The translations under genes were made by a program, and so were the position numbers. Below, piece by piece: positions 1 through 64,000 of a stretch of DNA of 64,000 nucleotides. Each line of letters begins with the position of its first letter. The first letter of the stretch is position 1. This DNA comes from Rhodobiaceae bacterium (GTDB taxonomy: Bacteria; Pseudomonadota; Alphaproteobacteria; RS24): NCBI GenBank assembly GCA_018660505.1, contig JABJKE010000027.1, positions 1 through 64,000 on the forward strand, given 5' to 3'. Under the pieces are notes generated by a model. It did not search any database and had not been told where the DNA came from. It was given only the letters and a program-made list of their open reading frames with translations.

Positions 1-402
1 ATCCCACTCATTGTCATAGAAGAGATTGAGACCGGCAATGACCTTGCCGTCATTCAATATCCAGCGCTGGCCGAGGCCGAGATTGAACGTGTCATCATTA
101 TCTGTCGCAATGATGCCGCCCTGAAAGAAGGTGGCGCGACCGGCTGATGGATTGTCATAAAGCGGCTGCACGGTGAAGATGGAATAGCGCGTATCTTCGC
201 CATCCAAATCGGTAATATCAATCTCGACATTGCGAAAGCGCTCTGACAAAGACTGCTCAATGCGGGCTGAAACATAATTCTCAGCCGATTGCGCCAGATT
301 GTTTTTAAAAAAGGCTTCAGCTTTTTGCGCGTCCGACGCGCCAGCCTGCCCGACGAAAATCAAAGTGCTAAAATTGGCCATAAGGGCGAAAAATAAACGC
401 AT
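1..402 (-). CDS. Inverse autotransporter (intimin/invasin-type), N-terminal part, cut by window edge
   Basis: The frame is open from an ATG at 402 to the first base of the window, giving 134 residues. It starts with a signal peptide (hydrophobic core LFFALMANFSTLIFVG, likely cleaved after QAGA). The first strands of an outer-membrane barrel follow: a FNLGLGQRW stretch near residues 108-116, then VIAGLNLFYDNEWD, which is the hallmark of the inverse-autotransporter beta domain (IAT_beta, intimin/invasin family). Known members insert an N-terminal barrel in the outer membrane and export C-terminal Ig-like or adhesive passenger domains. The passenger lies outside this window, so its nature is unknown. 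GGAG lies about 9 bases before the ATG. No neighbour explains its role. I am fairly confident of the family and cannot judge whether the gene is complete. Confidence 0.72.
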   Translation of the reverse strand, partial: MRLFFALMANFSTLIFVGQAGASDAQKAEAFFKNNLAQSAENYVSARIEQSLSERFRNVEIDITDLDGEDTRYSIFTVQPLYDNPSAGRATFFQGGIIATDNDDTFNLGLGQRWILNDGKVIAGLNLFYDNEWD

Positions 403-708
403 ACAAAACTCCAAGAAAAACTTTCGTTGTTGTATACGTTTCTTTTCTGATTTCAAGCTGAAAAAGAAGAACCGCAAAGAATTAGCGCTATAAAAATCCG
501 AGCCGAGATTACTATCACGCCTCTTCCGGATTCTCCCCCTGTGCCCTGTCCCAATGATGACGCTTGTCACAACTGTGTCACAGTGGATTGGCGTAAAATG
601 CCACCCCGCCATCAACCCCATGCTTGACCTCGAGTCCACACAAGTGCAGAATCATTGAGCAAATCGGCTGTTTTCTTGAGGTTGCCTAAGGTGTCTTGAG
701 GTGGGCTT
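403..708. other. Intergenic region between inverse autotransporter and tRNA
   Basis: These 306 bases hold no credible gene. The part next to the autotransporter (about 405-490) is AT-rich and probably contains its promoter, but I cannot fix -35 and -10 boxes. A 9-base direct repeat, TCTTGAGGT, occurs twice at 20-base spacing near 674-702. I see no terminator for the upstream tRNA. Confidence 0.4.
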
Positions 709-785
709 TGGTAGCGGAGGAGGGACTCGAACCCCCGACACGCGGATTATGATTCCGCTGCTCTAACCAGCTGAGCTACTCCGCT
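709..785 (-). tRNA. tRNA with CAT anticodon, probably elongator tRNA-Met
   Basis: The 77-base minus-strand sequence folds as a full cloverleaf. The acceptor stem is AGCGGAG with CTCCGCT. The D-arm contains AGCTCAGCTGGTTAGAGC. The anticodon stem is GCGGA/TCCGC with loop ATCATAA (anticodon CAT), and the T-arm reads GGGTTCGAGTCCC. Discriminator A and CCA are encoded (709-712). A CAT anticodon can be elongator Met, initiator Met or lysidine-modified Ile2. The paired first acceptor base argues against initiator, and overall similarity to alphaproteobacterial elongator Met tRNAs favours Met. Ile2 is not excluded. Confidence 0.93.
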
Positions 786-865
786 CCAGAAGGCTTTGAC
801 GGGCAAAACCTCAATAAGAGAGAGCTTGATATAGACCAAATTAGACAGACTGGCAATTGCCCTTT

Positions 866-2368
866 TTAGCTAGGCTTCGCCTCTGATTTGGCTTCAGGTT
901 TACCCGCCGCACGCGCAATCTTGGCGGCGCGCTTGCGCTGCGCTGACGAGCCGATATGTAATGATTTTCTATATTTGGCCACGGTTCTACGCGCCACCGC
1001 AATGCCCGCCTCGGCTAAAAGCGCCACCAGCGCCTCATCCGATAAGGGCGCCACATGGGCTATTTCCTCGCTCACCGCCTGCGCCACGCGTGCCTTAATG
1101 GCCGCCGCAGAAACCGTCTTGCTATTGCGACCGCGCGCGCCGCTCCCCGCTGTGTCGCTTTTGCCCGTCAGCGCCGTCGAGAATAAGTCTTTCAGGTAAA
1201 ACACCCCCTTGGGGGTTTGCACCAGCTTGCCGTTGGCCGAGCGACTGACTGTGCTTTCGTGCAATTCTAAAACCTCCGCGATATCGCGCAGCACCAGCGG
1301 TTCGAGCGCCATCATGCCGTGGTTTAAAAAACCTTGCTGATGGCCGATAACCGCACGCGCCACCCGCAATAAAGTGGCGGCGCGTTGTTGCGTGGCCTTT
1401 TGGAGCCAGCGCGCCGACTGCACATTGGCTTTCATAAATTTGCGTTCGTCGTCGGTAATTTTGCGGGTCGCCATTTCTTCCCAATCGCGCTCCAACACCA
1501 AAACGCTGGGCAGACTGGCCTCGTTCAAATAAGCCTGCCACCCGCTCTCGCCCTCCAGCACCACGATATCTGGCTGGGCCACACCGACATCTTGGCCGTC
1601 GAAACTGGCCGCCGGGCGCGGGTCCAATGCCCGAATGGTTTGCAAATAAGGCGGCAAAGCCTCCGGGCTGATTTGCGCCGCTTTCGCCAAAGCCGCCAAA
1701 TCGCCACGCCCCAATAGGTCTAGGTTTTCCAGCAAAGCCGCATGGGTTGGGGTGAGGCCATCTTGTGCCAGAAGCTGCAAGCGCAAGCCATCCGCAAGGT
1801 TGCGCGCGAACACGCCAACTGGCGTAAACCCTTGTACCTGCGCCAAAACTTGGCTTAGCAAGCTCGGCTCCACCTCTAAAGCCGCGCAAATCTCGGCATC
1901 GCTCTCGCGCAAATATCCGTCGTCATCTAGCCAGCCCACCAGCTCTAGGGCCAAAGCGGCTTGCGCGCGAGACTTCACCTCTTCGCCGATTTGCCCGATG
2001 AGATGCGCCGATAGGCTGGGGGTATCGGCCAAGGTTTGCTCTAGTCTTTGCACGGTGTCGCTTGGTTCGCTGGCCGAAAAATCGACCCGCACGGCCACCA
2101 CATCGGCCCCCAATCCAACCCCGCTTGTGCCCTGCACGGTCACCGCGCGTTGTTTTTGTGCAGCGTCTGGCTTCCCTTCTGTAGCGCCTCCCGCCTCGCG
2201 ATAGTGTTGGGCATCAAAGGCCAAAAACGGATTTTGTTCCATCTCGCGGGCCAGCATATCGCGCAATTCAACATTGGTCAGTTGCAACAGCTGGATGGCC
2301 TGCTGCATCTGCGGGTTCATCATCAGTTTTTGCGACTGCTTTATTTCAATACGCGGCGCGAGCACCAT
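866..2368 (-). CDS. rpoN: RNA polymerase sigma-54 factor
   Basis: Sigma-54 directs RNA polymerase to -24/-12 promoters and needs enhancer-binding ATPases to open them. The 500-residue protein has the glutamine-rich N-terminal activator-interaction region (residues about 10-50, with QSQKLMMNPQMQQAIQLLQL). It has a core-binding middle part and, near residue 459, the RpoN box ARRTVAKYRK, which reads the -24 element. A lysine/alanine-rich tail (AKIARAAGKPEAKSEAKPS) follows the box. In many alphaproteobacteria rpoN is followed by hpf and ptsN. Here a tRNA and an inverse autotransporter follow instead. The start ATG at 2368 gives the normal N-terminus. Confidence 0.96.
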   Translation of the reverse strand: MVLAPRIEIKQSQKLMMNPQMQQAIQLLQLTNVELRDMLAREMEQNPFLAFDAQHYREAGGATEGKPDAAQKQRAVTVQGTSGVGLGADVVAVRVDFSASEPSDTVQRLEQTLADTPSLSAHLIGQIGEEVKSRAQAALALELVGWLDDDGYLRESDAEICAALEVEPSLLSQVLAQVQGFTPVGVFARNLADGLRLQLLAQDGLTPTHAALLENLDLLGRGDLAALAKAAQISPEALPPYLQTIRALDPRPAASFDGQDVGVAQPDIVVLEGESGWQAYLNEASLPSVLVLERDWEEMATRKITDDERKFMKANVQSARWLQKATQQRAATLLRVARAVIGHQQGFLNHGMMALEPLVLRDIAEVLELHESTVSRSANGKLVQTPKGVFYLKDLFSTALTGKSDTAGSGARGRNSKTVSAAAIKARVAQAVSEEIAHVAPLSDEALVALLAEAGIAVARRTVAKYRKSLHIGSSAQRKRAAKIARAAGKPEAKSEAKPS

Positions 2369-2429
2369 AGAAATCTCCTGTGACGCAAGATTACCCTATA
2401 GCGCACCGAAATGGCACGTTTTTTGCATA

Positions 2430-3590
2430 TTAAGAAATAGAGGCGCTTTTTATCCAACCCCCGCCCAGCACGCGGTCGCCATCTTTGGCGTAAAACACGC
2501 ACGCTTGGCCGGGCGAGACGCCCTCTTCGGGCCGCGACAGCACAACATCGGCTTGGCCGTTTTCACCCAAATGCAAATGCGCTGGCGCCGGATCTCCGGT
2601 CGAGCGGATACGGGCCAAAACTTCAATCGGCCCGCTGGCGGCATCGCCCAACCAATTAACCTCATCGAGATGCACACGCGCGCGCGCCAAAGCTTCGCGC
2701 GGGCCGACAATCACTTCGCGTTTATCCGCGTCAATCGCCACCACATAAATCGGGTCGCCCGTGGCAACGCCAAGCCCGCGTCTCTGGCCAACCGTATAAT
2801 GCAAAACCCCCTGATGGGTGCCCAAAAGCGTGCCGTCCATGTGGCGAATTTCGCCCGGCAGGCTGCAATCGGGGCGCAGGCGCTTTATCACGCTGGCGTA
2901 ATCGCCATTTGGCACGAAGCAAATATCTTGGCTATCGGGTTTATCCGCCACCATCAACCCCAAGGCGGCGGCATAGTCTCGAATTTCTTCTTTGCTCAAA
3001 TGCGCCAAGGGAAAACGCAAAAACGCCAGCTGCTCTTGCGTGGTCGAGAACAGAAAATACGATTGGTCGCGCGCCAAATCGAGAGGCCGATGCATTTCCC
3101 ATCCGCTATCGGTTTGGCGCGTGGCGATATAATGCCCCGTGACCATGGCCACCGCGCCCAGCTCGCGCGCCATGCCAAGCAGGTCGCGAAATTTCACCGT
3201 CTCATTGCATCGAATGCATGGAATGGGTGTGTGGCCTGCCAGATAACCGTCGACAAATTCATCCATCACGCTTTCTTTAAAACGCGATTCATAATCCAAA
3301 ACATAATGCGGCATATCCAGACAAGCGGCCACCGAGCGCGCATCGTGGATATCTTGTCCGGCGCAACACGCGCCTTTGCGGCGTATCGCTTCGCCGTGGT
3401 CGTATAATTGCAGCGTAATGCCCACCGCATCATAGCCCGCACGCTTGACCAGCGCGGCGGCCACAGAGCTATCGACACCGCCCGACATGGCAATGACAAC
3501 GCGCTGCTGGCTGCGTTGCTCAACCGTGCCGATATGAAGGTCGATATCGGGCAATGAGTCGAGCGCAAAAAGGGCATCTTGTGTCTTCAT
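2430..3590 (-). CDS. mnmA: tRNA-specific 2-thiouridylase MnmA
   Basis: MnmA adds sulfur to C2 of wobble uridine 34 in Lys, Glu and Gln tRNAs, using ATP and a relayed persulfide. The PP-loop SGGVDSS is at residues 36-42. The two catalytic cysteines are C128 (in PCIRCNE) and C224 (in [11 protein letters not shown]). The GHYIATR and DQSYFLF segments of the family are present. The frame stays open 37 codons further upstream, but those residues are basic/aromatic and unlike the family. I therefore start at the ATG at 3590, giving 386 residues, close to the usual 360-390. It lies 61 bases upstream of rpoN on the same strand. Confidence 0.95.
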
Positions 3591-3788
3591 AACAGCTTCA
3601 CTATAGCATGGATGGGCAACTCGCAAGCCTCGGCTTTGGGCGCAATAGCTGCAAAATTCAAGCCATAGCCACAAGAACACACAGCGTTCACGCGCGTTCA
3701 CGAAAAGTTGATTTGTCTGTGACCCCCCTTTCGCGCTTAGTGGAGCCTAGTTGTTTATCTGTCCGTAGCCGTAACGTAGGAGTTCAAA

Positions 3789-4481
3789 TTGAGAATTTTG
3801 TTAATCGAAGATGATGTATTACTCGCCCAATCTTTAACCGATGCCCTGGAGGCCGAAGGCTTTCAAGTCGATGAAGCTGACTGTGGTGAAGACCGGCTGG
3901 AGTTAGCCAAGCTTTACGAATATCAAGTGATGATTTTAGACTTAGGTCTGCCCGATATGCGCGGCGATGAAGTTTTGCAAAATCTACGACAACAAAATAC
4001 CGATATGCCAGTGCTCATTCTGTCGGGCGATACGCAAGTCGAATCGCGCCTCTCTTGTTTGCACAAAGGGGCCGATGATTACCTAATCAAGCCCTTCAAC
4101 ATGGAAGAACTGGTGGCGCGTCTGCAAGCGCTGGTGCGCCGTGCCAATGGCCACGCGCAAAATGTTTTGCAATTTGGCGATTTGACCCTGAATTTAACCG
4201 CCCGCGATGTCAGCGTTGGCGACACAAGGGTCGAGTTAACGTCGAAGGAATATCAAATGTTCGAGCTCTTGTGCTTGCGCAAAGGCAATGTGGTTTCCAA
4301 AGAGAGCTTTCTCGACCATCTTTATGGCGGCATGGATGAGCCCGAAATGAAAATCATCGATGTGTTCAACTGTAAGCTGCGCAAGAAAATTGAAAAATCG
4401 GGCGCATCGACACCGCTGATTCAAACGGTTTGGGGACGCGGCTATCGGGTCAATACAGACGAGATGCAATGCTCGGCGTAA
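3789..4481 (+). CDS. ctrA: CtrA-family response regulator (OmpR type)
   Basis: CtrA is the alphaproteobacterial master regulator of cell cycle, motility and DNA methylation genes. The receiver domain (residues 1-115) has acidic residues E7-D8-D9, phospho-acceptor D51 in MILDLGLPDM, and K104 in LIKPFN. The C-terminal winged helix contains LTSKEYQMFELLCLRKG and the nearly diagnostic YGGMDEPEMKIIDVFNCKLRKK core, cut here into family segments. The start is a TTG at 3789 with AGGAG 6 bases upstream, and no ATG fits as well. The C-terminus ends CSA rather than the AA degron known in Caulobacter. It is 230 residues, normal for CtrA. A perfect inverted repeat lies just downstream (4509-4535). Confidence 0.88.
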   Translation: MRILLIEDDVLLAQSLTDALEAEGFQVDEADCGEDRLELAKLYEYQVMILDLGLPDMRGDEVLQNLRQQNTDMPVLILSGDTQVESRLSCLHKGADDYLIKPFNMEELVARLQALVRRANGHAQNVLQFGDLTLNLTARDVSVGDTRVELTSKEYQMFELLCLRKGNVVSKESFLDHLYGGMDEPEMKIIDVFNCKLRKKIEKSGASTPLIQTVWGRGYRVNTDEMQCSA

Positions 4482-4508
4482 AGCGGTTTGGTTTAACTTC
4501 CTGTTTGG

Positions 4509-4535
4509 ATAGGCCTGTGCTAAGCACAGGCCTAT
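4509..4535. repeat. Perfect 13-bp inverted repeat overlapping the cysQ start codon
   Basis: The left arm ATAGGCCTGTGCT (4509-4521) and right arm AGCACAGGCCTAT (4523-4535) are exact complements separated by one base. The right arm ends inside the ATG at 4534. No T-run follows on either side, so it is not a standard intrinsic terminator, though it sits 28 bases after the ctrA stop. Confidence 0.9.
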
Positions 4536-5376
4536 GACAGATAAGACCATCCAGAAGCTGGGCTTCGACCCCCATGCGCCCGCCTTTATGACCGCCATGT
4601 GCCAAATGGCTTTGCAAGCTGGCGCGCTTATTATGACGCATTTTAAAAACGGCGTAAAAGAAGAAACCAAAGCCGATAAATCACCCGTCACCCAAGCCGA
4701 CCGCGACGCGGAAATTCTATTGGAAACCGCGCTGGCAAAAATCGCGCCCCATGTGCAAGTCATCGGCGAAGAGGCTTGCGCAACCAAAACCCCCGATAAG
4801 CTCGACGACGCTTTTTTCTTGCTCGACCCGCTGGACGGCACGCGCGACTTTGTAGCCAAACGCGATAATTTTACCGTGAACATCGGCCTTATCTTCGACC
4901 GCGTGCCCGTGGCCGGGGTGATTTATGCCCCGGTGCATGAAAAACTTTATTTTAGCGGCACAGATGCCGCCTATCGGCTGGATATCGCGCCAGACGGCGA
5001 GCTGGACATCACCCAAGCGACGCGGCTGCGCACCGAAAGAATTACCGAAAAAGGCGTGAAAGTCATCGCCAGCTATTCGCATCGCGATAGCGAAACCGAA
5101 GACCTTATCGAGCAATTGCACGTCACCAAAACCATCGCCACGGCGTCGTCTTACAAGTTTTGCCTCTTGGCAGAAGGCTCCGCCGATTTTTACCCGCGCT
5201 ATGGCCGCACCATGGAATGGGACACGGCCGCCGGACAAGCGATTTTAGAAGCAGCCGGCGGCGTCGTCACCTTTCAAGACGGCAGCCGCTTTACCTATGC
5301 CAAATTAGACCGCGGGCTCGACAATCCTTCTTTCATTGCAGCCGCTTCCGATAACTGGCAGGATGCTTTGAAATAG
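4534..5376 (+). CDS. cysQ: 3'(2'),5'-bisphosphate nucleotidase / inositol-phosphatase family (CysQ-like)
   Basis: CysQ removes the 3'-phosphate from PAP made during sulfate assimilation. The 280-residue protein has the lithium-sensitive phosphatase metal sites: E79-E80 in GEE, DPLDGT at 98-103, and WD at 229-230 in MEWDTAAGQA. The FTVNIGLI segment and DNPSFIA near the C-terminus are more like CysQ than histidinol-phosphatase or SuhB, but I cannot exclude those activities. The ATG at 4534 lies inside the right arm of a perfect palindrome. A start at M19 (4588) would match the E. coli CysQ N-terminus better, though it has no clear ribosome-binding site either. eipA follows after 18 bases. Confidence 0.8.
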   Translation: MTDKTIQKLGFDPHAPAFMTAMCQMALQAGALIMTHFKNGVKEETKADKSPVTQADRDAEILLETALAKIAPHVQVIGEEACATKTPDKLDDAFFLLDPLDGTRDFVAKRDNFTVNIGLIFDRVPVAGVIYAPVHEKLYFSGTDAAYRLDIAPDGELDITQATRLRTERITEKGVKVIASYSHRDSETEDLIEQLHVTKTIATASSYKFCLLAEGSADFYPRYGRTMEWDTAAGQAILEAAGGVVTFQDGSRFTYAKLDRGLDNPSFIAAASDNWQDALK

Positions 5377-5394
5377 TCACCTAGGGGGGAGCAA

Positions 5395-5979
5395 ATGGTG
5401 CAGTATCGATTGTATGCCTGTGTCTTCTTGCTTGCACTCGGCCTCGCCGTGCCTGCAGCCCAGGCGCAGCCCGAAACCAAACAGCCCCCCAATATCGAAG
5501 ATTTTTCTGAAAACGGTCTGGTCGTCGCCTCGGCCAAATATCTGGGCGCGACAGCAGAAGCGATGGCGCAAGTCGTCGACCATGCTTTCTCTCGCTATGG
5601 CATGCCCAGCGCCATTATTCGCGGCGAGGAAATGTCGGTCTCTGCCATGTTTGGCGTGCGCTATGGGCGCGGCACGCTGATTTTTAAAGATGGCAGACAA
5701 GAGCCAATTTACTGGCGCGGGCCCTCGCTGGGCCTCGATATGGGCGCCACCGGATCGAAAAGCTTCGCCCTGGTGTATAATGTCGATAGGCCCGAAGATT
5801 TGCACAAGCGCCTGCCCGGGGTCGATGGGTCGCTCATCGCCGTTGGCGGCGTGGCGTTTCATTATTTGCGGCGCGGCAGCACCATCGTCGCCCCCATGCG
5901 GGTGGGGGTTGGCTATCAAGTGGGCATCAGCCTCGGCTATGTGAAATACAGCCCGAAACGCAGTTGGCTGCCCTTTTAA
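5395..5979 (+). CDS. eipA: EipA-like envelope integrity protein (DUF1134)
   Basis: The 194-residue protein has a clear signal peptide (residues 1-25, core CVFLLALGLAVPAA, predicted cleavage after AQA). A single conserved domain follows, with YGRGTLIFKDG, IYWRGPSLGLDMG and SFALVYN segments typical of DUF1134. The Brucella member EipA is a periplasmic small beta-barrel protein needed for cell-envelope integrity. The start ATG follows GGGGGGAG at a good distance. It is 18 bases after cysQ and probably co-transcribed. It ends 2 bases from the stop of the convergent hydrolase gene, with no visible terminator between them. Confidence 0.85.
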   Translation: MVQYRLYACVFLLALGLAVPAAQAQPETKQPPNIEDFSENGLVVASAKYLGATAEAMAQVVDHAFSRYGMPSAIIRGEEMSVSAMFGVRYGRGTLIFKDGRQEPIYWRGPSLGLDMGATGSKSFALVYNVDRPEDLHKRLPGVDGSLIAVGGVAFHYLRRGSTIVAPMRVGVGYQVGISLGYVKYSPKRSWLPF

Positions 5980-5981
5980 GG

Positions 5982-6914
5982 TTATTTTGCCTGACTGAAG
6001 AAATCATCTAGCTTGGCCGCCAATTCTTGCGTTTTCCCCGATGAGAAAAAATGCCCGCCAGTGTAGCTATGCACATCGGGCGAGGCATAAAGAGCCAGAG
6101 CGGCCTCGACTTGCTCGGCTTTAATCTCTGGGTCATCTATCGCATAAACAAATTGGGCGCGCGCGCCGCTAGCGCCGATTTTTTGATGGTCCGCCATGCG
6201 GTTCGACAAAGCATCGCCGAGCAGCAAGTCGCGCATCATGCGTTCTGTGCCGCGCACGTTAAACTGCTTGGTAAAATGCGCCACCACCCGCCGCGCCTCT
6301 TCGGTGTCGGTGCCAAAACTCTCGCCGCGCGCAATAATCGACGGTATCGCCACGAAACGAGACAATAAAGGCCCGACCACTGGCATGGCCGCCAGCGTGC
6401 CAGCCTGCCCGACGCTAGCGCCTTCAATAACCGGCACTTGATAGGCCAAAGCCGACACGCGCTCGGGATGCATCGCCCCGAAGCGAGCCAAAATAGCCCC
6501 GCCAAAGCTGACGCCAAATAAATTGGCCCGTTGAATTTCCAAATCATCCATCAGCTCGCCCAATTGATGACGCATTAAATCGATAGATAGAGAGGTTTTG
6601 GGGCGGTCAGAAAAGCCGCGGCCATATTGATCATAGACCACCACCCGATAGCCCGCCTTTACCAAAGGGGGCACATAGGCTTGATAGGCCAAAGAACCCA
6701 GCGTGCCGCCATGGATGATAATGAGCGCGGGCCCCTGTTCGGGCCCGTGGACTTGATAGGCGGTGATGCCATGGCTTAATTTGGCCTCGCTATAGCCGCT
6801 GTCGGCGCGAAATTGGGCGGCGCTTAAGGTCTCGCGATTGCCCGCCTGATAGACCAGCACCATGGCGACCAGAACGGCCAAAATAACGCTTACGGCTATC
6901 GATATTTGGGTCAT
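5982..6914 (-). CDS. Membrane-anchored alpha/beta-fold hydrolase
   Basis: The 310-residue protein begins with an N-terminal hydrophobic anchor or uncleaved signal (residues about 4-27, ISIAVSVILAVLVAMVLVY). The catalytic domain faces the periplasm if it is an anchor. The fold is shown by LIIIHGGTLGS (oxyanion loop), YDQYGRGFSD, the nucleophile elbow GVSFGGA and a C-terminal histidine in GGHFF. The substrate is unknown; relatives are esterases, lipases or C-C hydrolases. The frame continues upstream, but the ATG at 6914 has AGAGG 6 bases before it and starts the anchor directly. It lies 19 bases after the small membrane protein gene on the same strand. Confidence 0.8.
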   Translation of the reverse strand: MTQISIAVSVILAVLVAMVLVYQAGNRETLSAAQFRADSGYSEAKLSHGITAYQVHGPEQGPALIIIHGGTLGSLAYQAYVPPLVKAGYRVVVYDQYGRGFSDRPKTSLSIDLMRHQLGELMDDLEIQRANLFGVSFGGAILARFGAMHPERVSALAYQVPVIEGASVGQAGTLAAMPVVGPLLSRFVAIPSIIARGESFGTDTEEARRVVAHFTKQFNVRGTERMMRDLLLGDALSNRMADHQKIGASGARAQFVYAIDDPEIKAEQVEAALALYASPDVHSYTGGHFFSSGKTQELAAKLDDFFSQAK

Positions 6915-6933
6915 GCTTACCTCTCGGAGAAAA

Positions 6934-7326
6934 TTATTGCGCTTGTGGACGCAACCGAATGCGCCCTTTTTCTTCGCCTTTGCGCGGGTCCAGAAGAAGA
7001 AGCAAAGGGCCCTCCGCATCTTGTAATTTGACGATAATGCGGGTGTCGCCATTGTCGACGCCGATGACTTGGCTATCGGCGGGGATGCTAATCTCGGTCT
7101 CGCCAAAGCCTGGTTTGCTGGGCACCGCCTCGGGGTTCGACACGCGTTTGATAACCGTGCCGATCACCACGGCCGCGCCGCCGACCATTAAAACACCAAG
7201 GCCGATGACGGTAATCAGCAAAACCCGCACATAAGTGGGCGAAGGCTGTGCTATAGCTTCTTCGGAAGCGCTTTTGGCTTCTCCACGACTTGCCTTATTT
7301 GGCGACATGGCGGTATCTTGAGACAT
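6934..7326 (-). CDS. Small single-pass membrane protein, DUF6476-like
   Basis: The 130-residue protein has a polar N-terminus (about 35 residues) and one transmembrane helix (VRVLLITVIGLGVLMVGGAAVVIG). The rest is a hydrophilic domain with alternating charged and hydrophobic residues and an LLLLLDPRKGEEKGRIRL tail. Position and architecture match the small DUF6476-type proteins encoded opposite rluD in other alphaproteobacteria. That name comes from context and memory, not from a search. Its function is unknown. Its ATG (7326-7324) shares two bases with the divergent rluD ATG (7325-7327), so both genes start inside the tetranucleotide CATG. A start at M7 (7308) would relieve the overlap. Confidence 0.7.
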   Translation of the reverse strand: MSQDTAMSPNKASRGEAKSASEEAIAQPSPTYVRVLLITVIGLGVLMVGGAAVVIGTVIKRVSNPEAVPSKPGFGETEISIPADSQVIGVDNGDTRIIVKLQDAEGPLLLLLDPRKGEEKGRIRLRPQAQ

Positions 7327-8347
7327 GACTGAACTCCCTGAAAAATTGGCTTTCGCCGTAGAATACGCCTCGGATGGCGCGCGCCTTGACCGCCGTGTGG
7401 CGATGGCTAGCGAAGATTTATCTCGTGTGCGCGTGCAAGAGCTTATTAAAGAAGGCCAATGTGTCGTGACGCGCCGACAGGCTACGACGACCATAAAAGA
7501 CCCGTCTTGGCGGGTCAAACAAGATGATATCGTCGAATTGATTTTACCCCCGCCTATCGACACCCGCGTCAAGGCGCAAGCCATTCCCTTGGATATTATT
7601 TTCGAGGACGAAGCGCTTTTGGTGGTCAATAAACCGGCCGGCATGGTGGTGCATCCCGCCCCCGGCAGCCCCGACCAAACGCTGGTCAATGCGCTGCTGG
7701 CCCATTGTGGCGACACGCTCTCTGGCATTGGCGGCGAAAAACGCCCGGGCATTGTCCATCGGCTCGATAAAGATACCAGCGGCATTATGGTGGTGGCCAA
7801 AAACGATAAGGCGCATCGGGGGTTGAGCGAACAATTTGCCGCCCATGGCCAAGACGGGCGTATGCAACGCTTGTATAAGGCGCTGGTCTGGGGCGTGCCC
7901 CTGCCCGCCGCGGGCACGGTCGATATGCCTTTGGCGCGCGCCACCAATAATCGTAAAAAAATTGCCATCTCCAGATCCAAAACCGCGCGCCATGCGGTGA
8001 CCCATTACCGTCGCCAACGCCAGTTCGCCAATGGGCAAGTCAGCCTCGTAGAATGTCGTTTGGAAACCGGCCGCACGCATCAAATTCGGGTGCATATGGC
8101 GCATATGAGCCATCCGGTTCTGGGCGATAAATTATATGGCAGCGGGATGAAAAGCCGCGCTATTCACCTCACCGAAGCGCAAAAAATAGCGCTGACCGCC
8201 CTCGATAGGCAGGCGCTACACGCCGCCGCGCTGGGCTTTGAACATCCGATAACCGGCGAGACACATTATTATGAAGCGGCGCTGCCAGCCGATTTGCAGC
8301 AATTGGTGGCAGATTTGGAAAGCACCGAAGTAAAACTGGCGACTTAA
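7325..8347 (+). CDS. rluD: 23S rRNA pseudouridine synthase RluD-type
   Basis: RluD makes pseudouridines in helix 69 of 23S rRNA (1911/1915/1917). The 340-residue protein has an N-terminal S4 domain (about 17-75, LDRRVAMASEDLSRVRVQELI). The RluA-type catalytic domain has HRLDKDTSG at 145-153 (catalytic D148), followed by RLYKALVWG and GRTHQIRVHMAHMSHPVLGD. The ATG at 7325 overlaps the divergent start codon of the membrane-protein gene. It lies 41 bases upstream of rpoH in the same direction, a pairing common in alphaproteobacteria. Confidence 0.92.
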   Translation: MTELPEKLAFAVEYASDGARLDRRVAMASEDLSRVRVQELIKEGQCVVTRRQATTTIKDPSWRVKQDDIVELILPPPIDTRVKAQAIPLDIIFEDEALLVVNKPAGMVVHPAPGSPDQTLVNALLAHCGDTLSGIGGEKRPGIVHRLDKDTSGIMVVAKNDKAHRGLSEQFAAHGQDGRMQRLYKALVWGVPLPAAGTVDMPLARATNNRKKIAISRSKTARHAVTHYRRQRQFANGQVSLVECRLETGRTHQIRVHMAHMSHPVLGDKLYGSGMKSRAIHLTEAQKIALTALDRQALHAAALGFEHPITGETHYYEAALPADLQQLVADLESTEVKLAT

Positions 8348-8388
8348 ATTCTCATTTCGGTCTTTAAATCGCCATAAATCGCTCTTAT

Positions 8389-9381
8389 ATGAAGACTATG
8401 AGCGATAAAAAAACAGCCCTAAAGCCGGTTAAAAAGGCAGTGAAATCGGCCTCTAAATCGAAAGCCGTCGCCCTTGCGCCTGCGCCCAATCCGGAGGGCA
8501 GCCTGTCGCGTTATCTCACCGATATTCGCAAATTCCCCATGCTCGAAGCGCAAGAAGAATTTGAGCTGGCCAAAGATTATGCCAAATCTGGCAGCACCAA
8601 ATCGGCGCATAAATTGGTCACCAGCCATTTGCGCCTGGTGGCGAAAATCGCCATGGGCTATCGCGGCTACGGCTTGCCGATTGGCGAAGTTATCTCGGAA
8701 GGCAATGTGGGCTTGATGCGGGCCGTGCAAAAATTTGACCCCGACCGCGGCTTCCGCTTGGCGACCTATGCCATGTGGTGGATCCGCGCCTCGATACAAG
8801 AATATGTGTTGCGCAGCTGGTCCTTGGTGAAAATTGGCACCACGGCGGCGCAGAAGAAATTGTTTTTTAATTTGCGCCGTCTCAAAGGCGAGATTAACGC
8901 CATCGACGGCGGCACGCTCAACCCCTCGCAAGTCAGCGATATTGCCGAGCGCCTCGGCGTGCGCGAAGACGAAGTGATGTCGATGGAAGGCCGCCTCAGC
9001 GGCGACCAATCGTTAAACGCGCCCTTGCGCGGCGGCGGCGACTATGGCGAGGAAGGCGGCGGCGAATGGCAAGATTGGCTGGAAGATGAAAGCCCCGACC
9101 CAGAAACGCAAATTGTCGAAGAAGACGAAACCAACACGCGCCGCGCGGTTTTGATGCAAGCCATGGCGACCCTCAACCCACGCGAACGCGAAATTTTAAC
9201 GGCGCGGCGCCTCACCGACCCGCCCGAAACTTTGGAAGTCTTGAGCCATCGCCATGAGGTGAGCCGCGAGCGCATTCGCCAAATCGAAGCCCGCGCTTTT
9301 GAAAAATTAAAAGCCGCTATGGCGTCGGCCATGGCTTCGGAAAACGAGTTGATCATCGATGGCGAGAGCGCCCCGCATTAA
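8389..9381 (+). CDS. rpoH: Heat-shock sigma factor sigma-32
   Basis: RpoH directs transcription of chaperone and protease genes. Region 2 includes GNVGLMRAVQKFDPDRGFRLATYAMWWI (broken here: GNVGLM at 106-111, RLATYAMWWI near 123-132). The RpoH box QKKLFFNLR is at 155-163 and separates sigma-32 from other group 3/4 factors. Region 4.2 contains VSRERIRQIEARAFEKLK. The protein has 330 residues from the ATG at 8389. A second ATG at 8398 (MSDKK) is an equally good start. A lysine/alanine-rich N-terminal extension of about 35 residues precedes the conserved part, and a Gly/Glu-rich linker follows residue 215. Confidence 0.95.
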   Translation: MKTMSDKKTALKPVKKAVKSASKSKAVALAPAPNPEGSLSRYLTDIRKFPMLEAQEEFELAKDYAKSGSTKSAHKLVTSHLRLVAKIAMGYRGYGLPIGEVISEGNVGLMRAVQKFDPDRGFRLATYAMWWIRASIQEYVLRSWSLVKIGTTAAQKKLFFNLRRLKGEINAIDGGTLNPSQVSDIAERLGVREDEVMSMEGRLSGDQSLNAPLRGGGDYGEEGGGEWQDWLEDESPDPETQIVEEDETNTRRAVLMQAMATLNPREREILTARRLTDPPETLEVLSHRHEVSRERIRQIEARAFEKLKAAMASAMASENELIIDGESAPH

Positions 9382-9392
9382 AATATCGTCGC

Positions 9393-10727
<1,335 letters not shown>

Positions 10728-12305
10728 TTAGAAACTGAGCTGTTGAATTTGCACCACTTGATCGAGTGCCTCGAGTTGTTTTAGCACTTCTGGGCTCGCT
10801 TGATTATCAATATTGACCAGCGAAATAGCATCGCCGCCGGGCTTTTCGCGGCCCAATTGGAAGCTGGCGATATTTATGCCGTGCTCGCCCAAAGCGCTGC
10901 CCAAAGCGCCGATGAAACCTGGCTCATCGGTATTGGTGACATATAAAACATTGGGCGCCAATTCGGCGTGAATGTTAATGCCTTTCACCTGAATGATGCG
11001 CGGCTTGCCGTCCGAAAACACCGTGCCCGCCACCGAGCGCTGTTGGCGTTCAGTTTTCAACGTCAGGCGAATATAGCTATCAAACGCGCCTTTGCTGTCT
11101 TGCTTCGATTCCGACACGGTAATGCCACGCTCCTTGGCGATGGCGGGGGCCGAGACCATGTTCACATCGGCCAAAAGCGGGCGCAATAATCCGGCCATAA
11201 TCGCTGAGGTGAGCGGCGCCACATTGAGCCCCGCCACATCGCCGACATATTCAATCTCTGCGCCTTCAATGCCGCTCTCGGTCAATTGACCGGCAAACAG
11301 ACCCAGCTGTTCGGCCAAGGCGACAAAGGGGCGCAAACGCGGCGCATCTTCGGCCGAGATGGATGGCACGTTAATGGCGTTATTCACCGCGCCGGTCATC
11401 AAAAAGTCGGCCATTTGTTCGGCCACTTGCAGGGCGACGTTCTCTTGCGCCTCTGCTGTGCTGGCGCCCAAATGCGGCGTGCAGACGACGTTTTCCATGT
11501 TGAACAAAGCATTGGCTTTGGCGGGTTCTTCTTCGAACACATCCAAGGCGGCACCAGCCACTTGGCCGCTTTCCAGCGCTGCCTTCAAGGCCGCTTCGTC
11601 GATGAGACCACCGCGGGCGCAATTGATAATGCGAACGCCTTTTTTGCATTTCGCCAAAGCGTCGGCGTTTAAAATATTGCGGGTTTTATCGGTCAAAGGC
11701 GTGTGCAGCGTAATGAAATCGGCGCGCGCCAAAAGCTCATTGAGCTCGGCTTTTTCCACTCCCATTTCCAGCGCTCTGTCGGGCGTGAGGAAAGGGTCAA
11801 AAGCAACCACTTTCATTTTCAAGCCCAAAGCGCGGCTGGCGGCGATGGACCCAATATTGCCACAGCCGATAACGCCCAGCGTTTTGCCCGTCAGTTCCAC
11901 GCCCATGAAGCGCGATTTTTCCCATTTGCCCGCATGTGTGGAGGCATTGGCTTCGGGAATTTGGCGCGCCAAGGCAAACATCATGGCGATGGCGTGTTCT
12001 GCCGTGGTGATGGAATTGCCGAACGGCGTGTTCATCACCACAATGCCATTTGCCGTGGCGGTGGGCAGGTCGATGTTATCGACGCCAATGCCCGCCCGAC
12101 CAATGACTTTCATATTGGTTGCGGCTTCCAGCACGGGCGGTGTCGCCTTGGTGGAGGAGCGCACGGCGAGGCCGTCATATTGGTCGATAATCTTGATCAA
12201 CTCATCGCGTTCCAATCCGGTAATCACGTCAACTTCGACGCCGCGGTCTTTAAAAATCTGCTCGGCGGCAGGGCTCATTTTATCGGCAATTAGTACTTTA
12301 GGCAT
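10728..12305 (-). CDS. serA: D-3-phosphoglycerate dehydrogenase
   Basis: SerA oxidises 3-phosphoglycerate to 3-phosphohydroxypyruvate, the first step to serine. The 525-residue long form has a catalytic and NAD-binding domain with GVIGCGNIG at 144-152. The catalytic triad region includes [13 protein letters not shown] and [13 protein letters not shown] (His). Next come an ASB domain (about 320-445) and a C-terminal ACT domain (last 75 residues, [18 protein letters not shown]) that usually senses serine. The start overlaps the end of serC by 8 bases, so the two enzymes are translationally coupled. Confidence 0.96.
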
Positions 12306-13470
12306 TTTGTGCCTCCATTTTAGCGGTTTCGAAGGCCCAATCGAGCCACGGTGTTAAAGCGGCGAGGTCGGATGCTTCGACCGTCGCGCCGGCCCAAATG
12401 CGCAAGCCCGCCGGGGCATCGCGATAAGCGCCAATGTCGTAAGCCACGGCTTCTGCATCCAGAAGGCTGGCGATTTTTTTGGCCAAAGCGCTTTGCGCGT
12501 CTGGCGCCATGGCCTGCACTTCGGCATCGACGATTTGCAAACAGACCGAGGTGGTCGACTGATTGGCTTCATCTTGGCACAGGTTGGCGACCCAATCGGT
12601 TTTGGCCACCCAATCATTGAGGGCTTTATTATTGTCGGCGACGCGACCCAAAAGGCCGGCCAAGCCGCCGGTGCTTTCGGCCCATTTTAGGGTATCGAGA
12701 TAATCTTCCACGGCCAGCATGGAGGGCGTGTTGATGGTCTCGCCTTTAAAAATACCTTCGATGAGCTTGCCGCCCTTGGTGAGGCGGAACACTTTCGGCA
12801 GCGGCCAAGCGGGCGTATAGCTCTCGAGGCGAGCGACCGCGCGCGGGCTCAAAATCAACATGCCATGGGCGGCTTCTCCGCCCAGCACTTTTTGCCAGCT
12901 ATAGGTGGTGACGTCTAATTTATCCCACGCCAAATCCATGGCGAAAGCGGCGGATGTGGCGTCGCATAGGGTCAGGCCTTCGCGGGTCTCGCTAATCCAG
13001 TCGCCATTGGGCACGCGCACGCCCGCTGTGGTGCCATTCCAAGTGAAGGCGACATCGCGGGAGAAATCGACACCGCTTAAATCTGGCAGCTGACCGTAGT
13101 CGGCTTCCATGACGCGCACATCGTCTAGTTTTAATTGTTTCACCACATCGGTGACCCAGCCGGAGCCGAAGCTTTCCCACGCCAGAATATCGAGGCCGCG
13201 TTGGCCGAGCAGGCTCCACATGGCCATTTCATAGGCGCCTGTATCGGAGGCCGGCACAATGCCGATGTGATAGTCATCTGGCACGCCCAAAACCGCGCGA
13301 GTGCGATCGATGGCTTCGGCCAGTTTCGCCTTGCCCGGTTTCGAGCGATGCGAACGGCCTAAGACGGCACCTTCTAGAGCTTGTAAGGAGAACCCGGGGC
13401 GCTTGGCGCAGGGGCCGGAAGAAAAATTGGGGTTGGCCGGACGCACGTCTGGCTTGGTCAAGTCTGTCAT
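12298..13470 (-). CDS. serC: Phosphoserine aminotransferase
   Basis: SerC converts 3-phosphohydroxypyruvate and glutamate to phosphoserine using PLP. The 390-residue protein is of the alphaproteobacterial type. It has [12 protein letters not shown] near the N-terminus, [13 protein letters not shown] mid-protein, and the PLP lysine K194 in [13 protein letters not shown]. The ATG at 13470 follows AAAGGG by 7 bases. It is the first gene of serC-serA(-purA). Its 5' region is unusual: a 6-bp hairpin 24 bases before the ATG, and two terminator-like structures further upstream on the same strand. Confidence 0.95.
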
Positions 13471-13493
13471 TTGGTAACCCTTTCAGATTATTG

Positions 13494-13511
13494 CCTCTCG
13501 TTGGGGAGAGG
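13494..13511 (-). promoter_or_regulatory. Hairpin in the serC 5' leader
   Basis: CCTCTC and GAGAGG pair perfectly around a 6-base loop, ending 24 bases before the serC ATG. A conserved alphaproteobacterial leader element called the serC motif has been described at this position. I cannot recall its consensus well enough to claim identity, so this is a positional guess. Confidence 0.4.
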
Positions 13512-13736
13512 TGTCCCACTTATCGATATAGGGGGGATGGATAGAGTCGTCAAGCAAGCTGGTGAGGGGGGGACAGCAAATGTCTGAGGGTCGATTGGGT
13601 TTGGTGTTGGGGGCGCAACAGAGCGAGGCCAGCGCGCGTGCTTCTTAACGGCAGTTTGCGCCTTTCTCACCTAGGGTCTATTCGGCGTGCCTCCGTAGAA
13701 ACCTCCTTATTCAACCCTTACCCCCAACCGAAACGC
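13512..13736. other. Non-coding stretch between serC leader hairpin and predicted small RNA
   Basis: No credible gene is present; short frames here have no family-like composition. It contains a CCTAGG at about 13671 and a GGAGG-rich stretch on the minus strand (about 13685-13710) with no usable start codon after it. If serC has its own promoter it should lie in this stretch, but I cannot identify boxes. Confidence 0.4.
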
Positions 13737-13767
13737 AAAAACCGACACCCGCTTTCGCAGGTGTCGG
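13737..13767 (-). terminator. Intrinsic terminator upstream of serC
   Basis: Minus strand: the 8-bp arm CCGACACC/GGTGTCGG continues through a U-G wobble and GC/GC to a GAAA tetraloop, 11 pairs in all, followed by TTTTT (13741-13737). Confidence 0.7.
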
Positions 13768-13870
13768 GGTGCACTAAGCCAGTCCAAAGAATGGCTACGA
13801 CGTATTCAGTCGAAACCTTATTCCGCCGTCACCCCAACAAAGCGGAGTGAACGGATTTTTTCAGCAATTC
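13737..13870 (-). ncRNA. Predicted small RNA or leader segment A, ending in an intrinsic terminator
   Basis: Read on the minus strand, this stretch gives in order a 10-bp stem with one bulge (13826-13854), a short CGAC/GTCG hairpin, an AGCCA/TGGCT hairpin (13777-13796), and an 11-bp GAAA-loop terminator (13742-13767) followed by T5. The stem at 13826-13854 and the terminator each contain one pair that is a C-A mismatch on the plus strand and a G-U wobble on the minus strand, so minus is the sensible strand. No protein gene explains a minus-strand terminator here. It could be a small RNA, an attenuator of serC, or a dispersed palindromic repeat; the GGGGTGACGG and GCGAAAGCGGG parts resemble repeats common in alphaproteobacteria. 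Confidence 0.4.
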
Positions 13871-13872
13871 AT

Positions 13873-13903
13873 AAAAAAAGGCTTAACGCAAAAGCGCTAA
13901 GCC
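13873..13903 (-). terminator. Intrinsic terminator with T7
   Basis: Minus strand: GGCTTA-G-CGC, loop TTTT, GCG-T-TAAGCC makes 10 pairs including one G-U, followed by seven T residues (13879-13873). On the plus strand the wobble becomes an A-C mismatch and no T-run follows. Confidence 0.8.
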
Positions 13904-13990
13904 ACATACGCAATACAAATTGCGGCTTTGGAACAGGGGCTAGTGACCCCAGCAACGCACCATTCGCGCGTTGATGAATTGAGGCTAGCA
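13873..13990 (-). ncRNA. Predicted small RNA or leader segment B, ending in an intrinsic terminator
   Basis: Minus-strand reading gives an AACGCGC/GTGCGTT hairpin (13954-13972, one G-U), a GGGG/CCCC hairpin (13936-13950), a perfect CGCAAT/ATTGCG hairpin with 4-base loop (13909-13924), and a strong terminator with T7 (13873-13903). The upstream end is unknown; the strand is open up to the methyltransferase promoter. Only plus-strand restriction-modification genes lie upstream for 1.5 kb, so the terminator must serve a transcript that begins in this gap. No known RNA family was recognised; tmRNA and SRP signatures are absent. Confidence 0.4.
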
Positions 13991-14049
13991 GAATTTTTTG
14001 GGGGACGGAAGGGGGTGGGTTAAAGCAAACACACCTGATTTTTTACAAC

Positions 14050-14072
14050 CCTAGGTTGCTTGTTGACCTAGG
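14050..14072. promoter_or_regulatory. CCTAGG dyad upstream of the methyltransferase, possible operator
   Basis: CCTAGGT (14050-14056) and ACCTAGG (14066-14072) form an exact inverted repeat with a 9-base spacer. Each half contains the palindrome CCTAGG, spaced 16 bases centre to centre. It lies 57 bases before the methyltransferase ATG, where an operator or a self-methylated control site would be expected. Function is inferred only. Confidence 0.4.
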
Positions 14073-14128
14073 CGAATTCCGGCACGTCTGGATACACCTA
14101 CTAATAAAATCAAACAAAAGGGGTGAAA

Positions 14129-14977
14129 ATGGCGCGTGTTAGAAAACAAAAAAAAGAGCCAATTGTTACCTTTATTGATTTATTCGCAGGTATTGGCGGG
14201 TTTCATATTGCCCTATCTAATCTTGGTGCAAAATGCGTCATGGCTTGCGAAATCGATGAAGCCGCGAGAACCATTTACAAGGTTAATCATAACCCAGAAA
14301 TGATGCATGAAGACATCACAACGCTTGAGCTAGATGCCATTCCTGACCACGACTTATTATGTGCTGGCTTTCCTTGCCAACCATTTAGTCAGGGCGGCTT
14401 TAAGCGCGGTTTCCACGACACTCGTGGAACTCTGTTTTTTAATATTCATCAAATTCTCAAACATAAAAAACCAAAAGCGTTTTTCTTAGAGAACGTGCGC
14501 CACATTAAAAACCATGATGGTGGCAACACGATGAAGATAATCGAGAGTTGCATTACCGAGCTTGGTTATTCCTTTCATAGTTTCATTGTGCGGGCTAGTG
14601 ACCATGGGTTACCCCAGCATCGCCCTCGTTGTTTTATGGTGGGCTTCGCCAACGGACAAGAATTTTCCCCACCTAAGAGACGTGAGCTAGAAAAAACAAT
14701 GAGCGATATTTTGGGCGGCGAGTGCCCGCGAGATATCGGCTTTACCCTCCGTGTCGGTGGACGTCATTCGCCTATTACTGGGCGCCATAATTGGGATGGT
14801 TATATCGTAGACGGTGAGGCTAGGCGATTATCGATAAAGGAAGCTGCCGCCATGCAAGGGTTTCCCGAGGATTTTGTGTTTCCTAACTCACAAAAGGAAG
14901 CCATGAAACAATTGGGGAATTCTGTCGCCATACCTGCCATTCAAGATTACGCTAAAGAAATACTGGCATCGCTATGA
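14129..14977 (+). CDS. DNA (cytosine-5) methyltransferase of a type II restriction-modification system
   Basis: The 282-residue enzyme has the ordered C5-methyltransferase motifs: I (FAGIGG, 19-24), IV (PCQ, 82-84, nucleophile C83), VI (ENV, 121-123), VIII (QHRPR, 163-167) and X (GNSV, 263-266). A variable target-recognition region lies at about 183-230 and includes GFTLRVGGRHS and GRHNWDGYIVDGE. The ATG at 14129 follows AAGGGG; a GTG two codons earlier is less likely. The base composition is visibly AT-richer than its neighbours, which suggests transfer. The stop overlaps the next gene as ATGA, so it is coupled to the predicted endonuclease. The recognition sequence cannot be read from the protein. 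Confidence 0.93.
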   Translation: MARVRKQKKEPIVTFIDLFAGIGGFHIALSNLGAKCVMACEIDEAARTIYKVNHNPEMMHEDITTLELDAIPDHDLLCAGFPCQPFSQGGFKRGFHDTRGTLFFNIHQILKHKKPKAFFLENVRHIKNHDGGNTMKIIESCITELGYSFHSFIVRASDHGLPQHRPRCFMVGFANGQEFSPPKRRELEKTMSDILGGECPRDIGFTLRVGGRHSPITGRHNWDGYIVDGEARRLSIKEAAAMQGFPEDFVFPNSQKEAMKQLGNSVAIPAIQDYAKEILASL

Positions 14978-15573
14978 CCGATTTGAGAGAAACTGGACTT
15001 CTTCCGTCGAAGACATCCGATACTTCAAGAATTTTCGAGCGGCAATACAGCGATATTTTAACGCGGCAAATGTCTACTCCAAGCACATTCTTACAAAAGG
15101 CTTGGGGCGAATATATGCGGGGCACCTCTGCGCTTAATGGAAGCGTATTTGAAACTCTTGTTTCTTGTTTGCTTTTTCGAAATCAAATCACCCCCATTTT
15201 CGTACAAACTCAAATTACATTTATTCCCAACATTGTTTTCGACTTAGTACTGTATACCAAGGAGTGTGGACCAATCATTCTTTCCGTAAAAACGAGCTTG
15301 CGCGAACGTTATAAGCAAGCTGATTTAGAAGGGATGATGCTGCGGCAAGTCCACCGAAAGGCACTGAGTTATTTGATAACTGCAAATGAAAAAGAAGCGA
15401 TTTCAGTAAACAACAAAATTAAGGATGGCTCGGTTCTAGGCATCGACCAAGTAGTCTATGCATTCGGAAAAGACATGGATATTTTGATCGATTCCTTAAC
15501 CAACTTTGAATATAAAATTCCGCCAAAGGTTGACGTGTTGACCGCGAAACGCGTTGTCACAAATTCTCAATAG
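14974..15573 (+). CDS. Putative type II restriction endonuclease, PD-(D/E)XK-like
   Basis: This is a 199-residue protein whose ATG overlaps the methyltransferase stop. I do not recognise a named enzyme. A nuclease core is plausible: E60 in SVFETLV, D90 in PNIVFDLVLY, then LSVKTSLRERYKQADLE (103-119) with K106, R110, R112 and E119. The spacing of K, R/K, R, Q and E in the last segment resembles, as I recall it, the EcoRII/PspGI-type variant in which the acidic residue is displaced. Size, low GC, gene order and overlap with a C5-methyltransferase all fit a restriction partner. It ends 6 bases from the convergent GNAT stop. The function is inferred from context and this motif. Confidence 0.72.
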   Translation: MTDLRETGLLPSKTSDTSRIFERQYSDILTRQMSTPSTFLQKAWGEYMRGTSALNGSVFETLVSCLLFRNQITPIFVQTQITFIPNIVFDLVLYTKECGPIILSVKTSLRERYKQADLEGMMLRQVHRKALSYLITANEKEAISVNNKIKDGSVLGIDQVVYAFGKDMDILIDSLTNFEYKIPPKVDVLTAKRVVTNSQ

Positions 15574-15579
15574 TGTTTA

Positions 15580-16128
15580 TCAATCCAACGCCCCCACCCT
15601 CGCCTCATACTCGTGGCGCAATTGGCTCATCACGAGTGAGCTCCAAGCCTCACCGCCGATATGAACCGCGTCGCGGCGCAGACCCTCTATCTTAAAACCA
15701 TGGCGCTGATAGCTGGCAATCGCCTGCTTGTTGAAGTCATAGACATTCAGCTCAAGGCGATGAACCGCCTTGTGGCCAAAAGCGCGCTCGACCGCAAAAC
15801 CGACCAGAGGATTGGCCAGCCCTTGCTCGCGCCTTTCGGGTTTAATCGCCACCCGCCCCAGCGTCGCTTGGCGGGCGGGCGGATAAAACGCCAGTTGAAA
15901 CGTGCCGATGAGGCCCTTTGTCTCGGGCGCCAGCATCGCCCAGAACTCTCTTTTCCAGCCCTTGGCCTCGCCGATTGTCATCAGCCGTTGCATTTCGCTT
16001 TTCACCGAAGGCCGCAAAAAAGACGCCCCCGCCCAAAGCACCCTATCGGTTTGATTTTTAAACCACGAGTGAAGCTCGTCGATTTCGTCGTATTTTAATT
16101 TTCGAAAGTGAGGTTTTTTCTCGCTCAT
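15580..16128 (-). CDS. GNAT-family N-acetyltransferase (RimJ/RimL-like)
   Basis: The 182-residue protein has the GNAT acetyl-CoA fold: GRVAIKPERREQGLANPLV (motif A, with RxxGxA-like loop) and the C-terminal RLELNVYDFNKQAIASYQRHGF, typical of RimJ/RimL-like enzymes that acetylate protein N-termini or small amines. The substrate is unknown. I start at the ATG at 16128 because GGGGAG lies 8 bases upstream. An in-frame ATG at 16155 would add nine residues. It is alone on the minus strand between the restriction-modification island and thiD. Confidence 0.82.
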   Translation of the reverse strand: MSEKKPHFRKLKYDEIDELHSWFKNQTDRVLWAGASFLRPSVKSEMQRLMTIGEAKGWKREFWAMLAPETKGLIGTFQLAFYPPARQATLGRVAIKPERREQGLANPLVGFAVERAFGHKAVHRLELNVYDFNKQAIASYQRHGFKIEGLRRDAVHIGGEAWSSLVMSQLRHEYEARVGALD

Positions 16129-16249
16129 CGGGTTCTCCCCAAACGCAGACGACACAAGACGACAGGCCGCTGGACGCGTTATTTTTATTGAGCCCCCAGA
16201 CTAGAAACAAGCCGCCGCGTTGACAACCGTAAAGGAAGCCTAAACCCGC

Positions 16250-17104
16250 CTATACATCATGCCAAATTGGCCCATGGCCTTGGCCGATGTCGGGGGCCGC
16301 CTTTATGGCGCGGTGGACGTAAGTGACCGCCGCCTCGGTGGCGGCCAAAAGCATGGCGTCGGGCGGGTGGCCTTTGGCGTCCGCTGGCGCGCCCGCAAGC
16401 CCCATCGCTTTAGCCAATTGACCCGCCACGGCACTGGCCAAAGTGCAGCCCGTGCCATGCGTGTTTTTCGTCTCAATGCGGGCTTGCTCGAACACATGCA
16501 TGCCCGATTGCAAAGCCAATAAATCCGTGACCGAATTTCCCGACGCGCTGGCATGGCCGCCCTTTATCAAGGCCGCATGCGCCCCGCCCTCCATTAATTT
16601 ATCGGCGGCGCGTTTTCTGTCGTCCAGCGTGTCTGTGTCGCGCCCCACCAGCAGGCTGGCTTCGGGCAAATTGGGCGTCACCAAAAGCGCCTCGCTTACC
16701 AGCAGCGAATGAAGGGCGGCCATCGCGTCTTCGGCCAGCAGCGGGTCGCCCGAGGTGGCCACCATCACGGGGTCGATAATCATCGGCAATTGCGGCTTCA
16801 ACCGATCGCGCGCCTCGGCCACCGCCTCGATGGTGGCGCGGCTGGCCAACATGCCGGTTTTTAAAATATCGGCGTCAATATCTGACAAAATAGAGGTCAT
16901 TTGGCGGACCACAAAAGCCGGCGGCACGTCGAAGATATCTTGCACGCCTTGGGTGTTTTGCGCCGTTAAAGCCGAAATCGCCGTGGTCGCATAAGCGCCC
17001 TGCGCCATAATGGCTTTAATGTCGGCTTGAATGCCGGCTCCGCCGCCGCTGTCTGAGCCAGCCACGACCATGACTTTTCCGGGCCGAAACTTCGCTTCGC
17101 TCAC
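16250..17104 (-). CDS. thiD: Hydroxymethylpyrimidine/phosphomethylpyrimidine kinase
   Basis: ThiD phosphorylates HMP and HMP-P for thiamine synthesis. The 284-residue ribokinase-fold protein has [14 protein letters not shown] at 16-29 (substrate and phosphate loop), DPVMVATSG at 111-119, and the anion-hole GTGC at 217-220 with C220. Its ATG overlaps the glmM stop by 4 bases, so it is translated from the ftsH-folP-glmM transcript rather than from a thiamine-specific one. No TPP riboswitch is visible upstream. Confidence 0.93.
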
Positions 17105-18444
17105 GCAGCAACCGTTTGAATGGTGTCGACAATCTCAGACACAAGCTGCTGCACCAAAGCCGCGTCATCGCCCTCGGCCATAACCCGAATGAGCGGCTCC
17201 GTGCCACTTTTGCGGATGAGCAAACGCCCCTGATTGCCAAGCTTCACCTCGCAAGCCGCAATGATGGCCTTCACGTCCGCATGCTCAAGCGGCGCGCCCG
17301 AGCTGAAACGCACATTCTCTAGAATTTGCGGCACCGGGGTGAACACACGGCAGAGGTCGGACACCGGCTTGTCGGTTTTTTTCATCACCGCCAAAACTTG
17401 CAGCGCCGCGATAAGGCCATCGCCTGTGGTCGAGAAATCTGACATCACCATATGGCCCGATTGTTCGCCGCCAAGGTTAAAGCCGTGTTGGCGCATATGT
17501 TCCACCACATAGCGGTCGCCCACTTGCGTGCGCGCCAAGCTCAGGCCATTGTCTTGCAAATGCCGCTCAAGGCCGAGGTTCGACATCACCGTGGCCACAA
17601 TGCCCGGCGCCGAAAGCAGCTCACGCGCTTGCCAATCGCGCGCCACCAGACCCATGATTTGGTCGCCGTCAATCACCGTGCCATTCTCGTCGCAAATAAT
17701 CAGACGGTCGGCATCGCCATCTAGCGCGATGCCAATATCGGCGCGGGTTTCGCGCACCCGCTCGGCCAAAGCCGCCGTATCGGTGGAGCCGCAGCCTTTG
17801 TTAATATTGATGCCATTGGGCGCAACGCCCATGGAAATAACCTCTGCCCCCAGCTCCCAAAGCGCCGTGGGCGCCACTTTATAGGCGGCACCATTGGCGC
17901 AATCGATAACCAATTTAATGCCTTCCAGCGTCAGGTCTTTCGGGAAGGTTCGCTTGGCGAACTCGATGTAGCGCGCCTGACTGTCGTCGATGCGTTTGGC
18001 GCGGCCAAGCTCGGCAGATGGCACTAAGTCATCGGCCGGGGCGTCCATCAATTGTTCGATTTTTTGCTCAATCGCATCCGATAATTTAAAACCATCGGGG
18101 CCAAAAAGTTTAATGCCATTGTCTTCAAAGGCATTGTGCGAGGCGGAAATCATCACCCCTAAATCAGCCCGCAAAGAGCGCGCCAGAAACGCCACGGCGG
18201 GCGTCGGTATCGGCCCGAATAAAAACACATCCATGCCCATAGAAGTGAACCCCGCCACCAAAGCAGGCTCAATCATATAGCCAGAAAGGCGGGTATCTTT
18301 GCCAATAACCACGCGGTGACGATGCTCGCCACAACGGAAATACTGCCCCGCCGCCATGCCCAAACGCAACGCCGTTTCCGCGTTCATCATCTCGCCGTTC
18401 ACACGGCCTCGAATACCATCGGTTCCAAAATATTTTTTGCTCAT
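17101..18444 (-). CDS. glmM: Phosphoglucosamine mutase
   Basis: GlmM interconverts glucosamine-6-phosphate and glucosamine-1-phosphate for UDP-GlcNAc, and so for peptidoglycan and lipid A. The 447-residue protein has the phosphoserine loop ISASHN with S102, the metal site DGDADR near 243-248, GEQSGH near 328, and the phosphate-binding [12 protein letters not shown] at the C-terminus. It follows folP after 55 bases, as in many proteobacteria (ftsH-folP-glmM), and overlaps thiD by 4 bases. Confidence 0.96.
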
Positions 18445-18499
18445 GCTCGGTTATCGCTAATTTCTGCGGCGCACCCAAATCACAAGCTGTTGCAATATG

Positions 18500-19363
18500 T
18501 TACTTTTCGCCGCCCGCCTTGCCGCCCGCCTTGCCGCCCGCATTGCTAATGGCTGCGCGCAACCGAATGGCTTGCGCCAAAGGCGCGGGCGCATGGGTGC
18601 GAATAAAATCGACCTGTTGCTCCAACGCCATAATTTCGCCAGCCAGAGAAATGCTGCCAGATTGCTCCACCGCAATCGGTGTGTCATTGGGCGAAGCCAG
18701 CGCGCGCAGAAAACTTTTGCGCGACACGCACACCAAGACGGGCACCTCAAATTCGCGCTTCAACCGATGCAACCCCGCCAAAACCGCCAGCGAGGTTGCA
18801 GCGCGATTGCCGAGAAAAAATCCCATGCCCGGGTCCAGCACCAGCTTATCGCGCGCGATGCCAGCGCGCTCAAAGGCTTCGAGTTTTTGTTCAAAAAATC
18901 GGAAAATAATCGGCCATATGTCACCCTCTGGCGAGGCCGTGCGGGTCGCGATGCCCTTGGCTTGCACGGCATGCATAACCACCAATCGTCCGCGATAATC
19001 GGCCAGCTCGTCATACAGGCTCGGGTCTTGGAAACCATTGATATCATTGAGCCAATTAGCACCTTGCGCGATCGCCCAACGCTGCGTCTGGGGCTGAAAA
19101 CTATCTACGCTTAAGGGCGCGCCAAGGGCTTTGAGGTCGTCCCAAACCGTTTCCAGACGAGCGATTTCTGTGTCGGGCGACACATCGCCCGCATCGGGGT
19201 GGCTGGAGGCGGGCCCGACATCTAACACATGCGCCCCTTGCGACACGAGATCGCGCGCATGCGACAGGGCGGCCTCGGGCTTTAGGTATAAGCCGCCGTC
19301 CGAAAAACTATCGGTGGTGATATTGACGATGCCAAAAATCTGCGTCGCAGCAGACGCCGTCAT
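18500..19363 (-). CDS. folP: Dihydropteroate synthase, divergent class
   Basis: FolP condenses p-aminobenzoate with pterin pyrophosphate in folate synthesis. The TIM-barrel has NITTDSFSDG (14-23), LVLDPGMGFFLG and VSRKSF (pterin and phosphate sites). The second loop reads DVGPASSHPDAG instead of the common DIGGESTRPGA, and the middle has MHAVQAKGIATR instead of an MHMQG-type motif. This places it in a divergent DHPS class. The C-terminus ends in a Gly-Gly-Lys-Ala tetrapeptide repeat encoded by 12-bp tandem units. The ATG at 19363 lies 4 bases after the ftsH stop, and the frame upstream of it is not family-like. It has 287 residues. Confidence 0.9.
   Translation of the reverse strand: MTASAATQIFGIVNITTDSFSDGGLYLKPEAALSHARDLVSQGAHVLDVGPASSHPDAGDVSPDTEIARLETVWDDLKALGAPLSVDSFQPQTQRWAIAQGANWLNDINGFQDPSLYDELADYRGRLVVMHAVQAKGIATRTASPEGDIWPIIFRFFEQKLEAFERAGIARDKLVLDPGMGFFLGNRAATSLAVLAGLHRLKREFEVPVLVCVSRKSFLRALASPNDTPIAVEQSGSISLAGEIMALEQQVDFIRTHAPAPLAQAIRLRAAISNAGGKAGGKAGGEK
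18506..18542. repeat. 12-bp in-frame tandem repeat at the end of folP
   Basis: TTGCCGCCCGCC occurs at 18519-18530, with an almost identical copy at 18531-18542 and a 13-base variant at 18506-18518. It encodes the GGKA repeat at the FolP C-terminus. Confidence 0.85.
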
Positions 19364-19367
19364 CGGT

Positions 19368-21278
19368 TTATGTGCCTTGGGGTTCTGCCCCGCCCACGCC
19401 AGCGCCGCCCGTTGTCGGGAATGGCGAGGACGGGCCACCCGCTTGCGGCTTATTATCATCGTCGGGACGGTGCGGCAGCTCGCCTTTCAGCAGACCGGCG
19501 ATTTCATCGCCGCTCAGCGTTTCATATTCCAACAAGCCTTTGGCGATTTTGTGCAAATCATCCATTTTCTCTTGGCAAATTTTCTTGGCCATTTCATAGC
19601 CTTCTTCCACCAGCTTGCGGACTTCGGCATCGATACGACGCTGCGTGTCTTCCGACATATTTTGCGTGCGCGCCACACTATGGCCGAGGAAAACCTCTTG
19701 CTCATTGTCGCTATAAGACAGCGGGCCCATTTCTTCGCTCATGCCATATTGGGTGACCATGGCTTTGGCCATACTGGTCGCCATTTGAATATCTGACGAG
19801 GCGCCTGAGGTTACTTTTTCATGGCCAAAAATCAGCTCTTCCGCAATCCGTCCACCCATGGCGACGGCCAAATCGGCTTTCATTTTGCCGCGCGTGACCG
19901 ATAATTGGTCGCGTTCTGGCAGGCGCATCACCATGCCCAAAGCACGGCCACGCGGAATAATCGTCGCTTTATGCACCGGGTCCGAGGCTTCCATATTCAT
20001 CGCCACCAAAGCGTGGCCGCCTTCGTGATAGGCGGTGAGACTTTTCTCGTCTTCCGTCATCACCATCGAGCGGCGCTCGGCGCCCATCATCACTTTGTCT
20101 TTGGCGTCTTCAAACTCTTGCATGGAGACCAACCGCTTGGCGCGCCGCGCCGCCAGCAAAGCCGCCTCATTGACCAGATTGGCCAAGTCAGCACCCGAGA
20201 AACCAGGCGTGCCGCGCGCGATGGTGCGCGCATCGACGTCTGCCGCCAAAGGGGTTTTCTTCATGTGGACTTTGAGAATTTTCTCGCGGCCAATAATATC
20301 CGGATTGGGCACCACGACTTGGCGGTCAAACCGACCCGGGCGCAAGAGCGCTGGGTCTAATACATCGGGACGGTTGGTGGCAGCGATGAGAATAATGCTC
20401 TCATTGGCTTCAAAACCATCCATCTCGACCAGTAATTGGTTCAATGTCTGCTCGCGCTCATCATTGCCGCCGCCCAGACCGGCACCGCGATGGCGACCGA
20501 CGGCGTCAATCTCATCGATAAAGATGATGCAAGGGGCATTGGTTTTGGCTTGCTCGAACATATCGCGCACACGGCTGGCGCCCACGCCGACAAACATCTC
20601 GACGAAGTCAGAGCCCGAAATAGAGAAAAACGGCACATTGGCTTCGCCCGCAATGGCGCGTGCCAAAAGGGTTTTACCCGTGCCAGGCGGGCCGACCAAA
20701 AGCGCGCCTTTGGGAATGCGACCGCCGAGGCGTTGGAACTTGGTTGGGTCTTGCAAAAAGTCGACGATTTCTTGCAAATCATCCTTGGCTTCATCAATGC
20801 CGGCCACATCGTCGAAAGTCACGCGGCCATGGGTTTCATTGAGCAGCTTGGCTTTCGATTTTCCGAACCCCATGGCACCTTTGCCGCCGCCTTGCATCTG
20901 GCGCATGAAAAACACCCAGACCCCGATGAGCAGTAACATCGGGAACCAAGAAATCAGCACGCCGAGGAAAGTTGGCGAATTGGAGCTATCCGGCTTGGCG
21001 GTAATCGAGACACCGCGCTCTTGCAGACGCTGCACGAGGTTGGGGTCATTGGGCGGCGAATAAGTGGCAAATGCGCTGCCATCGGAATAATGCCCGGTAA
21101 TCGCATCGCCTTCGATGGTGACATCGGCGATGGAGCCCGCGTCGACTTCCGCGACAAATTGGGAAAAATTAATGCTGCGGCCAGAGCTTTGCGCGCTAGG
21201 GCCTTGAAATACGTTGAACAAGGTAATCAGCATTAGGCCAACGACCAACCAGACAGCTATGTTTCTCATACCATTCAC
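19368..21278 (-). CDS. ftsH: ATP-dependent zinc metalloprotease FtsH
   Basis: FtsH is the inner-membrane AAA+ protease that degrades LpxC, sigma-32 and misassembled membrane proteins. The 636-residue protein has TM1 at about 7-23, a periplasmic domain to about 100, TM2 at 105-125, Walker A GPPGTGKT at 196-203, [10 protein letters not shown] at 251-260, the [21 protein letters not shown], and zinc site HEGGH at 418-422. The C-terminal tail is Gly/Pro-rich. The start could be M1 or M4 (21269). It lies 85 bases after tilS on the same strand. It shares this window with rpoH, whose product is a known FtsH substrate in E. coli. Confidence 0.97.
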
Positions 21279-21363
21279 GGCATCACCTTTTCATTCTCTA
21301 ACTTCACGTCGCGCGAAACTCCGCGCGTTTGATTAACCTTAATATAGGGGCGCCTTGGCCACA

Positions 21364-22674
21364 TTACCAGTGCTGCCCGCCTCTCAAAATACGTAAAAAC
21401 AGACCCTCTGCAGCAAGCTGAGTAGCCGAAAATCCCGTTTTCGGCGCAATCGTGGGGCACGCCATCCATCGCTCGCCCTTGAAAAACGCTGGCAAAGCAG
21501 CGGCATAGCAGGCTGGAAGCGCTTTATCCAATGTCCTTTGGCCCGAATTTTTCTCCGCCCCATCGCGCAAACCCTGCAAGCCCGCCTGCCCCAATGGCGC
21601 GACAAAAAGACCTTTCTCTCGGCTTTTGAGCAACCATCGATGGTCCCATAGGCTCGCTTGGCTGCCGATTGGCATGGGCGCGGGGCACGCGGCAAGCTCG
21701 CGGCCGATAAACACGGTTTTTTGCCGCCAGCGCATTTGCGCACCGCCCAAAGTCGCGCCGCCGCTTGCGCTATCTAAAGGCCGCGCGGCAAATGCGTGCA
21801 TTTGCGCCCGCTTTAACGGGTGCGCATGCGCCCCGAAATAGCGCACAAAAGCTGCCATAAGGCGGGTTCGAGAGGCATCCCCAAGGCGCGTGTAAGGCGC
21901 GCGCGGCAGGCATAAAACGCCATATTCATGCCAAGTCGCGTGGGTTTCTAGCCATGTGAGCAATTGCGCGTCTAGCGTCGTGCGCACTTCGCGCATCGTC
22001 TCGGCCAAAGCCGATAAAGCCTCGACGCTTAATCCAGCTTCCGCCAATTTGGGCAGCGCTTGGCGCCATCTTACCCGTTCGAATTGGCGATCGTGATTGC
22101 TGGGGTCTTGTTCGGCCAGCAAGCCCGATTTTTCGGCAAGGCGTTTTAGATCGCTGCCGCGCCAAGTTAAAAACGGGCGTAGCAAAACCAAGTCTCCGGC
22201 GGGCGTGCTCAGAATTTGTTTTTCCGCCATGCCCGACAGGCCGTTGACGCCGCTGCCGCGCGCCAGACGCATCAACACGGTCTCGGCTTGGTCGTCTTGA
22301 TGATGCGCCAAAACCAAAGCCTCGGCTTTATGTCGCGCGCACCATTGGGCCATCAAACGATAGCGCAAAAGACGCGCTTGTTGCTGCACATCGCTGGCCG
22401 ACAGCTTTTCTTTGGCCCGCAAAGTGACTTGTTTTAAGCCAAGTTTTTTGCACGCTGCTGCCACCCGTTTGGCCTCGGCGCGCGCCTCTGGGCGCAGTCC
22501 GTGGTCAACGGTTAACACACTGAACTGAGGCGCTTTTTTAAGATTTTGGGCCTTGGCTGCCAGCGCCAAGAGCCCCAAGCTATCGCCGCCGCCAGAGACG
22601 CCGAGCGCCACATGCGCACCGGCTTTTAGGCGAGAAAGTGTTTTTAAAAATCCAGCGGCTGTTCTAGGAGCCAC
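21364..22674 (-). CDS. tilS: tRNA(Ile)-lysidine synthetase
   Basis: TilS converts C34 of the CAU-anticodon Ile2 tRNA to lysidine so that it reads AUA. The PP-loop SGGGDS is at 27-32, followed by TVDHGLRPEA, LAHHQDDQAETVLMR and RGSGVNGLSGM, all classical. The frame is open upstream to 22761, but that part overlaps cpoB by 98 bases and has no family residues. I choose the GTG at 22674, which overlaps cpoB by only 11 bases and begins seven residues before the conserved AAGFL region. That start is uncertain. It gives 436 residues. Confidence 0.9.
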   Translation of the reverse strand: MAPRTAAGFLKTLSRLKAGAHVALGVSGGGDSLGLLALAAKAQNLKKAPQFSVLTVDHGLRPEARAEAKRVAAACKKLGLKQVTLRAKEKLSASDVQQQARLLRYRLMAQWCARHKAEALVLAHHQDDQAETVLMRLARGSGVNGLSGMAEKQILSTPAGDLVLLRPFLTWRGSDLKRLAEKSGLLAEQDPSNHDRQFERVRWRQALPKLAEAGLSVEALSALAETMREVRTTLDAQLLTWLETHATWHEYGVLCLPRAPYTRLGDASRTRLMAAFVRYFGAHAHPLKRAQMHAFAARPLDSASGGATLGGAQMRWRQKTVFIGRELAACPAPMPIGSQASLWDHRWLLKSREKGLFVAPLGQAGLQGLRDGAEKNSGQRTLDKALPACYAAALPAFFKGERWMACPTIAPKTGFSATQLAAEGLFLRILRGGQHW

Positions 22675-23797
22675 AATCAGCTCGTTTGCGCTCAATCTGC
22701 GCCCGCTTGCTAATGGCGCTCGACGCATCGGGAAACTTAGCGCCCAGCTCGGCCAGCGCATCGCAGCCGGTTTTCTTTTCGCCCAGCGCGTTCAGCGTCA
22801 TGCCTAATTTCAGCAAACTATCGGGGGCTTTTTGGCTCTGGGCATAAGTGGTGTAGCCAGCCAAAAAGGCTTCCGCCGCTTGCTTATATTGGCGACGAAC
22901 ATAAAACGTCTCGCCCAACCAATATTGCGAATTGCCTGCCAATTTATGGCTTGGGAAGCGCGAAACCAAAGCCGTGAAATCCGCTTCCGCGCCGCCGTAA
23001 TCTCCGGCTTGCAAATCTTTCAGCGCGCGGTCGTACAGCGCTTTTGGGTCTTTTAAGGGTTTGCGGGTTTGGCGGCCAAAATCTTGCATGGCCGATAGAT
23101 CGCCCTCGCCCACCAAGGGCGCGGCGGCATCTGTCAAGGCGGCTACGGAAGCCCCCTTCAAGGCTTCGACGGGAGCCGCGCGACGCACAAAGCCAATGAC
23201 TTCGGGCTGGCCAGACGTCGACGAAATGCCCGTATTGGCGCGTCGCACCCCGCTTTCTAGCGCCTGAAACCGAAATTCATTATCGGCTTTGCTATTTTCC
23301 GCGCGTTGGGTCAAGGCGCGCACTTGCAAAAGCAACGTGTCGGTATGTGCTTGCAGGGCTCTTAAACTCTCGGCCATATCGTTAAACCGCATGCGCATTT
23401 CAGCCGCCCCACTGGCGGTCAAATCATTTGCCGCGGCGCCATCTCCGGTTTGACGGGTGGAAGCCGAACCCGGCGTTTGGGCCTCGAGATAGGCAATGCG
23501 TTGGCGCAATTTCATCAGCTCGCTGGATTGATTGCGCGCCCGCAGATTATTTTGCGCATTCAGCAATTGCTCCATCTGCATCAGCTTCAGCTCCAACATC
23601 TCCAGACGCTCTTGGCTAGAGGCATCCAGCAATCCATCGCGGCCAGAATCGGGCGGGGTCAACAAGCTCGTTGGGCGCGCGCCTTGCGGCGGTGCCGACG
23701 CTCCATATTGCGCCTGTGCTGGCGCAAGCGTGGCCAAAGCCATGAGCCCGACAAAGGATAGGGCCGAGCGGAAATGTATTTTTGCAAGCAACTTCAT
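22664..23797 (-). CDS. cpoB: Cell division coordinator CpoB (YbgF)
   Basis: CpoB is a periplasmic TolA-binding protein that links Tol-Pal constriction with peptidoglycan synthesis. The 377-residue protein has a signal peptide (about 1-29, cleavage after AQA). It has a coiled-coil segment (about 55-105, ERLEMLELKLMQMEQLL), a Ser/Thr-rich linker, and three TPR repeats at the C-terminus (about 255-375, with YDRALKDLQAGDYGGAEADF and AGNSQYWLGETFYVRRQYKQAAEAF). The start at 23797 begins the signal peptide; the frame upstream is not family-like. A terminator separates it from pal. Confidence 0.9.
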   Translation of the reverse strand: MKLLAKIHFRSALSFVGLMALATLAPAQAQYGASAPPQGARPTSLLTPPDSGRDGLLDASSQERLEMLELKLMQMEQLLNAQNNLRARNQSSELMKLRQRIAYLEAQTPGSASTRQTGDGAAANDLTASGAAEMRMRFNDMAESLRALQAHTDTLLLQVRALTQRAENSKADNEFRFQALESGVRRANTGISSTSGQPEVIGFVRRAAPVEALKGASVAALTDAAAPLVGEGDLSAMQDFGRQTRKPLKDPKALYDRALKDLQAGDYGGAEADFTALVSRFPSHKLAGNSQYWLGETFYVRRQYKQAAEAFLAGYTTYAQSQKAPDSLLKLGMTLNALGEKKTGCDALAELGAKFPDASSAISKRAQIERKRADCGS

Positions 23798-23870
23798 GTC
23801 GTTTCTATGCCTTTTAATCACGTCAAAATTAGGGCAACCCAAATGCTTTGAGCCTGCGGGCCTCTAGCAA

Positions 23871-23896
23871 GAAAAAAGGGCGCCCGAAGGCGCCCT
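23871..23896 (-). terminator. UUCG-loop terminator after pal
   Basis: Minus strand: AGGGCGCC, loop TTCG, GGCGCCCT, then a T-run (23877-23872). This is an 8-bp perfect stem with the extra-stable UUCG loop, placed between pal and cpoB. Confidence 0.92.
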
Positions 23897-23919
23897 AAAC
23901 TCATTTTATGCCGCTTAGA

Positions 23920-24414
23920 CTAGCGGATGTTGGCAACGGCGCGGCGGTTTTTCGACCAGCAGCTTTCTTCCGAGCAAAGCGATACAGGGCGCTCTTTACC
24001 ATAAGAAATGGTTTGCAAGCGGTCGCCGGAAACGCCTTCGCTGATGAGGAAGTCACGCACAGCATTGGCGCGACGGGCGCCAAGGGCCAAGTTATATTCG
24101 CGCGTTCCGCGCTCATCCGCATGACCTTCAATCGTCAAACGAATAGAGGCGTTTTGGTTCAACCAAGCTGCCTGGTCGCGCAAAGTCGCGCGAGACGACC
24201 CGTCGATATTCGACTGGTCGGTAGCAAAGAAAACGCGGTCAGCAACATTGGCAACCAGATTTTGCGCATCCTCGTTCAAAGAACTTGTTGTGGCTGCGCT
24301 TTGAGGCGCAGATGAATTTTGCAAACGGCCGTCCGTAGTCGAGGCGCAGCCAGAAATTACCAGGCCTAACAACGCCATGGATAGGATGATTTTTGATTTT
24401 GAAGACGGTCCCAT
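23920..24414 (-). CDS. pal: Peptidoglycan-associated lipoprotein Pal
   Basis: Pal anchors the outer membrane to peptidoglycan and is moved by the TolQRA motor during constriction. The 164-residue protein has a lipoprotein signal with lipobox VISGC (lipidated C23). After a Ser/Gln linker comes an OmpA-C domain: FFATDQSNID, IEGHADERGTREYN, LGARRANAVRDFL and the closing NRRAVANI. The ATG at 24414 follows GAGGAG. It lies 128 bases downstream of tolB in the same direction and is followed by a strong terminator. Confidence 0.96.
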   Translation of the reverse strand: MGPSSKSKIILSMALLGLVISGCASTTDGRLQNSSAPQSAATTSSLNEDAQNLVANVADRVFFATDQSNIDGSSRATLRDQAAWLNQNASIRLTIEGHADERGTREYNLALGARRANAVRDFLISEGVSGDRLQTISYGKERPVSLCSEESCWSKNRRAVANIR

Positions 24415-24542
24415 TGAATGCTCCTCAAGACTTCTCTCAGACGTTTTGCCTGAATTATGATTGTAAAATACCCAAAAACAGCTCAATTGCAATGCTTTGC
24501 TGAACTGAAACACATGATAACGCAAAATACCTTCATTTTTAC

Positions 24543-25871
24543 TTAACGAATAAGCGGCGACCAAGCAGGGTCGGATGCCCACCCGGGGGTCGAAATCGGT
24601 CGTTCATTATAACCCGTAACATCAACCGTCCACAAGGTAGAACCTTCATCGGCGCCTTTTCCTTCCCGAAAAAAGGTGATAACGCGCCCATTTGGCGACC
24701 AAGCGGGGCCTTCGTTGTGAAATCCTTCGGTCAAAATGCGCTCGCCAGAGCCATCTGGCTTCATGACCCCGATTAAAAACCGCCCTTTCAACGTCTTGGT
24801 GAAAGCAATTAAATCGCCGCGCGGCGACCAAACCGGCGTCGCATAACGGCCTTCGCCATAAGAAATCCGCCGCACGTTCGAGCCATCGTCTTCCATGACA
24901 TAAAGCTGCTGGCTGCCCATGCGGTCGCTTTCAAACACAATGCGACTGCCGTCGGGGGCAAAACACGGGGCCGTATCAATCGCTAAAGACGACGTCAGGC
25001 GACGCGTTTCGCGGGTCCGTAAATCCATCGTGTAAATATTCGAATTGCCATTGCGCTCTAGGCTCAGAATAATTTTTTGCCCATCGGGCGAGAAACGCGG
25101 CGCGAAAGTCATGCCCGGAAAATCCCCGACAACTTCTTGCTGACCCGTCTCAATGTTCAGCAAATAGACCCGCGGCTTATTATTGGCGAAGGAGAGATAG
25201 GTAATCTCCTGCGCGGTGGGCGAAAACCGCGGCGTCAAAGCCAAGGCGCGGCCACTGGTTAATTCGCTTTGCGAAAACCCGTCTTGATCCATCACCGCTA
25301 GTTTTTTCACCCGCTGGTTTTTCGGCCCCGATTCCGACACATAGACGATGCGCGTATCGAAATAGCCGGTTTCTCCGGTCAGACGTTCGTAAATCGCATC
25401 GGCCACCAGATGGCTAATGCGGCGCCAGTTTTCGGGTTTGGTGAAAAACTGCAAACCCGTCATTTGCTGCCCCGCGACCACATCCCAAAGGCGAAACTCG
25501 ACCCGCAAACGACCATCGCCTTGCAAAACCGCGCGCCCCGTCACCAAAGCCAGCGCATTGACCACGCGCCAATCTTTAAACTTGGGGCGAACATTGACCC
25601 CGACTTGGGTTTCAATAAATGCTTCGCGGTCAACCGGACGAAACAGGCCCGAGCGTTCGAGGTCTGCAATCACCACTTTGGCCAAATCTTGCCCGACCCC
25701 GTCCTCGCTCTCAAAATCGAGAACCGCAATCGGAAGCGGCTCGACATTGCCTTGCGTGATGTCAATTTTAAGCGCCGCTTGCGCGCCTATCGGCAAGAGG
25801 GCAAAAATCGCCAAGGCCCATAGCGCTTTTTGAAACTGGCGTTTCGCTTTGCTTACATATCTCATCTTCAA
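24543..25871 (-). CDS. tolB: Tol-Pal system protein TolB
   Basis: TolB is a periplasmic protein that binds Pal and TolA. The 442-residue protein has a signal peptide (about 1-32, cleavage after GAQA). An N-terminal alpha/beta domain (about 33-160) precedes a six-bladed WD40-like propeller whose blades show repeats such as [28 protein letters not shown] and [10 protein letters not shown]. The first ATG at 25871 or the one two codons later could be used. It follows tolA by 5 bases in the tolQRAB order. Confidence 0.96.
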
Positions 25872-25876
25872 GTCTC

Positions 25877-26677
25877 CTAGCTTCCCAACATCTTACGCGG
25901 GTCAAAGGTCAATTCAATATCGCGCCAGCTTTTATATTTTTCAACGGGCATGTTAAACGGCTGGCAACGACGAATGGCACGCAGCACGCTTTCGGCCGCC
26001 GCTCTAAAAAACGGGTCGCCCAATTGGCTTCGGTTGACCACAATGGGGCCGGCCGAAATCATGCCATTGGGGGTTAGCGAAAGGCGAATATGGACCACTA
26101 AATTCGCCGCCTCACGCGCCCCCGACGGGGGCGACCAACAGCGCCGCATCTGCGCCCGAAACCCATCCACTTCGCTAAAGGTTAACCGCTCTGCCAAAGC
26201 TTGGCTATCGTCGGCTTTTCGGTCGTCTTGCACTTTCGGCGCATCCGGAATTTTATTCAGCAAAGCGCGGGCCTGGCCAATATCCAGCAGCGGTTTGGGC
26301 TTAATTTCGGGGCGCGCAAAAGGCGTTGGTTGCGCCACTTTAAACCGCGAAGGGGTTTCTTTAACCGCTTCTTCGGGGGGTTTCTCGGCTGGCTTTTCGG
26401 CCTCCAATAGCGGCAAAGCCTCTTGCGGCGGCGCCACCGGCTCGGGTGCCGCGCGTTCTGGCGCCGCAGCTTGTGGCGGCTCTGGCGCGTCTAGCGGGTC
26501 GGGGGGCTTGGCGGTATCTTCTATCAATTGGGTAAATTCATCGATGGTGATAATCTCAATCGGCAATGTCTGGTCCAGCAAATCCATATCGCGCAGCATT
26601 GGCGTCCATAGGGTCACCAGCAAAGCCAGCCCTATATGTAAAGCCAAAGAGCCCAACACATCGGGGCGCAAAATCAT
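25877..26677 (-). CDS. tolA: TolA, inner-membrane bridge of the Tol-Pal system
   Basis: The 266-residue protein has an N-terminal membrane anchor (about 9-26, [18 protein letters not shown]). A Pro/Ala/Glu-rich extended domain (about 55-120) replaces the long helical domain of E. coli TolA. The C-terminal TolA/TonB-like domain (about 160-266) has an MRRCWSPP segment and a second cysteine in RRCQPF. This short form is usual in alphaproteobacteria. The start overlaps the tolR stop by 4 bases. Position between tolR and tolB makes the assignment secure despite weak sequence conservation. Confidence 0.9.
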
Positions 26678-27129
26678 TTACCGCTATCCTGGCGCGCAGC
26701 CGCGCCCTTCGGGGTGTCTGTCACCAGCGCCACCCGGGCAAAGCCAGCCGCATTGACGCGCGCCACCACATTGGCAACACGGCCATAAGAAACCGCTTCA
26801 TCGCCGCGCACATATATACGTTGCTCATAGCCGGTGCCGACAATCGCCTTTAGCCGCGGCACTAAACTCTCCAGCGCAATTTCTGTATCTTGCAAAAAAA
26901 TCTGCCCTTGCGCCGATACGGTTATCGCCAGCGGGGCTTCATCGCCGCGCAAAGGTTTGGCGCCTGCTTTGGGTAGATTGACGGGCACGCCAACACTCAA
27001 CAAAGGCGCGGCCACCATGAAGACAATCAGCAAAACCAACATAATGTCAACCATCGGCGTTACGTTAATCTCCGCCATCGGCTGATAGCGTTGGCGCTTG
27101 GCGCGGCTTGGCGGGGGCATGGGAGGCAT
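26674..27129 (-). CDS. tolR: TolR, proton-channel subunit (ExbD/TolR family)
   Basis: TolR forms the proton path of the Tol motor together with TolQ. The 151-residue protein has a short basic cytoplasmic start, one transmembrane helix (about 27-45) with the essential aspartate D28 in PMVDIMLVLLIVFMV, and a periplasmic ExbD domain. It starts 3 bases after the tolQ stop and overlaps tolA by 4 bases. Confidence 0.95.
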   Translation of the reverse strand: MPPMPPPSRAKRQRYQPMAEINVTPMVDIMLVLLIVFMVAAPLLSVGVPVNLPKAGAKPLRGDEAPLAITVSAQGQIFLQDTEIALESLVPRLKAIVGTGYEQRIYVRGDEAVSYGRVANVVARVNAAGFARVALVTDTPKGAAARQDSGK

Positions 27130-27132
27130 GGG

Positions 27133-27852
27133 TTAAGCCTTTTTTCCGCGCGGCGTTTGGCGCGCGACGAGGGCGACAAAATCATCAGCAAAGCGGTCTA
27201 ATCGCGCCCCGAAACGAGCCAAATCATGTGAGATTTTATTATAGGCAATCACCGCCGGAATGGCCGCCAAAAGGCCTAAACCTGTGGCGAATAGCGCCTC
27301 CGCAATGCCCGGTGCCACCACGGCCAAATTGGTGTCTTGGCTGACGGCAATCGCTTGAAACGAATTCATAATGCCCCAGACGGTTCCAAACAGACCGACA
27401 AAAGGCGCCACCGCGCCAACCGTTGCCAAAACCAAAAGCCGGTGCTCCAAAATTTCCATTTCGCGGGCCACAGACGCGCCCAGAGCGCGCTCAACAAATT
27501 GTACCAGAGAGAAACTTTGGCTGGCGTTTTGAGCGCCTTCGACGCGGGCAAATTCGCCCATCGCCGCATTGAAGACGCGCGTCGACGGGCTGCCATCATT
27601 GGTCGAAACTTGTTTGTAAATTTTTTGCAAAGTCTCGCCCGACCAGAACAAAGCTTCAAATTCATCTGCCTGCACGCGCACGCGGCGCAGCGTCGCTGTT
27701 TTTTCCAGAATAATCGACCAGCACCAAACCGAGGCCAGCACCAAGCCCAGCATCACCGATTGCACGACGATATCGGCCCGCAAAAAAAGCGCCGAAAGCG
27801 AAAAATCAGAGGCTGCAAGTTGCGCCGTTTGTTGCACGAGAACCGGATCCAT
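27133..27852 (-). CDS. tolQ: TolQ, proton-channel subunit (ExbB/TolQ family)
   Basis: The 239-residue MotA/TolQ/ExbB protein has three membrane helices: about 28-50 (IVVQSVMLGLVLASVWCWSI), 142-165 (LATVGAVAPFVGLFGTVWGI) and 180-205 (IAEALFATGLGLLAAIPAVIAYN). The conserved threonine and glycine-rich stretches lie in helices 2 and 3. It is the first gene of tolQRAB-pal. ybgC lies 92 bases upstream in the same direction. Confidence 0.95.
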   Translation of the reverse strand: MDPVLVQQTAQLAASDFSLSALFLRADIVVQSVMLGLVLASVWCWSIILEKTATLRRVRVQADEFEALFWSGETLQKIYKQVSTNDGSPSTRVFNAAMGEFARVEGAQNASQSFSLVQFVERALGASVAREMEILEHRLLVLATVGAVAPFVGLFGTVWGIMNSFQAIAVSQDTNLAVVAPGIAEALFATGLGLLAAIPAVIAYNKISHDLARFGARLDRFADDFVALVARQTPRGKKA

Positions 27853-27944
27853 AAATTCTTCTCACCTTTACATGGCAGGCCTCGGGGTTGAGCCTTGCGT
27901 TTTGATTAAGCTTTAAATGTGACCAAAGTTTGTCGCATTTTGCC

Positions 27945-28478
27945 CTATTTAGGAGGCGCCAGAATAGCCGTCCCCTGATAGGGCGTTAAATCTGCCAGCA
28001 TGGTTTTGGGCATTCGTTTGGCGCGCCCCTGTAAATCGACGCAAGCCGCCAATACATGGGCTTGCCAAATCGGCTCGCTATCGCCCGACGCGGTTTGGCG
28101 CGAAATCGCGTGTTCGGCCAAAAGTCGCGCGCCGCGAAATTGCGTGAAAACCGTCTCCACCAGCAGGCAATCATCAATGCGCGCGGGCGCCAGAAAATCC
28201 ATCTCCATACGCCCCACCACAAACGCCAAAGGCGGTTGCATTTGCAATAAAGCCGAATGCTCGACCCCCGCCAGACGCAGAAAATTCGAGCGCCCCCGCT
28301 CGGCAAATTTGATATAATTGGCGTGATACACAAAGCCCGAAAAATCCGTGTCTTCATATTGCATAACCACTTGCATCATGTGGCGGATGCCTGTCTCGGT
28401 TTTGCAAAACACGCCCTGGAGGGCGGCCTGTGAGCCCAGTTGCGCCAGCGCCGCCTCGCGCGTCCTTAACTCTGTCAT
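27945..28478 (-). CDS. ybgC: YbgC-family acyl-CoA/acyl-ACP thioesterase
   Basis: This is a hot-dog-fold thioesterase, commonly the first gene of tol-pal operons and linked to phospholipid metabolism. The 177-residue protein has the [24 protein letters not shown] active-site region (catalytic aspartate in DTDFSG, split here as family motif) and [13 protein letters not shown]. An N-terminal extension of about 30 residues precedes the usual start, so a shorter start at M34 or M35 is possible. It overlaps ruvB by 4 bases. Confidence 0.9.
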
Positions 28479-29542
28479 GTCGCCCCCGCATCGCTTGGGC
28501 CATCAAATAAATCGGCCGCCGCATCTTTCGCCGTTTTGGGCACCGCCAGCCCCAAATGGGCAAAAGCGGCGGGCATTAAAACCCGCCCGCGCGGCGTGCG
28601 ATTGACAAACCCGAGCTGGATGAGAAATGGCTCAACGATATCTTCCAAAGCATCGCGCGGCTCGCCCAAAGCGGCCGCCATTGTATCAATGCCCACGGGG
28701 CCGCCCATGAATTTTTCGGCCATAACCACCAAATAACGGCGGTCCAAATTGTCCAGCCCGCGACCATCGACTTCCAACCGCGTGAGCGCCGCATCGGCTA
28801 ATTTGGCGTCAATAATGGCGGCGTTTTCGACATTGGCAAAATCGCGCACGCGGCGCAAAAGCCGGCCCGCCACCCGCGGCGTGCCGCGCGCGCGCGAGGC
28901 GATTTCTTTGGCGCCATCATCGCTCATCTCCAGCCCCATCAGCTCCGCATTGCGGCGCACAATGAACTCTAATTCTTCATGCGTGTAGAAGCCTAAATAA
29001 ATCGGAATGCCGAACCGGTCGCGCAAGGGCGTGGTCAACAGGCCCGAACGCGTGGTGGCGCCGACCAAAGTAAATGGCGGCAAATCAATTTTCACCGACC
29101 GCGCAGCCGGGCCTTCGCCAATGATTAAATCCAGCTCAAAATCTTCCATCGCCGGATAGAGAACCTCTTCCACGGCCGGGCTGAGGCGGTGAATTTCATC
29201 GATGAATAAAACATCATGCGCTTCGAGATTGGTCAGCAGCGCCGCCAAATCTCCCGCCTTCGAAATCACCGGGCCAGAGGTCGAGCGAAAGCCCGTGCCC
29301 AGCTCGCGCGCCACGATTTGCGCCAAAGTGGTTTTGCCCAAGCCGGGCGGCCCCGCCAACAGCACATGGTCGAGCGCATCGCCGCGTTTTTTGGCTGCCT
29401 CGATAAACACCGCCAGGTTTTCGCGGCCTTTTTTTTGGCCGACAAAATTGGCCAGGGTTTTCGGGCGCAGGGCATGGTCTGTCTCGCCGCCGCTGGCGCC
29501 ATCCGAGGCGATTTCATTTTGGTCGAGCAGGCGTTCTGACAT
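28475..29542 (-). CDS. ruvB: Holliday junction branch-migration ATPase RuvB
   Basis: RuvB is the hexameric motor that drives Holliday junction migration on RuvA. The 355-residue protein has Walker A GPPGLGKT at 64-71, Walker [10 protein letters not shown], sensor GATTRSGLL, the arginine-finger region PLRDRFG, and the C-terminal winged helix RTPRGRVL. It overlaps ruvA by one base and ybgC by four bases in one translationally coupled run. Confidence 0.97.
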
Positions 29543-30156
29543 TATACCAGCTCCTTCAGGGCCTGTTTGATGAGCGCTTCCACACTGCTTTGCTCGTCGT
29601 CCAATTTCGCCCGCGCCGCCATTAATCCGGCATTGGCTTGGGCGCGCGGATAGCCAAGATTGGTTAAAGCCGATAAAGCCTCGCCCAGCGCTTTGCTGAC
29701 TTCGCTCGCTTGGCCACCCTCGCTGGCCCCGCTTTGGGGCACGGCGAATTGCGCTTCTGGCACTTTGTCTTTCAATTCGGTGACAATGCGCTGCGCCACT
29801 TTGGGGCCCACGCCGGGCGCGCGCGCCACCATGGCTTTATCTTGCGCCGCCACGGCTTGCGATAATTCGGCGCCCGATAGCACGCCCTGAATGGCCAGCG
29901 CCACTTTGGCACCCACCCCTTGCACGCTCATCAGCAGGCGAAACCAGCTTCGGTCTTCTTCGTTTAAAAAGCCGAAGAGGCGCAATTGGTCTTCGCGCAC
30001 ATAGGTTTCAATGGCCAAGCTCACGGCCTCGCCATCGGCGGGCAAATGATCCATCATGCGCGGCGACCCCTCGACCATATAGCCGACGCCGCCGACATCA
30101 ATCAGCACCCAATTATCGCCGTGTCCATCGACGCGTCCGCGCAATCGCCCAATCAT
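29542..30156 (-). CDS. ruvA: Holliday junction DNA-binding protein RuvA
   Basis: RuvA forms the tetrameric shell around Holliday junctions. The 204-residue protein has the N-terminal OB fold ([19 protein letters not shown]-like [10 protein letters not shown]), tandem helix-hairpin-helix motifs ([15 protein letters not shown] and [16 protein letters not shown]), and the C-terminal RuvB-interacting three-helix domain (about 155-204, [16 protein letters not shown]). It overlaps ruvC by 4 bases. Confidence 0.97.
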
Positions 30157-30692
30157 AAAACCGCTCCCTTAGCATCGGCGCGGGCAATGGCGGCTTGCAA
30201 TTTGCCGCTAAAATCGCCCGCATGCGCCAGCGTAATGGCAATCGCCAAAGCATCGGCGGCATGTTCGTTTTCAATCTCGGCCTGCGGCAAAAGCATACAG
30301 ACCATGGCTTTAATCTGGTTTTTATCGGCATGGCCGGCGCCGGTCACGCTGCGTTTGATGAAATTTGGCGCATATTCAGCCACCGATAGGCCGCGCCGCG
30401 CTGGCTCCAGCAAACAGACCGCGCGGGCTTGGCCGAGCTTTAACGTCGCCGCGCCATCGCGGTTGACAAAAGTCTGTTCCACGGCCGCATATTCGGGCTG
30501 ATAGTGGTCGAACACCTCGGCCAGTCCCTGCTCTAATTGCAGCAAGCGCTCGGCCAAGCTTAATTTGGCATCCGAGCGCACCGCGCCATTAGCGATATGT
30601 TTCAATTTCGTGCCGCTGCAATCCACAACCCCCCAGCCGGTAAACCGAAGACCCGGATCCAGACCGATAAGGCGTCGTGTTGGCGAGTTCAC
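30153..30692 (-). CDS. ruvC: Holliday junction resolvase RuvC
   Basis: RuvC cuts Holliday junctions symmetrically. The 179-residue RNase-H-fold enzyme has the first catalytic aspartate D12 in LIGLDPGLRFTGWG, EQTFVNRD (Glu), and the C-terminal HAADALAIAI (Asp). It lies 24 bases after yebC and heads the coupled ruvC-ruvA-ruvB group. Confidence 0.97.
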   Translation of the reverse strand: MNSPTRRLIGLDPGLRFTGWGVVDCSGTKLKHIANGAVRSDAKLSLAERLLQLEQGLAEVFDHYQPEYAAVEQTFVNRDGAATLKLGQARAVCLLEPARRGLSVAEYAPNFIKRSVTGAGHADKNQIKAMVCMLLPQAEIENEHAADALAIAITLAHAGDFSGKLQAAIARADAKGAVL

Positions 30693-30716
30693 ATTTAATC
30701 CTTCATCTTGGCGGCA

Positions 30717-31466
30717 TTAATCAGACGATAATTGTTCCAATATCTCTTCGGAAATATCAAAATTGGCATAGACATTTTGCACATCGTCCACATCGTCGAG
30801 CGCGTCTATCAGCTTTAATAGTTTCTCGGCTGCTTCGCCTTCGACCGCAATGTCATTTTGCGCCCGCCAGACAATCGTGGCGCCGCGCGGCTCGCCCAAA
30901 GCAGTTTGCAAGGCGCCCATCACGGCATGTAATTCATCGGCCGCGCAAATAATTTCATGGCCGTCGTCAGAGCTATCTACATCGTCAGCACCGGCTTCAA
31001 TGGCGGCTTCAAAAACCGCCTCGGAATCGGCCACATCGGCATCAAATTCTATCGCGCCCACTTTATCAAACATGAAAGAAACCGAGCCTGTTTCGCCCAA
31101 ATTTCCGCCGTTTTTAGAAAAAGTAGAACGCACATCACCGGCCGTGCGATTGCGATTATCGGTCAAGGTTTCGACGATAATGCCAATGCCTGCCGGGCCA
31201 AAGCCTTCGTAGCGCACTTCGTCGTAATTGGTATCGGCGTCATCAGCACTCTTTTTAATGGCGCGCTCGATATTATCTTTCGGCATGTTTTGCGCACGTG
31301 CGGCCAAAATAGCCGTGCGAAGGCGCGGATTGGCATCTGGGTCTGGCATGCCCATTTTGGCCGCAACCATAATTTCTTTGGTCAGGCGGGCAAAAATTTT
31401 GGCGCGTTTTTTATCCTGCGCGCCTTTGCGGTGTTGAATATTTTTGAATTTAGAATGGCCTGCCAT
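30717..31466 (-). CDS. yebC: YebC/PmpR-family regulatory protein
   Basis: The 249-residue three-domain protein has [18 protein letters not shown] at the N-terminus, [25 protein letters not shown] [32 protein letters not shown] and [18 protein letters not shown], all diagnostic. Family members have been reported as transcriptional regulators and, for some, as factors that relieve ribosome pausing. It lies directly upstream of ruvC, as in many proteobacteria. Confidence 0.95.
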
Positions 31467-31569
31467 TAATCAGCTCCGAAAACGAATCATACAGTGAGGT
31501 TACAAGGTTGCCCGCGCAGAAGAAAGCCCTGCCCGCATATTTAACGCCGCCCCGCGCCGCTTTTGGCGC

Positions 31570-32382
31570 TTAGAAGTTTGGTGCCGCCGACGACAATCGC
31601 CCGCCCGCGCGCAGCGGATGAATGGCACTGGCCAATCCGGTTTTATCATCGGTTTCAATAATCACGCCGCATAGGCTCGGCGTGCCTTGCGCGGGGCCAA
31701 AACGGGGGCCGCGTAATTTGGTGACAAAGCGGTTGACCGGCTCGTCTTTTTCCATGCCGATGACGCTATCATAATCGCCGCACATGCCCGCATCGGTTTG
31801 ATAGGCGGTGCCCATGGGCAGAATTTGTGCATCTGCCGTGGGGATATGCGTATGCGTGCCAACCACCAGCGACGCGCGGCCATCGCAAAAATGCCCCATG
31901 GCCATTTTCTCAGACGTCGCCTCGGCATGAATATCAACAATAATCGCGTCGGCCACTTCGCCCAAAGGACAGGCGGCCAGCTCGCGCTCGATGGCGGCAA
32001 ATGGCTCGTCGAGCGATTCCATGAATAATTGCCCCATCACATTAATCACCAGCACGCGCTTGTCGCCCGCTTCAAACAAGCCAACGCCGCGCCCTGGCGT
32101 GCCAGGGGGGAAATTAACCGGCCGCAAAAGCCGCGGCTCATTGGCGATATACCCGTTTATCGACGACTGGTCCCAAACATGGTTGCCGGTCGACACCACA
32201 TCAACGCCGGCCTCGAAAAAAGCTTCTGAAATATCGGGGGTAATGCCAAAGCCGCCAGCGCTGTTCTCGCCATTTACAATGACAAAATCGAGCTCATATT
32301 GCGTGCGCCAAACCGGCACTTGGCGGAGCACCGCTTCGCGGGCGGCGCGGCCAACGATATCGCCTAGAAAAAGAATTCGCAT
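31570..32382 (-). CDS. YmdB-like metallophosphoesterase (cyclic-nucleotide phosphodiesterase family)
   Basis: The 270-residue calcineurin-like enzyme of the YmdB family (TIGR00282) has di-metal site motifs FLGDIVGRAAR (Asp), VNGENSAGGFGIT (Asn/Glu), STGNHVWDQ (Asn/His), DIHAEATSEK and VVGTHTHIPTAD (His-His). Bacillus YmdB hydrolyses cyclic nucleotides and affects biofilm choice; the role in proteobacteria is less clear. It lies 13 bases downstream of the 5-FCL gene on the same strand. Confidence 0.9.
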   Translation of the reverse strand: MRILFLGDIVGRAAREAVLRQVPVWRTQYELDFVIVNGENSAGGFGITPDISEAFFEAGVDVVSTGNHVWDQSSINGYIANEPRLLRPVNFPPGTPGRGVGLFEAGDKRVLVINVMGQLFMESLDEPFAAIERELAACPLGEVADAIIVDIHAEATSEKMAMGHFCDGRASLVVGTHTHIPTADAQILPMGTAYQTDAGMCGDYDSVIGMEKDEPVNRFVTKLRGPRFGPAQGTPSLCGVIIETDDKTGLASAIHPLRAGGRLSSAAPNF

Positions 32383-32395
32383 AGTGCATCCACTG

Positions 32396-32956
32396 TTAAA
32401 CCAGATAAAGGCGGGCCTCTGTAACCACCCCGTCTATGGCTTGGTCATGCGGCTCGCTCGGGCATTTGTCAACCATTTGCATGTCATAGCCCACGCCATA
32501 GGTCGCAAGTGGGCCGCTTTGGCGCAGCGCAAAAAGCGCTTTGTCGTAATGCCCCGCGCCGCGCCCCAGTCGATTGCCTTGGCGGTCAAAGCCCAAAAGC
32601 GGCAAGAAAATAACATCCGGGCGACACGTCGGCGCGCCAGATAAAGGCGCGTGCATGCCCACGCCATCGGCAGCCAGCGCGTCGCCAAACGCGAAATGGC
32701 GAAACACCATCCCGGCCTCGCGGCTTTCGCAAAACGGCAGGCAAAGCGCATGGCCTTGGCTTGCCAAAAACTGCATTAAGGGACGCACCTCTATCTCGCC
32801 GCCAAAGGGAAGATAAGCGGCGATGGTTTGCGCGGTGGCAAACTCGAGCGATTTGGTAACCTCGACGAGGTTTTGCGCCGCCAGCTCAGGCGCTTGCGCG
32901 TGGCGAAGTTTGCGCGCCGCCAAGAGGGTTTTTCGAAGGGTCTGTTTATCTGTCAT
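32396..32956 (-). CDS. 5-formyltetrahydrofolate cyclo-ligase (5-FCL)
   Basis: The enzyme converts 5-formyl-THF to methenyl-THF using ATP. The 186-residue protein has a basic N-terminal helix (KQTLRKTLLAARKLR), YLPFGGEIEVRPLM, the PLLGFDRQGNRLGRGAGHYDK motif of the family (substrate and ATP phosphate contact) and a C-terminal VTEARLYLV. The start at 32956 gives the family N-terminus. It sits just downstream of the 6S RNA gene, the linkage (ssrS-ygfA) known across proteobacteria. Confidence 0.93.
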   Translation of the reverse strand: MTDKQTLRKTLLAARKLRHAQAPELAAQNLVEVTKSLEFATAQTIAAYLPFGGEIEVRPLMQFLASQGHALCLPFCESREAGMVFRHFAFGDALAADGVGMHAPLSGAPTCRPDVIFLPLLGFDRQGNRLGRGAGHYDKALFALRQSGPLATYGVGYDMQMVDKCPSEPHDQAIDGVVTEARLYLV

Positions 32957-32999
32957 TGGCAAATCTCTAGGCGGAACCGCCACAACCGGTTTATGCGTA

Positions 33000-33140
33000 A
33001 TCCCCGGAGACCTACATAAGTAGGTGGGCACCGTATGAAACAGGCCACGGCCCGCCTCAGGGACAGCTCCCTAAAGGATCGTAAGGTCCCGAGCGTTATA
33101 AGCATGTATCGCGTCGGGCAGTTCCATCTCCACCCTTACA
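33000..33140 (-). ncRNA. ssrS: 6S RNA
   Basis: 6S RNA mimics an open promoter and sequesters the housekeeping RNA polymerase. The minus strand between zapA and 5-FCL shows the features of the alphaproteobacterial form. GGAGA near 33127-33132 can pair with TCTCC near 33006-33010 to close the long stem, with a large central bubble (around CTTATAACGCTCGGGACC and GTTTCATACGG). The downstream part contains GTGCCCACCTACTTATGTAGG, the hairpin CCTAC/GTAGG being clear. The ends are approximate by about 15 bases. Order zapA-ssrS-5-FCL is conserved. Confidence 0.85.
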
Positions 33141-33174
33141 CTTAATTGAGCGGGGGCGCCACTTTACTTTGGGG

Positions 33175-33217
33175 TAAGCTTTTGGGGGGTTAAGCTTTTG
33201 GGGGGCTAGGCTTTTGG
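33175..33217. repeat. 16-bp tandem repeat across the zapA stop codon
   Basis: TAAGCTTTTGGGGGGY occurs at 33175-33190 and 33191-33206. A diverged third copy (TAGGCTTTTGG) begins at 33207 inside the zapA stop and last codons. Each copy contains a minus-strand stop. Confidence 0.9.
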
Positions 33218-33586
33218 CGTTTCGCTTGCAGGTGTTTCGGGGGGTGGCAGCATGGCTTCCACTTTTTCGGCCGCCAGCACCAGCGCTGCCGAGAGCGCCG
33301 CTTCCATATCATCCATTTTTCCGCCCAGCGTCTCGCGCGCGGCGCTGGCTTTGGCCACGTCTTGGCGGATGGCTTCAATTTCGTGCTTCATGTCGCGCAA
33401 CTCATTGCATAGCGTCAAAGCCGAGAGCACCAGCAAATGACTATCGCCGATTTTCTCATTGCCTTCCTTCAGCCGCGCCACGCGCACCGCTAAGTCTTCG
33501 GCCAATTGCGAGACTTGCGCTTCTTCGCCATCGGCGCAGACCACTTGGAAGGGGCGTGAATTAATGAATACGGTCATTTCGGCCAT
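33206..33586 (-). CDS. zapA: Cell division protein ZapA
   Basis: ZapA bundles FtsZ filaments. The 126-residue protein has the family N-terminal strand VFINSRPFQVVCADGEEAQV, the HLLVLSALTLCNELRD helix, and a long coiled-coil (about 62-110), then a Pro/Ala tail. The tail ends at a tandem repeat that extends beyond the stop. A shorter start at M4 is possible. It starts directly next to the stop of the coiled-coil gene upstream (no gap) and lies upstream of 6S RNA. Confidence 0.9.
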   Translation of the reverse strand: MAEMTVFINSRPFQVVCADGEEAQVSQLAEDLAVRVARLKEGNEKIGDSHLLVLSALTLCNELRDMKHEIEAIRQDVAKASAARETLGGKMDDMEAALSAALVLAAEKVEAMLPPPETPASETPKA

Positions 33587-33844
33587 TTAAGCATCTCCTA
33601 GCACATCGTCGATTTGGCGCATGGCCTTGTCGATTTGCGCACCCGCTCTGGTTTGGCTGGCTTCCAAGTCGGCTTTTTTCTTTTTCAAACGCGACACTTC
33701 GGCCCGCAAATGCGCGCATTGCTCGTCTAGCGCGCCGAGCTGACTGACGCCCGCCACCGCGTCTGCCGTGGTTTTTTTCTGATGGTCTTCTAGCCGATCC
33801 AGAGCCGCGTTGAGGCGTTCTAAAGCAGGACGAATTTTTTGCAT
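33587..33844 (-). CDS. Small coiled-coil protein, DUF4164-like, upstream of zapA
   Basis: The 85-residue protein is predicted to be almost wholly helical and coiled-coil (heptads in ALERLNAALDRLEDHQKKT and EVSRLKKKKADLEASQ). It has no signal or membrane segment. DUF4164-type small proteins are encoded next to zapA in alphaproteobacteria, so a role near the divisome is plausible by context only. The ATG at 33844 has AGAGGG 6 bases upstream. The frame stays open for another 198 codons, including a 12-bp repeat array, but the part over tkt is an antisense shadow. Confidence 0.7.
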   Translation of the reverse strand: MQKIRPALERLNAALDRLEDHQKKTTADAVAGVSQLGALDEQCAHLRAEVSRLKKKKADLEASQTRAGAQIDKAMRQIDDVLGDA

Positions 33845-33934
33845 AATATCCCTCTTCCCCCAACATAGGGACAGGGGGGATTGCGCGTCAATAGCAACAA
33901 GTAAAACGAGACTCTGCGCTTCGAATCTGGCATT

Positions 33935-33994
33935 GGTTCGGAGGTCGGTTCGGGGATTGCTTCTGGGATTGACTCTGACGTTGACTCTGACGGG
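33935..33994. repeat. Five imperfect 12-bp tandem units upstream of tkt
   Basis: Units start at 33935, 33947, 33959, 33971 and 33983: GGTTCGGAGGTC, GGTTCGGGGATT, GCTTCTGGGATT, GACTCTGACGTT and GACTCTGACGGG. TTGACTCTGACG is duplicated exactly (33969-33992). On the minus strand they would encode an Arg-X-Asn-X tetrapeptide repeat. Confidence 0.85.
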
Positions 33995-34098
33995 TCTCGA
34001 GGGCATTGTGCGCCTCATATTGCGACCATCAAATCTTGGGTCAATCTGTAATTCATAGGCCATCTCGGGCATGCTTGCAGAGGTTTTATGAAGTTCAT

Positions 34099-34119
34099 GT
34101 CTCGCCTTTATCGCGAGAC
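34099..34119 (+). promoter_or_regulatory. Hairpin in the tkt leader
   Basis: GTCTCGC and GCGAGAC pair perfectly (7 bp) around a 7-base loop, 19 bases before the tkt ATG and just ahead of its GAGGG ribosome-binding site. No T-run follows, so it is a leader hairpin rather than a terminator. Function unknown. Confidence 0.45.
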
Positions 34120-34137
34120 AATTATGAGGGATTTTGA

Positions 34138-36159
34138 ATGTCTGACGCCGCCGAAACCAAAGTGAAATCTGCGACTTCCACGCCAGCCAATGATTTGGCT
34201 GAAATGGCCAATGCCATTCGCGCCCTGTCGATGGACGCCGTTCAAGCCGCCAATTCTGGCCACCCCGGATTGCCAATGGGCGCGGCCGATATTGCCACGG
34301 TGCTCTATACAAAGTTTTTGAAAATCGACCCACTGGCGCCAAATTGGCCAGACCGCGACCGCTTTGTGCTATCGGCGGGCCATGGGTCAATGTTGCAATA
34401 TTCGCTGCATTATCTATTCGGTTTTGCCGATATGACATTGGAAGAAATTAAAAACTTCCGTCAATTGGGCGCGCGCACCGCAGGCCATCCTGAATATGGC
34501 CACGCCAGCGGCATTGAAACCACCACCGGCCCGCTCGGCCAAGGTATTTCGACCGCAGTGGGCATGGCTCTGGCCGAGCGCATGATGAACGCACGCTTTG
34601 GCGATGAATTGGTCGACCATTTCACTTATGTTTTGGCCTCCGACGGCGACCTGATGGAAGGCATTAGCCATGAAGCCATCTCGATTGCAGGCCACTTAAA
34701 ACTATCGCGCCTCATCGTGCTTTATGATGACAATGATATTTCCATCGATGGCCCGTTGAACCTGACCGAGTCGGGCGATGCTTTGGGTCGTTTCCAAGCC
34801 GCCGGCTGGGACGCGGTTCGCATTGACGGCCATGACACAGACGCCACTGAAGCGGCCATTGCCGCCGCGCGCGAAACCGATAAGCCGAGCTTAATTGCGT
34901 GTAAAACCACCATTGGCTATGGCTCGCCCAACAAACAAGGCACCAGCGGCGTGCATGGCGCGCCTTTGGGCGACGAAGAAATTGCCCTGACCCGCGACGC
35001 TTTGGGCTGGTCGGCCGAGCCGTTTGAAATTCCATCGCATGTGCTTGATGCTTGGCGCTTAGCAGGGCGCGCCCATGCCTCGACCCGCAAAAGCTGGGAA
35101 GAACGGCTGAACAGCCAGCCCGCGGAAACCAAAAACCGCATGGAACGCGTGATTGCTGGCGATTTGCCAGAGGGTCTCGACGAAGCCGTCGATGCTTATA
35201 AAAAACATCTGGCCGATGAAAAACCAGGCTGGGCGACGCGCAAATCTTCGGAAGAAGTGTTGAAAGCCATTGTCCCACATGTGCCCGAAATGATTGGCGG
35301 CTCGGCTGATTTGACGGGCTCCAACAATACCCGCACGCCAGAGCAAGCTGCGGTCTCGGCCGATAATTATGGCGGACAATTTATCCATTGGGGCATCCGT
35401 GAACACGGGATGGCAGCGGCCATGAACGGCATGACTTTGCACGGCGGATTTATTCCTTATTCGGGCACATTTTTGGTGTTCTCCGATTATTCGCGCCCGG
35501 CCATTCGTCTGTCCGCCTTGATGAAACAGCGCACCATTCATGTGCTGACCCATGATAGCATTGGCCTTGGCGAAGACGGCCCGACCCACCAACCGGTGGA
35601 GCATTTATCGGCCTTGCGGGTGATCCCCAATACCTTCGTCTTCCGCCCTGCCGATGCCATTGAGACTTTAGAGTGCTGGCAATTGGCTTTGAAATTAGAC
35701 ACGGCGCCAAGTGTCTTGGCCCTGACCCGCCAAGGTTTGCCCACGGTGCGAACCTATGAAGAGCGCAATGTATGTGCCCATGGCGCTTATGAATTGGCTG
35801 CGGGTGGCAAAGACCCGCAAGTGACGCTTATGGCGTCTGGCTCGGAGATTTCTGTCGCCATGGAAGCCCGCGCCACGCTGGAAGCCGAGGGCATTGGCGC
35901 GCGTGTGGTCTCTGTGCCGTGCATGGAATTATTTGAGCAACAATCGGCCGCCACCAAGGCCGATGTTTTGGGCGACACGCCGGTTCGCATTGCCGTTGAG
36001 GCGGCCATGCAAATGAGCTGGGATCGTTATTTGCGCCCGCAAGATATTTTCATCGGCATGGATGATTTCGGGGCCAGTGCGCCCGCGCCCCAATTGTTTC
36101 AACATTTTGGCATTACGGCAGACGCCGTTTGTGCCGCAGCGCGCGACGCGCTGGCTTAA
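34138..36159 (+). CDS. tkt: Transketolase
   Basis: Transketolase moves two-carbon units between sugar phosphates with thiamine diphosphate. The 673-residue protein has the N-terminal [14 protein letters not shown] substrate site, GPLGQGIST, the ThDP motif [13 protein letters not shown] ending near NDISIDG, the pyrimidine-domain [18 protein letters not shown], and [18 protein letters not shown]. It is the first gene of tkt-gap-pgk-fba, all on the plus strand, and 40 bases before gap. Confidence 0.96.
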
Positions 36160-36161
36160 GT

Positions 36162-36185
36162 AATAGTCATACGAATAGTCATACG
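36162..36185. repeat. 12-bp tandem duplication between tkt and gap
   Basis: AATAGTCATACG is exactly duplicated (36162-36173 and 36174-36185), immediately before the AGAGGAA ribosome-binding site of gap. Confidence 0.9.
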
Positions 36186-36199
36186 AGAGGAATTATAAA

Positions 36200-37204
36200 A
36201 TGGCAGTGAATGTAGCAATCAACGGTTTTGGCCGCATCGGACGTTTGGTCTTGCGCGGCATCATCGAAAGCGGCCGCAAAGACATTAATGTGGTGGCCAT
36301 CAACGATTTGGGCAGCATTGAAAACAACGCGCATATGCTGAAATACGATAGTGTGCACGGCACGCTTCCGGCCAAAGTAAAAGCCACCAAAACTGGCATT
36401 AACGTCAATGGCAAAGCGATTAAAGTCATCGCCGAACGCGACCCAGCCAATCTGCCTTGGGAAAAAATGGGCGTCGATATTGCTCTCGAATGCACAGGCC
36501 TTTTCACCAGCCAAGAAACCGCTGGCAAACATATTACTGCGGGCGCCAAACGCGTCTTAGTATCGGCTCCCGCCTCGGGTGCTGACCTGACGGTCGTCTA
36601 TGGCGTCAATCATAAGAAACTCAGAAAAAGCCATAAAATTGTCTCGAACGCCTCTTGCACCACCAATTGCTTGGCGCCGGTTGCCCAAGTGCTCGACAAA
36701 ACCTGCGGCATCGCCCGTGGCTATATGACCACCATTCACGCCTTCACAGGCGACCAAAGCACCGTCGATACGTTGCACTCTGACCCACGCCGCGCCCGGG
36801 CGGCGTCGCTGTCGATGATTCCAACCTCAACCGGGGCTGCCAAAGCCGTCGGTCTGGTGTTACCAGAACTGGCAGGGCGCCTTGATGGCACCGCCGTTCG
36901 CGTGCCGACCCCCAATGTCTCGATGATTGACTTGGTGTTCGAAGCGAAAAAGAAAACTACGGTGGAAGAAGTCAATGCAGCGATTTTGAAAGCTTCCAAT
37001 GGCGCGCTGAAAGGCGTGTTGGGCACGTGCAGCGAGCCGCTGGTGTCTATCGATTTCAACCATAGCCCGTTCTCGTCGACCTTTGATTTGACACAGACCC
37101 AAATTGTCGATGGCAAATTGGTGCGCGTGTTGAGCTGGTATGACAACGAATGGGGTTTTGCCAATCGCATGAGCGATACGGCCGTGGCAATGGGCAAACT
37201 TTAA
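36200..37204 (+). CDS. gap: Glyceraldehyde-3-phosphate dehydrogenase
   Basis: This enzyme oxidises glyceraldehyde-3-phosphate to 1,3-bisphosphoglycerate, or runs the reverse in gluconeogenesis. The 334-residue protein has the NAD-binding start VAINGFGRIGRLVLRG, catalytic cysteine in NASCTTNCLAP, and WYDNEWGFANRM at the C-terminus. D/L residues around INDLGSIENNAHML fit an NAD(P) site; cofactor preference cannot be settled by eye. AGAGGAA precedes the ATG. It is 25 bases upstream of pgk. Confidence 0.96.
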   Translation: MAVNVAINGFGRIGRLVLRGIIESGRKDINVVAINDLGSIENNAHMLKYDSVHGTLPAKVKATKTGINVNGKAIKVIAERDPANLPWEKMGVDIALECTGLFTSQETAGKHITAGAKRVLVSAPASGADLTVVYGVNHKKLRKSHKIVSNASCTTNCLAPVAQVLDKTCGIARGYMTTIHAFTGDQSTVDTLHSDPRRARAASLSMIPTSTGAAKAVGLVLPELAGRLDGTAVRVPTPNVSMIDLVFEAKKKTTVEEVNAAILKASNGALKGVLGTCSEPLVSIDFNHSPFSSTFDLTQTQIVDGKLVRVLSWYDNEWGFANRMSDTAVAMGKL

Positions 37205-37229
37205 TTCCGCAGACGAGGGATAAAAACCC

Positions 37230-38438
37230 ATGACCGGTTTTAAAACACTCGATGACCTGACGGCGCAAACGCCAGCGGGGGCCATTGTTCTCATTCGGGC
37301 TGACTTAAATGTGCCACTGGATGAGACCGGAGGCGTGCGCGATGCGACGCGCTTAGAACGGCTTTTGCCAAGCTTGCAAAAGCTGCGCCAAGCGGGCTAT
37401 CGCATCGGCATTCTATCGCATTTTGGCCGCCCGAAAGGGCACGTGGTGGACGCCATGAGCCTCGCGCCTGTCGCCAAAGCCCTCAGCGCGCGGATGGGCC
37501 AAGCGGTGGCATTTGCCCCCGATTGCATTGGCGAGACGGCCGCAAGCGCCCTCTCCGCTTTGCCCGAAGGGGGGATTTGCGTCCTAGAAAACACCCGCTT
37601 TCATGCTGGCGAAGAAGCCGATGACGCGGCATTTTCCAAAGCGCTTGCCGGCTGTGCCGAGGCTTATGTCAATGATGCGTTTTCGGCCGCACACCGCGCC
37701 CATGCCTCGACCCATGGCATTACTCAGCATTTGCCAACCTATTGCGGCGCCGCCATGCAGGCGGAATTAGAAGCTTTGGAGGCCGCCCTGGGCGCCCCCC
37801 AACGCCCGCTTGTGGCCGTGGTTGGCGGCGCTAAAATTTCTACCAAATTAGATTTGCTGGGCAATCTATCGGCCAAAGTCGATGTACTGGTTATCGGCGG
37901 CGGCATGGCCAATACGTTTTTGGCCGCGCAAGGCCATGACGTGGGAAAATCACTTTGCGAAACCGCGATGCTGGATACGGCGCGCGAAATTATGGCGCAA
38001 GCCGAAACCCGCGGTTGTCGTATTTTGCTGCCATGTGATGCAGCCGTAGCCCCCGAATTTGCAGCTGGCCAGACCCCTGAGATTGTGGCCAGCGACGCCG
38101 TGCCCTCCGACCAAATGATTTTGGATGCGGGGCCCGAGGCGGTAATAGAAATTTGCGCCGCCTTTGATAGCGCCGCCACATTAATTTGGAATGGGCCTTT
38201 GGGGGCTTTTGAAATAGCGCCCTTTGATAGGGCTACCAATCAGACGGCGCAACATGCCGCCCAGCGCACCCAAGCGGGCACGCTGATTTCTGTAGCCGGC
38301 GGCGGCGACACAGTGGCCGCGCTCAACCATGCGGGCGCCGGCCCAAATTTCACCTATGTTTCCACCGCAGGTGGCGCATTTTTAGAGTGGCTGGAAGGCA
38401 AACCTTTGCCTGGCGTCACAGCCCTTCAAAAGAACTAG
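37230..38438 (+). CDS. pgk: Phosphoglycerate kinase
   Basis: Pgk transfers phosphate between 1,3-bisphosphoglycerate and ADP. The 402-residue two-domain protein has RADLNVPLD at the N-terminus, [10 protein letters not shown] (substrate arginines), [41 protein letters not shown] and the C-terminal [12 protein letters not shown] nucleotide loop. It lies 12 bases before fba. Confidence 0.96.
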
Positions 38439-38450
38439 AGGAGAGTAGAC

Positions 38451-39467
38451 ATGAACAAACAGGCTCTTGAGGCGATTGCCCAAGCCATGGTGGCAGACGG
38501 ACAAGGCATTCTGGCGGCGGACGAAAGCACCGGCACCATTAAAAAACGTTTCGACACGATCAACGTGGCTTCCACCGAAGACAGCCGCCGCGATTATCGC
38601 GAAATGCTGTTCCGCACCACACAGGCGATGCAGGAAAATATTTCTGGCGTGATTTTATTTGATGAAACCATTCGTCAAAAATCCGCCGATGGCACACCGC
38701 TCACCCAAATCATGCTCGACGCGGGCGCCCTGCCCGGCATTAAAGTCGATGCAGGCGCCAAAGATATGGCTGGCCATGCAGGCGAAATGGTCACCGAAGG
38801 CCTCGATGGTTTGCGCGACCGACTGGCCGAATATCATGGCTTGGGCGCCCGATTTGCCAAATGGCGGGCGGTTCTCAACATCACCGACGCACACCCTTCC
38901 GCAGGGTGCCTAACCGCCAACACCCATGCTTTGGCGCGCTATGCAGCGCTTTGCCAAGAAGCGGAAATTGTGCCGATTGTCGAACCCGAAGTGATTATGG
39001 ACGGCAGCCATTCGATTGAGCGTTGCTATGAGGTCACCAGCGCGGCACTGACCCAGCTTTACGCGCATTTGGCCGAGCAGAATGTGCATTTGGAAGGCAC
39101 GATTTTAAAGCCCAATATGGTGCTTTCCGGCAGCCAAAACGCCACCCAAGCGGGTGTCGCGCAAGTGGCTGAAATGACTTTGGATTGCTTCCATAAATGC
39201 GTTCCCGAAGCGGTGCCTGGCATTGTGTTCTTATCGGGCGGGCAATCCGATGTCGATGCGACGGCGCATTTGGATGCGATGAATAAAATCGGCGGGCTGC
39301 CCTGGAAGCTCAGCTTCTCTTATGGTCGCGCGTTGCAAGCCGCCCCGCTGAAAGCTTGGAGTGGTGAAACCGCCAATGTGCCTGCCGCCCAAGCGGCTTT
39401 CGCCCATCGGGCGAAAATGAACGGCTTGGCGGCGCAAGGAAAATGGGACGCCTCGCTAGAAGGCTAG
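38451..39467 (+). CDS. Class I fructose-bisphosphate aldolase
   Basis: This enzyme cleaves or forms fructose-1,6-bisphosphate through a Schiff-base lysine. The 338-residue protein resembles the metal-independent, animal-like class I aldolase: GILAADESTGTIKKRF near the N-terminus, VPIVEPEVIMDG mid-protein, and the Schiff-base lysine in LEGTILKPNMV, followed by FLSGGQSD and LSFSYGRALQ. No zinc-binding class II motifs are present. GAGGAGA precedes the ATG. It is the last gene of the operon and is followed by a strong terminator. Confidence 0.94.
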   Translation: MNKQALEAIAQAMVADGQGILAADESTGTIKKRFDTINVASTEDSRRDYREMLFRTTQAMQENISGVILFDETIRQKSADGTPLTQIMLDAGALPGIKVDAGAKDMAGHAGEMVTEGLDGLRDRLAEYHGLGARFAKWRAVLNITDAHPSAGCLTANTHALARYAALCQEAEIVPIVEPEVIMDGSHSIERCYEVTSAALTQLYAHLAEQNVHLEGTILKPNMVLSGSQNATQAGVAQVAEMTLDCFHKCVPEAVPGIVFLSGGQSDVDATAHLDAMNKIGGLPWKLSFSYGRALQAAPLKAWSGETANVPAAQAAFAHRAKMNGLAAQGKWDASLEG

Positions 39468-39486
39468 GCCGAAACCTTTAAGAAGA

Positions 39487-39518
39487 ACCCGCGTGGGGAA
39501 ACCGACGCGGGTCTTTTT
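39487..39518 (+). terminator. Intrinsic terminator of tkt-gap-pgk-fba
   Basis: ACCCGCGT (39487-39494) pairs with ACGCGGGT (39505-39512) around a 10-base loop, followed by CTTTTT. It lies 20 bases after the aldolase stop and before the convergent tlyA. Confidence 0.93.
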
Positions 39519-39530
39519 ATGCGCGGTGGT

Positions 39531-40286
39531 TTAGGGGCGCGTGGGGTTACGCGCGCCGATTAAAAATTCGACATTGCCTTGCGGCCCCTTTATCGGGCTT
39601 TCGATGATGCCATCGACCTGCCAGCCAGAGGGATGAGCGGTGACCCAAGCCTCGATGCGCGCACATATTTGCGCATGGAGCGCCGGATCGCTGACCACGC
39701 CGTTTTTGCCAAGTTTATCTTTGCCCGCTTCAAATTGCGGCTTGATGAGCGCCAAAGCCCAGCCCCCCGGCGCGATAATATTCAACGCGCTGTCCAAAGC
39801 CAGCTCGAGCGAGATAAAACTGACGTCGCACACCAAAGCGTCAATGGGTCGGTCGAAAGTCTCGGGCGTGATATGGCGCGCGTTCAGCCCTTCCAAATTG
39901 GTGACGCGGGCATCGGTTTTCAATTTAGCGTGCAATTGGTCGCGCCCCACATCGACGGCCAGAATATGAGCGGCGCCATTTTGCAAGGCCACATCGCTAA
40001 AGCCGCCGGTGGAGGCGCCAATGTCGAGCACGGTTTTGCCTTGCATGGGATAGGCAAAATGCGCCAGCGCTTTTTCCAGCTTTAGCCCGCCGCGCGAAAC
40101 ATAGCCATGCGCGGGCGCGGCAATTATCTCATCTTGCGTCGATACCATTTGCGAATTTTTGCGGGCTGGCGCGCCATTGACTTTGACCTGTTGCGCTTGG
40201 ATGGCGGCCGCACTTTGGGCGCGGCTGTCGAATAATCCGAGGTTGACGAGATGCTGATCGAGGCGCGTTTTATTGGCGCTACTCAT
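39531..40286 (-). CDS. tlyA: TlyA-family rRNA 2'-O-methyltransferase (S4 plus FtsJ-like)
   Basis: The 251-residue protein has an N-terminal S4 RNA-binding domain (about 7-65, RLDQHLVNLGLFDSRAQSAAAI) and a SAM-dependent methyltransferase domain with VLDIGASTGGFSDVAL (motif I), AVDVGRDQL and LIKPQFEAGK (catalytic lysine). Mycobacterial TlyA methylates 16S and 23S rRNA; the older name haemolysin is misleading. It is the last gene of xseB-ispA-dxs-tlyA, 18 bases after dxs. Confidence 0.9.
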   Translation of the reverse strand: MSSANKTRLDQHLVNLGLFDSRAQSAAAIQAQQVKVNGAPARKNSQMVSTQDEIIAAPAHGYVSRGGLKLEKALAHFAYPMQGKTVLDIGASTGGFSDVALQNGAAHILAVDVGRDQLHAKLKTDARVTNLEGLNARHITPETFDRPIDALVCDVSFISLELALDSALNIIAPGGWALALIKPQFEAGKDKLGKNGVVSDPALHAQICARIEAWVTAHPSGWQVDGIIESPIKGPQGNVEFLIGARNPTRP

Positions 40287-40304
40287 GGCCCAACTCGCAA
40301 GCCG

Positions 40305-42227
40305 CTATTCGCCAGCTTTAGGCGGCGCGGCCCTTAGCTGGGTTTCATCGGCCCCGATAAGGCGGCGCACGGTCTCGATAATTTGCGCCGCATTGAGCCC
40401 TGCCAAATCATACATAGCGGCCGGATTGCCATGGTCGATATAGGTGTCTGGCAGCGTCAGGCTACGGCATTTCAAGCCGCCATCCAGATACCCATGGCTG
40501 GCCAGCAGGTTCATCACATGGCTGCCAAAGCCGCCAATCGCGCCTTCTTCGAGGGTCAGTAAAACCTCATGCTCGCGCGCCATGCGCAAAATCAGCGCTT
40601 CATCCAGAGGTTTCATAAACCGCGCATCGACCACGCTGGTGCGAAACCCTTGCGCGTCTAATTGGTCGGCCGCCAATTCGGCTTGGCCAAGCCGCGTGCC
40701 ATAAGACAACAGACAAATGCGCCCGCCCTCGCGAATAACGCGGCCTTTGCCAATTTCCAAAACCATGCCGCGCTTGGGCAGCGCCACGCCAACCCCTTCG
40801 CCGCGCGGATAGCGCAGCGCCGTCGGGTGTTCGTCAAAGGCGGCTTGGGTGGCCACCATATGTTTCAGCTCGGCCTCATCGCCGGGCGACATCAGCACCA
40901 TATTCGGCAAAGTGCCAAGAAACGCAGCATCGAAGGAACCCGCATGCGTTGGGCCATCGGCCCCCACAAGGCCCGCGCGATCAATGGCAAAGCGCACTGG
41001 CAGGTTTTGAATGGCCACATCATGCACCACTTGGTCGTAGGCACGTTGCAAGAAAGTAGAATAAATCGCGGCGAAAGGTTTAAACCCCTCGGTCGCCAGA
41101 CCGGCCGCAAAAGTCACCGCATGTTGTTCGGCAATGCCGACATCAAACGTGCGGTCGGGGAAGGCGGTGGCGAATTTATCGAGCCCCGTACCAGATGGCA
41201 TGGCGGCGGTAATGGCGACGATTTTTTCGTCGTCGGTTGCCGCTTCGATAAGGCTCTCGGCGAACACACCTGTATAGCTCGGCGCGCTGGGTTTCGATTT
41301 TACCTGCTCGCCCGTCACCACATTAAATTTCGACACGCCATGATATTTATCGTCAGAGGCCTCCGCAGGCGCATAGCCGTGCCCCTTTTTGGTCACCACA
41401 TGAACCATCACGGGGCCGTTTTTCATTTTCTTGACGTTTTCCAAAACCGGAAGCAAATGTTCCAAATTATGTCCGTCGATGGGCCCAACATAATAAAACC
41501 CCATTTCCTCAAACAAAGTGCCGCCGGTCATAAACCCACGGGTGTATTCTTCCATTTGGCGGGCGCGTTCTTGCAGCGCGTCTGGCAGATGTTTTACCAA
41601 ATCCTTCAACAAGCGGCGGAACGAGCGATAGGTTGTGCCCGATAGAATGCGCGCCAAATAGGCACTCATGGCGCCCACGGGCGGCGCGATGGACATATCA
41701 TTATCATTGAGAATAACCACCATGCGGCTATCCATGGCGCCGGCATTGTTCATCGCCTCATAGGCCATGCCCGCGCTCATGGCGCCATCGCCAATGACGG
41801 AGACCACGTGATTGTCTTTGCCCGCTAAATCGCGCGCCGCCGCCATGCCCAGACCCGCCGAAATGGAGGTGGAACTATGGCCCGCCCCGAACGGGTCATA
41901 AATGCTTTCGCCGCGTTTGGTAAAGCCTGACAGACCCCCCTCTTGGCGCAAACTGCGCATACGCTCGCGTCGTTCGGTTAAAATTTTATGCGGGTAAGCC
42001 TGATGACCGACATCCCAAATCAAGCGATCGTCTGGCGTCTCAAACACATAGTGCAAAGCCACGCTCAGCTCGACAACCCCCAGACCGGCGCCCAAATGGC
42101 CGCCGGTTTCCGACACGGCAGAAATCATTTCCGCCCGCAATTCATCGGCCAATTGTCGCAAATCGCTTTTGGCTAATTGGCGCATATCGGCAGGGCGCTG
42201 AATACGGTCGAGCAATGGCGTGGTCAT
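40305..42227 (-). CDS. dxs: 1-deoxy-D-xylulose-5-phosphate synthase
   Basis: Dxs is the first enzyme of the MEP isoprenoid pathway and joins pyruvate with glyceraldehyde-3-phosphate using thiamine diphosphate. The 640-residue protein has [37 protein letters not shown], the ThDP motif [33 protein letters not shown] and [10 protein letters not shown]. It lies 33 bases after ispA on the same strand. Confidence 0.97.
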
Positions 42228-42260
42228 AAACCAAATCCTTTTTTGTTCAACGGTGTTTTA

Positions 42261-43184
42261 TCAGTTCTTTCGATGAATAACAAACTGGGCCGCTTGTCGC
42301 AGGGGCTCGGCTTCGGAGCCAAAGGCAGCCAAATGAGCCAGCGCGGCGGCGGCCCGATTTTCGGCCTCTTGGCGCGCCCCCGCCAGCCCTAAAAGCGAGA
42401 CGAAAGTGGCTTTGCCCTCGGCGACATCTTTGCCCGCGGTTTTGCCCAAGGTTTGGCTGGCTCCCGTTACGTCCAACACATCATCGGCAATTTGAAACGC
42501 CAAGCCCAGCTCTTGCGCATAGGCTTTAAGGGCTGCTGTTTGGGCCGCCTCGGCTGCCCCCAAAAGAGCCCCTGCCTCAACGGCAAAACCAATCAGCGCA
42601 CCGGTTTTGAGCCCTTGCAAGCGGCTTAAGTCAGCCATATCGAGCGATAAATCAGGCGATAGAATGTCCAGCGTCTGCCCGCCCACCATGCCTTGGCGGC
42701 CCGCCGCTTGCGCTAGGCTGGCGACCAAGGCCAAACGCACATTGGCATCGGCATGAGTGGCGCCATCGGCCAGAATTTCAAAGGCTAACGTCAGTAAAGC
42801 ATCACCTGCTAAAATCGCCGTGGCCTCATCATAGGCTTTGTGCAAACTGGGTCGACCGCGGCGCAGAGCATCATCGTCCATGGCTGGCAAATCATCATGC
42901 GCCAGCGAATAGCAATGCACGCTCTCCAGCGCCGCCGCCACCCGCACGGCTTGCGCTTGCGGCACGCCGAACATAGCGCTGGTGGCCAAAACCAAAAACG
43001 GGCGAAACCCCTTGCCGCCGTCGAGCGCCGCATAGCGCATCGCTTCGACGAGCCGCTTTTCCGGCCCCTTGGGGGGGTTCAGGAAATCATCTAATTGCGC
43101 GCGAACCAGAGCGACCGCTGTTTGGCGCGCGCTGTTGAACGCAGATGCACTTTTAGAGTCATTTGGAGGCACATTTTCGGACAT
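42261..43184 (-). CDS. ispA: Farnesyl/geranyl diphosphate synthase
   Basis: IspA condenses IPP with allylic diphosphates. The 307-residue polyprenyl synthetase has the first aspartate-rich motif DDLPAMDDDALRRGRPS, GKGFRPFL before it, GQTLDIL, and the second motif DDVLDVTG, followed by GKTAGKD. Two residues before the first motif are small/aromatic as in FPP synthases, so a C15 product is likely but not proven. I start at the ATG at 43184, 14 bases after xseB; an upstream in-frame ATG overlaps xseB and lacks family residues. Confidence 0.93.
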   Translation of the reverse strand: MSENVPPNDSKSASAFNSARQTAVALVRAQLDDFLNPPKGPEKRLVEAMRYAALDGGKGFRPFLVLATSAMFGVPQAQAVRVAAALESVHCYSLAHDDLPAMDDDALRRGRPSLHKAYDEATAILAGDALLTLAFEILADGATHADANVRLALVASLAQAAGRQGMVGGQTLDILSPDLSLDMADLSRLQGLKTGALIGFAVEAGALLGAAEAAQTAALKAYAQELGLAFQIADDVLDVTGASQTLGKTAGKDVAEGKATFVSLLGLAGARQEAENRAAAALAHLAAFGSEAEPLRQAAQFVIHRKN

Positions 43185-43197
43185 GCCTGACCCGCGC

Positions 43198-43443
43198 CTA
43201 ATCAGCGTCCAGCGGGCTGGTGACCCCGCCAGTAATTTTTTCAATACGGGCTTGAGCGGTTTTTAATTTATCGTCGCAATAGGCGCGCAATTGGGCGCCG
43301 CGTTGGTAAATCTCAATCGATTCTTCCAGCGCCACATCGCCGGTTTCCAAACGGTCGACAATGCCCTCCAATTCAGCCAAAGCTTGCTCGAAGCTGAGCG
43401 CTAAAATATCTTCCGCGATATCTATTTTTGGGTCTTGAGACAT
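43198..43443 (-). CDS. xseB: Exodeoxyribonuclease VII small subunit
   Basis: The 81-residue XseB has the [29 protein letters not shown] signature (given here as a family segment beginning at residue 19) and a C-terminal [12 protein letters not shown]. Exo VII degrades single-stranded DNA; XseA is not in the window. It is the first gene of xseB-ispA-dxs-tlyA, an arrangement common in proteobacteria. Confidence 0.94.
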
Positions 43444-43482
43444 GCCAAATCCTCTTTCGTTTCGCTTGCGGGCGAGTAAACG

Positions 43483-44556
43483 TCAAGCGACTTTCTGCTG
43501 ATAATAACATACGCCGTTTTCGTCGAAATTCATCTCTAATTTGCCGCGATGCACCAAACACATCAAATGCGACATGCTTTCGCCCGAGGCCATGAAAAAC
43601 ACCTCGCGGCCAATGCGGCGTTTGAACAAAACAGAAAACACTTTGCCATCGATGGCACGGCGCGGCTCAGCGCACACGTCGAGCAAACGCACCAAAGATT
43701 TTTCATGCCCATCAATTAACGCCTGCAACCGCGCATGAAGCCCGTAAAATGGCTCATTATGAGCCGGCAGAACCAATAGATCGTCTGGCAACACCGCCTT
43801 CAACCGATGGCAGCTGTCAATCCAGTCTTGCAAAGGATTGCCCATCGGCTCGGTTGGAAATAACGACACATTCGACGAAATGCGCGGGATGACTTGGTCA
43901 CCCGATATTAGCACTTTCAAATCTGGCGCATAAAGACACGCATGTTCGGGCGCATGGCCAGAGCCGATTTCAATATGCCAGTCGCGGCCATCAATCTGTA
44001 ACCTATCGCCTTGTTGGATGCGCCGAAACGATTGCGGCAGCGGGTGAATATGCGAGCCGAAACCGCCAAATCGTTCGCGGTAACGCCCGATGGCTTCTTC
44101 GTCAAATCCAGCAGCCCGATAAAATCTTATGCCGTCTTCTGGCGCGGTTTTTCCAGTATCTGCGGCCATAGTGCGGCACATCAGATAATCGGTTCGGGTC
44201 ATATAAAACTCGGCCTCAAAACGCTCGACCAGCCAGCCCGCAAGGCCCACATGGTCGGGATGCAAATGCGTGACGATAACTTTTTTCAGCGACTTGCCTT
44301 GCATGAAGCCAGAGAACAAGTTTTCGTAATGCGCGCGCGAGCTGGGCGTATCGACACACGTATCGACAATCGACCAGCCATCGCCATCGCGCAGCAGCCA
44401 GAGGTTAATATGGTCGAGCGAATAGGGCAGCGTCATGCGCACCCAAAAAATGCCATCGGCCACTTCTATCGGTTTACCCTCTTCAGGGATGTCTTCAAAG
44501 GGGTAACGCAGACCATGCGCCTGCCCGGCACCCGTTTTTCTATCGCTCACAATCAT
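43483..44556 (-). CDS. Metallo-beta-lactamase-fold hydrolase
   Basis: The 357-residue protein has the zinc-binding THLHPDHVG motif, HAPEHACLYAPDLKVLISGDQVIPR (His/Asp ligands) and LPAHNEPF (His), so the dinuclear metal site looks intact. A C-terminal helical region of about 90 residues (HEKSLVRLLDVCAEPRRAIDGK) resembles the extension seen in MBL-fold thioesterase or glyoxalase II-like proteins. The substrate is unknown. I start at the ATG at 44556; a TTG at 44604 would add 16 residues. It is 39 bases before xseB, so it may be transcribed with that cluster. Confidence 0.8.
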   Translation of the reverse strand: MIVSDRKTGAGQAHGLRYPFEDIPEEGKPIEVADGIFWVRMTLPYSLDHINLWLLRDGDGWSIVDTCVDTPSSRAHYENLFSGFMQGKSLKKVIVTHLHPDHVGLAGWLVERFEAEFYMTRTDYLMCRTMAADTGKTAPEDGIRFYRAAGFDEEAIGRYRERFGGFGSHIHPLPQSFRRIQQGDRLQIDGRDWHIEIGSGHAPEHACLYAPDLKVLISGDQVIPRISSNVSLFPTEPMGNPLQDWIDSCHRLKAVLPDDLLVLPAHNEPFYGLHARLQALIDGHEKSLVRLLDVCAEPRRAIDGKVFSVLFKRRIGREVFFMASGESMSHLMCLVHRGKLEMNFDENGVCYYQQKVA

Positions 44557-44682
44557 CCTATCTGCCAAAATTTGAACGCGTGCCACTTGGTAATTAACTG
44601 GCAATCAACTTGGCTCTGATTTATCTAATTACCAACACCATATTGTGATTGTGCGCGAAGCGCAATTAGGGAGCGACGACCC

Positions 44683-45639
44683 ATGACCCAAGTGATAACC
44701 GCCAATGCCGATGGCCTCGCGCTTTGCGCCGCCAAATTACACCAAGGCTTGGCTGTGGCCATGCCCACCGAGACGGTGTACGGACTGGCGGCCGACGCCA
44801 CCCAAGGCGCGGCCATCGCGCAAATCTATGCGTTGAAAAATCGCCCTCAGTTCAACCCGCTCATCTGCCATGTGCCCGACCTCGAGAGCGCTCGCCACTT
44901 GGGCGTGTTCAATGCGGCGGCAGAAAAACTAGCGGATGAATTTTGGCCCGGCCCACTGACTTTGGTTGTGCCGCGTCACGAAAATACACCGGTGCATGCT
45001 TTGGCTTCGGCGGGTCTACCGACACTGGCCATTCGCGTGCCCGCCCACCGCGTGGCGCAAGATTTATTGCGTGCGTTTGGCCGCCCCGTAGTTGCGCCCA
45101 GTGCCAATCCATCTGGCCGATTGAGCCCCAGCCAAGCAGCGCATGTCGCCGCCATGCTGCCCGATATTCCGGTCTTAGACGGCGGGGCTTGCGCCATTGG
45201 CCTCGAGTCCAGCATCGTCGGCTGCCTGGAGGGCGCGCCCCTTTGGCTGCGCGCGGGCGGGCTTTCGCGCGCCCAAGTCGAGGCCTGTTTGGGCCAAACC
45301 TTACAAGAGGTGCCCGAAACCCAAGACGCGAGCGCCAAGCTGGCACCCGGCCGGCTCGCGCGCCATTATGCGCCCCAAGCGCCGCTCCGGTTAAACGCAA
45401 AAACCGCCGAGGCGGACGAATTGCTCATCGGGTTTGGCCCTCACGCGCCAGACACTTGCGCCGCCAACCTGAGCCCCACGGGCGATATGGCCGAAGCGGC
45501 GGCGCAGCTGTTTTCGACCCTCCACGCCATGGATGGGCTGGCCGAAGCGCAAGGCAAGCGCCTTGCCATTATGGCCATTCCCGCCCAAGGGCTGGGCGAA
45601 GCCATCAACGATCGCTTAACCCGCGCGGCGCAAAATTAA
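44683..45639 (+). CDS. tsaC: L-threonylcarbamoyladenylate synthase (Sua5/TsaC)
   Basis: This enzyme makes threonylcarbamoyl-AMP for t6A37 in ANN-decoding tRNAs. The 318-residue protein has the YrdC domain (about 10-200) with MPTETVYGLAADAT, KNRPQFNPLICHV, VAPSANPSG and the LESSIVGC segment. A C-terminal Sua5 domain (about 235-318) is present, so it is the long Sua5 form. The ATG follows AGGGAG. It ends 2 bases from the convergent VOC gene with no terminator visible. Confidence 0.94.
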   Translation: MTQVITANADGLALCAAKLHQGLAVAMPTETVYGLAADATQGAAIAQIYALKNRPQFNPLICHVPDLESARHLGVFNAAAEKLADEFWPGPLTLVVPRHENTPVHALASAGLPTLAIRVPAHRVAQDLLRAFGRPVVAPSANPSGRLSPSQAAHVAAMLPDIPVLDGGACAIGLESSIVGCLEGAPLWLRAGGLSRAQVEACLGQTLQEVPETQDASAKLAPGRLARHYAPQAPLRLNAKTAEADELLIGFGPHAPDTCAANLSPTGDMAEAAAQLFSTLHAMDGLAEAQGKRLAIMAIPAQGLGEAINDRLTRAAQN

Positions 45640-45641
45640 GC

Positions 45642-46484
45642 CTATTTTGCGTGTTCGATAATCAGCGTCGCCACGCCGCCAGCGTGCGATTTGACCGTGC
45701 AGACCCGCGTGCCGGGTTTGCGGCCATCGCGCACCTCGGAGACCTCAATGCCCGCCTCGCGCATGCGTTTTTGCGTCGCCTCTATATCTTGGCTTTTGAA
45801 CGCCAACCCCCAAAGCCTATCGGTGTCGGGGGTTTTCTCAGAGGCCACCACTTCAATGCTCATAGAATTAGTGCGGAAGAACAACATCTCGCCGCCCCAA
45901 TCGGGTTTCGATTGCTCAAGCGCCAGACGAATGCCGAGCTGGTCGCCGTAGAATTTTTTCGCCGCGGCCCCACTTTGGGTTTGCACCACCACATGGTCGA
46001 CCGCGTGAATGGCGCCCGCCCCTTGTATCTGTGCCATTGGCAAGGCCGAGAGGTCATCGTGTTGAATGCAGAACGAAAAAATACCGCGCGCGGCCGCGCT
46101 ATCCCAATGCATCGACTGCCATGTGCGCGTCGCCCCACTGTCTGTATCGATACCATGGCCGGTAACCGGGTCGGCCACCGCGAGCCCTTGGGCGCGGGCG
46201 TTTTTCAAAAAGGCGGCCGCGTCTTGCGTGCCAAAAACCAAGGCGCATAGATTGGAGCCAGGGCTGGCAATCACGTTGCGCACCATGTCGCCCGCCCAGC
46301 CTTCGCCATCGGCGGCCAGCAATTCGACATACGTATTATCGATGCGAAACAAACTATTGGCACTGCCATAATCTGGATGCGTGCCGCGCCAGCTTGGCGC
46401 CCGACCGAGCATCAAGGAATAGTCATCTGTCGCTTGGGCTAAATCTTCCACCGCGATAATTATATGGTCGACGATACTGGTCAT
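45642..46484 (-). CDS. VOC-family protein (glyoxalase/dioxygenase superfamily)
   Basis: The 280-residue protein has two vicinal-oxygen-chelate modules: residues about 1-125 (starting IVDHIIIAVEDLAQATDDY) and about 150-278 (IHAVDHVVVQTQSGAAAKKFY). Metal-ligand positions are plausible (H7, E54 of the first module; H in AVDHVVV and E in SIEVVA of the second). The closest description I can give is a glyoxalase-like protein; the substrate is unknown. It lies 42 bases downstream of the SRAP gene on the same strand. Confidence 0.8.
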   Translation of the reverse strand: MTSIVDHIIIAVEDLAQATDDYSLMLGRAPSWRGTHPDYGSANSLFRIDNTYVELLAADGEGWAGDMVRNVIASPGSNLCALVFGTQDAAAFLKNARAQGLAVADPVTGHGIDTDSGATRTWQSMHWDSAAARGIFSFCIQHDDLSALPMAQIQGAGAIHAVDHVVVQTQSGAAAKKFYGDQLGIRLALEQSKPDWGGEMLFFRTNSMSIEVVASEKTPDTDRLWGLAFKSQDIEATQKRMREAGIEVSEVRDGRKPGTRVCTVKSHAGGVATLIIEHAK

Positions 46485-46526
46485 AATCTCTCCTTTAAAA
46501 ACCCATTGGTTATAAAATAGGTGATT

Positions 46527-47240
46527 TTAAAATAAATCCATCTGGTCGGCCGCCAAATCCTCGGGCGGGGGGACGCGATGCTCGTCCCATAGGGCGGCAT
46601 CATCTTCGCTAACTTTATTGACCCGTGTCGATATCGGCGTTGCTGTAAAATCAGCCTGCGCGGCGTCGCCCAGAAGAGGCAATAGGCTTGCGGCCTGGGT
46701 TTCGGGCGTCGACAACCAAGCGTGCGCGTCGCTGGGCGCAATCAGCGCCGGCATTCGGTGATGCACGGAAGATAAAACATCATTGGCCGCCGTGGTGATA
46801 ATCGCACAGCTCTCGATTTCGCTGCCATCGGCGCCTTCCCAAATCTCCCAAATGCCGGCCATGAAAAACACCGCATTATCTTTTCTGTGAATGCGATACG
46901 GCTGGCCAATTTTTCGGTCCCACTCATAGGTCGCATCGGCGGGAAGCAGACAACGGCGGCGACGAAAGGCATTTTTAAAACTTGGTTTTTGCGTAATCGT
47001 TTCGGCGCGCGCGTTAATTTGCGGACGCGCCGATTTATCGCCCACTTGCTCGGCGCTTAGCCAAGGCGCAATGAGCCCCCAACTCAGTAAGGCCATCTCG
47101 GCCCCTGGCGTGGCGCGAATAATCGAAACCGGTTGCGTGGGGGCGATGTTATAGCGCGCCGGAAAATTAATCCGATTGGAAAAATCGACCATTTGACGCA
47201 TCGCCTCGGGCGGCGTCGCAAGGGCGAACCGACCACACAT
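46527..47240 (-). CDS. SRAP-domain protein (YedK/HMCES family)
   Basis: SRAP proteins form a covalent thiazolidine link with abasic sites in single-stranded DNA. The 237-residue protein begins MCGRFAL, with the catalytic Cys2 exposed after removal of Met1. It also has NIAPTQPV, the NARAET motif, the YEW glutamate (ADATYEW) and the active-site histidine in VHHRMPAL. All catalytic elements are present. The ATG touches the stop of the DUF192 gene (one shared base). Confidence 0.93.
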   Translation of the reverse strand: MCGRFALATPPEAMRQMVDFSNRINFPARYNIAPTQPVSIIRATPGAEMALLSWGLIAPWLSAEQVGDKSARPQINARAETITQKPSFKNAFRRRRCLLPADATYEWDRKIGQPYRIHRKDNAVFFMAGIWEIWEGADGSEIESCAIITTAANDVLSSVHHRMPALIAPSDAHAWLSTPETQAASLLPLLGDAAQADFTATPISTRVNKVSEDDAALWDEHRVPPPEDLAADQMDLF

Positions 47241-47683
47241 TAAAAGCTCACACCATTGATGGTTACCCTATCGCCAATGCCGATATCGAGCGCTTTCGCC
47301 TCGCCTGCGTTTAACTCTAATACCGCGCTCACTCTGCCGAAGGAGCTGGTCGAAACATCTGATTTCGTGTCCCAGCGCGTCACCACTTGTTCGATGCGCC
47401 CGCCCGGGAGAATGAAAATCATGTCCAACGGAATCAGCGTGTTGCGCATCCAAAACCGGGCGCGGCGCGGCGGCTGCAGAGGAAACAACATGCCACTGCG
47501 CGGCGCCATTTCAGACACATGCATCAGGCCTTGCGCTTGCGCGGCCGGGGTTTTGGCCACGGTGACGCGAAACTTATGGGTGGTGCCAGACAGCGTTTCG
47601 ATGTGCAGCACAGAGGCGGCCTGAACCGGGCCACTGCAAACAAGCAGCGCGAAAACCAGCAAAGAAAACGAACGAGGAATCAT
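47240..47683 (-). CDS. DUF192 family exported protein
   Basis: The 147-residue protein has a signal peptide (about 1-22, cleavage after VQA). The DUF192 fold follows, with KTPAAQAQGLMHVSEMAPRSGMLF, FWMRNTLIPLDMIFI and the closing ELNAGEAKALDIGIGDRV. Its function is unknown; it is widespread in alphaproteobacteria. It shares one base with the downstream SRAP gene. Its start is 127 bases from the divergent SDR start. Confidence 0.9.
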   Translation of the reverse strand: MIPRSFSLLVFALLVCSGPVQAASVLHIETLSGTTHKFRVTVAKTPAAQAQGLMHVSEMAPRSGMLFPLQPPRRARFWMRNTLIPLDMIFILPGGRIEQVVTRWDTKSDVSTSSFGRVSAVLELNAGEAKALDIGIGDRVTINGVSF

Positions 47684-47810
47684 GCCTCAGTTTGCCATTG
47701 AAAGCGCTTTGGCTCAATCCTCTGTTTGCGCCTCTTGTTTCTTCGCCTGTTTCTTCTCTTGGCAAGCGGGATGGAACTTCTATACTGGCGGCCAAACAGG
47801 GAGACAAAAC

Positions 47811-48593
47811 ATGGCATATCAACCATTTAATCTAACAGGCAAAACCGCTTTGGTAACGGGCGGCAATCGGGGCATCGGGCTTGGCATGGCCTTGGCCATG
47901 GCGCAAGCTGGCGCCGATATCGCGATTTGGGGAACCAATGACGCGAACAATGAGAAAGCCGTCGCCGAGCTGAGCGCCACGGGCGTCAAAGCCGCCAGCT
48001 GGAAAGTCAATGTCGCCGACGAACAAGCCGTCGAGGACGCCATGGCCGATACATTGGCCACCATGGGGCGCGTCGATAGCGTGTTCGCCAATGCCGGCAT
48101 CGGCAAACTCGGCGGGTCTTTCGCCGAGATGGACACACAAGCCTACCGCGATGTTTTGGCCGTCAATTTGGACGGCGTGTTTTTCACGCTGCGCGCCGCC
48201 GCCCGCCATATGGTCGAACGCGCCAAAGCGGGCGACCCGGGTGGCTCTTTGGTTGGAATTGCCAGTCTGGCCGCCATTGAGGGTGCAGCGCGCAACCAAC
48301 ATTATGCCGCCACCAAAGGCGCGGTTATTTCGATGATGAAATCCATCGCCGTCGAACACGCCCGCTACGGCGTGCGGGCCAATTCTATTTTGCCCGGTTG
48401 GATTGCCACCGATATGACAGCGGGGGCGCAAGGCAATGAGAAATTTGAGCAGAACGTCATTCCGCGTGTGCCCGCCAAACGCTGGGGACAGCCAGAAGAC
48501 TTTGGCGGCATGGCCGTCTATTTGACGTCCGATGCCTCCAGTTATCATTCCGGCGATTTATTCGTTATCGACGGCGCTTACTCAATCTTTTAG
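47811..48593 (+). CDS. Short-chain dehydrogenase/reductase
   Basis: The 260-residue classical SDR has TGGNRGIG at 17-24 (NAD(P) loop), NAG in FANAGIGKL, catalytic Ser in GIASLAAIEG, and YAATK (Tyr/Lys). No acidic residue stands out after the second strand (IWGTNDAN), so NADP preference is possible. Overall it looks like the 3-oxoacyl reductase or gluconate dehydrogenase-like SDRs; the substrate is unknown. The ATG at 47811 follows GGGAG. Its stop and that of the convergent acuI each lie in one copy of a short direct repeat. Confidence 0.88.
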   Translation: MAYQPFNLTGKTALVTGGNRGIGLGMALAMAQAGADIAIWGTNDANNEKAVAELSATGVKAASWKVNVADEQAVEDAMADTLATMGRVDSVFANAGIGKLGGSFAEMDTQAYRDVLAVNLDGVFFTLRAAARHMVERAKAGDPGGSLVGIASLAAIEGAARNQHYAATKGAVISMMKSIAVEHARYGVRANSILPGWIATDMTAGAQGNEKFEQNVIPRVPAKRWGQPEDFGGMAVYLTSDASSYHSGDLFVIDGAYSIF

Positions 48594-48607
48594 TCGTTAT
48601 TTTAGTC
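48588..48607. repeat. 8-bp direct repeat holding both convergent stop codons
   Basis: TTTTAGTC occurs at 48588-48595 and 48600-48607 (period 12). The first copy carries the SDR stop TAG and the second carries the acuI stop TAA on the minus strand. Confidence 0.8.
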
Positions 48608-49585
48608 AATCTCGACAATCAAACGCCCACGCGTTTGGCCAGCTAGGATTTTCTGTCCCAAATCGGGCAGATCTTCCAGCTTGGCGGTGGTGCTCATGGC
48701 GTCCAATTTATCCATGTCGAGATGCTCGGCCAAAAGCGCCCAGGCGCGTTCGCGCAAAGCCAAAGGGGCCATCACACTATCAATGCCGCGCAGCGTAACG
48801 CCGCGCAGAATAAAAGGCATCACCGTGGCGGGTAAATCCGCCCCTTGCGCCAGACCACAAGCGGCGACGGTGCCACCATATTTGGTTTGCGCAATCGCAT
48901 TGGCCAACGTATGGCTGCCCACGGCATCGACCACACCGGCCCAGTTTTCGCGGTCGAGCGGGCGGCCTTTTTCAGATAAAGTTGCACGCTCTATCACGCG
49001 CGAGGCGCCAAGACCCGTCAAATAGTCGGTTTCTTCAAGACGCCCCGTCGAGGCCACCGTCTGATAGCCAAGCTTGGATAGAAGCGCCAAAGCCACCGAA
49101 CCAACGCCGCCAGCGGCCCCGGTTACCAGAATTTCACCCGCATCTGTGGGCGTATCCATCAGCGCCATGACGCAAAGCATGGCGGTATAGCCAGCCGTGC
49201 CAATGGCCATCGCGCGCGCTGCCGAAATCGCATCGGGGCGTTTAATCAGCCAATCGCCGTTCACCCGCGCTTTGCCCGCATAGCCACCAAAATGGGTTTC
49301 GCCGACCCCGAAGCCGTTTAAAATCACATTGTCACCGGGCTGAAACCCCGCGTGATTGGAGCTTTCCACGACGCCTGCAAAATCAATGCCCGGAATCATC
49401 GGCCAGACCCGAACTACCGGAGAGGCGCCAGTGAGTGCCAGACCATCTTTATAATTCAACGTCGAATGCGAAACCGCAACGGTCACATCGCCTTCCATCA
49501 AATCCTTTTCGCTCAGCTCGACAATCTCATGCGATTGCCCGTCATCGGTTTTGGTTAAGCGCAGCGCGCGAAAAGTGTCACTCAT
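48602..49585 (-). CDS. acuI: AcuI/YhdH-type acrylyl-CoA reductase
   Basis: This is a medium-chain reductase that reduces acryloyl-CoA to propionyl-CoA with NADPH. In marine alphaproteobacteria AcuI serves DMSP and 3-hydroxypropionate metabolism. The 327-residue zinc-free MDR has STLNYKDGLALTG, PGIDFAGVV, the nucleotide loop GAAGGVGSVA and the family C-terminus TRGRLIVEI. No DMSP lyase or prpE-like gene is adjacent, so a general acrylyl-CoA detoxification role is as likely. It is convergent with the SDR and 22 bases after pyrC. Confidence 0.88.
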   Translation of the reverse strand: MSDTFRALRLTKTDDGQSHEIVELSEKDLMEGDVTVAVSHSTLNYKDGLALTGASPVVRVWPMIPGIDFAGVVESSNHAGFQPGDNVILNGFGVGETHFGGYAGKARVNGDWLIKRPDAISAARAMAIGTAGYTAMLCVMALMDTPTDAGEILVTGAAGGVGSVALALLSKLGYQTVASTGRLEETDYLTGLGASRVIERATLSEKGRPLDRENWAGVVDAVGSHTLANAIAQTKYGGTVAACGLAQGADLPATVMPFILRGVTLRGIDSVMAPLALRERAWALLAEHLDMDKLDAMSTTAKLEDLPDLGQKILAGQTRGRLIVEID

Positions 49586-49607
49586 CGTTTTCTCCTAAAG
49601 GACTAAA

Positions 49608-50933
49608 TTAAATATCGAAGCGAATGGGTTGGCCGGTTTCTGGCGTCACCAATTGGTTTTCCCACATGACTTTTTGACCGCGTATCAGGGTGCCAACGGG
49701 CCAACCTTTGAGCGCCATGCCCGTGAACGGCGACCACCCAACGCGCGAGGCAATCCAATCTTCGGTCACGGTTTCCGTGCGGTTTAAATCGACGAAGGTT
49801 AAATCGGCATGGCCGCCGACGATAATCTCGCCTTTGTCTTGCAGTTTAAATAATCTCTTGGCGCTTAAACTGGTCAATTGCACCAGTTTCTCGAGCGATA
49901 ATTTGCCTTCCGCCATATGGTTCAACATTAAGGGCAAAAGCGTTTGCACGCCCGGCATGCCAGCTGGCGAATGCGGATAGGCATCGGCTTTTTCTTCGCG
50001 CGTATGCGGCGCGTGGTCGGAGCCAATGATATCGACAATGCCCTGCTCCAGCGCTTTCCACAAAGCGGCGCGATGGCGCTTGGCACGTATCGGCGGGTTC
50101 ATTTGCGCGAAAGTGCCAAGCTCCTCATAGCATTCCGGTGCGGCCAGCGTGAGATGTTGCGGCAGCACTTCCACCGAGACGATATCGCGATTGGCGGCCA
50201 AGATTTGCATCTCTTCTTCGGTGCTAATGTGGAGAATATGAATTTGCTTATTGGCGGCGCGCGCCAATTTTATCAACCGGCGGGTTGACGAAATCGCAAC
50301 TTCTTCATCGCGCCAGACCGCATGGGTTTCCACTTTTCCGGTCAAGGCGAGGGGGCGTCGCTCGCGCAGGCGAAATTCGTCTTCGCTATGAAAAGCGGCG
50401 CGGCGGGTGATGTGTTTTAAAATATCGGCCACGCCATCATCATCGGCGACCAGCAAATTGCCGGTCGAGGAGCCCATGAAAACTTTGACGCCGCAGACGC
50501 CTTCTAGTTTTTCCAATTCGGGCAATTGGCTGGCGTTCTCATGCGTGCCGCCCACGTAAAAGGCGAAATCGCAATGCATCCGATTGCGCCCGCGCGCAAC
50601 TTTATCGGCAATCGCTTCTGCTGTGGTGGTGGGTGGCTTGGTATTGGGCATTTCAAACAGCGCCGTAACACCGCCCATGACGGCGGCCAAGGAGCCCGAT
50701 TGCAGGTCTTCTTTGTGCTCATTTCCGGGTTCGCGAAAATGCACTTGAGTGTCAATCACGCCCGGTAAAACCGTCAGCCCTTTGGCATCTAAAACCTCGC
50801 GCGCCTGGCTTTCGTCGATATCGCCAAGGGCCGCAAAGCGCCCGTCTTTAAGCGCGATGGACGTGTCTTGCCTTCCGTCTGGAAAAGCGACAGAGCCATT
50901 TTTAACGACGATATCATAAGGTTCAGAGGTCAT
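49608..50933 (-). CDS. pyrC: Dihydroorotase
   Basis: PyrC closes carbamoyl-aspartate to dihydroorotate in pyrimidine synthesis. The 441-residue amidohydrolase of the long type has the metal site DTQVHFREPG, bridging lysine in GVKVFMGSSTG, histidines in FHSEDE and ILHIST, and the catalytic aspartate in GSDHAPH. All are intact, so it should be active rather than an inactive PyrC' partner. The start overlaps the end of the upstream glycosyltransferase-like gene by 11 bases. Confidence 0.94.
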   Translation of the reverse strand: MTSEPYDIVVKNGSVAFPDGRQDTSIALKDGRFAALGDIDESQAREVLDAKGLTVLPGVIDTQVHFREPGNEHKEDLQSGSLAAVMGGVTALFEMPNTKPPTTTAEAIADKVARGRNRMHCDFAFYVGGTHENASQLPELEKLEGVCGVKVFMGSSTGNLLVADDDGVADILKHITRRAAFHSEDEFRLRERRPLALTGKVETHAVWRDEEVAISSTRRLIKLARAANKQIHILHISTEEEMQILAANRDIVSVEVLPQHLTLAAPECYEELGTFAQMNPPIRAKRHRAALWKALEQGIVDIIGSDHAPHTREEKADAYPHSPAGMPGVQTLLPLMLNHMAEGKLSLEKLVQLTSLSAKRLFKLQDKGEIIVGGHADLTFVDLNRTETVTEDWIASRVGWSPFTGMALKGWPVGTLIRGQKVMWENQLVTPETGQPIRFDI

Positions 50934-51906
50934 GATTTATCCTATTAATTTGGGCAGCCAAAGCCTCTAGTTCTGCTTTGGTTTTTGCGGCCGAACGAGG
51001 GGAGACATTAGCAAACTTCTGCTCTTGTGTCGCCTCTTGAGTGGCGGGTTCGGGCGCCGCCGCCTGTGGCAAAGCGCCCGCGATATAGCTTGCCACTTGG
51101 GCCGCGTCATGGCCCGTGTAAAGCCCATAGGGGCGCCCTTTTTGCGCGCTCTCGCTGCGGTCGAGGCGCAGCACCAACCCGCCAGAGGCATAAGGCGCCA
51201 TGCGCGCCACCAGCCGATCGGTGCCCAAAACGAGGCGCGCGCGGCGCAAAACAGTGGCGGTTTTGGCAAAAGATAAATCAGGCAGCCAAGTTATTTGACC
51301 CGCGGGCAAATTATCCGAAAGGCCGCGCGCGACGCTACATGCGGTGCTTGCCAGAACCACAATATGGGCGTTTTTAAGCGGCTCCACCCCATCTGCCAGG
51401 CGCCAAGCCAGCTCGGCATAATGGCGCCAATCCCAATCGGCGCGCCCGCTTTCTTGCGTCGCAAAAACAATCATCGGCGTATGGGGCGCCAAGGTCTCGG
51501 GCAAGGCGACATGGATTTTCTCTGGCGTCCAAATATGCGGCGGCGTGGCGCGCTCGGGGCGAAACAAAGACGGCAAAGCATAAGTGCCGCTGTGAAACCG
51601 AAAGCTATGGCGATGGCGCGCCCATAATAAAAACGGCAGGCGAAGCGGTGTCAGCGAAACAATGCGATGCCAGGTTCGCCCCAAAGTCTTCAACATCAAC
51701 TGAAAGCGCGGCGGCACCGCTTGGCTATAAGTCAAAAAGCTCAACCGCCCGGGCGCATTTTCGAAATAAGCTCGGTCGCTGTCGCGGCAGATAATCTCAA
51801 CCTCGATTGTGGGTTCGGCCCGCAACATATCCGCCAACACCCCCGTCGCGGTAAACGCGTCGAGCCGATTGGGCGCCACGATAAGAAGGTTTTTGCGCAA
51901 GGACAT
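50923..51906 (-). CDS. GT-B-like protein, distant glycosyltransferase family 9 relative
   Basis: The 327-residue protein starts LLIVAPNRLDAFTATGVLADML, like ADP-heptose transferases. It has a C-terminal Rossmann-like half with IVFATQESGRADWDWRHYAELAWRLAD, HIVVLAST and VLGTDRLVARMAPYASGG, which correspond by position to the donor-binding half of GT9 enzymes. The usual GT9 D-G-H acceptor/donor residues are not clear, so it may be divergent or inactive. A charged/Ala-rich tail of about 55 residues follows. It overlaps pyrC by 11 bases, an odd pairing. Confidence 0.6.
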   Translation of the reverse strand: MSLRKNLLIVAPNRLDAFTATGVLADMLRAEPTIEVEIICRDSDRAYFENAPGRLSFLTYSQAVPPRFQLMLKTLGRTWHRIVSLTPLRLPFLLWARHRHSFRFHSGTYALPSLFRPERATPPHIWTPEKIHVALPETLAPHTPMIVFATQESGRADWDWRHYAELAWRLADGVEPLKNAHIVVLASTACSVARGLSDNLPAGQITWLPDLSFAKTATVLRRARLVLGTDRLVARMAPYASGGLVLRLDRSESAQKGRPYGLYTGHDAAQVASYIAGALPQAAAPEPATQEATQEQKFANVSPRSAAKTKAELEALAAQINRINHDL

Positions 51907-52032
51907 GGGCCCACTATAGGCCAGCTCACCAAGCCAGACCAGATACGAAAACCCTTAAATCACAGGGGAGGCAGCTCGTCGGTTACTGGTGATTTTACCA
52001 GCAGGCTTGAAAAACATCGGCAGAAAGCGCAC

Positions 52033-52881
52033 ATGTGTCTCATGAGTATATTTCAAACCCCGTTAAGCGATAGAGCCGTGCTGCAAGTCAGCGGCCCCGA
52101 GCGCGTTGCGTTTTTGCAAAATCTGGTGACCCAAAACACGGCCAATTTGCCCGCAGGCGCCTGCGTTATGGCCGCGCTTTTAACCCCGCAAGGCAAGCTG
52201 TTGCATGAGTTTCTGCTCTTCGCAGAAGCCGACGCCTTTTATATCGATTGCGACGCCAGCCAAGCCGAAGCGCTGTTTAAAAAATTATCGCTGTATAAAT
52301 TACGCGCCGAGGTAAGCCTGTCCCAAACCGATTTGCGCGTTATGGCGCTCTGGCAAGAAGACGGTTTTGCCTGTCCGCCGACGGCAAATTTTGTGCAAGA
52401 CCCACGCCACGAAGGGCTGGGGTTGCGCGCTCTGGTAGAAACCCAGAGCACCAGCGCCCTGCCCAGCGCCAGCTTAGAGGCATGGCACGCCAATCGCATT
52501 CGTTTGGGGGTCGCGCAAGGGGCGGGCGAAATGCCACCCGGCACGGTGTTTCCGCTCGACTTTGGCTTGGCGCAAATGCACGGCGTTGATTTTCAAAAAG
52601 GCTGTTTCATCGGCCAAGAGGTCACTTCGCGTATTCAGCGCAAGGGCCGTTTGAAAAAGAAAATTCATGCCGTTGGTTTCGCGCAAAGCGCACCCGCCAG
52701 AGGCAGCGAAATCACCGCTGGCACGCGCGCCTGCGGCGAGATTATCGCCGCCCAAGGCTCCCATGCAATTGCGCTTATTCGAGAAGACGCGCGCGACCAG
52801 GCGCTGACCTGTGATGGCCAAAACCTAACCCTCATGGGCGGCGTTTTTGAAGACCTAGAGACGCCCGCGGCCGACGAATAG
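52033..52881 (+). CDS. ygfZ: YgfZ/GcvT-fold iron-sulfur cluster assembly protein
   Basis: YgfZ (IBA57-like) is a folate-binding protein needed for some Fe-S enzymes. The 282-residue protein has an N-terminal GcvT-like domain (VLQVSGPERVAFLQNLVTQN) and the signature KGCFIGQEVTSRIQ with the conserved cysteine, followed by the C-terminal barrel. The frame stays open far upstream, but that part overlaps the divergent gene. ATGs at 52033 and 52042 are both possible. It stands alone between divergent and downstream units. Confidence 0.9.
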   Translation: MCLMSIFQTPLSDRAVLQVSGPERVAFLQNLVTQNTANLPAGACVMAALLTPQGKLLHEFLLFAEADAFYIDCDASQAEALFKKLSLYKLRAEVSLSQTDLRVMALWQEDGFACPPTANFVQDPRHEGLGLRALVETQSTSALPSASLEAWHANRIRLGVAQGAGEMPPGTVFPLDFGLAQMHGVDFQKGCFIGQEVTSRIQRKGRLKKKIHAVGFAQSAPARGSEITAGTRACGEIIAAQGSHAIALIREDARDQALTCDGQNLTLMGGVFEDLETPAADE

Positions 52882-52986
52882 AATTTCCGTAATAAAATGT
52901 CACTCAATGTGATTATTTTGCCCGCCGCCCCTTATAGCCAAACAAATAGGATATGCTAAGGTTTCAGCGTCTTAGGGGAGTTAATC

Positions 52987-54111
52987 ATGAAACAAGTTGT
53001 CGTAACTGGCACCGGGCTATTCACGCCCGAAAATTCCATTAGCAATGACGAGCTGGTCGCTAGCTATAATACTTACGTCGATATGTTTAACGCCAAGAAT
53101 GCCAGTGCCATTGAAAAGGGAGAGCTGGAAGCCATGACCCCCTCCGCCTCTGATTTCATCGAGAAAGCGTCTGGTATCAAAAGCCGTTATGTGATGGATA
53201 AGGCCGGTATTTTAGACCCTGAGACCATGGTTCCCCAAATCGAAGAACGGCCCAATGAAGCGCCCAGCCTGCAAGCCGAAATGGCTGTGAAGGCCACCCA
53301 ACAGGCGCTGGACGAAGCGGGCCTTGAGGCCAGCGATTTAGATGCGGTGATTGTGGCTTGCGCTAATTTGCAGCGCGCCTATCCGGCTATTTCCATTGAA
53401 GTGCAAAGCCTGCTGGGCGTCGAAGGCTTTGCTTTTGATATGAATGTGGCTTGTTCCTCCGCCACTTTTGGCATTCAAATGGGGCGCGATATGGTGCGCT
53501 CGGGCTCGGCCAAACGCGTGTTGATGGTCAACCCAGAGATTTGCACCGGTCACCTGAATTTCCGCGACCGCGATAGCCATTTTATTTTCGGCGATGTCTG
53601 CACCGCTGTCATTCTGGAAGACAGCGAAACGGCCAAGAATAAAAATGGCTTTGAGATTATCGACACCAAATTATTCTCCGATTTTTCAAATAACATTCGC
53701 AATAATTTCGGTTTCCTCAATCGCACAGATGCCGAAAAACGCGATGATAAAGATAAATTATTCATCCAGAACGGCCGAAAAGTTTTCCGCGAAGTATCCC
53801 CCTTGGTGGCGCAAATGATTACCGACCATCTGGCGGCCAATAATTTACAAGCCTCTGGCCTGCGCCGCATGTGGCTGCACCAAGCCAATCGTAATATGAA
53901 CAATTTTATTGCCAAAAAAGTGCTCGGCTATGAGCCAGATTTTGACCAACAGCCAACCGTCTTGGATGAATATGCCAACACCAGCTCGGCCGGCTCCATC
54001 ATTGCTTTTCATAAATATAAGCAAGACTTCAAGGCAGGCGAGACCGGCGTGATTTGCAGTTTTGGCGCGGGCTATTCCGCCGGCAGCGTGATTGTTCGCC
54101 GCGCTGGCTAA
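52987..54111 (+). CDS. Beta-ketoacyl-ACP synthase III-like protein
   Basis: The 374-residue thiolase-fold protein is longer than the housekeeping FabH. It has C156 in VACSSATFG, the histidine in LHQANRN and the asparagine in YANTSSAGSI, forming the Cys-His-Asn triad. An insertion (about 24-90) separates the first strand from the SGIKSRYV motif. Such long KAS III proteins can start fatty acid synthesis or make specialised acyl products, and the substrate cannot be told here. It has its own promoter space (105 bases) and precedes nadQ by 43 bases in the same direction. Confidence 0.87.
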   Translation: MKQVVVTGTGLFTPENSISNDELVASYNTYVDMFNAKNASAIEKGELEAMTPSASDFIEKASGIKSRYVMDKAGILDPETMVPQIEERPNEAPSLQAEMAVKATQQALDEAGLEASDLDAVIVACANLQRAYPAISIEVQSLLGVEGFAFDMNVACSSATFGIQMGRDMVRSGSAKRVLMVNPEICTGHLNFRDRDSHFIFGDVCTAVILEDSETAKNKNGFEIIDTKLFSDFSNNIRNNFGFLNRTDAEKRDDKDKLFIQNGRKVFREVSPLVAQMITDHLAANNLQASGLRRMWLHQANRNMNNFIAKKVLGYEPDFDQQPTVLDEYANTSSAGSIIAFHKYKQDFKAGETGVICSFGAGYSAGSVIVRRAG

Positions 54112-54154
54112 TTTGTCCCTTGGGGAAAGCCAAATGGGCCTCTAAACTAGGCGC

Positions 54155-55129
54155 ATGAGTTCTACACCGACTGAAATTTTAATCGATCTCTCGACGGCGA
54201 TTTTGCGCCAGCATAACGAGCGGCTGGAATGCCGTTTGGTGGGCGAGGCCACGCCCGCGCGCGCCAAGCGTTTGCCTTTTGGCCCGTTCATGCCCCATCA
54301 ACATCGGACCATGGAAATTGGCCTGCGCCATTGGGTGCGCGAGCAAGTGGGCGTGGATTTGGCGCATGTCGAACAGCTGTATACTTTCGCCGACCAAGGG
54401 CGCCATGCCTCAGAGGAAGCCGCGCATATTGTCTCGGTTGGCTATCTCGCCCTCACGCGGACACATGAGGCGCGCACGCCAGAAGACACCCCGCCCGCGC
54501 CCGATGATGGCGATTGGGAAGACCTCTATACATTTTTTCCGTGGGAGGATTGGCGCCAAGGACGCCCGGAGATGCTGGATGGTCAAATTTTACCTGCGCT
54601 CGACAAATGGTTGGAAAAAGATACCCAAGCCGCCGACCGCGTGCGCCTGGCGTTTGGCCGCGATGGTGCCCAATGGGACGAAGAATTTGTGCTGGAGCGC
54701 TACGAGCTGCTTTACGAGGCAGCCCTCGTCGAAGAAGCCCTAATCGACCAAGACGCCAAGGGGGCCCCGCGACCGCAACCGGTTTTGGGGCGGGCTTTGC
54801 ATCTCGACCATCGTCGTATTCTGGCCACCGCTTTGGGTCGGCTGCGCAGCAAATTGAAATATCGGCCGGTGATTTTCGACCTCATGCCCTCTGGCTTTAC
54901 GCTACGGGCGCTGCAAAACACCACCGAGATGGTGATGGGGGTCAATTTGCATCAACAAAACTTTCGCCGCCTCGTCGAAAAATCGGGCTTCCTCATCGCC
55001 ACTGGCAAAACCCAGCGCGCACGCGGCCGCCCAGCCGAGGTTTTTCGGCTGCGCCATAATGAGCGCACAGAAAGACCTTTGTCGGGTTTGCGCGTATCCA
55101 CAGGGCGCCCCAAACCCAGCGGCAAATAA
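54155..55129 (+). CDS. nadQ: NadQ-type regulator of NAD biosynthesis
   Basis: The 324-residue protein has an N-terminal region related to the degenerate Nudix domain of NrtR regulators (MPHQHRTMEIGLRHWVREQVG, YLALTR). Its C-terminal winged helix contains GFTLRALQNTTEMVMGVN, NFRRLVEKSGFL and RGRPAEVFRLRH. This is the COG4111/NadQ group predicted to repress nadABC in alphaproteobacteria, sensing an NAD-related metabolite. It lies immediately upstream of nadA on the same strand, with a palindromic operator in the gap between them. The naming rests on architecture and context and is fairly secure. Confidence 0.85.
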   Translation: MSSTPTEILIDLSTAILRQHNERLECRLVGEATPARAKRLPFGPFMPHQHRTMEIGLRHWVREQVGVDLAHVEQLYTFADQGRHASEEAAHIVSVGYLALTRTHEARTPEDTPPAPDDGDWEDLYTFFPWEDWRQGRPEMLDGQILPALDKWLEKDTQAADRVRLAFGRDGAQWDEEFVLERYELLYEAALVEEALIDQDAKGAPRPQPVLGRALHLDHRRILATALGRLRSKLKYRPVIFDLMPSGFTLRALQNTTEMVMGVNLHQQNFRRLVEKSGFLIATGKTQRARGRPAEVFRLRHNERTERPLSGLRVSTGRPKPSGK

Positions 55130-55163
55130 GCCTAAAACCGGTTTCTGTTTTTTCTAATTGTGC

Positions 55164-55193
55164 TTGCTTTTGCAGCTCAGGAGTTCATATTAT
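55164..55193 (+). promoter_or_regulatory. Predicted nadA promoter
   Basis: TTGCTT (55164-55169) and TATTAT (55188-55193) are spaced by 18 bases, giving a housekeeping-type promoter. Transcription would start near 55200, just before or inside the palindrome at 55204-55224. Confidence 0.55.
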
Positions 55194-55203
55194 AAGATAG
55201 TAG

Positions 55204-55224
55204 TTATGCTCATTTTGAGTATAA
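55204..55224. promoter_or_regulatory. Predicted NadQ operator in front of nadA
   Basis: TTATGCTCA and TGAGTATAA form a 9+9 inverted repeat with a TTT spacer and a single mismatched pair. It covers about +4 to +25 of the predicted transcript, so a bound repressor would block initiation or early elongation. Such palindromes upstream of nadA are the reported NadQ site type, as I recall. Confidence 0.7.
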
Positions 55225-55244
55225 ATAGAGTTTACAAACTAAAT

Positions 55245-55282
55245 ACACGAACCAAACACACGAACCAAACACAAAACCAAAC
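55245..55282 (+). repeat. 13-bp tandem repeat in the nadA leader
   Basis: ACACGAACCAAAC is present twice exactly (55245-55257, 55258-55270), followed by a 12-base variant ACAAAACCAAAC (55271-55282). It lies in the untranslated leader, ending 12 bases before the nadA ATG and next to its AGAGGG site. Confidence 0.92.
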
Positions 55283-55294
55283 AGAGGGCCCAGC

Positions 55295-56371
55295 ATGGCG
55301 AACTTAAGCGACGCGTTACTCACCGAAGCAAAAACAGCCCTTCCCGGCCAGACCGGCGCGCGGATTTTGGAAGAAATGGACATTGCCTATAGCGATGGCA
55401 TGGCGCGCGATATGGCCCCTTTATATGAGCGCGTGAAGTCGGTCATCCCTTCCGTCGAATGGCCCTTTTTTGCGCCCTATATTCAGGCCATCAATGAAGT
55501 GAAACGCCAGCGCAATGCGGTCATCTTGGCGCATAATTACCAGACGCCAGAAATTTTCCATGGCGTGGCCGATGTGGTGGGCGACAGTCTGCAATTGGCC
55601 ATTGAGGCGGCGAAAGCCGAAGGCGACGTGATTGTTCAATGCGGTGTGCATTTCATGGCCGAGACGTCGAAACTCTTGAACCCCGAAAAAACCGTTCTGA
55701 TTCCAGATATGGGCGCTGGCTGCTCACTGGCCGACTCGATTACGGCGCAAGATGTGCGCGCTTTGCGCGAAGCCTATCCAGGTGTCCCGATTGTGACTTA
55801 CGTCAACACCTCCGCCGCGGTGAAAGCCGAGAGCGATGTCTGTTGCACTTCTTCCAACGCGGTTAAAATTGTCAACGGCATGGGCACCGATCGCGTGCTG
55901 TGTATCCCCGATGAATATTTAGCGCAAAATATTGCCCGCGAAGCCGATGTCGAAGTGATCGCTTGGAAGGGCCGCTGCGAAGTGCATGAGCAATTTAGCG
56001 CGGAAGAGCTGCAACAATATCGCGCCGATGACCCGGGCTTGCGGATTATCGCCCATCCTGAATGCAAACCAGATGTTTTAGATGAAGCCGATTTCTCTGG
56101 CTCCACCTCAGCGATGATTAAATGGGTGACCGACAATCAGCCAGACCGTGTGATGATGGTCACCGAATGTTCGATGAGCGATAATGTGGCGGTGGAAAAC
56201 CCCAATGTGAATTTCGTGCGGCCGTGCAATCTTTGCCCACACATGAAGCAAATCACCCTGCCGAAAGTGCTGGAAGCTTTGGTTTATAACCGTACCGAAA
56301 TTACCGTCGACGCCGCCATTGCTGGCAAGGCGCGGGCCGCCGTAGAGCGGATGATTGAGCTTAGCAAATAG
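55295..56371 (+). CDS. nadA: Quinolinate synthase A
   Basis: NadA condenses iminoaspartate with dihydroxyacetone phosphate to quinolinate. It binds a 4Fe-4S cluster. The 358-residue protein has [36 protein letters not shown] and PCNLCPHMK, which supply the cysteine ligands and substrate sites. An N-terminal extension of about 55 residues precedes the conserved domain. AGAGGG precedes the ATG. It is the first gene of nadA-nadB-nadC. Confidence 0.97.
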
Positions 56372-56375
56372 TCAG

Positions 56376-57998
56376 ATGAGCCATACTCCCCTGCCCCGGC
56401 CCAGCGCCAATATTATAGATGTCGGCGATGTGCTGGTCATTGGCGCAGGGCTGGCCGGCCTGTTCACGGCGCTGAAATTAGCGCCGCGTCCGGTCACGGT
56501 TATGGCGGCTGGAAAACGCAAAACCGGCTCGGCCAGCCAATGGGCACAAGGCGGGATTGCCGCCGCCATCGGCCCCGATGACCACGTCGATAATCACAAG
56601 CAAGACACGATTATGGCAGGCGCTGGCTTGGTCAAAGAGAGCGTGGCGCAATTGGTGGCCGAAGAGGCTCGCGCGCGTATCGACGATTTGAGCCAAATGG
56701 GCGTGCCCTTCGACCGCGACGCCGACGGCCATCTGGCTTTGGGGCGCGAGGCCGCGCACAGCCATAATCGCATCATCGGTGTGCGGGGCGATCAGGCGGG
56801 TCGTGAGATTATGAAAACCCTTATCGAACGCGCCGATGCCTCGCCATCGATTGATTTTATGGAAGGCTATGCGGCCTATGAATTGGCGGTGGAAGAGGGC
56901 CGCGTGGTCGGCGTATTTGCCCGTCCGTCGCAACATAGTCCTTTGTCAGGCCCGCTGCTTATTCGCGCCCGCGCGACCATTTTGGCGACCGGCGGCATTG
57001 GCTATCTTTACGGCGTCACCACCAATCCCATGGGCGCCAATGGCGAGGCTTTGGCCATGGCGGCGCGCGCTGGCGCGCAAGTGAGCGATAGCGAATTTGT
57101 GCAATTTCATCCCACCGCTTTAACTGGCATGGGCGACCCGGCGCCGCTGGCCACCGAAGCGTTGCGCGGCGAGGGAGCGGTGCTGCTCAATGCCAAGGGC
57201 GAGCGCTTCATGACGCAAGTGCATGAAAACGCCGAATTGGCGCCGCGCGATATTGTGGCGCGCGCGGTGTTTGACCAAATTATCAAAACGGGCGCCGTCG
57301 GCCTTGATTTGCGCCCCAATGGATTGGCTGCCAACCTCGATGCGCGGTTTCCCACCGTGGCTGCCAATTGCCAAAAGGCGGGCATTGACCCGACCCAAAG
57401 CCTGTTGCCTGTGGCGCCCGCCACGCATTTTCATATGGGCGGCATTCGCACCGATACGCATGGGCGCTCCAGCCTGCCGGGCCTTTGGGCATGCGGCGAA
57501 GTGGCTGCCACGGGGCTGCATGGCGCCAATCGTTTGGCCAGTAATTCTTTGCTGGAGGCGATTGTCTTTGGTGCCCGCATTGCCAAAGACATTAACAATC
57601 TGGTGCCGACGTCCAGTCGGGCGCGCCCTGCCCCTCCCGAGACGCGCATTGACGCCAGCGACGTGGAACTGGCACCCGCCACGCTTAAATTACGCACCAT
57701 GATGAGCCGCCACGTCGGTGTTTTGCGCCATGCCGACGGGCTAATTCATACGCTGCACGAATTAAAACGCCTGCAACAAGCCGCCGGTGGCATGGCGCCT
57801 TTTGCCAATATGGTCTTGGCTGCCCAATTTATCACCATGGCCGCCTTGCGCCGCCAAGAAAGCCGCGGCGGCCATTTTAGAACCGATTTTCCAACCGCCA
57901 AGGCGCAGCCCGAACACAGCTATTTAACCATGGCCGAATTAGACGCCGCCTATGCCGATTTACCCGAGGCGAACCCCGCTTTGGCACACGTCATATAA
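56376..57998 (+). CDS. nadB: L-aspartate oxidase
   Basis: NadB oxidises aspartate to iminoaspartate with FAD. The 540-residue flavoprotein has VLVIGAGLAGLFTALK (dinucleotide fold), SASQWAQGGIAAA, HSHNRII-like AAHSHNRIIGV, FVQFHPTAL, THFHMGGI and GLWACGEVAATGLHGANRLASNSLLE, all typical. I start at the ATG at 56376, four bases after the nadA stop. A TTG at 56355 overlapping nadA is possible. nadC follows after 9 bases. Confidence 0.95.
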   Translation: MSHTPLPRPSANIIDVGDVLVIGAGLAGLFTALKLAPRPVTVMAAGKRKTGSASQWAQGGIAAAIGPDDHVDNHKQDTIMAGAGLVKESVAQLVAEEARARIDDLSQMGVPFDRDADGHLALGREAAHSHNRIIGVRGDQAGREIMKTLIERADASPSIDFMEGYAAYELAVEEGRVVGVFARPSQHSPLSGPLLIRARATILATGGIGYLYGVTTNPMGANGEALAMAARAGAQVSDSEFVQFHPTALTGMGDPAPLATEALRGEGAVLLNAKGERFMTQVHENAELAPRDIVARAVFDQIIKTGAVGLDLRPNGLAANLDARFPTVAANCQKAGIDPTQSLLPVAPATHFHMGGIRTDTHGRSSLPGLWACGEVAATGLHGANRLASNSLLEAIVFGARIAKDINNLVPTSSRARPAPPETRIDASDVELAPATLKLRTMMSRHVGVLRHADGLIHTLHELKRLQQAAGGMAPFANMVLAAQFITMAALRRQESRGGHFRTDFPTAKAQPEHSYLTMAELDAAYADLPEANPALAHVI

Positions 57999-58007
57999 GG
58001 AACCCCC

Positions 58008-58889
58008 GTGACCCAAATTCATCAGCCCAGCTCTAAAGACCTGCCGCCCTTGCCAGCCCTTACCGTGGCGCAATTGGTGGAAACCGCCTTGCTCGAAGAT
58101 TGGGGTCGCACGGGCGATATCACCTCGCAAAATGTCATCCCCGCCAGCGCCAAAGCCCATGCCGTTATTCGCGCGCGCGAGGCGGGCATTTTGGCCGGCC
58201 TAGATTTGGTAGAGGCCGCTTTTGGCGCCAATGGCAGTGGCCTGCAAGTGACGCGCCATAAACAAGATGGCGATAGGCTGCAGCCGGGCGAGGATGTTGC
58301 CACCATCGAGGGTTCGGCGCGCGCTTTATTGGCGGCCGAGCGCGTGGCGCTCAACTATCTGGGGCATATGTCTGGCATTGCCAGCAAGACCGCGCATTTG
58401 GTGGCGCTTGTCGCGCATACGAAAGCACAAATTTGCGACACGCGAAAAACCACGCCCGGTTTGCGCGCCATTGAAAAATATGCGGTGCGGGCGGGCGGCG
58501 GTGCCAATCATCGGTTTGGCTTAGATGATGCGATTATGATTAAAGACAATCACATCGCCGTGGCGGGCGGCATTACCCCTGCCCTTCGGGCCGCGCAAAA
58601 CGGCGCTGGCCACATGGTCGCCATTGAGATTGAAGTCGATACGCTGGCGCAATTAGACGAAGCATTGGCGGCAGGCGCACAGATTATTCTGCTGGATAAT
58701 ATGACCCCCGCGCAATTGGCAGACGCGGTGACGCGAAACCAAGGCCGGGCGGTTTTAGAAGCCTCGGGACGCGTATCGCAAGACACGGTGGTGGGCATTG
58801 CCGAAAGCGGTGTCGATTATATTTCCGTCGGGGGCATTACCCATTCGGCCCAAACGCTGGACCTGGGTCTCGATATCGATATTTCCTAA
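58008..58889 (+). CDS. nadC: Nicotinate-nucleotide pyrophosphorylase (quinolinate phosphoribosyltransferase)
   Basis: NadC converts quinolinate and PRPP to nicotinate mononucleotide. The 293-residue protein has LLEDWGRTGDITSQ near the N-terminus, DTRKTTPGLR (PRPP and quinolinate contacts), HRFGLDDAIMIKDNHI, IEIEVDT and the ESGVDYISVGGITHS C-terminal loop. The start is GTG at 58008, with AAGGAA upstream. It is the last gene of the nad operon and converges with ppdK, with 13 bases between stops. Confidence 0.96.
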   Translation: MTQIHQPSSKDLPPLPALTVAQLVETALLEDWGRTGDITSQNVIPASAKAHAVIRAREAGILAGLDLVEAAFGANGSGLQVTRHKQDGDRLQPGEDVATIEGSARALLAAERVALNYLGHMSGIASKTAHLVALVAHTKAQICDTRKTTPGLRAIEKYAVRAGGGANHRFGLDDAIMIKDNHIAVAGGITPALRAAQNGAGHMVAIEIEVDTLAQLDEALAAGAQIILLDNMTPAQLADAVTRNQGRAVLEASGRVSQDTVVGIAESGVDYISVGGITHSAQTLDLGLDIDIS

Positions 58890-58899
58890 TCGGCTTTAA

Positions 58900-58925
58900 G
58901 ATTTAGCCCGACGATTTAGCCCGAA
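58900..58925. repeat. 13-bp tandem duplication at the ppdK stop
   Basis: GATTTAGCCCGAC (58900-58912) is followed by GATTTAGCCCGAA (58913-58925). Read on the minus strand, the second-read copy supplies the ppdK stop in a shifted frame. Confidence 0.9.
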
Positions 58926-61581
58926 TGGCACTTTGTGCGACGGCCAAACGGGCAATCGGCACGCGAAACGGTGAGCAGGAAACATAGTCCAAGCCCAGTT
59001 TCTCGCAGAATCCAATACTGCTTGGGTCGCCGCCATGTTCGCCACAAATACCTAGTTTTATATCGGCTCTTTGACCGCGCGCTTTATCGCAAGCCATGGC
59101 CATAAGCGCGCCCACACCGGCCTGGTCTAATTGCGAAAACGGGTCGCGTGGCAATAGCCCTTTGGCCACATAATGGGGCAAAAACCCGCCCGCATCATCG
59201 CGCGAGAGACCGAAGGTGGTTTGGGTTAAGTCATTGGTTCCAAACGAAAAGAAACCGACTTGAGCGGCCAATTCATCGGCCACGAAAGCGGCGCGCGGCA
59301 CTTCAATCATCGTGCCCAATTGATAGCGGCTCGCCTCGATGTCGAAGCTTTGCGCAATCGGTGGCACCATGTCTATTAACGCCTCTAATTCGCGCGGCTC
59401 GGCAATCAGCGGGAACATAATCTCCAGCTGCACTTTGGCACGCACATCTTGCATGGCGCCAAAAATGGCGCGCAATTGCATGGCGTAAATCTCTGGTGTG
59501 GTAATCGCCAGACGGCTGCCGCGATGGCCCAGCATCGGGTTGCTTTCGGCCATGGCTTGAATGGTGGCGCGCAAGGCTTTTGGGCTTTCGTCCAAAGCCT
59601 CTGCCAAAGCGTCTATATTATCGTCAGCCGCTGGCAAAAATTCATGCAAAGGCGGGTCGAGCAATCGAATGGTGACCGGCAGGCCATCCATAATCTCGAA
59701 TAATTTAGCAAAATCGGCCCGCTGTTCTGGCTCTAGGGCTTGCAGTGCGGTTTGGCGATGCGCGGCGTCTTGCGCCAAAATCATCTGCCGCACTTGGAAA
59801 ATGCGTTGCGCGTCGAAAAACATATGTTCGGTACGACATAGGCCAATGCCTTGCGCGCCAAATTTGCGCGCCCGCTGAGCTTCGGCCAAGGTTTCAGCAT
59901 TGGTGCGCACTTTCATGCGCGCCGCCGCATCGGCCCAGTCCATCAGCGTGCCGAAATCACCGCTTAGCGCAGGCTCCAAAGTCGCCACTTCGCCCGCCAT
60001 CACGCGCCCCGAGGTGCCGTCGACGGTAATCACATCGCCTTGCTTCAATTCGACCGCACCCTCGCCATGGCCGATGCGTGCCGTGTTGGTATCATAATCG
60101 ATAATCAATTGCCCGGCACCAGACACACAAGGCCGCCCCAGCCCGCGCGCCACCACCGCGGCATGGCTGGTCATGCCACCGCGCGAGGTTAAAATCGCCT
60201 GCGCTGCATACATGCCGTGAATATCTTCGGGGCTGGTTTCCATGCGCACCAGAACCATTTTTTCGCCTTGCGCGGCCAGCTCTTCGGCTTGGTCGGAGGA
60301 GAAAATAATCTTGCCACTGGCCGCCCCCGGCGAGGCCGGCAAGCCTTTGGTCAAAACATTGACTTTCGCTCTCGGGTCGAGCGTCGGGTGCAATAATTGC
60401 TCCAAGGCTTCGGGCTCGATGCGCAGCACGGCCGCCTCTTGGGTGATGACCCCCTCGGCCACCATATCGACGGCGATTTTTAACCCCGCCATAACGGTGC
60501 GTTTGCCGTTGCGGGTTTGCAAAATAAACAGGCGGCCATTTTGAATGGTAAACTCCACATCCTGCATGTCGGCAAAATGGCTTTCGAGCCGAGCAAAAAC
60601 ATCCACCAAATCGGCATAGGCGGCGGGCATGGTTTCCTCGAGCGATAAATCAGGCGTGCCCGCTTCCTCGCGCGCCTTTTGCGTCAGATACAGCGGCGTA
60701 TGAATACCAGACACTACATCCTCGCCCTGCGCATTGATCAAATATTCGCCGTAAATCTCTTTCGCGCCCGTAGAGGGATTGCGCGTGAAAGCCACGCCCG
60801 TGGCGCTGGTTTGGCCAAGGTTGCCAAACACCATCGACTGCACATTCACAGCCGTGCCCCAATCATCGGGAATATCATGCAGCTTTCGATAGGTCTGCGC
60901 GCGCCGATTGTTCCAACTATCAAACACCGCGCCAATGGCCCCCCAAAGCTGGGCATGGGCATCTTGAGGAAACGGGTGCCCCGCTTCTTGCTCCATCATC
61001 TCGCCGAAGCGGGTGCAAATATCGCGCCAATCATCAGCCTCTAAATCGGCATCGAGAGACAGCGCATTTTCGAATTTATAATCATCGATAATATCTTCGA
61101 AATAATCATGCTCAATGCCCATCACTACATCGCCATACATTTGCTGAAAGCGGCGATAACTGTCCCAGGCAAACCGCGCGTCACCGGTTTTGGCGGCCAT
61201 GCTCTCGACCGTCTCATCATTGAGGCCGAGGTTGAGAACCGTGTCCATCATGCCCGGCATGGAAGCGCGACTGCCCGAGCGCACGGAGACCAAAAGCGGG
61301 TTTTTCGTGTCGCCAAAAACCATGCCGATATCTTCGCTCAAACGCGCCAGCGCGGCTTCGACTTGCTCTTTCAGCCCCTCTGGAAAAGCGCGGTCATGGG
61401 CATTAAAATGCGTGCAAACATCGGTGGTCAGCGTAAATCCGGGCGGCACGGGCAGGCCCATGAGGCACATTTCCGCCAAATTCGCCCCTTTGCCCCCCAG
61501 CTGCGCGCTCATATCGGCGCGGCCATCGGCAAACCCGTCAGCAAATGCATATACAAGTTTGCGAGGGGTCATATGGCTCAC
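58903..61581 (-). CDS. ppdK: Pyruvate, phosphate dikinase
   Basis: PpdK interconverts pyruvate, ATP and phosphate with PEP, AMP and PPi, which suits gluconeogenesis. The 892-residue protein has the N-terminal ATP-grasp domain (GGKGANLAEM, GSRASMPGMMDTVLNLGLND). The swivelling phosphohistidine domain has TSRGGMTSHAAVVARGLG, and the C-terminal PEP barrel has RLLDPPLHEFLP, FGTNDLTQTTFG and the catalytic cysteine region ICGEHGGDP. The last residues are altered by a 13-bp duplication (RAKSSG instead of a predicted RAKS). It abuts glyS directly on the same strand. Confidence 0.96.
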   Translation of the reverse strand: MSHMTPRKLVYAFADGFADGRADMSAQLGGKGANLAEMCLMGLPVPPGFTLTTDVCTHFNAHDRAFPEGLKEQVEAALARLSEDIGMVFGDTKNPLLVSVRSGSRASMPGMMDTVLNLGLNDETVESMAAKTGDARFAWDSYRRFQQMYGDVVMGIEHDYFEDIIDDYKFENALSLDADLEADDWRDICTRFGEMMEQEAGHPFPQDAHAQLWGAIGAVFDSWNNRRAQTYRKLHDIPDDWGTAVNVQSMVFGNLGQTSATGVAFTRNPSTGAKEIYGEYLINAQGEDVVSGIHTPLYLTQKAREEAGTPDLSLEETMPAAYADLVDVFARLESHFADMQDVEFTIQNGRLFILQTRNGKRTVMAGLKIAVDMVAEGVITQEAAVLRIEPEALEQLLHPTLDPRAKVNVLTKGLPASPGAASGKIIFSSDQAEELAAQGEKMVLVRMETSPEDIHGMYAAQAILTSRGGMTSHAAVVARGLGRPCVSGAGQLIIDYDTNTARIGHGEGAVELKQGDVITVDGTSGRVMAGEVATLEPALSGDFGTLMDWADAAARMKVRTNAETLAEAQRARKFGAQGIGLCRTEHMFFDAQRIFQVRQMILAQDAAHRQTALQALEPEQRADFAKLFEIMDGLPVTIRLLDPPLHEFLPAADDNIDALAEALDESPKALRATIQAMAESNPMLGHRGSRLAITTPEIYAMQLRAIFGAMQDVRAKVQLEIMFPLIAEPRELEALIDMVPPIAQSFDIEASRYQLGTMIEVPRAAFVADELAAQVGFFSFGTNDLTQTTFGLSRDDAGGFLPHYVAKGLLPRDPFSQLDQAGVGALMAMACDKARGQRADIKLGICGEHGGDPSSIGFCEKLGLDYVSCSPFRVPIARLAVAQSAIRAKSSG

Positions 61582-63615
61582 CTATTCTATTTCATCAAAC
61601 GCGGCCGCCCGACGCATGCCATGCGCCAAAGCTTGCAGCAAGGATAAGCGATTATGCCTGATTTTCGCGTCGTCGTCATTGACCATCACCGCTTCAAAAA
61701 ACGCATCGACGGGCGCGCGCAAAGTGGCCAAGGCATCGAGATAGGCATCATAGCCGGCCAGCCCACCGATATCGATATCGGCCAAACCCGCCATGGCCTC
61801 AAAAAGCGCCCGTTCGGCGGGGTCTACCAGCAGGCTTTCCTCAACCTCCATGGCGCTATGGTCGGCCTTCTGGCAAATGCCATTGGCGCGGTTGAAGGCG
61901 GCTTGCAAATTGGCGCCATCTTCTTGCGCCAGAAATGCTTGCAAGCTTTGGGCGCGTTGCACCATCTCGAAAACATCATCGCTCCCGAGCGCGAAAATCG
62001 CACTAACCACATCATGGCGCACGTTTTGATCGCGCAAATGCGCTTTCAATCGGTCGGCGATAAAGCTCAGCAAATCGCCAACATAGGTCTGTGCCTTGGT
62101 CACGCCATAGAGCGAAAAGGCGGTCTCCAAAACGGGGCGCAAAGCAAGCCGCGTTTCGGTTTCCAGCAAAATACGGATAACCCCCAAGGCGGCGCGGCGC
62201 AAAGCATAGGGGTCTTTCGAGCCGGTTGGCTTTTCGTCAATCGACCAAAACCCTGCCAATGTATCTAATTTATCGGCCAGAGCGACAGCGCGCCCCTCGG
62301 CACTATCGGGGATGGCGTCATCGGGGCCTTGGGGTGCATAATGGCTGCGAATGGCCGCGGCCACCGCGTCGCCCAAACCATCATGGGCCGCATAATAGCC
62401 GCCCATAATGCCTTGCAGCTCCGGAAACTCATACACCATGCCCGAGGTTAAATCGGCTTTCGCCAATTGCCCCGCTTGCGCCGATAAGGCCGCATCGGCC
62501 CCCAGAACTGGCGCCAGCGTTTCGGCCAGTTTAGAAATCCGCTCGGCTTTTTCGCGCACCGTGCCAAGCTTGGCCTGAAAAGTGACTTTCTCCAAAGCGG
62601 GCAAACGGCTGTGCAAAGTTTCTTTGCGATCTTGGTCCCAGAAAAACCGCCCATCCGACAAGCGCGCGCGCAGCACGCGTTGATTGCCATTCACAATCGC
62701 GGCGCCTTTATCGGGCGCCTCAATATTCGAAATGGTGATAAAATAGGGGGCCAGTTTTCCATCCGCCGTGCGCAAGGCGAAATATTTTTGATGCGTGCGC
62801 ATAACCGAAACCAGAACCTCTTCCGGCACATCCATAAACGCAGCATCAATGGCGCCCAATAGCGGCACGGGCCATTCGACCAGCCCTGCGGTCTCGCGCA
62901 TCAGGCCGCTATCTTCGACCAAAGTGCAGCCGACAGATTTCGCTAGCGCGCTCGCGCCTTCCATCACCATGGCTTCGCGCACTGGCGCATCAGCCAGCAC
63001 AAAAGCTTTTTCCAACGTGCCAAGATAGTCTTTCGCATGGGCTATCGGCAAAGCCGCAGGCGCCATGAAACGATGGCCAAAACTTGCCTCGCCACTGCGC
63101 AAACCCTCAACTTCAAAGGGCACAATTTGGCCGTCCAGCATACAGAGGATGGCGCGCAAAGGGCGCACCCAGCGCAGGCTTCCATCGCCCCACCGCATTG
63201 ATTTCAGCCACTGAAACCCGCTTATCATTTCGGGCAAAAAGTCAGACAGAGCCTCGGCTAACGGGCGGCCCGGCTCGTCGATTTCCAGCACGTAAAAGGC
63301 ACCCTTTTTATCTTCGCGCACGCTCAAAGCGGCCACATTGCCTAGCTGATTGGCGCGCAAAAACCCGTCGATGGCTTTTTCTGGCGCATCGACACGCGGG
63401 CCTTTTTTCTGTTCTTTGCGGTCTGGCAAGGTGAGCGGCAGGCCTTCCACACACAGCGCCAAACGTTGCGGCGCCGCATAGGCGTTCACTTGGGCTGGCA
63501 CCACGTCGAAACTTTTCAAAAAGCCGGTGATATGGCGTTCCAATTGAGCCGCCGCGCCCGCTTGCAGGCCGGCAGGAATTTCTTCGGAATAAAGCTCCAG
63601 CACGAAATCAGTCAT
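61582..63615 (-). CDS. glyS: Glycyl-tRNA synthetase beta subunit
   Basis: This is the beta subunit of the tetrameric bacterial GlyRS. The 677-residue protein has [11 protein letters not shown] at the N-terminus, [46 protein letters not shown] (given as a family block near residue 330), the HD-like central region, and a C-terminal anticodon-binding domain. The ATG overlaps the glyQ stop by 8 bases. Its stop is adjacent to the ppdK start with no gap. Confidence 0.96.
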
Positions 63616-64000
63616 GGCTGGCTCCTAACGGCTTGTGTAATTTATTTTCCAAATAGCCCTCGGCGCAGGCTTTGGCGAGGGCCCGCACGCGGCCGATATA
63701 GGCTTGGCGCTCGGTCACAGAAATGACGCCGCGCGCATCCAGTAAATTGAAATTATGGCTGGCTTTCATACATTGGTCATAGGCGGGCAGCGCAAGACCG
63801 CGTTCCACCAATTGCAGACATTCGGCTTCTGCGTCTTCAAAATGGCGCAGCAAAATATCGGTATTGGCCGCGTCGAAATTATAATGCGAGAACTCGACTT
63901 CCGCGCGATGGAAAACATCGCCATAGCTGACGCCATTGCCGTTAAAATCGAGGTCGAAGCCATTGTCGATACCCTGCACATAGGTCGCCAAACGCTCTAG
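63608..64000 (-). CDS. glyQ: Glycyl-tRNA synthetase alpha subunit, C-terminal part, cut by window edge
   Basis: The last 130 residues of GlyQ are present and the frame is open to the window end, where it reads [10 protein letters not shown]. Family segments are [39 protein letters not shown] and [20 protein letters not shown]. The alpha subunit carries the catalytic core for glycine activation. Its stop lies inside the glyS start (8-base overlap), so the two subunits are translationally coupled. Confidence 0.95.

Follow-up and report, generated by a model that had tools for sequence, protein, structure and literature searches.

The window analysed here is a stretch of 64,000 nt from a contig of a Rhodobiaceae bacterium, and the locus of interest lies on its minus strand beside serC. 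On the plus strand, nt 14123–15573 carry a C5-cytosine DNA methylase (PF00145, 1e-77) and then a protein with a match to the BsaWI restriction endonuclease that remains below the cut-off (23.5 bits, cut-off 26.2); the two are likely to form a type II restriction-modification pair. An Rfam scan of the whole window returned only the serC leader, tRNA and 6S RNA above cut-off, the last at nt 32970–33127 of the minus strand (58.6 bits). Weak matches in the window to isrK, BSR0602, drz-agam-1 and snR98 were judged to be due to chance. ARAGORN found no tmRNA at the locus, and no DNA match of the window copy was found in phage and plasmid records. The hairpins beside serC are parts of one minus-strand RNA of ~230 nt, with predicted ends at about nt 13973 and 13737, and the features of the region are as follows.

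13985–14011 (minus): promoter-like element, CTTCCG (14011–14006) and TGCTAG (13990–13985), directly upstream of the 5' hairpin
13953–13973 (minus): 5' hairpin CAACGCG-CGAAUGG-UGCGUUG, from the fold; present in nearly all copies, with varying sequence
13926–13950 (minus): S1, GGGGUCACUAGCCCCUGUUCCAAAG, the 5' partner strand, from the S1–S2 complementarity in stand-alone copies
13873–13903 (minus): internal hairpin with a U7 tail, between S1 and S2, from a pattern scan; the first terminator of the preliminary description
13830–13849 (minus): core hairpin A, CACUCC/GGGGUG, from the consensus structures of alignments A1 and A3
13797–13829 (minus): core hairpin B, ACGGCG/CGUCGU, with an AAUA/AAUA internal loop and several pairs showing double changes
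13766–13795 (minus): S2, the partner of S1 and, in gene-linked relatives, also the complement of the ribosome-binding site that follows
13755–13838 (minus): RF02221-like stretch with all 87 model positions (22.0 bits, cut-off 53, E 0.21–0.46)
13737–13767 (minus): 3' hairpin with a GAAA loop and a U5 tail, from a pattern scan; hairpin conserved in A3
13603–13729 (minus): second domain, in which GGUUGGGGG/CCCCCAAC form the closing stem and a further AAUA/AAUA hairpin is found, from folds and relatives
13470–13521 (minus): serC leader RF00517, a separate known element (67.8 bits)

When nt 13730–14000 of the minus strand were folded and compared with dinucleotide shuffles, the z-score was -7.25 and none of 200 shuffles was as good, while the plus strand gave a weaker value (z -5.1). 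The pattern scan recovered both of the minus-strand terminator hairpins described previously, at nt 13873–13903 and 13737–13767: 10 pairs followed by TTTTTTT at nt 13903–13880, and 11 pairs followed by TTTTT at nt 13767–13742. Inspection of the sequence confirmed that each of the two contains one pair that is G-U on the minus strand and a C-A mismatch on the plus strand. Eight terminator-like sites were seen in 3.5 kb where 5.1 ± 2.4 were expected, so that such sites alone are within chance, and it is the fold and the comparative data that exceed it. The preliminary description is upheld in that a structured RNA lies on the minus strand, lacks a neighbouring gene of its own and keeps its pairs through compensatory change; its proposal of two tandem small RNAs is not, since a single conserved core spans both hairpins, and the conserved RNA extends beyond them in either direction.

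The 5' hairpin is the probable start of the RNA and the 3' hairpin its probable terminator, and a U tail after the latter is typical of stand-alone copies; the internal hairpin is U-tailed in strong family copies. The GGGG of S1 is able to pair either with a local CCCC or with the CCCC of S2. The promoter-like element was missed by a generic sigma-70 scan. It keeps a near-fixed spacing to the 5' hairpin in the family alignment (judged by eye), and 26 of 50 copies carry a -10-like pattern, which was seen in 12 of 120 background windows. The second domain is read as a degenerate second 3' half, with a score of 9.0 bits for model R2 (nt 13718–13673).

Relatives of the RNA are numerous and scattered. 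A DNA search found the window stretch in 15 of 41 genomes, with four copies in this genome and many of the matches near contig ends. Covariance model R1 detected six copies in this genome, a minimum count, and matched 21 of the 28 genomes in the family to which strain IMCC14465 belongs (in the set compared, the order comprises the same 28 genomes), and the 3'-domain model R2 matched 22 of the 28, several of the compared genomes being incomplete MAGs. The named organisms matched in the scan are strain IMCC14465, a member of the marine PS1 clade, and MAGs labelled Rhodobiaceae. In a wider set, R2 matched only 24 of 385 alphaproteobacterial genomes, and the copies found there precede ORFs that were assigned by eye as pilin-like, lipoprotein-like, XRE-like and methylase-like. 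Most copies are single and stand beside housekeeping genes, the neighbours (named by eye) including prs, dus, glnA, ychF, tig, pyrG and others. The earlier suspicion that part of the sequence (segment A) might be a dispersed palindromic repeat is thus correct in that the element is multicopy and dispersed, and incorrect in its nature, as this is a structurally constrained RNA gene and not a palindromic spacer repeat.

Two kinds of copy can be distinguished. In many of them a small ORF begins roughly 40–90 nt past the core; described by eye, these linked ORFs specify XRE-like regulators (110–114 aa), membrane-like proteins, a 'TPADWTEEEE' family and others. One XRE-like ORF matched PF01381 at 3e-6, while the others tested were below cut-off, and a search of IMG/VR with the alignment of XRE-like regulators (A2) returned one partial match of 21 residues. 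Directly upstream of the RNA-XRE modules at L028 (nt 2848–3592), and also at L023, L031 and L012, there is a Gp49-type toxin and HI1420-type antidote pair. The stand-alone copies, which include the one in the window and those at prs and dus, lack such an ORF; in them the 3' hairpin is followed by a U run, and there is a second domain with structure of its own.

Base-pair conservation in a minus-strand transcript, as had been predicted from the G-U pairs, is borne out by compensatory changes that keep pairs among the copies. RNAalifold on A1 gave 30 pairs, of which 11 show double changes, and the two AAUA blocks of core hairpin B are invariant in 41 copies. The sequences of S1 and S2 are nearly free across copies yet mutually complementary. 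In 16 stand-alone copies the mean energy of the S1–S2 duplex is -23.8 kcal/mol for own pairs against -17.1 for mismatched ones, and in 13 gene-linked copies -26.2 against -17.8, a difference reached in 0 of 20,000 permutations in either set, in tests that here, as for S2–S3 below, remove relatedness and shared composition only in part. At the serC site, CACUA/UAGUG of this genome is replaced in a relative (G001) by UAGUA/UACUA, a compensatory difference. These data bear on the idea that the stand-alone copies are defunct remnants of RNA-gene modules that gene conversion or a mobile element has dispersed, a reading to which the multicopy and dispersed distribution, the frequent position near contig ends and the occurrence of truncated and degenerate copies would lend themselves. 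It is nevertheless considered unlikely, as S1–S2 pairing is as strict in stand-alone as in gene-linked copies, compensatory differences separate this genome from G001 at the serC site, and the promoter-like element and the U-tailed 3' hairpin have been retained. As the window copy has the promoter-like element, S1, S2 and both hairpins, and as pairing is kept in its stand-alone relatives, it is probably transcribed and functional. It has no linked gene and is taken to be an orphan member that probably acts in trans.

The 3' part of the window RNA resembles sRNA-Xcc1 (RF02221), an 88 nt RNA that was mapped by RACE and shown by Northern blot in Xanthomonas (PMC2996969). Positions 1–87 of the 87 in the Rfam model are matched in order and with a few non-standard pairs, and the two share the order of the 3' domain: a GGGG..CCCC closing helix, the AAUA/GAAUA hairpin, the hairpin of S2 and a C-rich stem on the 3' side. 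The 87 nt model differs in leaving out the 5' half, to which S1 and the U-tailed hairpin belong. A covariance search of Rfam and related genomes, proposed in the preliminary description as a check, did find relatives, although the window copy itself scores well below the gathering cut-off of RF02221 (22 against 53 bits). Within the window's own genus a copy (L034) scores 42.7 bits, and other, distant relatives score 56.2 (L112, above the cut-off), 51.7 (L119) and 47.2 bits (L113). Loci matched by R2 include some that Rfam scores at 41–56 bits as RF02221; conversely, R2 recovers seven of the 30 RF02221 loci, weakly but in the correct position. Of 398 proteobacterial genomes, 39 contained RF02221 at a score above its cut-off. 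The 7 copies of sRNA-Xcc1 reported for a genome of Xylella (PMC12189769) and the 15 for one of A. salmonicida (PMC8780938) are in keeping with a dispersed family, and in the integron cassettes of Xanthomonas it precedes symE (PMC12444791). At its published EDL933 coordinate (PMC5331693) there was no RF02221 match in the assembly examined. Since 2010 the literature has treated sRNA-Xcc1 as a trans-acting or virulence-associated sRNA; the literature searched gave no known mechanism for it, and none of the antisense-leader kind, nor a paper joining it to C4 or IsrK, the search excluding a 2011 RNA Biology paper that might describe the upstream half.

An upstream half is present at RF02221 loci. 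About 35–125 nt upstream of the Rfam match there is an S1 strand complementary to S2 inside the match, and at 28 loci own pairs averaged -35.7 against -25.5 for mismatched pairs (0 of 50,000 permutations); control windows farther upstream gave p values of 0.22 and 0.37. A U-tailed hairpin lies between S1 and S2, with a run of at least 5 T in 23 of 30 loci compared with 50 of 473 background windows, and is the counterpart of the window hairpin at nt 13873–13903. S2 is also complementary to a third strand, S3, defined as the region (the ribosome-binding site) that directly precedes the start codon of the next gene. At 18 RF02221 loci S2–S3 pairing was -20.0 for own and -14.4 for mismatched strands (0 of 20,000 permutations), and the 31 gene-linked copies from the window's family gave p 4e-5; the signal was weak among the scattered alphaproteobacterial copies (p 0.027), and z-scores against shuffled S3 were modest (means -1.0 and -1.8). 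The genes downstream of RF02221 loci are often phage antirepressor genes and include those for Bro-N, KilA-N, P22_AR_N and Rha proteins. The gene order is q, RNA, ant in phage Aaphi23 and RNA, ant in phage Rac-SA53, and in both S2 pairs across the Shine-Dalgarno region of ant. At L129 a tmRNA gene (nt 379–742, plus strand) is found about 1 kb from an RF02221 RNA and a Bro-N gene, and further RF02221 loci have tRNA genes in their vicinity, which is what integrated elements would be expected to show.

Two phage systems offer a comparison. C4 of P1/P7 is an antisense RNA directed against the ribosome-binding site of ant (PMC12197685), and C4 (RF01695) and c4-2 (RF02944) resemble the present family in that one strand is antisense to the ribosome-binding site of the antirepressor gene located directly downstream, but differ in fold and length. 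The window contained no RF01695 match at E values as high as 10, and 20 RF02221 loci contained none at E values as high as 0.5; c4-2 had no match in the window or over RF02221 loci. A C4-like strand, complementary to the ribosome-binding site of the next gene, is present in the gene-linked relatives and at RF02221 loci but not in the window copy, which has no linked gene. IsrK (RF01394) of the Salmonella prophage Gifsy-1 is a short leader RNA acting on its own read-through mRNA (PMC4825925). It has a Q-like gene on one side and an antirepressor gene on the other, as has the RNA of Aaphi23 (q-RNA-ant), and a further point of likeness would be a short RNA, ended by a terminator of its own, alongside a read-through mRNA on which it acts (PMC4825925); the window scores only 19.8 bits with its model (cut-off 50), mostly from a GC stem. 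IsrK activates, whereas C4 represses.

Taken together, the comparisons make it fairly likely that the window RNA is one member of a widespread family of C4/IsrK-like antisense leader RNAs, that RF02221 is the 3' half of their plan, and that the window copy is a stand-alone, trans-acting form. The full plan would run from a promoter through the 5' hairpin, S1, the U-tailed hairpin, the core hairpins with AAUA/AAUA, S2, the 3' hairpin and S3 to the start codon. With S2 paired to S1, S3 would be free, and with S2 paired to S3 the ribosome-binding site would be covered, so that S2 may control translation in cis or in trans, with an effect of either sign. Short RNAs ended or cut at the U-tailed hairpins may act in trans, and the window copy, with no linked gene, would be a stand-alone RNA of this kind. 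On a broader view, for which the chances are put at about even, sRNA-Xcc1 would be the 3' half of phylum-wide three-strand (S1–S2–S3) antisense leaders of phage antirepressor genes, which have spread to many alphaproteobacterial accessory genes and given rise to stand-alone, phage-independent, trans-acting RNAs in small marine genomes. The present data extend the structure of sRNA-Xcc1 and offer a mechanism for it that can be tested, in which a leader strand would be able to cover the ribosome-binding site of the gene that follows; they link it to phage immunity (C4, IsrK) and predict a regulatory partner for each gene-linked copy. They also show an RNA regulator of phage type increasing in number within small marine genomes.

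A different function could be imagined for the same architecture, namely a riboswitch or protein-binding leader in which the AAUA/AAUA core binds a ligand or protein, the exchange between S1–S2 and S2–S3 serves as expression platform, and the stand-alone copies are decoys. The invariance of the core residues, the exchangeable pairings and the placement of one RNA ahead of many different genes would all suit such a leader. It is given a rather low probability, because the controlled genes share no common pathway, the stand-alone copies have no gene to control in cis, and the variable S2 tracks its own S3 at each locus, as an antisense strand does and a ligand platform need not. An antisense leader family remains the preferred reading.

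Copies lie upstream of serC in seven genomes of two genera, and a near-complete relative carries two RNA copies in tandem ahead of this gene (G010:C2:170138-170889; L002, L016). A comparison of the neighbours of the copies shows that linkage to serC is not constant. The tree of copies has too few sites for firm branching; on it the serC-side copies of the two genera lie apart, which leaves a lasting tie to serC unsupported. Pairing of the window S2 was -13.7 with the serC ribosome-binding site and -13.9 to -17.3 with XRE ribosome-binding sites, no better than background (mean -16.2 for 42 sites), so that no trans target is claimed. An attenuator or long leader of serC, including the double attenuator envisaged in the preliminary description, is therefore very improbable despite the recurrence of the RNA at this gene, as the majority of copies lie away from serC and adjoin many genes, S2 shows no preference for the serC ribosome-binding site, the serC-side copies of the two genera are apart on the weak tree, and serC has its own leader (RF00517, nt 13521–13470), upstream of which the window RNA lies. 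At another locus (L095, nt 1640–1720) the 3' hairpin is tandemly repeated, CACCTGCTTTT..GCAGGTGCCGGAAGCAGTTGAGA, as if the element were capable of local expansion.
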